From positions 1 to 34,541 of the IMG/VR virus record IMGVR_UViG_3300037247_001844: 34,541 nt of DNA; one strand, 5' to 3'. The stretch is from a virus. Of the stretch, positions 1 to 34,541 are shown in pieces (within the stretch, counting starts at the first letter, position 1; every line of letters starts with the position of its first letter). A program made the position numbers and the translations under genes. The notes beneath the pieces are model-generated. The model made no database searches and was not told the DNA's origin. It was given only the letters and a program-made list of their open reading frames with translations.

Positions 1-2
1 GG

Positions 3-104
3 TGGATATGTAAGAAATGTGAAGAAGGAATAGAAGTGAAATTACAATGTTTCGGTAATGATGTTGAATCAGGGATTAATTATAATTTATCTAATCAATA
101 TTAA
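3..104 (+). CDS. C-terminal part of a small zinc-ribbon-like protein, cut by the left edge
   Basis: An open frame enters from the left edge and runs 33 codons to TAA. It opens with a CxxC pair (WICKKC) and has another Cys a few residues later, as in small zinc-binding phage proteins. The start is outside the window. The gene leaving the right edge would make a good N-terminal half if the genome is circular, but the two frames are off by one base when the ends are joined. Function unknown. Confidence 0.45.
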   Translation, partial: WICKKCEEGIEVKLQCFGNDVESGINYNLSNQY

Positions 105-105
105 C

Positions 106-172
106 AATAACAGGGTGACGGAGATATATTACAAACTCCAAAACGGTAATTATAATCTGTTACCCTGTTATT
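106..172 (+). promoter_or_regulatory. Long imperfect hairpin in the 5' leader of the small-gene cluster
   Basis: AATAACAGGGT at 106-116 is perfectly complementary to ACCCTGTTATT at 162-172. With G-T wobbles the pairing extends inward a further five positions, giving about a 16-bp stem with a loop of about 35 nt. No T-run follows, so it does not look like an ordinary intrinsic terminator. It ends 25 nt before the next start codon and may control translation or RNA processing (inference). Confidence 0.45.
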
Positions 173-197
173 CTAAACTGAAGAAAGGATAATAATT

Positions 198-386
198 ATG
201 GCAACATGGCAAAACAAACTAAATAAATCAGATATGAAGCATTTACGGTCAATGGGAATGGACACGCTATCAATAATAAAAACCACACTAGCACATTAAG
301 CAGAAACAAGAAAAGATAAACATCAACATTCAGAACCATGTTACGCTTGTAAATATATAGCAATAAAATTAAACCTGCCAACATAA
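198..386 (+). pseudogene. Small phage protein gene interrupted by an in-frame TAA
   Basis: An AAAGGAT Shine-Dalgarno precedes ATG at 198. The first 33 codons end in TAA at 297-299, but the same frame then continues with plausible protein (AETRKDKHQHSEPCYACKYI..., containing CYAC) to a second TAA at 384-386. Read through, the 62-codon product resembles small phage proteins with an N-terminal basic helix and a C-terminal CxxC followed by IAIKL. From memory of that type I infer one gene with a nonsense change or base-call error. The 33-residue peptide may still be made. Confidence 0.5.
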
Positions 387-400
387 AGGAAAACAAAAAA

Positions 401-607
401 ATGAATAATAAATTACAAAAATTTGCAAGACAAGAATTAATAGAAGGATTATCGAAATGTACTGAAAAGCAAAGATGGATATTTAATAAAATGTATTCAC
501 CAGATAATGTTGATCGAAATATAGATGATGTTGTTTCCGATATACCTGAAGATCGACTTGACTGGGCCATGCAACAAGTACAAAGAACATTAGATAAAAA
601 GTTATGA
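401..607 (+). CDS. Small conserved phage protein, 68 aa, function unknown
   Basis: ATG at 401 follows an AAAGGAAA Shine-Dalgarno. The product is mostly helical and charged, with a central TEKQRWIFNKMYSP stretch and a C-terminal RLDWAMQQVQRTLDKK segment resembling small proteins seen in other phage accessory regions (recalled, not searched). No catalytic motif or membrane segment is visible. Its stop overlaps the next start in an ATGA junction at 604, so the two are probably translationally coupled. Confidence 0.7.
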   Translation: MNNKLQKFARQELIEGLSKCTEKQRWIFNKMYSPDNVDRNIDDVVSDIPEDRLDWAMQQVQRTLDKKL

Positions 608-930
608 CAATGAAACTAGAACCTGGAATGTTAGTCAAGACAAGTTACGGTGAACAAATATTCAGAATTAAAGAAGTACATAGAAATTGCACATGCCCAA
701 GCTATGTTGATACAATTAACATGGAAAATCCACCAGACAGAAAGCCACACATTCACTTGACCTGTAGTGATGAAGAACCAAAGAGCAGAACAAATTCATA
801 TCTAGGAGATTATGACGAAAAAACATTAATAGACATTGAAGCATCATGTTGCGGAAACACAAATGAATTAAAATATGAATATTTAATAATACTAGAACAA
901 GACAAACCTATCCAATCAACATTCTTTTAA
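604..930 (+). CDS. Conserved mobile-element protein with CTCP motif, 108 aa
   Basis: The start at 604 overlaps the preceding stop by four bases. A second ATG at 610 begins MKLEPGMLVKTSYG and is an alternative. The N-terminal LxPGMLVKTSYGEQ...FRIKEV segment, then CTCPSYVDTI and PHIHLTC, match a short family in phages and integrative elements that I recognise only by pattern. The Cys/His-rich middle suggests metal binding. Function unknown. Confidence 0.7.
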   Translation: MTMKLEPGMLVKTSYGEQIFRIKEVHRNCTCPSYVDTINMENPPDRKPHIHLTCSDEEPKSRTNSYLGDYDEKTLIDIEASCCGNTNELKYEYLIILEQDKPIQSTFF

Positions 931-931
931 A

Positions 932-1009
932 ATGAAATACATATTCTACTTATTAACATTATATTTCATATGGAAAGCATTTATATTTATATATCTATAT
1001 AACTTTTGA
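932..1009 (+). CDS. Possible 25-aa membrane peptide
   Basis: ATG at 932 opens 25 codons encoding an almost wholly hydrophobic and aromatic peptide (MKYIFYLLTLYFIWKAFIFIYLYNF), enough for one membrane span. It begins two bases after the preceding stop but has no Shine-Dalgarno, and local sequence is so AT-rich that such peptides arise by chance. It is listed because it fills the gap between two better genes. Confidence 0.25.
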   Translation: MKYIFYLLTLYFIWKAFIFIYLYNF

Positions 1010-1029
1010 TCAAAAGGAAGGTAATTGAA

Positions 1030-1329
1030 ATGGAAAATAAATTAAAAGAGGAACTTGAAGCGGGAATAAAGATAGATTTGATATCAAATTGTAGTACAAA
1101 ATTTCACTACGAATCAGCACCAGAACATTTAAATAATGACATTGAGGAAATAATGGCAACTATTTTAGATATCGTAGAAAAACCAACAAATGATTCAATC
1201 ATTATACAAAAAAATACATTAGTTATCTGTAATAATTGTGGCAATGATTATGAAATACAATACACAAAAAAAGATGAAACTGAAGCTGGAAGCCGTATCT
1301 GTGATGATTGCATAGAAGCAGAACTTTAA
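1030..1329 (+). CDS. Small protein with C-terminal CxxC...CxxC zinc-ribbon, 99 aa
   Basis: The ATG at 1030 is preferred over an upstream in-frame start at 1006 because AGGAAGG precedes it at good spacing. The first 60 residues are acidic and helical. The C-terminus carries CNNC and, about 20 residues later, CDDC, the arrangement of a four-Cys zinc ribbon or knuckle. Such small zinc proteins are common in phage accessory operons as regulators or inhibitors. No specific function can be assigned. Confidence 0.7.
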   Translation: MENKLKEELEAGIKIDLISNCSTKFHYESAPEHLNNDIEEIMATILDIVEKPTNDSIIIQKNTLVICNNCGNDYEIQYTKKDETEAGSRICDDCIEAEL

Positions 1330-1364
1330 TTTCGACTCCGCCGATCTAAACAAGGAATAATAAA

Positions 1365-1538
1365 ATGATAGAAAATATGCTTGAAGGATTTCCCTTGAAA
1401 ATAAAATATAAAAATAGAACTCCTGATCCTGGCATCTGTGCTGTAATTAAGATAGACTGGGAAACTAAATCATTATGGTGGTGCAATGGAGCTGTTCGCT
1501 CAGTTGCATCATTTCATGAGGTTGAAATAATAAAATGA
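1365..1538 (+). CDS. 57-aa small protein (overlaps next gene)
   Basis: ATG at 1365 follows AAGGAATAA. The 57-codon frame has coding-like composition (MIENMLEGFPLKIKYKN, then a segment with DWETKSLWWCNGAV and a final ASFHEVEIIK). The TGA at 1536-1538 overlaps the next ATG as ATGA, which supports both. The closing FHEVEII is typical of small phage proteins with a beta-barrel-like fold (inference). Function unknown. Confidence 0.6.
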   Translation: MIENMLEGFPLKIKYKNRTPDPGICAVIKIDWETKSLWWCNGAVRSVASFHEVEIIK

Positions 1539-1837
1539 TAGAACGAATCAGAGAAACCCCAAAAACAGTTCTAATAATTGGAAAGGATTTAATTAAATAC
1601 TTTTTCCCACACTCAGGAGAACCAGACCATATGACAAAACCACAGAAAAACATAAACCCATATATCAAATTCGTACAGTCTAAGAATATAATCGATATCT
1701 TGCACCAGATAGTAATGTTAGCACATCGAGGAAAACAGAAAGAATTAAATGTATATTTCCGTTCCGCCCTGGAAGCGATTTTAATTCATGTGGATAACAC
1801 CGGAGAATTTGATCTCAAGTACCAAGAAAAAATCTGA
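1535..1837 (+). CDS. Hypothetical protein, 100 aa
   Basis: Its start lies inside the preceding stop (ATGA), so expression is probably coupled. The product has an N-terminal basic region with HSGEPDH and a helical C-terminal half (DILHQIVMLAHRGKQKELN) that may be a small helical bundle. I do not recognise the family. Confidence 0.6.
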   Translation: MIERIRETPKTVLIIGKDLIKYFFPHSGEPDHMTKPQKNINPYIKFVQSKNIIDILHQIVMLAHRGKQKELNVYFRSALEAILIHVDNTGEFDLKYQEKI

Positions 1838-1900
1838 ACAGGCTTGAATCAATGGCCAGTAGAGGCTTTATTTGTTGATCAACCATTTATAGGAGAAGCT

Positions 1901-2101
1901 ATGACCAAAGAAGAAAAAAAGTATATTAATGACATGAATTATGAAAGCATGTTAAAACTTTGGAGAAATGCACCGTGTGGGCATCCAATGTTCCGAGGAT
2001 ATACAGGAGATTATTATTCTAAAATTATGTCCGAAAAACGACAACAGATAGGAAATGGTGCACATGTTGCAGCCAGCAAGAATATAGGATGGAATGGCTA
2101 A
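1901..2101 (+). CDS. Small phage protein with PCGHPMF motif, 66 aa
   Basis: ATG at 1901 is preceded by GGAG at ideal spacing; the longer frame upstream would need a TTG start without such a site. The product has an acidic helical start (MTKEEKKYINDMNYESML), then WRNAPCGHPMFRGYTGDYY and an RQQIGNGAHV end. The W-x3-P-x-G-x-P-x-F pattern is familiar from small phage proteins of unknown role. It is the last + strand gene before the convergent boundary. Confidence 0.65.
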   Translation: MTKEEKKYINDMNYESMLKLWRNAPCGHPMFRGYTGDYYSKIMSEKRQQIGNGAHVAASKNIGWNG

Positions 2102-2252
2102 TAAAGAAATCCCACCAAATTTAAAAAACCCTTCTCAAAATATCACGACTTTTTTTAAACACTATATTTCGGAGACATATTCCAGAAAACGACAAGGACT
2201 CCCGCAATTCCAAAAAGCACGGGCTCTTTTTAAAACCGAGGATCCAAGAAAT
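2102..2252. other. Convergent intergenic boundary
   Basis: The + strand small-gene cluster and the - strand replication operon end tail to tail here. The sequence has A and T runs but no convincing stem followed by a T-run. A + strand open frame (2094-2411) crosses it but runs 159 bases antisense into the helicase gene and is not credited. Confidence 0.5.
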
Positions 2253-3797
2253 CTAATAATCAAAATCCTGAATAATATCTTTGTCAAACCAGCAAGGCAA
2301 ACTTTTGCGCACCCGGGCAAAACAACTATCAAGAATATACATAACCCCCCAATCCGAAAAAGATCGCACATGGCGGCCAGACATCTGCAAAACGCTTTGG
2401 CCAGTTTCTGAATTATACCAAGCCTTTCCCTTCTTTCCCGATTTATAACATCTGGCCTGAATCGCCTTGTCACCAAGATTAGGAAACGGCATCTTCGGAC
2501 ATATCCCAAATCGGCAAAGATTATCATTTAATGATAATCCCCGGACACAAGACGGAGATACAAATATCAATGGATCTTCAGACTCATAAAATATCTTCAA
2601 CATTTTGGCCTTATCTTTGGGATCATGAGTAATTAAACGAGGATCACAGATATATGACATAATTTTATTTCTTAAATCATAAGACTGAGAATGAATAATA
2701 CCTTTGACGTTAAGATTCTCCGGAAGATTTATCACAGATTCAATCGCATCCATCATGTCCATGTAATTATCACGGTATTTACGACTCATATCCATAATCG
2801 GATCGTAAATAACCTTACGATTCTCCGGAAGGAACGAAGATCCAACTTCAATATAATCACATTGATTAATATCAATCTGCAAAGTCTCACAGATTATGGA
2901 TTTAGGAGATAATGAAGCCGAACATAAAATAAACCTATCAGCGTGTTGGAATAAATAATTATCAATAAGCGCCTTAGTAATCCAAACCGGTTTGAATTCC
3001 GAATAGCCAGAATGACTATTATAAATCCAATCATCTTCAACCAAACTTAGAAACAACTTCAATTTCTTCAATAGCTTAACGGCTTTGATAAATTCGGGGT
3101 CAAGCGCATTTTTAAACATATCGGTATTATAATTCGCTTTCAGAATATCAATTGCACGACCAGCCCAATCTATCCATGACTCAACTATTGTTTTCTTCGG
3201 GTAGCCAAGACCATATTTTTGAATCTGCCGGTCCGAAACCTGCAGGCTAACGAAATTAATGAAAATCAGATCCAATGAATCCGCTTCGTCCAGGATAAAC
3301 AGGTCCTGTCCGGAAAGCTGGCCGGCATAATTCATTTCAAATAATATGTAATATGTATTGAGAATCCGGAAATCAGCTTTAAGTAGTTTGGTCTTTTGAT
3401 CATAGTAATTACATTTGATGATATCGGTTTTATAATCTGAACATTTGGCGGTACAGGTATCGGCGTTTAGATGGGGGAATAGATTACAGACGTAATTACT
3501 ACGGCCTTTTAGAAGTACCGCCTCGGGAAAATCCTCTAATAATTGATGCTGGAGCTGTTTATCTGAACAAACATAGTTGATTTTATTGGATAACGCATAG
3601 GCCGCCATAGCACAGATCAGCGATTTTCCCAATCCGGTTGGCGCCGACAGCATTACAAACCGTTTATCTGATTGAATGATTTCTTCATAAATATGCTTCT
3701 GTGTTTTATCCCAGCGATTCCGGGCAGAGGGGTTTTGGAACTTTTTGAAGGGTATTTCATTGATATTGAGATTTTTGATTTTGAATTTATCTTCCAT
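2253..3797 (-). CDS. DinG/XPD-type superfamily 2 DNA helicase
   Basis: 514 residues. Walker A is APTGLGKS at 52-59. A Cys-rich insertion (C...CTAKC...C between roughly residues 100 and 130) matches the Fe-S cluster position of XPD/DinG helicases. The DEAD box is LFILDEAD, and the C-terminal motor domain has RGLSLNDNL, KMPFPNLGDK and the motif VI-like MSGRHVRSFSDWG. The family are 5'-3' ATP-dependent DNA helicases. As the most distal gene of the leftward operon, behind recombination nucleases and an ATPase, it probably unwinds phage DNA during replication or recombination. A near-perfect palindrome at 2519-2540 carries the intergenic array motif inside its coding sequence. Confidence 0.9.
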   Translation of the reverse strand: MEDKFKIKNLNINEIPFKKFQNPSARNRWDKTQKHIYEEIIQSDKRFVMLSAPTGLGKSLICAMAAYALSNKINYVCSDKQLQHQLLEDFPEAVLLKGRSNYVCNLFPHLNADTCTAKCSDYKTDIIKCNYYDQKTKLLKADFRILNTYYILFEMNYAGQLSGQDLFILDEADSLDLIFINFVSLQVSDRQIQKYGLGYPKKTIVESWIDWAGRAIDILKANYNTDMFKNALDPEFIKAVKLLKKLKLFLSLVEDDWIYNSHSGYSEFKPVWITKALIDNYLFQHADRFILCSASLSPKSIICETLQIDINQCDYIEVGSSFLPENRKVIYDPIMDMSRKYRDNYMDMMDAIESVINLPENLNVKGIIHSQSYDLRNKIMSYICDPRLITHDPKDKAKMLKIFYESEDPLIFVSPSCVRGLSLNDNLCRFGICPKMPFPNLGDKAIQARCYKSGKKGKAWYNSETGQSVLQMSGRHVRSFSDWGVMYILDSCFARVRKSLPCWFDKDIIQDFDY

Positions 3798-3851
3798 TTG
3801 ATATCGCTGAGATTTTAGGTACCTGTTCTGTTATTGAAGAAAATACGATTA

Positions 3852-4145
3852 TCATTTAGTGCTAAAATGTTGAGCTGAATAATATGCTTTCTTTACCCAT
3901 GAATAAACATCAATTCCTCGGCCATAAGGCGGATTCATCCAAAATACATGACCAGACCAATCCTGTTCTAAAGCGAATAAAGAAAAATATCTTTTGCATT
4001 TTGTATTTTTTTCAGTTGCGGCAACATCAAGAGTAAAACCAAATTCATCATTCAACAAATCGAAAAATTTCTGTGGAGTACTCCAATTTGTATTAGTAAC
4101 TTTTTGTACACTTTTTTTCAAACCGTCACATTCTCCATTTCTCAA
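3852..4145 (-). CDS. Truncated phage DNA N6-adenine methyltransferase (Dam_phage type)
   Basis: 97 residues. NWSTPQKFFDLLNDEFGFTLDVAAT, KCKRYF, then FWMNPPYGRGI match the N-terminal half of phage DNA N6-adenine methyltransferases, including catalytic NPPY. Family members are usually about 150-180 residues; this frame stops just after WVKKAY, so the SAM-fold remainder is missing. The stop codon lies inside AATGATAATC (complement of 3847-3856), the repeat motif of the 28.7-29.5 kb array. It may be inactive, or a shortened protein. Expected role if active: adenine methylation protecting phage DNA from restriction. Confidence 0.75.
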   Translation of the reverse strand: MRNGECDGLKKSVQKVTNTNWSTPQKFFDLLNDEFGFTLDVAATEKNTKCKRYFSLFALEQDWSGHVFWMNPPYGRGIDVYSWVKKAYYSAQHFSTK

Positions 4146-4224
4146 AACAGGCCATTTCGGACCAAACCAGAATTCAGACTTTTTTAAAAATAATTCTCCC
4201 TATATATAATATAATACATAAAGG

Positions 4225-4336
4225 GTAGCTCCATCGTTTTTCGAGCTACACGACTACGGAGCTACACGACTACACGCATACAGAAGTGAGTCACATTTTG
4301 TATGCGGTATCTCCATTATCAAGCTACACACATACA
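4225..4336. repeat. Iteron-like cluster of AGCTACAC...TAC repeats with hairpins
   Basis: GAGCTACACGACTAC occurs at 4243-4257 and 4259-4273 (16-bp period), with a diverged copy, AAGCTACACACATAC, near 4321. GTAGCTC at 4225-4231 pairs with the first copy to form a hairpin, and GCATACA 4276-4282 pairs with TGTATGC 4299-4305. The region is the 200-bp gap between the methyltransferase and the 302-residue gene. Tandem short repeats beside a gene of unknown function could be binding sites for that product, as in iteron replicons, or an operator (inference). Confidence 0.6.
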
Positions 4337-4346
4337 AAAAAAGAGA

Positions 4347-5255
4347 TTATTGTTGGCTTTGTTTTACACAGGCTTGAATCTCAAGATCATGAATCATATG
4401 CTTAAACATATACTCATAATTAGAAAGTTTCTTTTGCAAAGCCCATTTGGATAAAATAAACAATCCAGCGTTAAAATATCCCCGGAATAATTGCCCAGGC
4501 AACCGGCCGGCACCATAAAATTTGTTGTATTCATACGACAATATAGTAAATCTCCGGGATATTCTAATGGTTATTGATGGGTTTTGAGAATCCACACTGT
4601 TATTTTTGGATTTATTCTTCAATTCATACATCTTATCCGACAAACCATCCTTAGTAAAAGACCGGCATTTCTTCAATAAATTAGGCGAAACACACCATTT
4701 CCGTGATTTTGTATATTCAGGAGTCTTTTTACTCCATACCTGGTGTAGACGGTTCCATAACAATACACCGTATTTATCGTTTCTAGGCCGCCCACAGACG
4801 ATTGCAGACACGATATCGACCGTAGAGGCACTATTGAAGTCCAAGAGCTCTAACGTGACGTTGAAGCGCTTGTCCATTGATATCTGACGTTGGCCCGAAT
4901 AGAGCTCAATCGTGGATTCAATTAAATCAAAATTGATATTTTTCTGCTTACATAAGGCAATCAGACCAATACTGACAAGACCACGTATCATATCGGCCTC
5001 AGACATTTTCATAGCCTCCATACGGAACGTAGACATCAAAGTATATGCAATGATACCAATTCGGGCGTGGATCTTCACAGGGCGGAACCTGTCGACTGTG
5101 GAAAGGGCTGAGAGATCATAGAATGACTCCGGAGACATCTTGTTTTCTATACCGAGATATTGAGTCCGGGTGGTCTGGAACAATATATCGTCATCGATCA
5201 TACTACCATCAACCGATCCAATGAGTAGATCCTCATGTAAATCTTCATTTATCAT
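4347..5255 (-). CDS. Unrecognised 302-aa protein of the replication module
   Basis: ATG at 5255 is chosen because GGAGG lies 8 nt upstream; a TTG five codons earlier would overlap that site. The protein starts acidic (MINEDLHEDLLIGSVDGS) and is then largely helical, with a basic C-terminal half (KSRKWCVSPNLLKKC, NPSITIRISRRFTIL, YNKFYGAGRLPGQLF). No nucleotide-binding or nuclease motif is visible. Its place between a nuclease/SSB module and an iteron-like repeat cluster makes a DNA-binding or replication-initiation role possible, but this is inference from context only. Confidence 0.7.
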   Translation of the reverse strand: MINEDLHEDLLIGSVDGSMIDDDILFQTTRTQYLGIENKMSPESFYDLSALSTVDRFRPVKIHARIGIIAYTLMSTFRMEAMKMSEADMIRGLVSIGLIALCKQKNINFDLIESTIELYSGQRQISMDKRFNVTLELLDFNSASTVDIVSAIVCGRPRNDKYGVLLWNRLHQVWSKKTPEYTKSRKWCVSPNLLKKCRSFTKDGLSDKMYELKNKSKNNSVDSQNPSITIRISRRFTILSYEYNKFYGAGRLPGQLFRGYFNAGLFILSKWALQKKLSNYEYMFKHMIHDLEIQACVKQSQQ

Positions 5256-5275
5256 AAAAACAGCCTCCAAATAAA

Positions 5276-5584
5276 TTAATTAAGATGTCTAAATCCCTTC
5301 TTACTAATCTCAACAGTCATTATAAACACATCATGCACCACATAAGTAAAATTATTATCACGAAAATAAAAGGTACGACCATATTTTTTAATACGTTTTA
5401 ATTCCTTTTTAGTAAAATTTTTAACAATACCATTTAGCGGAAAACAATATTCGATATATTTCTGTGCCTGAAGACAAGTAATTTTTTCATTAAATAAGCG
5501 TTGATAACGATCGCAGAATTGTAAAATCGCATGACGTGTTACAGTAAGATTAACCCTATTACCCTTTTTATTAATATAAAACAT
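5276..5584 (-). CDS. Small basic protein, possible DUF4258/RelE-like fold, 102 aa
   Basis: The start VNLTVTRHAILQFCDRYQRL resembles the xRHAxxRxxER helix of DUF4258-type proteins, followed by basic segments and a beta-rich end (RTFYFRDNNFTYVVHDVFIMTVEI). That order is reminiscent of small RelE/BrnT-like folds, but catalytic residues cannot be verified. It lies one base downstream of the ERCC4 nuclease gene in the same operon. Confidence 0.6.
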   Translation of the reverse strand: MFYINKKGNRVNLTVTRHAILQFCDRYQRLFNEKITCLQAQKYIEYCFPLNGIVKNFTKKELKRIKKYGRTFYFRDNNFTYVVHDVFIMTVEISKKGFRHLN

Positions 5585-5585
5585 A

Positions 5586-6116
5586 TCATTTATTTTTCTT
5601 CATTTTCTCAGTATAGTTTTTATGAAAAACCAGCAACCAGTTAGCAATCTTCAAGGCACAAGCTTTCCGGGAACCATAATATACATGAATCCCACGTTTA
5701 ACCTCATAAGAATTGATTGTAGCATATACCGTATTCTTGTCTATTTCTGAATATGTAACCTCAGGATTCATAAGATCCAATTCATCACATTCAATAATCA
5801 AACCAAGAAAAAAATGATATGATAACCGATTCCACATTCGATTAAACCGTTCACGCTCATTTCCAATACTGCCATAAAAATCACTCTGGGTTTTACGTTC
5901 TATAATTATTAAGTGTTCCATTCCCTCAATGCTATAATCACCAGCATTAAGAGTTTTATTAACTATAGGAATCTTGCCAAATTTATAAGGTTTTTGTTCG
6001 TTTGTATCAATAACAATCTTAAATCCTTTAGGTATGGCCGGAATATAATGAATCGGTACCGGATTTGTCACAACCTTTGGCACAATTAAGAAGTCATCAA
6101 CTTTAATTTTAGACAT
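5586..6116 (-). CDS. ERCC4-domain (XPF/MUS81-type) nuclease, 176 aa
   Basis: The ERCC4 nuclease core is visible: VIDTNEQ at 35-41, NAGDYSIEG around 57-65 and the hallmark IIERKTQSDF at 71-80 (GDx12ERKx3D type). The domain cuts branched DNA such as flaps and replication forks. The protein is little more than the domain and lacks the HhH tail of cellular XPF, as is usual in phages. Its ATG overlaps the preceding gene's stop (TAATG). It likely resolves recombination or replication intermediates with the neighbouring helicase and ATPase. Confidence 0.88.
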   Translation of the reverse strand: MSKIKVDDFLIVPKVVTNPVPIHYIPAIPKGFKIVIDTNEQKPYKFGKIPIVNKTLNAGDYSIEGMEHLIIIERKTQSDFYGSIGNERERFNRMWNRLSYHFFLGLIIECDELDLMNPEVTYSEIDKNTVYATINSYEVKRGIHVYYGSRKACALKIANWLLVFHKNYTEKMKKNK

Positions 6117-6310
6117 TAAATATCCTTGTCATCACCATAACGTTTAATAGCATCCATTCCAGTAAGTTCAGGGATAATTGTTTTTTCATACTTTCCAGTT
6201 GTTGAATAAACCATAATGTGCATAAAGCAAAAATATTTAACTGTTTTAGGTATAAACCACTTAACAAGCCAATACCAAAAATCAACTTCTTTAATTGTCA
6301 TATTCTTCAT
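6116..6310 (-). CDS. Hypothetical protein upstream of the ERCC4 gene, 64 aa
   Basis: ATG at 6310 has GGAG a few bases upstream; the longer frame starting at 6322 would contain that site. The product is aromatic-rich (DFWYWLVKWFIPKTVKYFCFMHIMVY), then hydrophilic (ELTGMDAIKRYGDDKDI). It may be membrane-associated or a small protein-binding module. The stop overlaps the ERCC4 start by one base, so the two are coupled. Family not recognised. Confidence 0.55.
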   Translation of the reverse strand: MKNMTIKEVDFWYWLVKWFIPKTVKYFCFMHIMVYSTTGKYEKTIIPELTGMDAIKRYGDDKDI

Positions 6311-6329
6311 AAAAGTCTCCATAATATAT

Positions 6330-6362
6330 AAAAAATGGCTTGGAAGCCGAAACTCCCAAGCC
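6330..6362 (-). terminator. Intrinsic terminator between the SSB-like and ERCC4 gene blocks
   Basis: On the - strand GGCTTGG (6362-6356) pairs with CCAAGCC (6343-6337) around a 12-nt loop, followed at once by an A and a T-run (complement of 6330-6335). This is a standard rho-independent terminator splitting the leftward replication operon. Confidence 0.75.
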
Positions 6363-6381
6363 AGAAAGATTGTAAAAATAG

Positions 6382-6465
6382 TTAAAAATCATTTACGTCA
6401 TCAGCAAACCGAACTCCCAATTCCTGGGCCAATTCAGTCACTTTCTTTTCAGTTTTATCATTCAT
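6382..6465 (-). CDS. Possible 27-aa peptide
   Basis: A short frame encodes MNDKTEKKVTELAQELGVRF and ends ADDVNDF. Composition is coding-like (amphipathic helix with ELAQELG), and it fits between the SSB-like gene and the terminator. It lacks a Shine-Dalgarno, so confidence is low. Confidence 0.35.
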   Translation of the reverse strand: MNDKTEKKVTELAQELGVRFADDVNDF

Positions 6466-6500
6466 TGATATTATTAAAAGATTAGAAAAATAGAATTAAA

Positions 6501-7100
6501 TCATTCAAACTCGTCATCACCAGCAGGCGTATCGTTTTGCTGTTTTTCTGTATCACCAGTAGCCCTGCCAGAACCCTTTTTTGCCGATGCAATTTTAGAA
6601 ATATTAGCCTGGGGAAATCCTTCCTTTTCTTCACCAGTATCTTTATCCTTGTAAGGTTTAGCCTCGGTATGATTAATAGTGCAAAGAATAGAACAGCCTT
6701 CAATTTCCTTCCGTAACTGTTCATGAAACTTTTCATTGGTAAGATTTTTGACCTTAACCTTACCATCAGCAGATTGAATTGGAGTTTTACTCTGAGCAAT
6801 TCGTTTCTTGTCGATCCTATCAAATACACCTGAATCCCGACCAATACCAACAATCTTTGCCAATCCAGACTGAGTCTCTAAACTGCAATATATCATTGCT
6901 CTTGCACTAGGATCATCACAATAAACAACATTAAACAATAACCCTTTTTTACCTTCATCAGAAACACACGACTTAATCTCGCTAGTGAATTCCATCAACA
7001 CGCCGGAGCCTTTAGCAATATTCCCTTCTGGTGGTAAAGTAAAACCACCCATATCCTCACTACCCTCAATTTCATCACTAGCTTTCAATTCCTCAACCAT
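6501..7100 (-). CDS. SSB-like protein (DUF669-type phage ssDNA-binding family), 199 aa
   Basis: AGGAGGT lies just upstream of the ATG. After an acidic N-terminus there is a beta-rich core (GVLMEFTSEIKSCVSDEGKKG, LLFNVVYCDDPSARAMIYC), then SGLAKIVGIGRDSGVFD and a lysine-rich end finishing in acidic DDEFE. This arrangement (OB-like core, GLAKI...GI loop, disordered tail with acidic tip) fits DUF669-like phage proteins encoded beside Sak4/AAA ATPases and thought to bind single-stranded DNA. It sits in exactly that company here. Assigned by pattern, not search. Confidence 0.7.
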   Translation of the reverse strand: MVEELKASDEIEGSEDMGGFTLPPEGNIAKGSGVLMEFTSEIKSCVSDEGKKGLLFNVVYCDDPSARAMIYCSLETQSGLAKIVGIGRDSGVFDRIDKKRIAQSKTPIQSADGKVKVKNLTNEKFHEQLRKEIEGCSILCTINHTEAKPYKDKDTGEEKEGFPQANISKIASAKKGSGRATGDTEKQQNDTPAGDDEFE

Positions 7101-7135
7101 TACATACCTCCTTTACAAAAGTAAAAAATATAAAA

Positions 7136-7324
7136 TTAGAGCAACCATTTAGAATCCTCATTAGGTGTACGAAAACTACCTGAAAAAAGATTCTTCTTGC
7201 CACATTCACAATAAAAATCATGACGCAAACATTTCGGATTATCCGAATACCTATGACAACATTGGCATTGACCGTAAGCACCGTGGTCATGAATTAAATT
7301 ACCTATTATATGAGATCCACGCAT
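7136..7324 (-). CDS. Cys/His-rich zinc-finger protein, 62 aa
   Basis: The frame encodes HDHGAYGQCQCCHRYSDNPKC followed by LRHDFYCECGKKN, with six Cys and several His, consistent with one or two zinc sites. A competing frame over the same DNA (7093-7290) is hydrophobic and valine-rich, typical of a shadow. The gene lies between the SSB-like gene and a degraded region. Function unknown; zinc binding is inferred. Confidence 0.6.
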   Translation of the reverse strand: MRGSHIIGNLIHDHGAYGQCQCCHRYSDNPKCLRHDFYCECGKKNLFSGSFRTPNEDSKWLL

Positions 7325-7330
7325 AATATA

Positions 7331-7553
7331 TTACCCACTATTTGCAAAACCTTTAGCAATATTTTCTTCGGGTCCTTTAAAACAATAAATGTTTTTGGTA
7401 GGCAAGAATTTGCCGAGTCAAAGTCGCACTCTGTATTTCACTCCCACGTTGTCTACTCGTATAGTCACCTTGCATAATCATTATCTGTTCACAGGATGCT
7501 CACGACATGATTTTACCTGTTAAGCGTCTACCTTTTCCGCCACTACCAAAAAC
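7331..7553 (-). pseudogene. Decayed small gene bounded by an 11-bp inverted repeat
   Basis: On the - strand one frame reads VTIRVDNVGVKYRVRL, a TGA at 7420-7418, then LGKFLPTKNIYCFKGPEEN and on to a stop at 7331. Both halves look coding, and other frames upstream also give short protein-like stretches with stops. The simplest reading is a small gene broken by a stop and frame changes. Independently, GTTTTTGGTAG at 7391-7401 is a perfect inverted repeat of 7543-7553. A 19-nt stretch near 7520-7540 resembles a tRNA-Leu D-arm, but no T-arm follows. Confidence 0.35.
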
Positions 7554-7555
7554 AA

Positions 7556-7879
7556 TTAATCATTTACAAAACCCAAAATGCTTTTTTTAAACTTAATAAT
7601 GCAATCTATGTTTTGATTAATCGTATCCCTTATAATTTTACCATCTTTCTCCAACTCTGCAATTCTAGCTTTAAGCAGGTCTATTTCTTGTAGTAATTCA
7701 AATTTAATGTCTCTTTCGGGATAATGCATTCTAAAACATGTTGAACATTTATGATCTTGATATATAATTGCAAATTCAGGATGAACATGAGTTTTTCCAA
7801 ATTCATCACAACACTTATCAACTCCCCACGCAACACTACAACTAAATACCAATACCAATACCAAAATAATCTTTCTCAT
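7556..7879 (-). CDS. Exported small protein with signal peptide and coiled coil, 107 aa
   Basis: ATG at 7879 gives MRKIILVLVLVFSCSVAWG, a short positive start and hydrophobic stretch typical of a Sec signal peptide; VFSC is a weak lipobox candidate. The mature part has CC...C..C cysteines and His, then a helical LLQEIDLLKARIAELEKDGK segment likely to form a coiled coil. An exported protein inside a DNA-recombination operon is unexpected. Function unknown. Confidence 0.65.
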   Translation of the reverse strand: MRKIILVLVLVFSCSVAWGVDKCCDEFGKTHVHPEFAIIYQDHKCSTCFRMHYPERDIKFELLQEIDLLKARIAELEKDGKIIRDTINQNIDCIIKFKKSILGFVND

Positions 7880-7889
7880 CTTTCGCCCC

Positions 7890-8666
7890 CTATTTGCAAA
7901 ACCATGCAAACCTTTTCGATAAATCAAATTTAGTAATTAATTTTTTCGGCTGAACACCACGCCATTTGACCATATATCCATGTTCTCCAGAGAAACTTAA
8001 ATTCGGTGGATAAACAACATCACCATCATCATCAAGATTTGGAATAGTAAACCCGATATAATCAAAATATCCTTTAAGGGCCTTATTGTAATCTTTATAA
8101 TTAAAACAAGGTCCGGCTTCAAGATCACTATTCCATTTTGGATTTTCTTGTAATTGTGCAGTCATTATCACCATAACACCACAATCAGAAAGAATTTTAA
8201 GAAGATCCGTTAGTCTTGACATTTGACTATTAGCAGTATTAACTTCGGTCCAATCAGTTTTTGATTGAGCAGAAAGTTTACCATCATCATTACCAATCCG
8301 GCCAACATTACGATCATCTTCAACACGGATTGCAAGTTTAACATTCATCCAGAAAGTACCGGAATCAAGGAAAACAGTTTTATGTTTAAATTTGCCAGTT
8401 TTAGCTTCCTCTATTATTTTAAGAAGGAAATCCATTAAATCTTCATGACTACAAGGAAACATAGGAGTAATATCAACTTTCTTATTACGCAAACCATCCC
8501 TAACTTGTTTATCAGCAACATCTACCGCAAGCCAAACATCGCCCTCAACGCTAATACAAAGAATAGGTTCAGGTGCCGTAAGGACAATAGATGTTGTTTT
8601 GCCAGAATTGGTATCACCATAAATTAGAATAAAAGGTGCACTGTTTTCACGTTTAATTAATTGCAT
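7890..8666 (-). CDS. RecA-like phage ATPase (AAA_24/Sak4 type), 258 aa
   Basis: Walker A GDTNSGKT spans residues 17-24, Walker B-like TVFLDSGTFW is near 97-106, and VMVIMTAQLQ is the usual sensor strand. Sak4/AAA_24 proteins are phage ATPases of the RecA superfamily that promote single-strand annealing recombination with an SSB-type partner. That partner type is encoded just downstream and a RecB/Cas4-like nuclease upstream, forming a coherent recombination set. Confidence 0.85.
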   Translation of the reverse strand: MQLIKRENSAPFILIYGDTNSGKTTSIVLTAPEPILCISVEGDVWLAVDVADKQVRDGLRNKKVDITPMFPCSHEDLMDFLLKIIEEAKTGKFKHKTVFLDSGTFWMNVKLAIRVEDDRNVGRIGNDDGKLSAQSKTDWTEVNTANSQMSRLTDLLKILSDCGVMVIMTAQLQENPKWNSDLEAGPCFNYKDYNKALKGYFDYIGFTIPNLDDDGDVVYPPNLSFSGEHGYMVKWRGVQPKKLITKFDLSKRFAWFCK

Positions 8667-8686
8667 AAATTCCTCACATTAAAAGA

Positions 8687-9499
8687 TTAAATAGATTTAA
8701 AATATTTATAAGCACCAACAACCTGAACCTTGCCAACTTTAAATTTCTCTTGCATCTTCGCATTAGATAAAGCTGGAGATACTATAGCTTTGAGAGCTTC
8801 AGCATATAAATGGATACGTTCCCTGTCTGGTAATTGAGCAATTCGTAATTCTTCATCTTTCTTTTCCTGTTTTTCCATTTCAAGTTTTTCATCAGCATCT
8901 TGTCTAGCTTTTTCCTCCGCTTCAGCCGTGGCACGTTCCTGTGCTTTTTCAATATCTTCCTGACGTTGCTGTTCTATTTGTATTTTTGCCTTATCATTCT
9001 CAATCTTAAGATTCTCAACATCAATTTTATCTTGCTTTTCTTGAAGCTCCTTTTCCTTTTTTTCTTGTTCAATACGTTGCTCTTCAAGGCGTACTTCTTC
9101 ATCGGCAATTTCCTGTTGACATTCTACTTCTTCCTTATCTTTTTGCTCCTGTTCCAAACGAGCATTTACATCTTTAATTCTTTGCTTTTCATCGTCAACA
9201 ATATCCTCTTGCGAAATAAGATATTCCTCAATGGGAGCAATAAGGGCAAATATACGTTTAGCCTCACCATCAACTGCTTTACCAAAAGCCAAACTTTCTG
9301 ATTTTAATTCCTTACGCTTCTTTTCAACCTCAACACGTTTGGCTTTAATGCCAATACGAGCTTGCTTGACAATATTATAATTAGTCATATCATCAACACT
9401 GGTCACAATCAATTGCATACATTCCTTCGAAACTTTAGAGATTTCAGCATCAGTAATATTATATTTTTTTAATTCCTTTTTGATGAAATCGGTAGACAT
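8687..9499 (-). CDS. Long coiled-coil recombination-module protein, 270 aa
   Basis: Residues 1-90 form a helical head whose ARIGIKAKRVEVEKKRKELKSE...KAVDGEAKRIFALIAPIE pattern matches DUF1351-like phage proteins encoded next to RecT, Erf or Sak ATPases. Residues about 95-225 are an almost uninterrupted Glu/Lys/Gln coiled coil, and a short basic C-terminal region ends in VGAYKYFKSI. GGAG precedes the ATG. A scaffold or partner role for the ATPase is inferred from gene order. Confidence 0.7.
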   Translation of the reverse strand: MSTDFIKKELKKYNITDAEISKVSKECMQLIVTSVDDMTNYNIVKQARIGIKAKRVEVEKKRKELKSESLAFGKAVDGEAKRIFALIAPIEEYLISQEDIVDDEKQRIKDVNARLEQEQKDKEEVECQQEIADEEVRLEEQRIEQEKKEKELQEKQDKIDVENLKIENDKAKIQIEQQRQEDIEKAQERATAEAEEKARQDADEKLEMEKQEKKDEELRIAQLPDRERIHLYAEALKAIVSPALSNAKMQEKFKVGKVQVVGAYKYFKSI

Positions 9500-9518
9500 A
9501 ATTTCTCCTATAAATAAA

Positions 9519-9571
9519 AGTTATAAAGATTTATGTTCGCTCCGCTCACGCCTGAGTTTTTACAAGGGCAA
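9519..9571. repeat. Dispersed intergenic element, copy A (second copy near 24.02 kb)
   Basis: The sequence from AGTTATAAAG through TCGCTCCGCTCAC to TTTTTACAAGGGCAA recurs with small changes at 24018-24079. Both copies lie in gaps upstream of leftward genes. The shared core on the - strand contains GCGGAGC here and GCGAAGC in the other copy, both forming a 2-bp stem with a GNA triloop. Likely a regulatory or processing element duplicated within the phage. Confidence 0.6.
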
Positions 9572-9592
9572 TTTATCCATAATTTAAAAGAT

Positions 9593-9662
9593 ATACAGGA
9601 CACGGCTTGCCCTTTTCATGGTTGCGCTCCCGCATTGCCATAATAAAGACCGTGCCCTGTAT
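9593..9662. other. Nested hairpin in the leader of the coiled-coil gene
   Basis: ATACAGGACACGG (9593-9605) pairs with CCGTGCCCTGTAT (9650-9662) over 13 positions with one mismatch. Inside, ATGG/CCAT and GCG/CGC stems nest around a CTCC loop. The structure fills the gap between the 51-residue and coiled-coil genes. It has no T-run, so RNA processing or translational control is more likely than termination. Confidence 0.6.
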
Positions 9663-9667
9663 GGGGA

Positions 9668-9820
9668 TTAAGGTAAACAATCTTCTAATTCTTCAATCTT
9701 AGTTTTTAAATCATCAATTTCCGATTGCAATTCATCACGTTTAACCTCAACTGCATCACAAGCCGGGCAAGATTTTGTTTCGTAGCAAACTTCTCCATGT
9801 TCATCAAAACATAATTCCAT
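9668..9820 (-). CDS. 50-aa zinc-knuckle plus coiled-coil protein
   Basis: Begins 2 bases past the nuclease gene's stop with AAGGTGA upstream. The product starts MELCFDEHGEVCYETKSCPA and continues CDAVEV, giving a Cys pair set plausible for zinc, then a heptad-like helix (RDELQSEIDDLKTKIEELED). This layout is common in small phage proteins of recombination operons. Function unknown. Confidence 0.65.
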   Translation of the reverse strand: MELCFDEHGEVCYETKSCPACDAVEVKRDELQSEIDDLKTKIEELEDCLP

Positions 9821-9822
9821 AA

Positions 9823-10782
9823 TTATTTCACCTTCCTAAAAGTATAAACATCTTCAGATATAGCACCATTATTCTTACATATTGGCAAATAATCACATTC
9901 AAAAGGATATAAACACCCGCCGCCGTTTTGCATCCACAGATCCCTTTTCACACATAGCTTAATATTATCGGCAATCATACGATAATATTTCCACATTTCA
10001 TCGATATCGATTTCAACCCGTCCGAATTTCGTACCGAAGTTTTTAATTTTAGAATTATACCCGGGGAAGTAGAAAGGAGCCCGGGCCAGCATATCACGAT
10101 AACAACGATTGGAATATTCAGTTAGCGATTCATCCTTGAATTTACCAATACGTTTAAGTTGCGGGACCCTGATAGCCCAAACCCTGGCAGATTTATATTC
10201 ATCAGATGCCATGAAATAAGTAGCCAGTTTATATTTGATATAGAATAGATTTAGATAATACTCAGGAGATTTGCCAACTTTTAACTCAATGAAGTTTTTG
10301 CCACTTTTAGAATCAAGATCAATGTAGCCTTTTATATGAGGATATCCATCACGATCTAATTCAAATTTGTATTGGCCGGAATAAAGAGATATATATTTTT
10401 TAACATCAATCAAACGAGTAAAAGCGTGCATAATTGCAATAGACTTTGCCTGCCATAAATATTCAATTTCAGTATTTATAGTTAATGAACTATCAGAGAT
10501 TTCACCAGTAAGAAGCTGAACCGTAATATAATCATCAACTGCAATTCCAATTCTAAGTGGATCCGAATACTCACTATCTTTCAATTGTATACCTTGAATA
10601 TTATTGTAGTAATGTAACCTATGGCATCGAATGAAATTCATTATTGCGGAATGTGAAAGAATCGGTTCGTTACGTTCGATATATTCCGTACATCTAAACA
10701 TATTACCCTTTGAACACATACCACCTTTGATGTAGGAATCACAGGATTTCTTATTGATATTAGTTTTAAGATCGCAAGGCAT
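9823..10782 (-). CDS. Cas4/RecB-like PD-(D/E)XK nuclease with Fe-S cysteines, 319 aa
   Basis: LSHSAIMNFIRCHRLHYYN (Cys53) is the N-terminal helix motif of Cas4/AddB-type nucleases. KGYIDLDS gives Asp155 and FIELKVGK gives Glu166-x-Lys168, the catalytic core. Cys290, Cys296 and Cys302 near the end, with Cys53, match the four-Cys Fe-S cluster of this family. An extra Cys-rich N-terminus (Cys3, 14, 22, 31) may be a zinc knuckle. Such enzymes resect DNA ends for phage recombination; here it heads the recombination block. Confidence 0.82.
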   Translation of the reverse strand: MPCDLKTNINKKSCDSYIKGGMCSKGNMFRCTEYIERNEPILSHSAIMNFIRCHRLHYYNNIQGIQLKDSEYSDPLRIGIAVDDYITVQLLTGEISDSSLTINTEIEYLWQAKSIAIMHAFTRLIDVKKYISLYSGQYKFELDRDGYPHIKGYIDLDSKSGKNFIELKVGKSPEYYLNLFYIKYKLATYFMASDEYKSARVWAIRVPQLKRIGKFKDESLTEYSNRCYRDMLARAPFYFPGYNSKIKNFGTKFGRVEIDIDEMWKYYRMIADNIKLCVKRDLWMQNGGGCLYPFECDYLPICKNNGAISEDVYTFRKVK

Positions 10783-10791
10783 AATAATATT

Positions 10792-10992
10792 TTAATTATT
10801 TAAATAATAACTTTCAAAATTACAATCGTCACGGCCATCATTACCGTATACTTCTTTAATAAACACAACAAGTGAAGTAATCTCCATGTCATTAAAATAA
10901 GCTAGCAATTCTTTTTTCTTCATATTACATAAATAATTATTATAAGTATTAATACGACATTCATTGAGTTGTTCTTGATGATCAATAGACAT
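10792..10992 (-). CDS. Hypothetical 66-aa acidic protein
   Basis: Starts 5 bases after the stop of the ribbon-helix-helix gene. The product is helical (MKKKELLAYFNDMEITSLVVFIKEVY) with an acidic, Asn-rich end. No motif recognised. Tight spacing suggests one transcript with the regulator upstream and the nuclease downstream. Confidence 0.5.
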   Translation of the reverse strand: MSIDHQEQLNECRINTYNNYLCNMKKKELLAYFNDMEITSLVVFIKEVYGNDGRDDCNFESYYLNN

Positions 10993-10997
10993 AGGAA

Positions 10998-11162
10998 TTA
11001 TAATAAATTAAGCTTGGAAAGTTTTTTAATAATTGATTGTTCGACAAAATAAGAAAAACTCATATCATTCTTCTTGGCATATTTCTTGACTTTGGAATGA
11101 AGGGATTTGGAAAGACAGATATTATATCGTTGATTCTTTTTCGTGCTTCTCAATTTACTCAT
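10998..11162 (-). CDS. Ribbon-helix-helix (Arc/CopG-type) DNA-binding protein, 54 aa
   Basis: 54 codons: MSKLRSTKKNQRYNICLSKS, then LHSKVKKYAKKNDMSFSYFV and EQSIIKKLSKLNLL. A basic start, an alternating beta strand (RYNICLS) and two helices with S-x-S-x-F-V-E-x-S-I at the second match the ribbon-helix-helix fold. It is first in the leftward replication operon after the HNH gene. A perfect palindrome adjoins its start codon, as expected for an autoregulated repressor. The start lacks a Shine-Dalgarno. Confidence 0.75.
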   Translation of the reverse strand: MSKLRSTKKNQRYNICLSKSLHSKVKKYAKKNDMSFSYFVEQSIIKKLSKLNLL

Positions 11163-11187
11163 GTTGTGTATTTAACAAATACACAAC
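11163..11187 (-). promoter_or_regulatory. Perfect 11-bp inverted repeat next to the RHH start: probable operator
   Basis: GTTGTGTATTT (11163-11173) and AAATACACAAC (11177-11187) are perfect inverted repeats separated by 3 nt, touching the start codon. As DNA it is a two-fold site typical of RHH operators. As RNA it would form a hairpin sequestering the start. Either fits feedback control of the downstream replication genes. Confidence 0.65.
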
Positions 11188-11282
11188 AACAAAGCAACAA
11201 TAAAATATATTTATTTTTCGAAGTAATCAGCGTAACACGATATATGGTATGTGAGATAGACTGCCCTACTTCATGTATGAAC

Positions 11283-11738
11283 TTAGTGGTAATATAAATA
11301 TTTGCTTTTATCTACAATATAGTGACTATCGTCAAAGTAATTTTCCTGCAAGACTTCTTTAGTTGTCATTCCTTTGCTGATTCCATATCTAATTTTTCCT
11401 TCATTTATATTTAATTCTTTCGCCCACTGTGCAACTGTCTGCTTTTTTCCTTTATAAAATAGAATAACGGAATTGCGCTTGTTATTCATTTGTTCTGTAT
11501 ATGTTGCCCATTTGCAATTTACCGGTTCATAATTTCCATTATTATGAATACGCTCAATTGTCAACCCCTTTGGTCTTTCTCCCATGTCTGCAAAGAAATT
11601 TTCAAAGGATAACCACCTGTCACAAACAGTAATACCTCTCCCGCCATAATCTTTATAGCCAGGACTATTTTTATCTAAACATCTTCGCTTCATATTCTGC
11701 CACACTCTATATGATTTCGTATCATGATTTTTTTTCAT
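11283..11738 (-). CDS. HNH endonuclease, free-standing homing type, 151 aa
   Basis: ATG at 11738 has GGAG upstream; the longer frame would run into the terminator hairpin. The SYRVWQNMKRRC, YKDYGGRGITVCDRW, FFADMGERPKGLTIERIHNN and NCKWAT order is the phage HNH family with a treble-clef core (Cys, DRI/ERI-H-N, N). A C-terminal segment (KKQTVAQWAKELNINEGKIRYGIS) resembles the small DNA-binding repeat that often follows. It is probably a selfish homing nuclease inserted between two gene blocks. Confidence 0.88.
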   Translation of the reverse strand: MKKNHDTKSYRVWQNMKRRCLDKNSPGYKDYGGRGITVCDRWLSFENFFADMGERPKGLTIERIHNNGNYEPVNCKWATYTEQMNNKRNSVILFYKGKKQTVAQWAKELNINEGKIRYGISKGMTTKEVLQENYFDDSHYIVDKSKYLYYH

Positions 11739-11756
11739 TATAATTACTCCAACAAA

Positions 11757-11798
11757 AAACCCTTTTGCACAATGGGATAGCATCACGCAAAAGGGTTT
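11757..11798 (-). terminator. Strong intrinsic terminator in the HNH leader
   Basis: On the - strand AAACCCTTTTGC (11798-11787) pairs with GCAAAAGGGTTT (11768-11757) around an 18-nt loop, followed by TTTTTTG. It ends 19 bases before the HNH start codon and lies downstream of a good promoter. It could end the upstream lysis operon, attenuate the HNH gene, or both. Confidence 0.8.
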
Positions 11799-11848
11799 CT
11801 GTACAACTTTCTAGGCAGTGTCTATCCACACTCCGATTGATTTGTAAT

Positions 11849-11876
11849 ATTATATCATTTTAGATTTTCATATCAA
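11849..11876 (-). promoter_or_regulatory. Sigma70-type promoter for the HNH leader
   Basis: TTGATA (complement of 11871-11876), a 16-bp spacer, and a perfect TATAAT (complement of 11849-11854). Transcription would start near 11842, giving a leader of about 100 nt that contains the terminator hairpin. GGATAG in the leader (complement of 11822-11827) could pair with CTATCC in the terminator loop (complement of 11775-11780). Confidence 0.55.
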
Positions 11877-11922
11877 TATGTTTATACTAGATATGTCACA
11901 AATGGAGAATTAATTGAAGGGC

Positions 11923-12165
11923 TCAAGACTTAAAAAAGTGTCTAATGCCTAACATCGTAGCTATTATAAAACTAATTACTATAGAAACATAAGAAATCAA
12001 TCGGCTTTTATTATCTTTGTTATTTTTAGCATTGATTTTAAGTATAATAATATTTTCCTTATTTGCATAGACCTGGTCAATGGCAGGTTTCACAACTTCA
12101 ATTAAAGTTGCATTGATTTTCGCAAGAGCAACCATTACGTTGGTATGTTTTTCTTCGTCTGTCAT
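11923..12165 (-). CDS. XhlA-like small membrane protein, 80 aa
   Basis: An N-terminal helical, charged region (ALAKINATLIEVVKPAIDQVY, ENIIILKINAKNNKDNK) is followed by one membrane span (LISYVSIVISFIIATMLGI) and a short basic tail. This N-coiled-coil/C-membrane layout and size match haemolysin XhlA-type phage holin partners. It is last in a cluster of lipoprotein and membrane genes, which suggests a role in lysis. The ATG overlaps the upstream stop. Confidence 0.6.
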   Translation of the reverse strand: MTDEEKHTNVMVALAKINATLIEVVKPAIDQVYANKENIIILKINAKNNKDNKSRLISYVSIVISFIIATMLGIRHFFKS

Positions 12166-12446
12166 GGTATTAATATAGCACTCTTTGCAATTTCTGTTAG
12201 GTTTAAAAAAGCTTCTGTTAAATCACCTGCATTGCCTTTCTGTCCACCTATTTTAGCTTTACCTGTTTTCAAATTAATATCAATTGTACTTAATTCACCT
12301 GAGCCTAATCGTTTATAACTAACCTCATTAACAGACAATATTTTACCAGTAGCAGGGTCAAACATAGTATTTTTCATATATGCAGAACCACAACCTGTAA
12401 TGTTAATTATAACAATAAGTAATAATATAAAATATCTCATTATCAT
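12162..12446 (-). CDS. Probable lipoprotein, 94 aa
   Basis: GAGGAG lies 8 nt before ATG 12446; upstream GTG and downstream ATG (12440) are alternatives. MIMRYFILLLIVIINITGCGS has a clear lipobox (ITGC), so the product is probably lipidated. The mature part is polar with Gly-rich GSGELSTIDINLKTGKAKIGG. With the second lipoprotein upstream it might be a spanin-type or surface-modifying protein; family not recognised. Confidence 0.65.
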   Translation of the reverse strand: MIMRYFILLLIVIINITGCGSAYMKNTMFDPATGKILSVNEVSYKRLGSGELSTIDINLKTGKAKIGGQKGNAGDLTEAFLNLTEIAKSAILIP

Positions 12447-12461
12447 TTCCACATCTCCTCA

Positions 12462-12878
12462 TTATCTTTTGAATGTAGCAATTGAATATGTTCTTACACC
12501 GGCATACATAGTTCTAAGTTTTATCCAGCCTTTTTTTCTCCACAATCTTTTTATTCCCGATGCAAAACTTATATATTCTTTAAGTGCAACTTTCAAACTC
12601 TCTTTAAATAGTTTATCAGCTTTTCTGCGATCTACTATCTTTTTAGCACATAACCAATCGTGAAATACTGCTGGCTGACTATGCCAACCAACACGACTAA
12701 TAAACATACGCAGTGGCTTTGGTATTGATGCAAAATCAGTATTTGTCCATTTTGGCACAAGATACCAATCTCCATTTTCACTGTAATATGAAAATGGAGC
12801 AAGTAGCGTAAACCACTTTCCATCTTCCGGCTCTTTCCTGTGTCTTAAATCTAAATCACCTTCAAATCTTGGTTTCAT
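12462..12878 (-). CDS. DUF1353 family protein, 138 aa
   Basis: WYLVPKWTNTDFASIPKPLRMF, then AVFHDWLC and RRKADKLFKESLKVAL are the DUF1353 signature (TDFAS-P, HDW, R-x2-AD-x-F). The family is common in tailed phages near tail or lysis genes and has no firmly established function that I know of. It is coupled to the upstream lipoprotein (4-bp overlap). No separate endolysin is evident, so an envelope-acting role is conceivable but unproven. Confidence 0.85.
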   Translation of the reverse strand: MKPRFEGDLDLRHRKEPEDGKWFTLLAPFSYYSENGDWYLVPKWTNTDFASIPKPLRMFISRVGWHSQPAVFHDWLCAKKIVDRRKADKLFKESLKVALKEYISFASGIKRLWRKKGWIKLRTMYAGVRTYSIATFKR

Positions 12879-13120
12879 TTATCCAGCTCTATTAACTTTT
12901 TTCTTAATGCTCTGGAATCAAATTCTATTTGCTGCCGTTTCAATTCCTTTGATTCAGTTTCTATATAAAAATCAAGATTTTTTAATCTTCGAGAACGGTA
13001 CCCGGGTATAAATCTTAATATATTAGTTGACGCACCAACAAAGCTACCCTTAGTTTTTTTTGAATCACCATGAAAACAACTGGCAGAGAATATGATTATT
13101 AATACAAGGAACCATTTCAT
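12875..13120 (-). CDS. Small lipoprotein, 81 aa
   Basis: MKWFLVLIIIFSASCFHGDS shows a signal sequence ending in a lipobox-like FSASC. The mature region is basic and helical (RFIPGYRSRRLKNLDF, KELKRQQIEFDSRALRKKLI). Its overlap with the small membrane protein upstream and DUF1353 downstream puts it in the suspected lysis cluster, where an outer-membrane spanin subunit would be expected. Assignment is tentative. Confidence 0.6.
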   Translation of the reverse strand: MKWFLVLIIIFSASCFHGDSKKTKGSFVGASTNILRFIPGYRSRRLKNLDFYIETESKELKRQQIEFDSRALRKKLIELDK

Positions 13121-13302
13121 TCTTCTTTATCTTTAAAATAAAACGAAAATGCCATGACATTAAGAGGAATCCATGCCATTAAACACTTCAACAGGTAGTC
13201 AATTTTTATTATTGTTAAATCACATACGATTGGTATAAAAAATAATCCCGCAGTTATAAGAGTGGCCAAGACTACAATTATTGCTCTTGCAATTTTTTTC
13301 AT
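13117..13302 (-). CDS. Two-span membrane protein, holin candidate, 61 aa
   Basis: Two hydrophobic segments (AIIVVLATLITAGLFFIPIV and LLKCLMAWIPLNVMAFSFYF) separated by a short loop, basic start and acidic/basic tail (KDKEE). This size and topology fit class II holins or inner-membrane anchors. It heads a run of overlapping membrane and lipoprotein genes. Holin function is inferred from context. Confidence 0.55.
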   Translation of the reverse strand: MKKIARAIIVVLATLITAGLFFIPIVCDLTIIKIDYLLKCLMAWIPLNVMAFSFYFKDKEE

Positions 13303-13310
13303 ATTACCTC

Positions 13311-14915
13311 TTAATTAAGTGTAACGCCTATATGAGCCGTAAGATCATTAATAGAATTATTTACTACAGTAGTTATCCTGATTATTAACCCTTCCGAACC
13401 ACCGCCACTAATAGCAGTACTGAGGTTTGTCCGTTTATAAGCAAAGGGCTTATCGCTCGCCACATCGTTATTTGTACCATAATCAGTGGCAAGACTTACT
13501 AACGCTGTTTGGTTTGGCACAAAAGCAGACGCATGATAAACAAATGCACCCGATTCGTGATGTAATAGTTCAAGATTTAGCCCCGTTTCATTAGCTCTTG
13601 CCTCACCTGTTACCTCAAATTTACTAACAATGAAATTCCTATTACCGAAATCTTCATATTTAACAAATCCGTAATTAATTGTAAATGCACCGGAAGAACC
13701 CGTTAAAGTATAGGTTATCTGTCCAAGCCATTTTTTAGTCGTTTCAAAATATTGATCTGTTATAGCTTGATCTGCATCAGCAACTATAATCTCTGAGTCT
13801 GAATCATTCTTAACACCAGCATCTGTTATTGAAACTCCAGTTACCGTCAATACAAGGTCTGTACCGCCAACACCAGAAGCCACACAAAAAGCATGTGAAC
13901 CATGTGCTTGACCTGCTGTTCCAAATGTTCGTGTTACTGTACCACCGATGGTTAAAACTTCATGAGCAGCAGCAAAATCATAAGACCCACCAATATAGAA
14001 AGTTCCGGAATTTCCTGGATTAGATAATGAATAAGATTTAAATGAAGGTGTACCGCCAATTTGCTCCCATCCCGTATTTGTTGCTGAACCACTTATTTTC
14101 AGATATAATCCGCCATTGGTAGTATCTATTGTGAAATCACCAATCGAACCTGTTATTACACCCTCTGGTGAAGCATCATCACGGAATATCTGGAAATCAC
14201 CGCCTGTGTTTTCGATAGTCAATATTGCTGTAGTATCTATTCCATTTGATTTTATTGTTGTTATCGTTTCACCGCCAGATTCAGTAATGCGGATCCCTTC
14301 TTTTGCACCTGCTATCAAGGAAAGTTGGTCATCACGCCAGCCAATACCTGTATTATCGTCACTTATATTTGGTATAACAGATGTAATAGTTGATGTTGGC
14401 ATTCTGTTAAAAAGGAAAGGACGGCCGCTGCCATCAACTCCGGATCCAGTACCAGACATAATAAATACGGGATCACCATTAGATGAAAAGACCATTACAT
14501 TATCCGATCTTTCATAAATCCCTGTATCACCATTACCAAATGCCAATGTTGGAGTAGCAGATTCGTTGGTTTGTGGTAATCTTAAATGTGTCAATGCGGG
14601 AAGGGTTAGATTGTCACTATCATTAATTAATATTCCAGAATCCTGTAATGCACCAGCAATACCATCATATTTTGCAATAGCATTATCTGTGCTAGAAGAC
14701 GGTGCCGCGATCCCTGCAGTAGTCTGAGTCGTGTCATCAGCAAATGAGATCTGGTTCCATTCACCACTACCATTCAAATCATTTTTTAGCGCCTGCCATA
14801 CTTCAGTAGAACCCAAAGGCGTGGGAATATTACTTTGCGAAAATATTGTATTGGTAAAAATCAGAGAAAAAAAGCTGATTATAAAAAAGACAGATATGAA
14901 TTTTTTGTTTAACAT
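13311..14915 (-). CDS. Exported fibre-like protein with signal peptide, 534 aa
   Basis: An AAGGA site precedes MLNKKFISVFFIISFFSLIF and TNTIFSQ, a clear Sec signal peptide. The mature protein has hallmarks of phage tail-fibre-type beta proteins: SSSTDNAIAKYDG, ALQDSGILINDSDNLTLP, GNGDTGIYERSDNVMVF, DDQLSLIAGAKEGIRI and LYLKISGSATNTGWEQ. The C-terminal half is Thr/Ser/Gly-rich beta sequence. Virion fibres normally lack signal peptides, so this one is probably secreted or surface-displayed by the infected cell, unless the leader is used unusually. It lies beside two other exported proteins and an O-antigen-ligase-like gene. Confidence 0.75.
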   Translation of the reverse strand: MLNKKFISVFFIISFFSLIFTNTIFSQSNIPTPLGSTEVWQALKNDLNGSGEWNQISFADDTTQTTAGIAAPSSSTDNAIAKYDGIAGALQDSGILINDSDNLTLPALTHLRLPQTNESATPTLAFGNGDTGIYERSDNVMVFSSNGDPVFIMSGTGSGVDGSGRPFLFNRMPTSTITSVIPNISDDNTGIGWRDDQLSLIAGAKEGIRITESGGETITTIKSNGIDTTAILTIENTGGDFQIFRDDASPEGVITGSIGDFTIDTTNGGLYLKISGSATNTGWEQIGGTPSFKSYSLSNPGNSGTFYIGGSYDFAAAHEVLTIGGTVTRTFGTAGQAHGSHAFCVASGVGGTDLVLTVTGVSITDAGVKNDSDSEIIVADADQAITDQYFETTKKWLGQITYTLTGSSGAFTINYGFVKYEDFGNRNFIVSKFEVTGEARANETGLNLELLHHESGAFVYHASAFVPNQTALVSLATDYGTNNDVASDKPFAYKRTNLSTAISGGGSEGLIIRITTVVNNSINDLTAHIGVTLN

Positions 14916-14954
14916 TTTTACATTCCTTCTAAAAAAATTAATTGAAGTGCTAAA

Positions 14955-15455
14955 TTATCTATGTGTAATTACAGTTGTACTACAATCTATTGTATCTGTA
15001 CCATCAGTATTTACTTTCACACCAAGTCTATATGAGGTTATATATTCTGAAATTGGAATTATTTCATCTATAGTGGTTGTGTAATTTAGAGTAAAGATTG
15101 GAGCCCAGGTAGATATCGCCGTTGCTATCTTTCCTTGAATTTGAAAGTCTAAACTTGTTGACCCAAGCGTTGAAACGGCGATATGTAACGATTTAGGGCC
15201 AGTATTTCCGGTTACATCGACTTCTCCATCTGTAGTTCCTGTCCCACCGGCTTCATTGTAAACATATGATGTAGAACTGGGATCAAATGATGTAAAATGG
15301 TCTATATGCATACCATAGGCCATAGATGTCCGGAAATCTGTAACCGTCACACCATTTGAATTCCTACCATATATTTGAGAACAAAAAAACCCTGATAACA
15401 TCAAGCAAAATACCAATGATATAAATGGCAAAATATTCCTTTTTTTATTCAACAT
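14955..15455 (-). CDS. Exported beta-rich protein, 166 aa
   Basis: AGAGGAG precedes MLNKKRNILPFISLVFCLML and SGFFCSQIYG, a signal peptide sharing its first five residues with the downstream 534-residue protein. The rest is Thr/Ser/Gly-rich beta sequence (VNEAGGTGTTDGEVDVTGNTG, then DFQIQGKIATAISTW) typical of small fibre-associated or neck-like proteins. No enzyme motif. Probably the same secretion fate as its neighbours. Confidence 0.65.
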   Translation of the reverse strand: MLNKKRNILPFISLVFCLMLSGFFCSQIYGRNSNGVTVTDFRTSMAYGMHIDHFTSFDPSSTSYVYNEAGGTGTTDGEVDVTGNTGPKSLHIAVSTLGSTSLDFQIQGKIATAISTWAPIFTLNYTTTIDEIIPISEYITSYRLGVKVNTDGTDTIDCSTTVITHR

Positions 15456-15735
15456 TTTTATCTCCTCTTATTATAATTTTCTTTTCATTGGATCTAAGTA
15501 CATTAAGAAAAATCTGTTCTAATTCCTTCAAGTTTATATAATATTTGATTTCAGTAGGATTCCAAGCAATGGCACTTTTGTTGTAATATAATGCCCTTTC
15601 GATATTTCTATGAGCAAACCACTGTCTAGCAGTTTTCATATCAATATCAGCCTTTAATCTGAATACTGAGAAGCAAATTAAAAAGCTACACACAAGAATT
15701 ACTACTATTCTTAACACCATATATCGCACCGGCAA
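15445..15735 (-). CDS. Membrane-anchored TPR-like small protein, 96 aa
   Basis: Starts inside the end of the ligase-like gene (ATG at 15735, or 15720 beginning MVLRIVV). One N-terminal span (VVILVCSFLICFSVF) precedes ARQWFAHRNIERALYYNKSA and IAWNPTEIKYYINLKELEQ, which resembles one TPR unit with the usual NP...YY..L pattern. In many bacteria an O-antigen-ligase-type protein carries a C-terminal TPR region. Here the two appear as separate overlapping genes, suggesting a two-part enzyme (inference). Confidence 0.6.
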   Translation of the reverse strand: MPVRYMVLRIVVILVCSFLICFSVFRLKADIDMKTARQWFAHRNIERALYYNKSAIAWNPTEIKYYINLKELEQIFLNVLRSNEKKIIIRGDKNVE

Positions 15736-16831
15736 ACATTGAAAACAATAGAGTTACTGGTATATATGCCGGGTTAAATTGTCGAAATATTAAATAGACC
15801 AGACATACGGCCAGCAAGGTATAAAACAAATTATAATTTCCCACTTTATTAATTTGTAGAAAACTTTTTATTGAGCAATATCCAAGATAGCAAAAGCAAA
15901 AAAAGCCAATTATACCTAGTTTTGCAAAATGACCCAAGATTATATTATGAGGCCTGACAATATCCTGACCAATACCAAAAATAGGAAACGTTATACCCGC
16001 TTTAAGCGAAGTAGTATAAAGTTTTAGTCTTGGCAAATAATCAACTGGCCTTGTAAATCTTTCATAAAGATTGATTCCATTCAAGATTTCAGCATTAATA
16101 AAAGCCCCGGCAATAAGCATAATAGTAATAATAAATAAAGTAATAATTTTAAAATTCCAATTACTTTTATATACAAACAACAATGGTATTGAAACAAATA
16201 AAGTTGCTATTAATCCGGATCTTGCCTTTGCGATAAAAATACAAAATATTAATAATAATAAAACACCGTATAAATATAATTTCTTTGTTCTCGCAATTTC
16301 AAACAATACAACCGGAATCATCATAGCAAGAAAACAGCCAAAGTAAACGGGTTGACCTAGGGTTGAATATACCCGGCCATATACTGGCAAAGAATTATAA
16401 GTCACAATGTTAGCAAATTGAAGAATACCGTATATGCCAATTAAAACACTGATGATAATTAAAAACCTGAAAACAATCTTAATATTCCAGTGATTTATAA
16501 AATTAGCAGATAAATAAAAAAAGGCGAGATATATCAAAAGAGATAAAATCCCGCCATGTTGCTTGAACCCACCAAAAAAGGATATCACCCAATTGTAAGA
16601 AAAACCCATTGAAGTGATACAGGCAAGTAAATAAATTAATAGTGCAAGATTAACACCTTTCGTTTTATGAAATATCCCATTTTCAAATCCTTTTACAGCC
16701 CAAAAGATACAGGCAATTGAAGTGCCTATAAACATAAAAGCTAATTTAGGCGCATCAAATGTCATGTTTGCATGTTTTAGAAGAAATATCCCGCTGGTTC
16801 CACAAACAGTAGCTATAATAATATATAACAT
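15686..16831 (-). CDS. O-antigen ligase / PglL-type (Wzy_C) membrane protein, 381 aa
   Basis: About ten membrane spans. Conserved elements of the WaaL/Wzy/PglL superfamily are visible: GRVYSTLGQPVYFGCFLAMM, the KARSGLIA segment, and the periplasmic loop with YERFTRP...RLKLYTTSLKA, FPIFGIGQDIV and RPHNIIL (the HN pair). These enzymes act in the periplasm, moving lipid-linked sugars to lipid A-core or to proteins. The gene is sandwiched among exported Thr/Ser-rich proteins, so protein O-glycosylation or seroconversion of the host surface are both plausible. Rare inside a phage structural region. Confidence 0.75.
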   Translation of the reverse strand: MLYIIIATVCGTSGIFLLKHANMTFDAPKLAFMFIGTSIACIFWAVKGFENGIFHKTKGVNLALLIYLLACITSMGFSYNWVISFFGGFKQHGGILSLLIYLAFFYLSANFINHWNIKIVFRFLIIISVLIGIYGILQFANIVTYNSLPVYGRVYSTLGQPVYFGCFLAMMIPVVLFEIARTKKLYLYGVLLLLIFCIFIAKARSGLIATLFVSIPLLFVYKSNWNFKIITLFIITIMLIAGAFINAEILNGINLYERFTRPVDYLPRLKLYTTSLKAGITFPIFGIGQDIVRPHNIILGHFAKLGIIGFFCFCYLGYCSIKSFLQINKVGNYNLFYTLLAVCLVYLIFRQFNPAYIPVTLLFSMFAGAIYGVKNSSNSCV

Positions 16832-17532
16832 TATTCGGTGGATTCATATTCAATCTGTATTGCATGGATATCAAGACTATCAGTAAACATTGATTCGCTT
16901 TCGTCTACAAAGAAATCAAAATAAACGATATCATCAATAGTTAAGGTGTCAACTTCGAAGTTTAATTGTGTACTATGTATTTCGTCTGCAACGCCAGCCC
17001 AGGTAATATCACCTACGGCCGTAAAAGCTTGTGGAGTTTGATCTACTGACTCTGTATCGGTAATTGCCAAAACAGTCATATCAAAAGTAGCTGTATCAAG
17101 TGCGGTTTCAGCAGATTCACAAGACCAAAATACATTCATTCGACCAGAATCAACTACGTACCCATCAGGCACAACCCAAGCAAATTGTATATGGTCATCA
17201 CCTGTAGAACCACCGTCAGCATCAAATTGTAGAACTTGCCATACATTGCCAGAACCACCAGCCGTTATAGTTGCTGTAGGCGGATTATTAGGCGCCAAAA
17301 CGATATCACCAGGTAATAGAGTAAACATTACAGTACGCCCACCTGTAAATGTCACATCACCACTAACATTGAGCTTACCATCAATAGTAGCCGTGTCAGT
17401 AACACGAAGTTTACCCTTGATTAAAGTATTACCTTTATGAAAAATCGGCCAATTAGCGGCAAACGAATCCGAAGCCAATGCAAACAAAGAAAATACAAGA
17501 ACACAAAGACCTATTTTTATATTTTTAAACAT
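16831..17532 (-). CDS. Exported fibre-like protein, 233 aa
   Basis: MFKNIKIGLCVLVFSLFALA then SDSFAANW is a textbook signal peptide with a likely cleavage after Ala. Next come short repeats LIKGKLRVTDTATIDGKLNV and SGDVTFTGG, typical of beta-helical fibre stems, then an acidic beta-sandwich-like half with LQFDADGGSTGDDHIQFAWV. It overlaps both neighbours by one base. Of the three exported proteins it is nearest the major capsid gene. Confidence 0.7.
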   Translation of the reverse strand: MFKNIKIGLCVLVFSLFALASDSFAANWPIFHKGNTLIKGKLRVTDTATIDGKLNVSGDVTFTGGRTVMFTLLPGDIVLAPNNPPTATITAGGSGNVWQVLQFDADGGSTGDDHIQFAWVVPDGYVVDSGRMNVFWSCESAETALDTATFDMTVLAITDTESVDQTPQAFTAVGDITWAGVADEIHSTQLNFEVDTLTIDDIVYFDFFVDESESMFTDSLDIHAIQIEYESTE

Positions 17533-17795
17533 TATAATGACTCCATTAAACGATCAAGTAATACGATAAATTTAGAATAATTTTGCCTAGTTAAAACTTT
17601 GGTTTCTCTGGAAGAACGCAAAACGTAAAGACTTTTTAAGTCAGGAGCTTTACAAGCAAGAAGATAAAGGCCGTCAAGTACTTTGATTTGTAAACGAGTA
17701 GCAAGATTCTTTTTATTTGTTACAATTTTTACACGTCTGGCATTTATCTTTCTTCGTTTTTCAGTATCGGCTTTTGCAATTACTGTAGTAACCAT
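17532..17795 (-). CDS. Small basic protein after the capsid gene, 87 aa
   Basis: Highly basic (MVTTVIAKADTEKRRKINARR, then VKIVTNKKNLATRLQIK) with a helical second half (LDGLYLLACKAPDLKSLYVL). Its place just after the major capsid gene is where head-completion proteins are often encoded, but no homology is recognised. No membrane segment. Confidence 0.55.
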   Translation of the reverse strand: MVTTVIAKADTEKRRKINARRVKIVTNKKNLATRLQIKVLDGLYLLACKAPDLKSLYVLRSSRETKVLTRQNYSKFIVLLDRLMESL

Positions 17796-17830
17796 AATTT
17801 AAATCATATAAAGATTATTGATTATTAAAT

Positions 17831-18778
17831 TTAAGCAATTACATCAGAAAGTAGAAACCCACTTGCAGCCGCAGTAATCTTTTCCTCTGCGATATCAAAC
17901 TGAACATCAATTACTTCATTGCGTCTATCCATGAAAGTATCAGTCTTTCTACCGGCGGCCTGGAATGTATAGGCAAAAGTTGGATCCATTTTAACTGGAT
18001 TTGCTTTTTTATTTACATAGCCTATCCAAATAAAATCACCCCATATACGAGCAATAGCTTCGGTAGCACCTGGAAGCGAAGTCACCTGTCTTGAACCCGG
18101 GACAACGAGTTCGAGCCCAAATAATGACGGAACAATCAGATCTTCGGTAAGCAACTTACTATCAAGGCTTTTTATCAATGCTCTTATTTCGGGATGCTGC
18201 CGAATCTTTCGCCATGTAGTGATTGGGATTTCAATAGTGTTGGGTTCAAATCCACTGAGAGAAACAACATCACGAGAGGCTTCAATTTTTGCCTCGGGAC
18301 TACTATTGACAAAATCACTCCATTGATCCCCACCTGAAAGCGTTTCTTTATGATCACTAGCATAATTACCGGCAGTTGTAAAGAGAGAGGCCACACGGCC
18401 TTCTTTTTTAATCAGAAGCAAAGAAAGCAGACCTTCTTGTATGGATTGTGCAAGTTTCAATTCCTTGTTTTTATGTTGTTTAAAATCCCGGGGATCAATC
18501 GGCTTAGCAAGTGAATGCGCTTTTGCATTATACGTATTCTCCGTTACTACGGGATCATCTGGCTCATTGGAATGGCCTCGTATCGCCCTGACGTCTTCCA
18601 CGGTAGAATTTAAGTAATACTTATCCCATGAAAAATATACGCCCTGTTCTGCATCCTCACCAACATCAATTACGGGACAAAGCTTATCAGCAACAAAGCC
18701 ATAATTAGGAAATCCAACTGACAACTGAGAAAGCAACTTATTTGTTTGTGGTGTTGTTGAGATTGCTATAAACCCCAT
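17831..18778 (-). CDS. Major capsid protein (HK97 fold), 315 aa
   Basis: AAGGAGTT precedes the ATG. Length, acidic/beta composition and position after protease and decoration genes fit an HK97-type capsid. Features include PNYGFVADKLCPVIDV, VRAIRGHSNEPDDP, EIPITTWRKIRQHPEIRALI, and VPSLFGLELVVPGSRQVTS near the C-terminal half, typical of Mu-type/E-type major capsid proteins. No N-terminal delta domain is obvious, consistent with scaffold supplied by the protease gene. Confidence 0.85.
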   Translation of the reverse strand: MGFIAISTTPQTNKLLSQLSVGFPNYGFVADKLCPVIDVGEDAEQGVYFSWDKYYLNSTVEDVRAIRGHSNEPDDPVVTENTYNAKAHSLAKPIDPRDFKQHKNKELKLAQSIQEGLLSLLLIKKEGRVASLFTTAGNYASDHKETLSGGDQWSDFVNSSPEAKIEASRDVVSLSGFEPNTIEIPITTWRKIRQHPEIRALIKSLDSKLLTEDLIVPSLFGLELVVPGSRQVTSLPGATEAIARIWGDFIWIGYVNKKANPVKMDPTFAYTFQAAGRKTDTFMDRRNEVIDVQFDIAEEKITAAASGFLLSDVIA

Positions 18779-18845
18779 TTGTAACTCCTTTAAAAAAATT
18801 AATTGAAACTATAACTTTATTTAAATTATGAATTAATATCAGTAA

Positions 18846-19286
18846 TTAAGACGCGGCCAATTTATACAAAAGCACCATGACCTTGATATAGCTTTTGTCC
18901 GTACCATCTTCAAGTGCCTTAGCAACGATTACGTCACCATCCGTAATTGTGGCCTGAGTTTCAAGACTGCCGTTTTCTGCATCAGTAGTTGAGCCAGTTT
19001 TAGCAATCAAATAATCACCTCTTGTTACGGAACCATTTACACGTGCTATTGCAATTTGACCCGCAACAGCAACCCTAGTGGTGTCACCGTCATTGGCATC
19101 GTCTTGAGCAATACCCTGAATAGTATTAAGCATTGAAGACGATCCGGTTGCAATTGGCTTAACCTGATTATCCACAGTTCCGCCGATAACAGGCAATCCC
19201 TTTCTAACTTGAACCGTAGAAGCAGAGGTTTGTTCCTCCGCAATTGAATTCATCATTCCTTCTGAAATAGGGATAGATACTGGCAT
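18846..19286 (-). CDS. Capsid decoration/cement protein (DUF2190-like), 146 aa
   Basis: AAGGAG lies upstream. The product is a small Ala/Gly/Thr-rich beta protein: KGLPVIGGTVDNQVKPIATG, IQGIAQDDANDGDTTRVAVA, GQIAIARVNGSVTRGDYLIA and VIVAKALEDG. This series of hairpins (GIA..D....G....V...G) is typical of DUF2190-type or lambda gpD-like decoration proteins, which sit between protease and capsid genes as here. Confidence 0.75.
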   Translation of the reverse strand: MPVSIPISEGMMNSIAEEQTSASTVQVRKGLPVIGGTVDNQVKPIATGSSSMLNTIQGIAQDDANDGDTTRVAVAGQIAIARVNGSVTRGDYLIAKTGSTTDAENGSLETQATITDGDVIVAKALEDGTDKSYIKVMVLLYKLAAS

Positions 19287-19342
19287 TTTTCAACTCCTTA
19301 AAATAAATTTATAAAACCATATTTTTTTAAACTTATTTATAC

Positions 19343-22309
19343 CTACGCTTTTTTGAGCAACATCACACGGTTAAAAGCTTCGGTATAATTTATTTTTTCC
19401 TTTTCGGCAAGTGCGGTTACTTGATTATGAAGTTTGTCCTGACTAAATTTCATAATTTTTGGATCCACAAGTTCTTCCTCGATTTCCATAGGCTCAGCAA
19501 GAAACAATGCATTATCTTCCTGAAGTTTTGTCATATACTGAATCAATTCAAGAACCTTATTATTTTCTTCGGCAAAATTAATTGATTCCAGAGCTTTGTC
19601 AATAAAAGCCGGAGTCAAAATCTTGCCGGCTTTAGTTTTAAAATCAGTTTTCTTCGAATCAAGAATATGCTCGTTGGCATCTTTCAATTCAGATCCGATT
19701 GTTATAACCGAAGCGGAAAGCTTGGTAATCATTTCATCCTGAGATTTAACCTTTTCAGAAAGATTAGTTGAGCTATCACTGCCAGTATCACTACCACCAG
19801 AAGCCCTCATAGCTTTTATCTGTGCTTCAAGTTCGGCAATTCTTTTCTTCAGGTTTTCGACTAATGAGCTCGTACCATCACCACGAATCAAGGTACTACC
19901 TTCCTCGCCAGCCAACTTAAGAAGATCTTTAACGTCCTTTTTCATTCCTTTTACGGTTTCTTCCAACTTTTTAATCGAATCCATATTGTTTTCCTCCGTT
20001 AAAATTTTATATGGTAGTTTATCACTATGATATATCACGGTTAAGTCATCAAGTGTTTTTATCCTCGGAACATCGGCACCAAGAATGCTAACCGCTCTCA
20101 TAGTGGGTCCGAATTCTTCCTTTGTATCAGGATCTATATAGTTATTATATAATTCTGCAGAGATTCTTCTATACGCACCGCTTTCAATTAATTGAACAAT
20201 TTGTTCGGGTACGTTGGAAAAATAGGCCAAAAGTTTATTTGTAGCGACTTTTCTTTTTAAACCAGTAATCCAACCCGCAGAAGGAAAACCAGAATTTTGA
20301 ACAAGCGCCTGTTTTTCATCATGGCCTAATTTTAATGGAGGGCTAAGAGTATCTTTTAATTTATGGAAGTTCGATATAATTATATCGAGCATAGAAGAAT
20401 CATCGAATTCAAAGATTTCTTTCCAGCCGAGATCCTTACTTGTATTTTCTGCAAATGCAGAAAGAAATAAAGGGCAACCATTATCTTGAGTAATTGGGCA
20501 AGATTCAGCAAGTTTATAAATATCTTCAGTATTTCTAATTAAATCATCTTCGATTTTAACAGGTTCAATGGAATCATTATCGGTAATAAATACTTCTCCG
20601 ACATCATTTCTAATAGCAAAACCATCATCAATTAAAATTTCTATATCTGTTTCCCTGTCATCACTGTCTTCTAATAAAGAATTTATAAAATCTGTGATAT
20701 CTTCAAATGGGCAATCATCTCGCAATTCAGTAATAATTTCTGAAATATTTGCATCTGGATCTATGGTACCATTTTCTTTTGCTTCATTTACCATGGCCTG
20801 GCACTGTTCCTTAATACTAGCGTCTTCCGGAACATCTCCTTCTCTGTCCGAAGGAAGTGTGCCTTTGGCTGGTATTGGGGCCTGTTCGCCTCTACCACCA
20901 CCGGCAGTTACTTGAATTCCGGCGGCCCTGAATTTTTCAATAGCTTCTTCTCGTTCATCACCACCACCAGTAGCATTTAACGCTTCTTCTACAATATCTG
21001 GAATGTCATCAGGATCGGTATCATCATCTAATATGTCATCGATAATGTCATCTATAATTGGTTCTTCTTTATCTGCATCTAATTTTGCGGCTGCCTTTGC
21101 CGCTTTGTCTGCGGCTGATTTAGCCCTTCTAAACGCCGCCGCCGCCGCCGTTGCATTTTGTCTTGCAATTCTATCTTCATTTCTCGCTATTGCTTTTTCT
21201 GCGGTACTAGCATCTTTTAACGCTTTGGCTTTTGCTTTTGCTATTTTGTCTAAAGCTTTTTGTTCTGCTTTTGCAACTTTTTCTGCTTCTCTTTTTTCTC
21301 TACGTTCTTCCGTTGCTGCTTCTCTTTTCTCTCTGCGTTCCTTTATTGCAGTTGCTTTCGTTTCTTTAGCACTTGCTTTCCTAGTCACCCCTATGCCAAG
21401 AAAAGCCTGATTAATATCATTGCCACGTTGCTTAAGTTCACCACTCAATATCTGATCGGCAATTTCTGAAACTATTTCAGGATCTATAAATTTGTTTCTG
21501 TTTTGGGAAATCAAAGATCTCATTACATTTTTAGATACTTCTTCATGAGAATCTTGCTCAATTTTTCGCTTAAATGTATCTACTACCTCTTTCGCTTCTT
21601 CTTCTATTTCTCGGGGTTCCATTCCCGCACCTTCTCTGGCAAAATCATTTATACCTTTTAGAAAATTTTCAATAGGAATAATAAAGGCTTTTATTTTAGC
21701 AAGGCTGAATTCCTTAATTGATTCCAAAGCCGATACAGCGTCTAATGGCAACGAAAGGGTATCTATTGCAATATCAATTGCAGAAGTGATTTCGGTATCA
21801 TCTACTTCATCAGGGGAAAAGTCAGGACTTACATCAAGATCAGTATCAAAAACATTATCACTAATATTACGAAGGGTTTCCACTACATCGAAAGAACCGC
21901 CAGAACCACCACTTGCAAAAGGAGAAGGAGGACCAACAAATGATGGTGTTCCGGGCAATCCCCTTCCTTTTGTACTTGTAGTACGACTACTACCAGTAGT
22001 ATCAGCACCACCACGACCACTAGGCGCAGAACCACCAACTTGACCTGGACGACCAGCATGTTGAAAATGACCAGAACCTGGGCCGCCATATTTCAATAAC
22101 TCAGCAACAGGACAATTTTCATTATCTTTACATTGCTCAATAAGTTTCTGTGGATCGGAATCATCAAATTCGGCAGAAAAAGGAAATTGTAATTTATGAT
22201 CAGACCCCAATCGATTCTGGGGAAAACCAATACGATTAGAAGCGGGATCACTCATAAAAGCATATTTATAAGCTATATTTGGCTTAGGAAATGGCATTCG
22301 CTTTTTCAT
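19343..22309 (-). CDS. Giant Mu gpI-like prohead protease/scaffold fused to a long N-terminal region, 988 aa
   Basis: ATG 22309 is preferred; the frame is open to a TTG at 22345 that coincides with a TTGACA element. Residues about 75-96 carry GGPGSG...HAGRPGQVGGSAP, a linker motif common in Mu-like head proteins. Then come a helical Asp/Ile-rich part, an Ala/Lys/Glu coiled coil and an acidic linker. Residues about 600-780 match Mu gpI-type protease (PPLKLGHDEKQ with the candidate His, FPSAGWITGLK, ESGAYRRISAELY, LGADVPRIKTLDDL), and the tail is a coiled-coil scaffold (IKKLEETVKGMKKDVKDLLK). Typical gpI proteins are 300-400 residues, so this is an unusual fusion. Confidence 0.8.
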   Translation of the reverse strand: MKKRMPFPKPNIAYKYAFMSDPASNRIGFPQNRLGSDHKLQFPFSAEFDDSDPQKLIEQCKDNENCPVAELLKYGGPGSGHFQHAGRPGQVGGSAPSGRGGADTTGSSRTTSTKGRGLPGTPSFVGPPSPFASGGSGGSFDVVETLRNISDNVFDTDLDVSPDFSPDEVDDTEITSAIDIAIDTLSLPLDAVSALESIKEFSLAKIKAFIIPIENFLKGINDFAREGAGMEPREIEEEAKEVVDTFKRKIEQDSHEEVSKNVMRSLISQNRNKFIDPEIVSEIADQILSGELKQRGNDINQAFLGIGVTRKASAKETKATAIKERREKREAATEERREKREAEKVAKAEQKALDKIAKAKAKALKDASTAEKAIARNEDRIARQNATAAAAAFRRAKSAADKAAKAAAKLDADKEEPIIDDIIDDILDDDTDPDDIPDIVEEALNATGGGDEREEAIEKFRAAGIQVTAGGGRGEQAPIPAKGTLPSDREGDVPEDASIKEQCQAMVNEAKENGTIDPDANISEIITELRDDCPFEDITDFINSLLEDSDDRETDIEILIDDGFAIRNDVGEVFITDNDSIEPVKIEDDLIRNTEDIYKLAESCPITQDNGCPLFLSAFAENTSKDLGWKEIFEFDDSSMLDIIISNFHKLKDTLSPPLKLGHDEKQALVQNSGFPSAGWITGLKRKVATNKLLAYFSNVPEQIVQLIESGAYRRISAELYNNYIDPDTKEEFGPTMRAVSILGADVPRIKTLDDLTVIYHSDKLPYKILTEENNMDSIKKLEETVKGMKKDVKDLLKLAGEEGSTLIRGDGTSSLVENLKKRIAELEAQIKAMRASGGSDTGSDSSTNLSEKVKSQDEMITKLSASVITIGSELKDANEHILDSKKTDFKTKAGKILTPAFIDKALESINFAEENNKVLELIQYMTKLQEDNALFLAEPMEIEEELVDPKIMKFSQDKLHNQVTALAEKEKINYTEAFNRVMLLKKA

Positions 22310-22320
22310 AAATAAGAATA

Positions 22321-22372
22321 AAACGAATATTTTTCGTTTTGTCAAGAAAAAAACGAATTATTTTCGTTTGTC
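22321..22372 (-). promoter_or_regulatory. Tandem palindromes with TTGACA, 30 bp apart, before the protease gene
   Basis: Two dyads AAACGAA-N5/6-TTCGTTT at 22321-22339 and 22351-22369 start exactly 30 bp apart. On the - strand each is preceded by TTGACA or TTTGACA, so each unit reads TTGACA followed by AAACGAAAA...TTCGTTT. This looks like a duplicated repressor/activator site overlapping promoter -35 elements, upstream of the protease, decoration and capsid genes. A good -10 is not obvious (TTTATT at 17-bp spacing from the inner copy). Confidence 0.6.
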
Positions 22373-22386
22373 AAAAAAAGAGGATT

Positions 22387-22767
22387 TTAATCAAAGATGC
22401 TTTTTTTAGAAGATTTACCAGAGGAAACTTTTAATCCGGTGATTTGACGCATTAATTTAAGCTGAAGGTTAGAAAACCGATTATAGTTTAAGAGCAGTTC
22501 CCTGTCTTCTTTAGAGGGTCTTAAGATATCTGCCTTGTCAATCTCAGGCCGTAATTTATTAACCAGATCCGTACATTGATCGAGTTGGTCTTTGAGTGAG
22601 TTGAGGGGATATTTGGGCGAATCTTTTTTCCAGCTATATTTTTTCGACCAATGGAATACCGTAGCGTATTGTTTGACTCCTAATTGTTGAGCTATTTTTC
22701 GGAATGAGAAGCCTTGAAGAAATAATTCCTTGGCTTGATTGATGAAATCGATGGAATAATTAGACAT
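22387..22767 (-). CDS. Small terminase-like HTH protein, 126 aa
   Basis: SIDFINQAKELFLQGFSFRKIA and QQLGVKQYATVFHWSKKYSW form a homeodomain-like helix-turn-helix as in Mu gp27-type and other small terminases. A helical oligomerisation region (LKDQLDQCTDLVNKL...NRFSNLQLKLMRQITGLK) follows. It overlaps the portal stop by 8 bases. Placement after the portal rather than before the large terminase is unusual but workable. Likely recognises the packaging site. Confidence 0.7.
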   Translation of the reverse strand: MSNYSIDFINQAKELFLQGFSFRKIAQQLGVKQYATVFHWSKKYSWKKDSPKYPLNSLKDQLDQCTDLVNKLRPEIDKADILRPSKEDRELLLNYNRFSNLQLKLMRQITGLKVSSGKSSKKSIFD

Positions 22768-23887
22768 CGTTTAGAAAGTCTTTATGATCGGGATCTGGTT
22801 TATCCGTACTATTTCCAATAGCCGGAATTATAAAATCAATTCTAGGAGGAAGGGGATTTGCGAAATTCATAGTTGTAAAACGATCTATGATTTGTGGTTG
22901 AATTGCTTTTCTAAGAATTCGAGCGTCATGATTCTTATATTCTGCCCTTACATCGGTATGGGTACGAGAAAGAGCGTAAGAACCACGCCGTCCCTCCTCT
23001 ACTGTTTGGGTCGCACCTAAAGCGGCCTTCGACATCTCAGCATTACACGCATCGATCATATTTTGATAACTGATATCACCCTGAGAAACCTTGGCGAAAT
23101 CAAGAGTAAATGAATCCGGAATTGAAATACCAGAAGAATTCTGTAAGTCTTCAAGTGCAGCATTAGCGGCGTTTTGTAAAGCCTTTGAGGTATCACCGCT
23201 GGGATATTTCATGATTGCAGTTGGGCCGCCAAACTTTTCAAGGAAAATAGCCCAAAATTTAAAACCGGTTTCTTTTTTAAACCAATAATACCAATATAGT
23301 TTTTCTAATAATGGTTTTCCATATGGAGAATGCGAATCAAAACTAGCGTGTAGAAAATTTTCCATTGGTAATTTTTTTTCTTCGCTGAAATCCGCAGGTT
23401 TGAAATATAAATCATAACCGGTTTTCTTTCTGACTTTAAATATGAAATTTTGTTGGGGATGAAGAATCAAACGATTAATAATAATCTTATCCCGGAATTC
23501 ATCGTTTTCATTTGTTGGCCTGGAAACTATTTCATGAATAGAAAATCCTTTTGGAATAGCATCGAGGATATCAAAGAAATGATTTTCAATTGGTATTTCA
23601 TCGAGAAGGAATTGGATGAATATTGCTTGTTCAAGTGCTTCTTGAGAATCATTCTTAGGAGTAAGTTTATAAGGAAACGAACCCGCTCCCATTTTACGAG
23701 TTGTTATTATTGAATACACATGGGCATCGGTGTCAAGCATTTTATCATAATAATCAAAACCCTCATGTTGTAATATCTTATCCGGTGAACGTAATTCGAT
23801 TTCAAATTTTGAGAATAAGTCCTTATTTAATAAAATAACACTATCTTCTCTTACCGATGATTTAACTTTTGCCTTTGTGGTTGCCAT
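22760..23887 (-). CDS. Portal protein, Mu gp29-like (DUF935), 375 aa
   Basis: LRSPDKILQHEGFDYYDKML and DTDAHVYSIITTRK match the N-terminal portal motif. FHASFDSHSPYGKPLLEKLY-type and WFKKETGFKFWAIFLEKFGG give the wing/stem region. ALGATQTVEEGRRGSYALSR with H-T-D-V-R is the DUF935 C-terminal motif. At 375 residues it is shorter than Mu gp29 (about 500). The start has no Shine-Dalgarno, and a TATAAT (complement of 23892-23897) lies only 4 nt upstream, so transcription may begin at or near the start codon. Confidence 0.88.
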   Translation of the reverse strand: MATTKAKVKSSVREDSVILLNKDLFSKFEIELRSPDKILQHEGFDYYDKMLDTDAHVYSIITTRKMGAGSFPYKLTPKNDSQEALEQAIFIQFLLDEIPIENHFFDILDAIPKGFSIHEIVSRPTNENDEFRDKIIINRLILHPQQNFIFKVRKKTGYDLYFKPADFSEEKKLPMENFLHASFDSHSPYGKPLLEKLYWYYWFKKETGFKFWAIFLEKFGGPTAIMKYPSGDTSKALQNAANAALEDLQNSSGISIPDSFTLDFAKVSQGDISYQNMIDACNAEMSKAALGATQTVEEGRRGSYALSRTHTDVRAEYKNHDARILRKAIQPQIIDRFTTMNFANPLPPRIDFIIPAIGNSTDKPDPDHKDFLNDV

Positions 23888-23949
23888 AGAGATTATATAA
23901 GAAATTATTGCTTAAATTGCAAGATCTTTTTCAGGCATGAAAAAATGAG

Positions 23950-23961
23950 ATAGTATACTAT
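23950..23961. promoter_or_regulatory. 12-bp palindrome ATAGTATACTAT upstream of the portal gene
   Basis: A perfect palindrome in the 237-bp gap between TerL and portal, upstream of a TATAAT at 23897-23892. It could be an operator for the capsid operon. Short AT palindromes are common in such sequence, so the weight is modest. Confidence 0.35.
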
Positions 23962-24017
23962 ATTAAGATAATTATAATTTTGATCCAGATATGATTTCAT
24001 ATAATCCCTATCTAAAA

Positions 24018-24120
24018 AGTTATAAAGGTTATGCTCGCTTCGCTCACACTGCCTCCGGCGGGAGTTTTCTCAAGGGCAAAGACCAGCTCCGCTATGCGCT
24101 CCGCATTTCGCCTTCGGCGA
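24018..24120 (-). repeat. Dispersed element copy B followed by a row of 3-nt-loop mini-hairpins
   Basis: 24018-24079 repeats the 9519-9571 element. Within and beyond it five tiny hairpins with 3-nt loops line up. On the + strand: CGCttCGC core at 24037-24043, GCCtccGGC 24051-24059, AGCtccGCT 24085-24093, ATGCGctcCGCAT 24094-24106 and TCGCCttcGGCGA 24108-24120. Read on the - strand their loops are GAA, GGA, GGA, GAG and GAA. Single-stranded DNA GCGNAGC hairpins of this kind are exceptionally stable. The last stem ends 4 bases from the terminase stop codon. Confidence 0.7.
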
Positions 24121-24124
24121 TTAG

Positions 24125-25648
24125 CTAAAAATTAGACAAATGTTCTTGATACTTAGATTTATTCTTAAATAATTTACTCTGAGTCACAATTCTTTTTGTA
24201 GGAGTAAAATTAACTCGCTGCGACATCGCCATAACCGAACTTTTCTTATAAACGAAATCAAATAACACATCAAATAATGCGGCGCCCACGGCAAGACTTG
24301 ACGAATCAATGGCATCATCAAGTTCATCAGATGGGCCGATTAATTTAAAAGAAGCACCGCTATATATTTTCTCACAATTCAAAAATTGCCTGGTCAATGA
24401 AGTCCACGGTCCAAAATCTTTTATCCGAGGCCGAATCAATCTCTTGTATTTTATTTCATTCAAAAGTTTGTCGTGAAGATTTGGAAGATTAAAAGCAGTT
24501 ACCGGAATTACTTTTTCACCAAAGGTTGCCTTTAGAAAATCCGTATTGGTATCACCCACACCCGTGGATTCCGACCATATCTTTTTTATTCTCGGATATC
24601 TGTTTAAAAACCGTTGGATCTCTATGTGTTGGATGGGATAATCATCGCCTTGTAATTCAAGGAGGTCAATAAATTTCAAACATTCCAGAGTCTTTTCAAT
24701 TAAAGTCACAAACGTATTTGTTGTAGTTTTGCCCCAATCTATACCGACATAAAGATTATCTGAAGTAGTTTCGCCGGGATTATAATTCCCAATCATATCA
24801 ATATTATCCCAGAGTTCAGGAGTAATGGGATTACCGGTTTTCAAATTCCAGATTAGACGAAAGTTTAATTGGAATTCAAGAGAGTCTCTAGATATTCGTG
24901 TTAGCTCTTTCAAAACCCATTTAGCATAATTAACAGAATATTTCTGTGCCTCTTCATATGCAATTCGAGAATGAAAACCTTCTTTTTTATTAATTTGGAT
25001 TTGATTATAAAAAGAAAGTTTAGCAGTCCATGAAATTCCATAAGAAACTATTGTACCATTAGTGGATGAAACCATTGGAGAATATGCTTTGTGCCAAGAG
25101 TAAGCAACGATTTTATGAGCTTCGTCAAATATAAGAAGATGCGCACTCTCACCTTCGGTTACAGAAATAGGGTTCCCAGACATGGCAATCATAGTGGAGC
25201 CATTGCTAAGACCAAAAAGATCTAAAGATTTATTTATAACCTCTATTTCAAGATCTGTTAATAATTCAATAAAAGCAGGTTTGAATGAAATACCTTTTAA
25301 TCTTCTCAGAGGAATTCTAGTCTGTTTGATTTTAGGCGCAACGATTACAACATTAAAACCATTTTCGAAAACGTGAAGACTTGGGAAGCGATCTGTATAC
25401 TTTTTTCGTTTAGCAAGTTCCGGAAAGATAATCATACAAATTAAAGCCAGTACAATTATTGATGAAGTTTTTCCTGATTGTCTTGAACGTTCCCGAGTAA
25501 GAGAATTACCATAGCCGAATAATATATCTTCAAGTTCTTGTAATAAATCTTTTAATTGATATGGATATAAATTTTCGGTAAAGATATGTTTCTTTACTAC
25601 GGATAAGAAGTTTGAAGGAAGGAGATTTAATATTTCAACTTTGGTCAT
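24125..25648 (-). CDS. Large terminase (ATPase plus nuclease), 507 aa
   Basis: An arginine-containing Walker A variant RERSRQSGKTSS lies at about 52-63, Walker B HLLIFDEAH in the middle of the ATPase domain, and SNGTIVSYGISWTAK follows as the coupling motif. The nuclease domain begins DNLYVGIDWGKTTTNTFV (first acidic residue), with SESTGVGDTN and a C-terminal ELDDAIDSSSLA completing the RNase H-type acidic cluster. It packages phage DNA into proheads through the portal. Confidence 0.92.
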   Translation of the reverse strand: MTKVEILNLLPSNFLSVVKKHIFTENLYPYQLKDLLQELEDILFGYGNSLTRERSRQSGKTSSIIVLALICMIIFPELAKRKKYTDRFPSLHVFENGFNVVIVAPKIKQTRIPLRRLKGISFKPAFIELLTDLEIEVINKSLDLFGLSNGSTMIAMSGNPISVTEGESAHLLIFDEAHKIVAYSWHKAYSPMVSSTNGTIVSYGISWTAKLSFYNQIQINKKEGFHSRIAYEEAQKYSVNYAKWVLKELTRISRDSLEFQLNFRLIWNLKTGNPITPELWDNIDMIGNYNPGETTSDNLYVGIDWGKTTTNTFVTLIEKTLECLKFIDLLELQGDDYPIQHIEIQRFLNRYPRIKKIWSESTGVGDTNTDFLKATFGEKVIPVTAFNLPNLHDKLLNEIKYKRLIRPRIKDFGPWTSLTRQFLNCEKIYSGASFKLIGPSDELDDAIDSSSLAVGAALFDVLFDFVYKKSSVMAMSQRVNFTPTKRIVTQSKLFKNKSKYQEHLSNF

Positions 25649-25678
25649 TTTCCATCTATTCCCTTGTTAGAAATCTTT

Positions 25679-25897
25679 TTAGCTAAAATCTTTTTTTATA
25701 TTTTTAGTGAGGATGTCTTTTGTCCGTATTGATATTTCCTTGTATTCACCTGCTATACATTGCCCCATAAAGTGATTCCACATTTCCTTTTTTGTAAAAG
25801 TTGGATTTACTTTAGAAGTTCTATCGTCTGCAACGTCTATCTTTGTTAATAGATAATCACTCAGGTCTTCATAGGTTTTTATTTCATCTAAAATCAT
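25679..25897 (-). CDS. Hypothetical 72-aa protein upstream of TerL
   Basis: Acidic N-terminal helix (MILDEIKTYEDLSDYLLTKI) then VNPTFTKKEMWNHFMGQCIA and a basic tail. GGAG lies upstream. The KEMWNHFMGQ pattern is helical and might be a small DNA-binding or terminase-associated protein. No family recognised. Confidence 0.5.
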   Translation of the reverse strand: MILDEIKTYEDLSDYLLTKIDVADDRTSKVNPTFTKKEMWNHFMGQCIAGEYKEISIRTKDILTKNIKKDFS

Positions 25898-25935
25898 TAT
25901 TGTTCTCCGCTAAAAAGATTCCTAACAAACTCATA

Positions 25936-25985
25936 CACCTAACCGAGCATACCCATGTGATTCGTACACGCTCAATCGGTAGGTG
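25936..25985. other. Intergenic hairpin
   Basis: CACCTA at 25936-25941 pairs with TAGGTG at 25980-25985, and the stem continues with CCGA/TCGG and GC/GC after small bulges. It lies in the 100-bp gap between two small leftward genes. No T-run, so more likely RNA stability or regulation than termination. Confidence 0.45.
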
Positions 25986-25997
25986 ATTCCCGACCTG

Positions 25998-26282
25998 TTA
26001 TGCGCTTCGTGGTACTGGCATCCAGTGTGTTACTGACTGAGTAAAACGGAGGCATTTCCTCCCTGCTGTCCCAATCCACCATTTTCCAATTGAATGAGGA
26101 TTAAACCACAAGTAAGCTACTGCCTTACATAGCGGTTCATCATTTGTTTTATATGTTGCTAAACACCACATAGCCTTAGTTGGTTCACCAGGAATCCAGC
26201 GCATAACCACCTGAAGATCAACCCCTTCATTATGCGAAGTTTCTACGTTTTGACATTCTTTATCTAGTTTATTTTTGTCCAT
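25998..26282 (-). CDS. DUF551-like protein, 94 aa
   Basis: AGGAG lies 8 nt before ATG 26282; ATG 26288 is too close to that site. The C-terminal end QSVTHWMPVPRSA matches the xVTHWMPLP signature of DUF551 proteins, which are common small phage proteins with a Trp-rich body (KWWIGTAG). The middle (VVMRWIPGEPTKAMWCLATY) fits poorly, so the fold is tentative. Function unknown. Confidence 0.6.
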   Translation of the reverse strand: MDKNKLDKECQNVETSHNEGVDLQVVMRWIPGEPTKAMWCLATYKTNDEPLCKAVAYLWFNPHSIGKWWIGTAGRKCLRFTQSVTHWMPVPRSA

Positions 26283-26328
26283 ATTCATTTCTCCTGTTCG
26301 GGGTGTCTTAGCTATGACAGATAGATGG

Positions 26329-26547
26329 CTAGTCATATATACCGATATCCCATTCAAAGCACAAGAATGCGATATTTACACCTCGAAAATAATCATACCA
26401 GGCAAAATGTAGTCCAATACCCCACCCTCGCAGATTCATGTAAGGGACATTCTTTTTTGTTAGTATATGCCATCTATTAACTACTACAACTGGCCGGTAA
26501 AGCTCCTGCTGTATATATAAATCTTTAAAGTCTTTTTGTGTAAACAT
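26329..26547 (-). CDS. Aromatic-rich small phage protein, 72 aa
   Basis: ATG 26547 has GGAG upstream, inside a longer frame that would need TTG. The second half LRGWGIGLHFAWYDYFRGVN and IAFLCFEWDIGIY is typical of a widespread small phage protein with a GIGxxFAWYDxxxG motif, known by pattern only. Function unknown. Confidence 0.6.
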   Translation of the reverse strand: MFTQKDFKDLYIQQELYRPVVVVNRWHILTKKNVPYMNLRGWGIGLHFAWYDYFRGVNIAFLCFEWDIGIYD

Positions 26548-26594
26548 TTTAGTTTTCTCCAATAAGGCGGCTGCCCATGACTGCTAGATTATTT

Positions 26595-26810
26595 TCATTC
26601 CAGAATTTTTGCCTTAATTTTATAATTATGAGTTTTGGAATCAGATAATTTTATCCTATTCCTTTCCAGATACATAGGAAATTCATCAATCAACTGATCG
26701 CCGCTAAATAATTGTATCATTGTGAAAATGGGTATATTATCTCTATCGACATGAAGTGAACACAAATTTTTATATATTATCAACAATTTATTTATTATTA
26801 CTAGTTTCAT
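26595..26810 (-). CDS. Hypothetical 71-aa protein
   Basis: MKLVIINKLLIIYKNLCSLH then VDRDNIPIFTMIQLFSGDQL and an ERNRIKLSDSKTHNYKIKAK end. Beta-like strands and a basic tail, no motif. It overlaps the end of the next upstream gene by 23 bases. Confidence 0.45.
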   Translation of the reverse strand: MKLVIINKLLIIYKNLCSLHVDRDNIPIFTMIQLFSGDQLIDEFPMYLERNRIKLSDSKTHNYKIKAKILE

Positions 26811-27036
26811 TTATTGAATCATATGATTTTTTATGTATAAATAATCCACAAATCGTACAACGATAACCAATTCTTACATCGTACATTAATTCATTACAAC
26901 ATCTATCATGTTTTATATTTACTATACCGACTTCAGATATAATCCGATTATTCTTTATTGAGATTCTTCTCTTGTCTGCCACGTTGCATTTTATCTTGTT
27001 GGCTGGTAGTGATCTCACGTTTTGATTTAATCCCAC
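26788..27036 (-). CDS. Zinc-ribbon-like small protein with uncertain start
   Basis: The C-terminal half KHDRCCNELMYDVRIGYRCT then ICGLFIHKK has CC...CxxC, a likely zinc ribbon. The annotated frame starts at a GTG inside the preceding 51-residue gene and its first 35 residues look like a shadow of that gene. The true start is probably between 26950 and 26880, but no ATG with a ribosome site is evident there. Confidence 0.45.
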   Translation of the reverse strand: MGLNQNVRSLPANKIKCNVADKRRISIKNNRIISEVGIVNIKHDRCCNELMYDVRIGYRCTICGLFIHKKSYDSINETSNNK

Positions 27037-27103
27037 CTTTAGAAGCCAAGTATCGTGCGATTATTTTATCACTGATTTGTTTTAAACATAACGGACATTT
27101 CAT
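26948..27103 (-). CDS. Small CxxC...ASKGGIKSKRE-type protein, 51 aa
   Basis: MKCPLCLKQISDKIIARYLA then SKGGIKSKREITTSQQDKMQ. The N-terminal CPLC knuckle followed by xxASKGG...K(S)xRxLT..Q...M matches a recurrent small phage protein with a zinc knuckle and a basic helix. It runs through the first part of the next frame, explaining the latter's odd N-terminus. The type is recognised by pattern; function unknown. Confidence 0.65.
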   Translation of the reverse strand: MKCPLCLKQISDKIIARYLASKGGIKSKREITTSQQDKMQRGRQEKNLNKE

Positions 27104-27252
27104 TTTTTTATTTTCTTAATCCGATCAACAAAACAACGATTATAGGATTATCGCTCACATCTATCCATGCACTGTCACCACATACCCTTTTTTATTTAAT
27201 TCCATTAAACATGATAAGCATAGTTCTGATTTTTGCTCAGCAATATTAACCG
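27104..27252 (-). other. Gap with fragmentary coding, possible eroded small gene
   Basis: On the - strand one frame reads VAVNIAEQKSELCLSCLMEL then NKKGYVVTVHG and stops, with a CLSC pair. An overlapping frame gives KRVCGDSAWIDVSDNPIIVV and LLIGLRK. Both look coding but neither has a start codon with a ribosome site. This may be one small zinc protein gene broken by a frameshift at an A6G3 run near 27190. Confidence 0.35.
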
Positions 27253-27477
27253 CTACCTTCCCTCTATATCCTTGGTTAGGTGTACATTAAATTTTGTTTT
27301 TATTCTACCCTGTATGAGACTAGTACTGATTTCTATATTTGTATAAGCACCTCCATCGCCCCATCCATCCCATCCCCTGAAAGTGTCTCCGTCTTCTGAC
27401 GTTTTTTCAGTTTGAAACCATAGCCAATGTTTCAAATATTGTATTTTTATAGCTATATATTTTTCTTCTGCACTCAT
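27253..27477 (-). CDS. Hypothetical 74-aa protein
   Basis: ATG 27477 follows AAAGGG; the longer frame starts at a GTG without a site. MSAEEKYIAIKIQYLKHWLW then WDGWGDGGAYTNIEIST, rich in Trp and Gly in the middle. No motif. Its leader starts at a TTATGATA promoter-like element near 27525. Confidence 0.5.
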   Translation of the reverse strand: MSAEEKYIAIKIQYLKHWLWFQTEKTSEDGDTFRGWDGWGDGGAYTNIEISTSLIQGRIKTKFNVHLTKDIEGR

Positions 27478-27538
27478 CTTTACCCTTTCATTAATGTACA
27501 CCTACCCAATAAAAAACTATATTATCATAACCATTAAG

Positions 27539-27895
27539 TTATTTTATTTTACAATAATAAGGTTTCTTAATTTTAGGATGATAGTCTTCATGTCTTAAAA
27601 TACCATTATAATGTAAGCACCGATGCTCAACCTTCTCAGTTCTTTGCTGATATTCCTTTGGACTTAAATATTCACAGGTATCACAATATTTTAATAAAGG
27701 ATTTCCCCATTTACCAAAGACAATATCAATTGTTGGCTTTTTACCAGTAAAAGGAATTCTTATCAATATCGACATACCGATTCTTTCCTTACCTTCTTGT
27801 TCACGAGTTATAGCTTTATCTATTAATGGAGAACCAGCAGCTTGATTAGCAATACACATAAAAAAAGATCCGATACATATTGTCTTATTCTTCAT
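27539..27895 (-). CDS. Small conserved phage protein with EYLSPKE and HRCLHY motifs, 118 aa
   Basis: CDTCEYLSPKEYQQRTEKVE then HRCLHYNGILRHEDYHPKIK with a C-terminal YYC give Cys/His positions consistent with zinc binding. This C-x2-C-x-YLSP...HRCL-Y...H...HP pattern occurs in short phage proteins known by pattern only. No Shine-Dalgarno; a good promoter ends 7 nt before the ATG, implying a leaderless mRNA. Confidence 0.65.
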   Translation of the reverse strand: MKNKTICIGSFFMCIANQAAGSPLIDKAITREQEGKERIGMSILIRIPFTGKKPTIDIVFGKWGNPLLKYCDTCEYLSPKEYQQRTEKVEHRCLHYNGILRHEDYHPKIKKPYYCKIK

Positions 27896-27902
27896 AATTC
27901 AA

Positions 27903-27931
27903 ATACTATCATAACCGCTTATGCTTGTCAA
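27903..27931 (-). promoter_or_regulatory. Promoter with TTATGATAGTAT motif; leaderless start
   Basis: TTGACA (complement of 27926-27931), a 17-bp spacer, then TAGTAT (complement of 27903-27908). The ATG at 27895 begins 7 nt after the -10, at the expected transcription start. The spacer end and -10, TAAGCGGTTATGATAGTAT, recur at three other starts in this block. Confidence 0.6.
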
Positions 27932-27932
27932 G

Positions 27933-28031
27933 CTAATTCATGAAACCTTCCACCTTCATCCCCTTATTAACAGCCAACTCATATTCCTCTTTCACACCAA
28001 CATATATATTATAATCACCAAGCCTTTTCAT
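27933..28031 (-). CDS. 32-aa peptide
   Basis: MKRLGDYNIYVGVKEEYELA then VNKGMKVEGFMN. Composition looks coding and the ATG lies close after a TTATGATA element (near 28045-28038), like its neighbours. Too short to classify. Confidence 0.5.
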   Translation of the reverse strand: MKRLGDYNIYVGVKEEYELAVNKGMKVEGFMN

Positions 28032-28052
28032 AGAATTGTTATATCATAAACA

Positions 28053-28568
28053 CTAAGTTAATTGCTTCCTAATGTGCGTTTTCTTAATATTCTTCGCCAT
28101 ACTTAATATCATACGTATTGCTTCTTCTTCTTCAGGAGTTAAATCTCTGTCCATTTGCTTTAACTGCTTATCTGGAAAAATTTCGTTTTTCTGTAAAAAA
28201 GCCCTGTAATAAAAATTTAAGCCATCTTTAAGTTTTTGCCTATAAGCATCGTGCTCAATTTCTATTTCCATCATACATGTAGAAGTCACCATCACCCCAA
28301 GATGCTTACGCTTTTTCCTTGATGTCCATGTGGACACGTCTTTGCCTAATATGCGATACATTATTTGATTCAATAACCGGCAGTCAAATTCATCACACCA
28401 TTTAAACCAATACATTTTTTCCTTCTCGCTTTTAATATCAAGTAAAGTTAGTCTATATTTTTTCAACATTGCACGTAGTATTTGACTAGCATTTTTCTTT
28501 TCACCGCCAATTCCACGCTTAGATAAAATAAGTAATTTTTCAAGCTTACGTTTTAAATTATCCTTCAT
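28053..28568 (-). CDS. DUF2786 protein, 172 aa
   Basis: ATG 28568 starts MKDNLKRKLEKLLILSKRGI then GGEKKNASQILRAMLKKYRL, the DUF2786 N-terminal signature (KI-x2-LL-A-x4-GGEKENA). A Cys/Trp-containing middle and an acidic C-terminal stretch (DLTPEEEEAIRMI) follow. The frame is open to 28694, but the TTATGATAGTAT element (28584-28579 on -) places transcription about 10 nt before this ATG. Function of DUF2786 is not known to me. First gene of the leftward transcript next to the control region. Confidence 0.75.
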   Translation of the reverse strand: MKDNLKRKLEKLLILSKRGIGGEKKNASQILRAMLKKYRLTLLDIKSEKEKMYWFKWCDEFDCRLLNQIMYRILGKDVSTWTSRKKRKHLGVMVTSTCMMEIEIEHDAYRQKLKDGLNFYYRAFLQKNEIFPDKQLKQMDRDLTPEEEEAIRMILSMAKNIKKTHIRKQLT

Positions 28569-28578
28569 TGTATTTATC

Positions 28579-28599
28579 ATACTATCATAAGCGCTTACG
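28579..28599 (-). promoter_or_regulatory. TTATGATAGTAT promoter element with TAAGCGCTTA palindrome
   Basis: On the - strand GTAAGCGCTTATGATAGTAT ends at 28579. TAAGCGCTTA is a perfect palindrome. TTGCTA lies 17 bp before TAGTAT as a weak -35. It drives the DUF2786 gene with almost no leader. Confidence 0.55.
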
Positions 28600-28694
28600 A
28601 ATAGCAAGGAAATAATGTTATAGCTTTGACCAAATTGATCTAATAGGAATATAAGAAAAACGACTAATTTCAAACGCAAAATAAAAACACACAC

Positions 28695-28756
28695 AAAACA
28701 ACATAAAAAAACACATAAAAAAAAATAATATTTTTTTAATTTTTTTTTAAGAAAAA
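28695..28756. other. A- and T-rich stretch beside the array
   Basis: Long A and T runs (A8, T7, T9) in about 50 bp with almost no G or C, immediately next to the repeat array. Such a stretch could be an easily melted DNA-unwinding element or a spacer. No gene is visible. Confidence 0.5.
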
Positions 28757-29545
28757 TAATGATAATCCGTTCCGCTAAGCAATTAAATTGCGAATGATAA
28801 TCCGTTTGGATTCAAAGTTTTAAGCCGCGCAAAAAAATCCGACCTCCTACAAAAAAACTTATACACAAAGTAATGAGAGAGCCGAATGATAATCCCGCAC
28901 AGGAAAGGCCAGCAACCGCACAAAAAAAATTCTGCGAGTAGAAGCTATATATAAACATGTCGAGAAGTAAAGCACGAATGATAATCCCTGCCAGAGCAAC
29001 CGGCCGAAGACAGATTCGCAAAATCCAGCGCAAGGAGCAAGACAGAGCAAAGCACTTAAAAACGCATAATGAAAATCCTATACAGAAATTCGCTATATGA
29101 GCCGAAAGCTATAATCGAATCCGTATATAAGAAGGCATATAAGGAAAGATGAATCCATAATGAAAATCCTATATAAGCTTTATTAAAAAAAGCGTAGGAA
29201 AATCCGTATATAAGAAGGCATATAAGGATATAGAAATAGAGAAACGTATAATGAAAATCTCAAAGAAGTAAATTATTAAAAAGAGTTAAAGTGAATGTAT
29301 TACATACAGCGAAAGAGTTGTCTATATAAAAAAGAATTATAATAATGAAAATCTTATAAATATAAATAAAAAATTAAAATTAAATACATAGCGAAGCTAT
29401 ACAAAAAGAAAAGAAATTTTTTTTAGAAAAATTTGTAATAATGAAAATCTTGTTGAATAGAAAAATTTTTTGCGCTTCGCTCAAATAAATAATAAGATAT
29501 TTTCTAATAGTAATAATGAAAATACTCTCTTTATAATGAAAATGC
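28757..29545 (+). repeat. Phased array of AATGATAATCC/AATGAAAATCT motifs, mostly 91-96 bp apart
   Basis: Eleven motif copies start at 28758, 28793, 28885, 28977, 29068, 29159, 29250, 29344, 29440, 29515 and 29535. Successive spacings are 35, 92, 92, 91, 91, 91, 94, 96, 75 and 20 bp. The first four read AATGATAATCC, the next two AATGAAAATCC, the next three AATGAAAATCT, the last two are degenerate. Intervening sequences mostly differ, except that two neighbours share a 28-bp identical block. A weaker AATCC or AATTC often recurs 42-50 bp into the unit. Every copy begins a tiny ORF (ATG ATA ATC or ATG AAA ATC; 4-40 codons), without ribosome sites. Confidence 0.85.
29118..29228 (+). repeat. 28-bp perfect direct repeat inside the array
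   Basis: The 28 bases at 29118-29145 (AATCCGTATATAAG then AAGGCATATAAGGA-type end) recur at 29201-29228. The two copies lie in adjacent array units but at different offsets (50 and 42 bases from the unit start), so local duplication with slippage shaped the array. Confidence 0.8.
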
Positions 29546-29554
29546 TAAAGGAAA

Positions 29555-29696
29555 TGGCAAAGTGAAATATATATCCGGCTTTATTAAAAATCATTACGCT
29601 TGCTGTCTGATAATTGCTTATTATCAGACAGAAAGCTAGCCGGATATATATTTCATCCTTCGGATTGACATAACTAATATTATGTCAGCTTTGCCA
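29555..29696. ncRNA. Large multi-branched foldback structure
   Basis: An outer stem TGGCAAAG/CTTTGCCA (29555-29562 with 29689-29696) closes a junction. It holds a perfect 17-bp stem (29564-29580 with 29638-29654, GAAATATATATCCGGCT type) capped by an internal 11-bp hairpin (29603-29613 with 29621-29631, loop TTGCTTA), a small ATCC-TTC-GGAT hairpin (29655-29665), and an 8-bp hairpin TGACATAA/TTATGTCA (29666-29687). All stems are perfect, which is far beyond chance. It could be a structured RNA or, as DNA, a cruciform or single-strand origin or packaging signal. The strand is undetermined. Confidence 0.75.
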
Positions 29697-30150
29697 CAAT
29701 CTTCTATAATTCGCCTTGAATAAAATGAATGAGGCTCAAAAAAAATAGCGGCATTCGTTCATATGTTTTACATATTCACTCATCTCTTTATATATGCCAT
29801 CCCCCACCCCATAGCTACCCCACCCTCTTTATCTTCACCCAGGTCGCTATTTCATCAAATCATTTCTTGGCTTGTCTATCAAAAAGCTTTTTTTGTAGCT
29901 ATCCGGTGTTGTCGGCTAAAAGAAGCCTAGCAGATGCATTTACAAAAAACCATAGCCCGAGTAGCAGCACGTAGCAGATCCATGTAGCAGCCCAAGTGAG
30001 CCAGAAAGCTTAGCATGTAGCCAGCCAAGGCTCAAAGAATACCCACCCACCCGAAAGCTAATCGAGTAGCATCGCACCCAAAAAAGCCACAAAACAGGAA
30101 AATCAATAAACACCGAAAAACATCAAAAAACGTGTTTTTAGGTGTAAAAT
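29697..30150. other. Non-coding stretch with GTAGC repeats
   Basis: No credible gene. GTAGCAG occurs at 29961, 29971 and 29984, with GTAGCCAG and GTAGCATC variants continuing to about 30073, giving a loose cluster of short direct repeats. The upstream part has a C-rich pyrimidine tract (29800-29840). A short ORF at 29729-29974 has Cys/His/Pro-rich low-complexity composition and no ribosome site. Confidence 0.5.
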
Positions 30151-30225
30151 GCGAAAATATTTCGCAAAAGCCGAAGGCCGAAGGCCCACGAAGTGTATGC
30201 AGGCCGAAGGCACAAAGTGCGAAGC
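30151..30225 (+). repeat. Row of seven tight hairpins including six 3-nt-loop mini-hairpins
   Basis: GCGAAAATATTTCGC (30151-30165), then GCCGAAGGC (30170-30178), GGCCGAAGGCC (30176-30186), CACGAAGTG (30187-30195), GCCGAAGGC (30203-30211), CACAAAGTG (30211-30219) and GCGAAGC (30219-30225). The last six have 2-4 bp stems and GAA or AAA loops, nearly head to tail in 56 bp. d(GCGAAGC) is a known, exceptionally stable DNA mini-hairpin. Phage N4 virion RNA polymerase uses triloop hairpins of this kind as promoters. Confidence 0.8.
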
Positions 30226-30232
30226 AAACTAT

Positions 30233-30270
30233 GGAAAGATTCCCTATATAGGGAAAGATTCCCTATATTT
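30233..30270 (+). promoter_or_regulatory. Tandem 19-bp repeat with CCCTATATAGGG palindrome
   Basis: GGAAAGATTCCCTATAT occurs at 30233 and again at 30252, a 19-bp period. The junction creates a perfect 12-bp palindrome at 30242-30253. It sits between the mini-hairpin row and the rightward promoter, so it is a good operator candidate. Confidence 0.65.
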
Positions 30271-30278
30271 GATATAAC

Positions 30279-30327
30279 TGCCACAATGGCAAACCATTTG
30301 AAAACCGTGTAATATTTACATGGTTTT
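30279..30327 (+). other. Two hairpins upstream of the rightward promoter
   Basis: TGCCA-CAA-TGGCA at 30279-30291, and AAAACCGTGTAA-TAT-TTACATGGTTTT at 30301-30327 (12-bp stem with one G-T wobble). No T-run follows directly. They add to the dense structure of the divergent region. Confidence 0.55.
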
Positions 30328-30374
30328 GAATACGATGTAAAAAACACATGATAACAGTTGTGCCAAATAGTATC

Positions 30375-30402
30375 TTGACAAACGGTAAGTAAAGCATAGA
30401 CT
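30375..30402 (+). promoter_or_regulatory. Promoter for the rightward structural operon
   Basis: Perfect TTGACA at 30375-30380 and TAGACT at 30397-30402 with 16-bp spacing. The first gene follows with a perfect AGGAGG at 30427-30432. This is the only strong promoter-like sequence before the DUF1320 gene. Confidence 0.5.
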
Positions 30403-30440
30403 GGCATCGAATTTCTACTATTTTTTAGGAGGAAACAAAA

Positions 30441-30896
30441 ATGGGATATAGTACAGATGACGACTTGGATTTATTGTTTCATGACATAGCAACGACACCG
30501 GGATATGCGACGGGGGAAAGTGATTTTGCGAAAGAAATCGCATTAGCTACGGATTGGGTGAATGATAATTTAAGGGACCGGTATGAGGTACCGTTTTCAA
30601 GTGCGTCAAAAATGGTGGTACTTGCGGAGGCGAATTATGCCGTGGGAATGATATTAAAATCTAAATCGACTACGGCTGGATTTGAGTTTGCGACATATAA
30701 TCCGTTCTTTCAAGAAGCGAAGACATTGATAAATAAATTGAGGTTATTTGCAACGGGACCAGATGGTTCGGTGGAAAAAGATGAGATTCAGAACACTAAT
30801 ACCGGAGTTGAGCCGAAAGCTGCGGTTTCGAGATTTGATCGTGATGGGAATCGTATTAATCCTGGATTAGCTGATCGTAAACTAGACTATTATTGA
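30441..30896 (+). CDS. Mu gp36-like protein (DUF1320), head-tail completion, 151 aa
   Basis: Perfect AGGAGG Shine-Dalgarno. ATDWVNDNLRDRYEVPFSSA and LAEANYAVGMILKSKS are the DUF1320 pattern (A...VD..L..RY..P, A...A...L). In Mu-like phages this gene follows the major capsid gene and the product is thought to act at head completion. Here it lies on the opposite strand 12 kb away and starts a second structural operon. Confidence 0.82.
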   Translation: MGYSTDDDLDLLFHDIATTPGYATGESDFAKEIALATDWVNDNLRDRYEVPFSSASKMVVLAEANYAVGMILKSKSTTAGFEFATYNPFFQEAKTLINKLRLFATGPDGSVEKDEIQNTNTGVEPKAAVSRFDRDGNRINPGLADRKLDYY

Positions 30897-30902
30897 TTCA
30901 AT

Positions 30903-31787
30903 ATGGTAAAACCATTAACAAAGGCGGAGATTATAACATCAGGTGATATTGGTAATCTATCCACCAGTTTAATTAACAAGCAATTCGTACATTCCTTACC
31001 GACTCAATTATTACTCCGATCGCATAATCAAATAGAACTTCAACACCTTAAAAACCCCCAAGACAAAAGACTACAAATCGCACATACGAATTTATTCTTG
31101 GAAATGGAATTAAGAGAAATTGAACACTTCGATACTGATCCGAATTTCTTCACTCCGAGTAATACAAAATGGCCTTTTGAACTAGAATTTGATGAAGAAT
31201 TTAGAATTGAAAGATTTAAAAAGAAAATTAAGAAAATCAATAACAATAAAAAAACTCCGACTTCTCCAAAAGATAAAACACCGAAACAAAAACGATTTAA
31301 GAAATTAGATGATTCGCGAAAAATTAAAATTCGCAGAGGTTCAAGGAAAAAAAGAGGAAGGAGAAGATTATTCAAAGAAAATGAACTAATATCAAAAACC
31401 ACAAAAAGAAAAACAACAAATAGAGGACATTTACTAGAACGACATTCGGGGATAATTGAATTTACAATTCCAAGTGAAGAAACCAAAAGAATATTTACAT
31501 TAGCGGCAGAAAATGTATGGGATATTCAACCAGATACAGGCAACGTTCCAATTGCAAACGGACCACGACCCAAAAAAGAACACTGGTATAAGAATTTATT
31601 TACAATGATATTTATCGGTGCATATCAAGCCTTTATGCAGAAAACATTAATTGCTTTTTATCGGAGGCAAGTTCCCCCCTGGGCGATTCAGGAATGGGAT
31701 ATACAATTGACTGCAACTGACGCATTTAGTAATTCTCAGACAGTTGAAAAGAGAAATTTTATTCAAACCCAAATTGATCCTAATTAA
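30903..31787 (+). CDS. Unrecognised structural-region protein with very basic centre, 294 aa
   Basis: A helical N-terminal third, then an extremely Lys/Arg-rich centre (FKKKIKKINNNKKTPTSPKD, and RRGSRKKRGRRRLFKE) and a C-terminal domain with WYKNLFTMIFIGAYQAFMQK and PPWAIQEWDIQLTATDAFS. The C-terminal half looks folded and might be a head-tail joining protein. The basic centre could contact DNA or RNA. Follows DUF1320 by 6 bases without its own clear ribosome site. Confidence 0.6.
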   Translation: MVKPLTKAEIITSGDIGNLSTSLINKQFVHSLPTQLLLRSHNQIELQHLKNPQDKRLQIAHTNLFLEMELREIEHFDTDPNFFTPSNTKWPFELEFDEEFRIERFKKKIKKINNNKKTPTSPKDKTPKQKRFKKLDDSRKIKIRRGSRKKRGRRRLFKENELISKTTKRKTTNRGHLLERHSGIIEFTIPSEETKRIFTLAAENVWDIQPDTGNVPIANGPRPKKEHWYKNLFTMIFIGAYQAFMQKTLIAFYRRQVPPWAIQEWDIQLTATDAFSNSQTVEKRNFIQTQIDPN

Positions 31788-31790
31788 ATC

Positions 31791-32711
31791 ATGACTGTAG
31801 CCACTAACTTTACCGCAGACATTACTTCTGGTGCAGTCGGTACAATTGTTAATTTTACAGATACATCAACTGGCTCACCTGACAATTGGCTTTGGGATTT
31901 CGGTGACGGCCACACCTCTGAGGATCAAAACCCAACACACCAGTATTTAAAAAGTGGATCATTTACAGTCACCCTTACCGCTTTTATTTCAACAGGAACA
32001 ACAGTAGTCGGAGTAACCAGCAGAGTAAGTGAAATAAAAAGTGCCAGTGCAAGTAATAACCAAGACGCATATGACGCATTCATTGCCGCTTCATTTAGTG
32101 GATCTGGTACGGAATTTGGACAATACTCACTACAGCAAACAGCCCCAGGACCAAATGCCTTTGGCTATGCAGCACAAAATTCAATACACACAGTAGATCT
32201 TACCGCCCACAGTTCGGGAATAGCAAAATTTGAAATGTTTTTCAATGATGCAGTTGACAATCCAGATTCAACTATCCTGTTTGGAAGCGGAAAAAGACTA
32301 TCAGCGCCAGCAACTAATATTTGGACTTTCATTGAAGATGTATCAGGCGATTTGGGTGAAATCATGTCGAATTCGGTAACCGATCTCAATTTCCCCCAAT
32401 TTGCTTCACCTGGAAATGGATTCCGAACAGGCTGGATAGTTACTACTTTTAGAGTTACAATACATACTGCAGCAGATAACGACACAAAAATAAAAACAGA
32501 TTTTATTTCAATCTCAGGACCAGTCGCAGATTTTTCCGCTACACCAAGAAAAAAGAAAAATTCATTAACTTCAGTATTTACAAATTTATCATCCGATGCA
32601 ATTACATATTCCTGGAAACGCCGCCCATCTGGTATCAAAGCGGATTACGTAGAATTCTCAACCGATGAAAACCCAAGCGAAGGATTTGACATAACAAACC
32701 CAACACCATAA
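31791..32711 (+). CDS. PKD-domain protein, 306 aa
   Basis: Residues about 5-85 are a PKD domain (VNFTDTSTGSPDNWLWDFGD, GHTSEDQNPTHQYLKSGSFT, VTLTAF). The middle is a beta-sandwich-like region with HTVDLTAHSSGIAKFEMFFN. A second, poor PKD-like start (VADFSATPRKKKNSLTSVFT, ISYSWKRRPSG) is cut short at the end. PKD domains in phages usually belong to tail or adsorption proteins that touch sugars or other proteins. No signal peptide. Start codon 3 bases after the preceding stop. Confidence 0.8.
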   Translation: MTVATNFTADITSGAVGTIVNFTDTSTGSPDNWLWDFGDGHTSEDQNPTHQYLKSGSFTVTLTAFISTGTTVVGVTSRVSEIKSASASNNQDAYDAFIAASFSGSGTEFGQYSLQQTAPGPNAFGYAAQNSIHTVDLTAHSSGIAKFEMFFNDAVDNPDSTILFGSGKRLSAPATNIWTFIEDVSGDLGEIMSNSVTDLNFPQFASPGNGFRTGWIVTTFRVTIHTAADNDTKIKTDFISISGPVADFSATPRKKKNSLTSVFTNLSSDAITYSWKRRPSGIKADYVEFSTDENPSEGFDITNPTP

Positions 32712-33130
32712 CTCCCCATTTCTCCCAAGATTCCCCATAAGAAATCAGAACAAATATTTCTTATTTACTACCACTACTCTCCAAAAAAAAATCGATACTT
32801 CGTATGATAAAACAAAATTTATATTAGAATTTACCCACATTCTATTTAATAAATTATTGAAAATAACTTTAATCTAAATTTTGCTTAAACATACTCAGCT
32901 TAAAGGATATTTTGAAACGGTTTTACATATAAATGTTATAAAATAAAAATGACAAACATATATATGTAAAATCCGAAATGATCATTCTACCCCACGTAGC
33001 GTCTGACGTGCCCAAAAAGATAAAACGCTTTTTTGTTCACGCCATTCGCTTTTTCCTAAGCAAGGGGCATCATAGGTAAAACTAATGGCTGGAATCGCTG
33101 CGCTCATTATAGATTTTACGTTTTAATAAA
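32712..33130. other. 420-bp non-coding stretch with inverted repeats
   Basis: No credible gene. ATAAGAAAT/ATTTCTTAT (32737-32745 with 32756-32764) forms a hairpin after the PKD gene. TTTTACATAT at 32921-32930 is the inverted repeat of ATATGTAAAA at 32962-32971, flanked by CGG and CCG. A GCGCAGC mini-hairpin core (complement near 33085-33091) resembles the dispersed triloop elements. Confidence 0.55.
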
Positions 33131-33171
33131 AAAAACCCAGAAAACAAATCTTTGTGATTTTCTGGGTTTTT
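33131..33171 (+). terminator. Bidirectional intrinsic terminator before the SLOG gene
   Basis: AAAAACCCAGAAAA (33131-33144) pairs perfectly with TTTTCTGGGTTTTT (33158-33171), with an inner ACAAA/TTTGT extension. A- and T-runs on both sides allow termination in either direction. It ends 28 bases before the next start codon, as in the HNH gene leader. Confidence 0.8.
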
Positions 33172-33198
33172 TATTACAGGCGAAGCAGGAGAAAACAT

Positions 33199-33555
33199 AT
33201 GAAGTTAATCATTGCAGGTGGTCGGCATTACAAATTTACCAGTGCAGATGTCACATTATTGGATGACATAATGCATAATCGTAACAATGTGATTTATGGA
33301 GTTCATGAAATAATCACAGGAGGCGCAACAGGGGCAGACACAGAAGCACTGAATTACGCACAAGCCAATAATATACCATGTAAAGTATTTAAAGCAGACT
33401 GGGCACGTTATGATAAGGCGGCGGGTGCTATCAGAAACAAAATCATGGCTGATTATGCAGATGCCGTCTTGTTATTCCCTGGGGGCAGAGGTACGAATAA
33501 TATGTATAAATTTGCAGTAGAATATGGTCTCACTATTTTTGATTACCGTACTTGA
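33199..33555 (+). CDS. SLOG-domain protein (DUF2493/YspA-like), 118 aa
   Basis: ATG 33199 follows AGGAG; the frame is open to 33154, inside the terminator. MKLIIAGGRHY, EIITGGATGADTEALNYAQA, KADWARYDKAAGAIRNKIMA and AVLLFPGGRGTNN are the DUF2493/SLOG motifs (GGR, GGATGAD, RN.xM, GG.GT). SLOG domains bind or process nucleotide-derived ligands. Phage copies are common, and roles in NAD-type signalling or counter-defence have been suggested for the superfamily. Separated from the PKD operon by a strong terminator, so it is an independent accessory gene. Confidence 0.88.
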   Translation: MKLIIAGGRHYKFTSADVTLLDDIMHNRNNVIYGVHEIITGGATGADTEALNYAQANNIPCKVFKADWARYDKAAGAIRNKIMADYADAVLLFPGGRGTNNMYKFAVEYGLTIFDYRT

Positions 33556-33641
33556 TTGTTTTGTAATAATTACATCGTTGTATATTTTTATATTTTAATA
33601 CTATTTTTTTAATCGGTATATTTTGAAAGGTAGGTAAAAAA

Positions 33642-33782
33642 ATGAAATCAATATTAATTATATTATTTCTAATATTTATACCAATATATAATATATCAAA
33701 TTGGAGAGTAAGGCCAGAAATTGATTTACAAGAATATAAAAACTACATGGTGGGAATAAGGCTTTTGAGTTATATAAAATAG
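33642..33782 (+). CDS. 46-aa membrane-anchored small protein
   Basis: AAGGTAGG precedes the ATG. MKSILIILFLIFIPIYNISN is a membrane span or signal anchor, followed by a short polar part (WRVRPEIDLQEYKNYMVGIR). First of a run of small exported or membrane proteins. Confidence 0.6.
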   Translation: MKSILIILFLIFIPIYNISNWRVRPEIDLQEYKNYMVGIRLLSYIK

Positions 33783-33791
33783 GGAATAAAT

Positions 33792-33881
33792 ATGAAAAGA
33801 TTTATAAAGGATAATTTGTTTGGTATAGTTATAGGTGGATTATTTTTAGCAGTTATAATTCATATATTTATAAGCGCATGA
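33792..33881 (+). CDS. 29-aa single-span membrane peptide
   Basis: AGGGA precedes the ATG. MKRFIKDNLFGIVIGGLFLA then VIIHIFISA: basic start and one span. Its TGA overlaps the next ATG (ATGA), supporting that it is translated. Confidence 0.55.
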   Translation: MKRFIKDNLFGIVIGGLFLAVIIHIFISA

Positions 33882-34207
33882 TAAAATATATAATAATCAC
33901 AATAATCTGTTTATATTGTAATGTGTCTTTTGGTTGGTGCGAAGCATATATAAATTATAAATGGATTAAATACGATTTTTGCTCTGAGTCAAAATCAGCA
34001 TATGGCAATATTAAAAGCAAGGAATATCTTGGTGCGTCAACTAGACATGCTGGGTGTGGATTGCATCCAAATGGCAGATCATGGTATGTAGAATGTCACA
34101 GAAAAGAATTACTTCATTTCTGGATAAAAGTATATTGTGAAGAATGTAAAAATAGTTATGGATATAAACATAAAGACGAGTTTCCGTATTTTTGCGAACA
34201 CTACTAA
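33878..34207 (+). CDS. Exported Cys-rich protein, 109 aa
   Basis: Signal peptide MIKYIIITIICLYCNVSFGW, then a mature part with at least six further Cys (DFC, AGC, VEC, VYCEEC, YFC) and His-rich ends, probably disulfide-bonded in the periplasm. Start overlaps the preceding stop. Could be a surface-exclusion or lysis-control protein (inference); family not recognised. Confidence 0.65.
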   Translation: MIKYIIITIICLYCNVSFGWCEAYINYKWIKYDFCSESKSAYGNIKSKEYLGASTRHAGCGLHPNGRSWYVECHRKELLHFWIKVYCEECKNSYGYKHKDEFPYFCEHY

Positions 34208-34250
34208 TAAAATAATAATTATTGAAACAAAAAAACATAGAAAGGTTAAC

Positions 34251-34454
34251 ATGAATAGTAAAGAATTAATATATTTTAAACTTATCAAACCACAAATAGA
34301 AAAATCTTTATCAAAACATAAAGGAATGGAAGTTTTAATTAACTTTCCCAATTTAACAATATATCCTAAAGTACTAGAAAAATTACAAGAATTATTTGAA
34401 GTTAAAAAAGATTACTTTGGCTACTATAAATTCAAAAAAAAAAGGAGCAATTAA
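34251..34454 (+). CDS. 67-aa small protein
   Basis: AAAGG precedes ATG 34251; the longer frame from 34137 overlaps the preceding gene and lacks a site. MNSKELIYFKLIKPQIEKSL, LINFPNLTIYPKVLEKLQEL and a basic end FKKKRSN. Helical and basic, possibly nucleic-acid binding. No family recognised. Confidence 0.55.
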   Translation: MNSKELIYFKLIKPQIEKSLSKHKGMEVLINFPNLTIYPKVLEKLQELFEVKKDYFGYYKFKKKRSN

Positions 34455-34455
34455 A

Positions 34456-34541
34456 ATGAGTATTCAAACTTTTAATAAAATATTTGATGTCAAACCAAAA
34501 ATAACCCATCCTAATTTTAAGCGATATTACAAAGTAAAAAT
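34456..34541 (+). CDS. Gene cut by the right edge (N-terminal 28 codons)
   Basis: AAAGGAG precedes ATG 34456. MSIQTFNKIFDVKPKITHPN then FKRYYKVK before the window ends. Basic and small so far; no domain visible. It could continue into the partial gene at the left edge if the molecule is circular, apart from a one-base frame discrepancy. Confidence 0.55.
   Translation, partial: MSIQTFNKIFDVKPKITHPNFKRYYKVK

Follow-up and report, generated by a model that had tools for sequence, protein, structure and literature searches.

What does a row of short, regularly spaced direct repeats do in the main control region of a phage genome? The window, i.e. the whole stretch of 34,541 bases analysed here, is in its entirety a viral contig, and scans of its proteins against Pfam and PHROGs identified a PHROG 1005 capsid, a large terminase and a Mu-type portal, along with a Sak4-like protein, an ERCC4 nuclease and a DinG-like helicase. 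The array is located in a 1.7-kb noncoding stretch, flanked by a leftward gene block that ends at 28694 and a rightward block that starts at 30441, and is covered by no listed gene. Among the proteins scanned, which comprise part of the open reading frames, neither an initiator or Rep nor ParA/ParB was recognised. The protein beside the array had been labelled DUF2786 in the preliminary description, a label that is not borne out, as no Pfam match was obtained at E<=0.001 and the weak PHROG match is to a family of unknown function.

The array and its spacing

Eleven direct copies of AATGATAATCC, or of stepwise variants thereof, are distributed over positions 28758-29545 with one polarity (Table 1). 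The copy-to-copy spacings are, in order, 35, 92, 92, 91, 91, 91, 94, 96, 75 and 20 bp, confirming the eleven phased copies with seven regular spacings (the second to the eighth of these) that had been described initially, with a start one base early. The consensus is an asymmetric 11-bp AATGRWAATCY, which in a minus-strand RNA would give GGAUUAYCAUU motifs. The observation also survives shuffling: the seven regular spacings compare with a maximum of three in 300 dinucleotide-preserving shuffles, none of which came close. Outside the array, the exact AATGATAATCC is found in the 34.5 kb only at 2530, within the helicase gene, where it belongs to a palindromic pair, AGATTATCATT-T-AATGATAATCC (2518-2540), encoding GLSLNDNL; this pair is probably a coincidence.

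Comparing the units column by column, strong conservation is confined to the motif, and the spacers are mutually unrelated, save for a 37-bp block that recurs, at a shifted position, in units 4 and 5. Neighbouring motif copies are most alike, as local duplication would give, and the stepwise drift of the motif, together with a spacer GC content that falls from 0.51 to 0.13 along the array, agrees with what was first reported. The weaker half-unit layer of AATCC/AATTC (AATYC) likewise exceeds chance in the window, its offset among the first five units being 50 once and 42-45 in the remaining four (0/5000 shuffles as good), but it was not seen in the related phage G001 introduced below. The plus strand is purine-rich, reaching 86% in the G001 spacers. 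Helical phase is missing, the Rayleigh R at 10.5 bp being 0.29 in the window and 0.18 in G001 against a random expectation of about 0.3, and neither strand of the array folds consistently better than shuffles. The earlier suggestion of a row of similar small RNAs is disfavoured, since the units have no consistent fold on either strand and no common sequence beyond the motif. Taken together, the array is a real and selected control element, so far undescribed, while its function is a guess.

Counterparts in two related phages

A terminase search of IMG/VR recovered four close contigs. G001 (IMGVR_UViG_3300037247_001712) has a terminase 84% identical to that of the window, and G003 (IMGVR_UViG_3300022902_000074) is a more distant relative. 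An unbiased scan for phased k-mers detected a homologous array in G001, composed of 12 copies of AATGGTAATCC, one of them T-ending (L104:877-1726), with spacings of 77, 76, 80, 79, 81, 75, 81, 78, 79, 73 and 70 bp, followed by AATGATAATCG 23 bp on. None of 300 dinucleotide shuffles matched it, and its spacers are likewise unrelated. The period is 92.4 bp in the window versus 77.2 bp in G001, and the surrounding noncoding stretch measures 1.7 kb versus about 2.6 kb. Both arrays start at the same AT-rich tract, with the motif beginning about 10 bp away, and the G001 array has the same polarity as that of the window with respect to the tract and to the RNA fold described below. The syntenic region of G003, on the other hand, retains the AT tract with a single degenerate ATTGATAATCA 9 bp away, but has no array by any k-mer test. 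Thus, of the expected conservation in relatives, motif, polarity and flanking architecture are upheld by G001, whereas the period shifts to roughly 77 bp and the array is missing from G003.

The gene order around the locus is rearranged in G001, where all surrounding genes share a single direction. Relative to the terminase, the counterpart of the 30441-32711 module is inverted in this 84% relative, but it is oriented as in the window in the 71% relative. Considering that the neighbourhood is rearranged and the polarity of array, tract and fold unchanged, the element has kept its own internal order. The operator-like palindrome pairs of the noncoding locus differ per phage, with GGAAAGATTCCC in the window, GTGTCA..TTTGATACA at about L104:2413-2470 and TGACAAAATGTCA at about L012:6680-6745, and would fit different repressor specificities, as expected. 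The G001 locus moreover holds a perfect 16-bp palindrome, TGTTCCACGTGGAACA (L104:2589-2604), resembling the consensus of chromosomal parS; no such parS-like palindrome is present in the window or in G003. It suggests that host ParB may be recruited in G001.

We also considered the unannotated 307-aa protein (window 4347-5270, minus strand; about 302 aa in the preliminary description), which had been put forward as a binder of the array and is conserved in all three phages. It fits this role poorly, with the closest homologue (73-74%) in the array-less G003 and 33-34% identity in the array-bearing G001. Two stretches are plausible by eye as ribbon-helix-helix, an identity we rejected given a model pLDDT of 35, zero PDB matches and a conservation that runs the wrong way.

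Table 1. Positions of array, tract, fold and palindromes in the window
Feature	Position	Strand	Remarks
AT-rich tract, A9..T7-AA-T9, adjoining the first motif copy	28716..28750	.	Matches G001 L104:841-887 (84% including motif) and G003 (80%), same place
Motif copy 1, AATGATAATCC, 35 bp before copy 2	28758..28768	+	Tract-adjacent counterpart in 3/3 phages (G003: degenerate ATTGATAATCA)
Motif copy 2, AATGATAATCC, opens the regular series	28793..28803	+	
Motif copy 3, AATGATAATCC	28885..28895	+	
Motif copy 4, AATGATAATCC	28977..28987	+	
Motif copy 5, AATGAAAATCC	29068..29078	+	
Motif copy 6, AATGAAAATCC	29159..29169	+	
Motif copy 7, AATGAAAATCT	29250..29260	+	
Motif copy 8, AATGAAAATCT	29344..29354	+	
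Motif copy 9, AATGAAAATCT, closes the regular series	29440..29450	+	
Motif copies 10 and 11, AATGAAAATAC at 29515 and AATGAAAATGC at 29535, tighter spacing (75, 20)	29515..29545	+	The G001 array likewise closes on a tightly spaced copy (23 bp)
RNA fold with a four-way junction, built of a closing stem, two hairpins and a long stem that carries an inner hairpin	29551..29700	-	Covariance model match, 149 bits
Operator-like palindromic repeats of 19 bp in tandem, core GGAAAGATTCCC	30230..30267	.	Ahead of the rightward operon

A conserved RNA fold beside the array, and possible readings of the locus

Adjacent to the array, a fold of about 150 nt is common to the three phages, with counterparts of the window fold at L104:2078-2254 (minus strand) in G001 and L012:6975-7122 (plus strand) in G003. 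Fold z-scores across the three noncoding regions range from -4.5 to -10.6. In the three-sequence alignment, 14 of 42 pairs have changed on both sides, with 0/500 shuffles as good, and 96.8% of the alignment cells pair, a signal that is destroyed by sliding the partners. Read on the minus strand, the hand-placed helices contain 4 G-U versus 0 A-C among 161 pairs, a tally in which one G003 arm (stem P4) is contiguous only with a bulge skipped, and the consensus energy is -41.2 kcal/mol on the minus versus -28.8 kcal/mol on the plus strand. It is therefore likely that the RNA fold belongs to the minus strand, as judged from three sequences, which are few. Among the loci searched, the fold pattern and covariance model find only the window, G001 and G003. 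Rfam gave no match to the fold even at a permissive threshold, GOLLD and ROOL included, and no tRNA was found in the window, eliminating an identity as tRNA or Rfam RNA.

What, then, may the array be for? We tentatively favour a multi-site protein-binding array in a phage replication or maintenance locus that would also make a structured RNA. Asymmetric 11-bp sites, set at a roughly fixed length inward from the AT-rich tract, would recruit one protein, of phage or host origin, in many copies; once loaded, this protein would open or mark the tract, and the opposite strand would encode the structured RNA, as for RNA-assisted phage origins. Protein binding, strand opening and a replication or partition role are thus what we infer. 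Conservation of the motif alone within and between the arrays, among unrelated spacers, is a signature of binding sites. Congruent with this, the copies have a uniform direction and start at a common AT tract in both array phages, and the tract persists with a degenerate motif copy in the array-less G003. The size of the noncoding stretch, large for so compact a genome, the perfect parS-like palindrome of the G001 locus and the precedent of RNA-dependent origins in extrachromosomal mycobacterial prophages point the same way. With a recombination/replication set present and no initiator recognised, a cis origin could plausibly rely on a factor that is unrecognised or supplied by the host. Against a binding array, however, the sites are out of helical phase, G003 lacks the array, no ParA/ParB or Rep was recognised among the proteins scanned, the DnaA-box-like TTATACACA occurs once in the window and not in G001, and no parS is present in the window or G003. 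The initial proposal of an initiator or partition binding array may be right; nothing observed speaks for the packaging signal proposed alongside.

The strand preference of the fold bears on the main rival reading, somewhat less probable in our view, by which a long noncoding RNA would run leftward and include the array as its 3' part. Such a transcript would start near the operator-like repeats, fold into the four-way junction, continue with GGAUUAYCAUU motifs that stay unstructured, follow one another at about 80-90 nt and bind protein or a partner RNA, and end near the AT tract. The adjoining fold indeed reads best on the minus strand, the window array begins a few bases from it, and an unstructured array with length-set spacing and no helical phase suits a flexible strand. 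In G001, however, the array lies about 320 bp away from the fold, and the RNA would be antisense to the surrounding genes; G003 has the fold without the array, and the search for a promoter or terminator on the minus strand gave nothing convincing. A combined device is conceivable with similar reservation: a noncoding RNA that runs leftward and contains the conserved four-way junction would carry, or work with, short polar sites arrayed like marks on a ruler. This would be a class of control element whose sites are spaced by length rather than helical face, and whose array may come and go around a lasting RNA core.

Titration appears rather improbable. Here, operator-like half-sites would act as a regulatory sponge for a repressor or host regulator, timing the flanking operons, congruent with the location of the array between operons, in a control region that has operator-like palindromes close by, and with its many weak, drifting sites, which suit titration more than a precise machine. 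Nevertheless, titration does not need regular spacing, and the flanking promoters are without the motif, the one good promoter (30375-30402) having zero copies. Least probable is a fossil of tandem duplication, in which a unit of roughly 80-90 bp was copied, the spacers drifted and the motif alone was kept with a functionless period, for although the period differs between the two phages, neighbouring motifs drift stepwise and units 4 and 5 have the 37-bp block, five successive spacings of 91-92 bp round saturated spacers imply selection against indels in the window phage, and motif retention is left unexplained.

Comparison with known systems

No third array was recovered from plasmid and phage DNA searches, from cellular genomes (terminase plus array pattern) or from three array-pattern scans of IMG/VR; similar spacing elsewhere was traced to coding repeats, Fur-box clusters, CRISPR arrays and ordinary tandem repeats. 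The literature, covered in part, yielded no description of such an array. A coding tandem repeat was rejected, since the spacings of 91, 92 and 94 would break a reading frame of three and the array lies outside all listed genes, in contrast to the coding matches L112-L115. Small open reading frames from the ATG of each motif, read by hand, span 4 to 40 codons, and their peptides are not conserved. The motif holds the GATAATC half of the Fur-box consensus GATAATGATAATCATTATC, yet none of the copies has the inverted second half, and the sequence in G001 is GGTAATC, speaking against Fur boxes. Noncoding clusters of palindromic Fur-box-like sites (AATGAGAATCATT..) were seen in the viral-labelled L152, L160, L163, L165 and L072, with L163 forming a 29-bp tandem series.

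The 11-mer is present in CRISPR repeats of L121, L125, L142 and L145, about the number expected by chance in 85k genomes by our own estimate. L145 and L125 are Saprospiraceae MAG contigs whose repeats of about 36 nt (GTTGAAGTGACTTAGGAAATGATAATCCGTTTAGAC type) have as many as 15 nt in common with the initial copies of the array; their spacers have zero matches to these phages. CRISPR arrays, phage solitary repeat units and Racr RNAs (PMC10651486) resemble the array in having short repeats with unrelated DNA between. However, a CRISPR array requires near-identical repeats of about 21-48 bp and spacers of similar length, as opposed to a drifting repeat of 11 nt with spacers of 59-85 nt, and the multi-copy arrangement, with at most 15 nt in common with a CRISPR repeat, is at odds with Racr or a solitary repeat unit. 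With its short drifting repeat and unrelated spacers, the array is neither CRISPR nor an ordinary tandem repeat, as originally stated.

GOLLD and ROOL likewise represent large noncoding phage loci with a conserved, ornate fold, but the present fold lacks an Rfam match and is joined by a short-motif array. If the locus functions as RNA, the short list of large noncoding RNAs of phages, whose functions are mostly unknown, would gain a member with a repetitive tail for binding. Extrachromosomal mycobacterial prophages have RNA-dependent origins (PMC7157519), and share with this locus a noncoding phage setting and, for G001, a parS-like site; their noncoding RNA has a putative counterpart here in the covarying minus-strand fold. 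No parA/parB were on the other hand recognised among the proteins scanned, and the part of that work drawn on describes no such array.

The iteron origins of plasmids and phages also display short asymmetric direct repeats that all point the same way, next to AT-rich DNA within a noncoding control region, and correspondingly 11 (window) and 12 (G001) direct copies flank a conserved AT tract. The spacing of 70-96 bp, the drifting sites and the lack of a recognised cognate Rep among the proteins scanned nonetheless set the array apart, and while plasmid iterons are generally in helical phase (PMC5043065), phasing here is no more than random. The likeliest function is familiar, the layout unfamiliar. 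The comparison of three phages makes AT tract, array and four-way junction each separately testable, and if this is an origin or maintenance locus, length alone would suffice to order polar sites over about 800 bp in phages without a recognised initiator, in contrast to the helical phasing of iterons.
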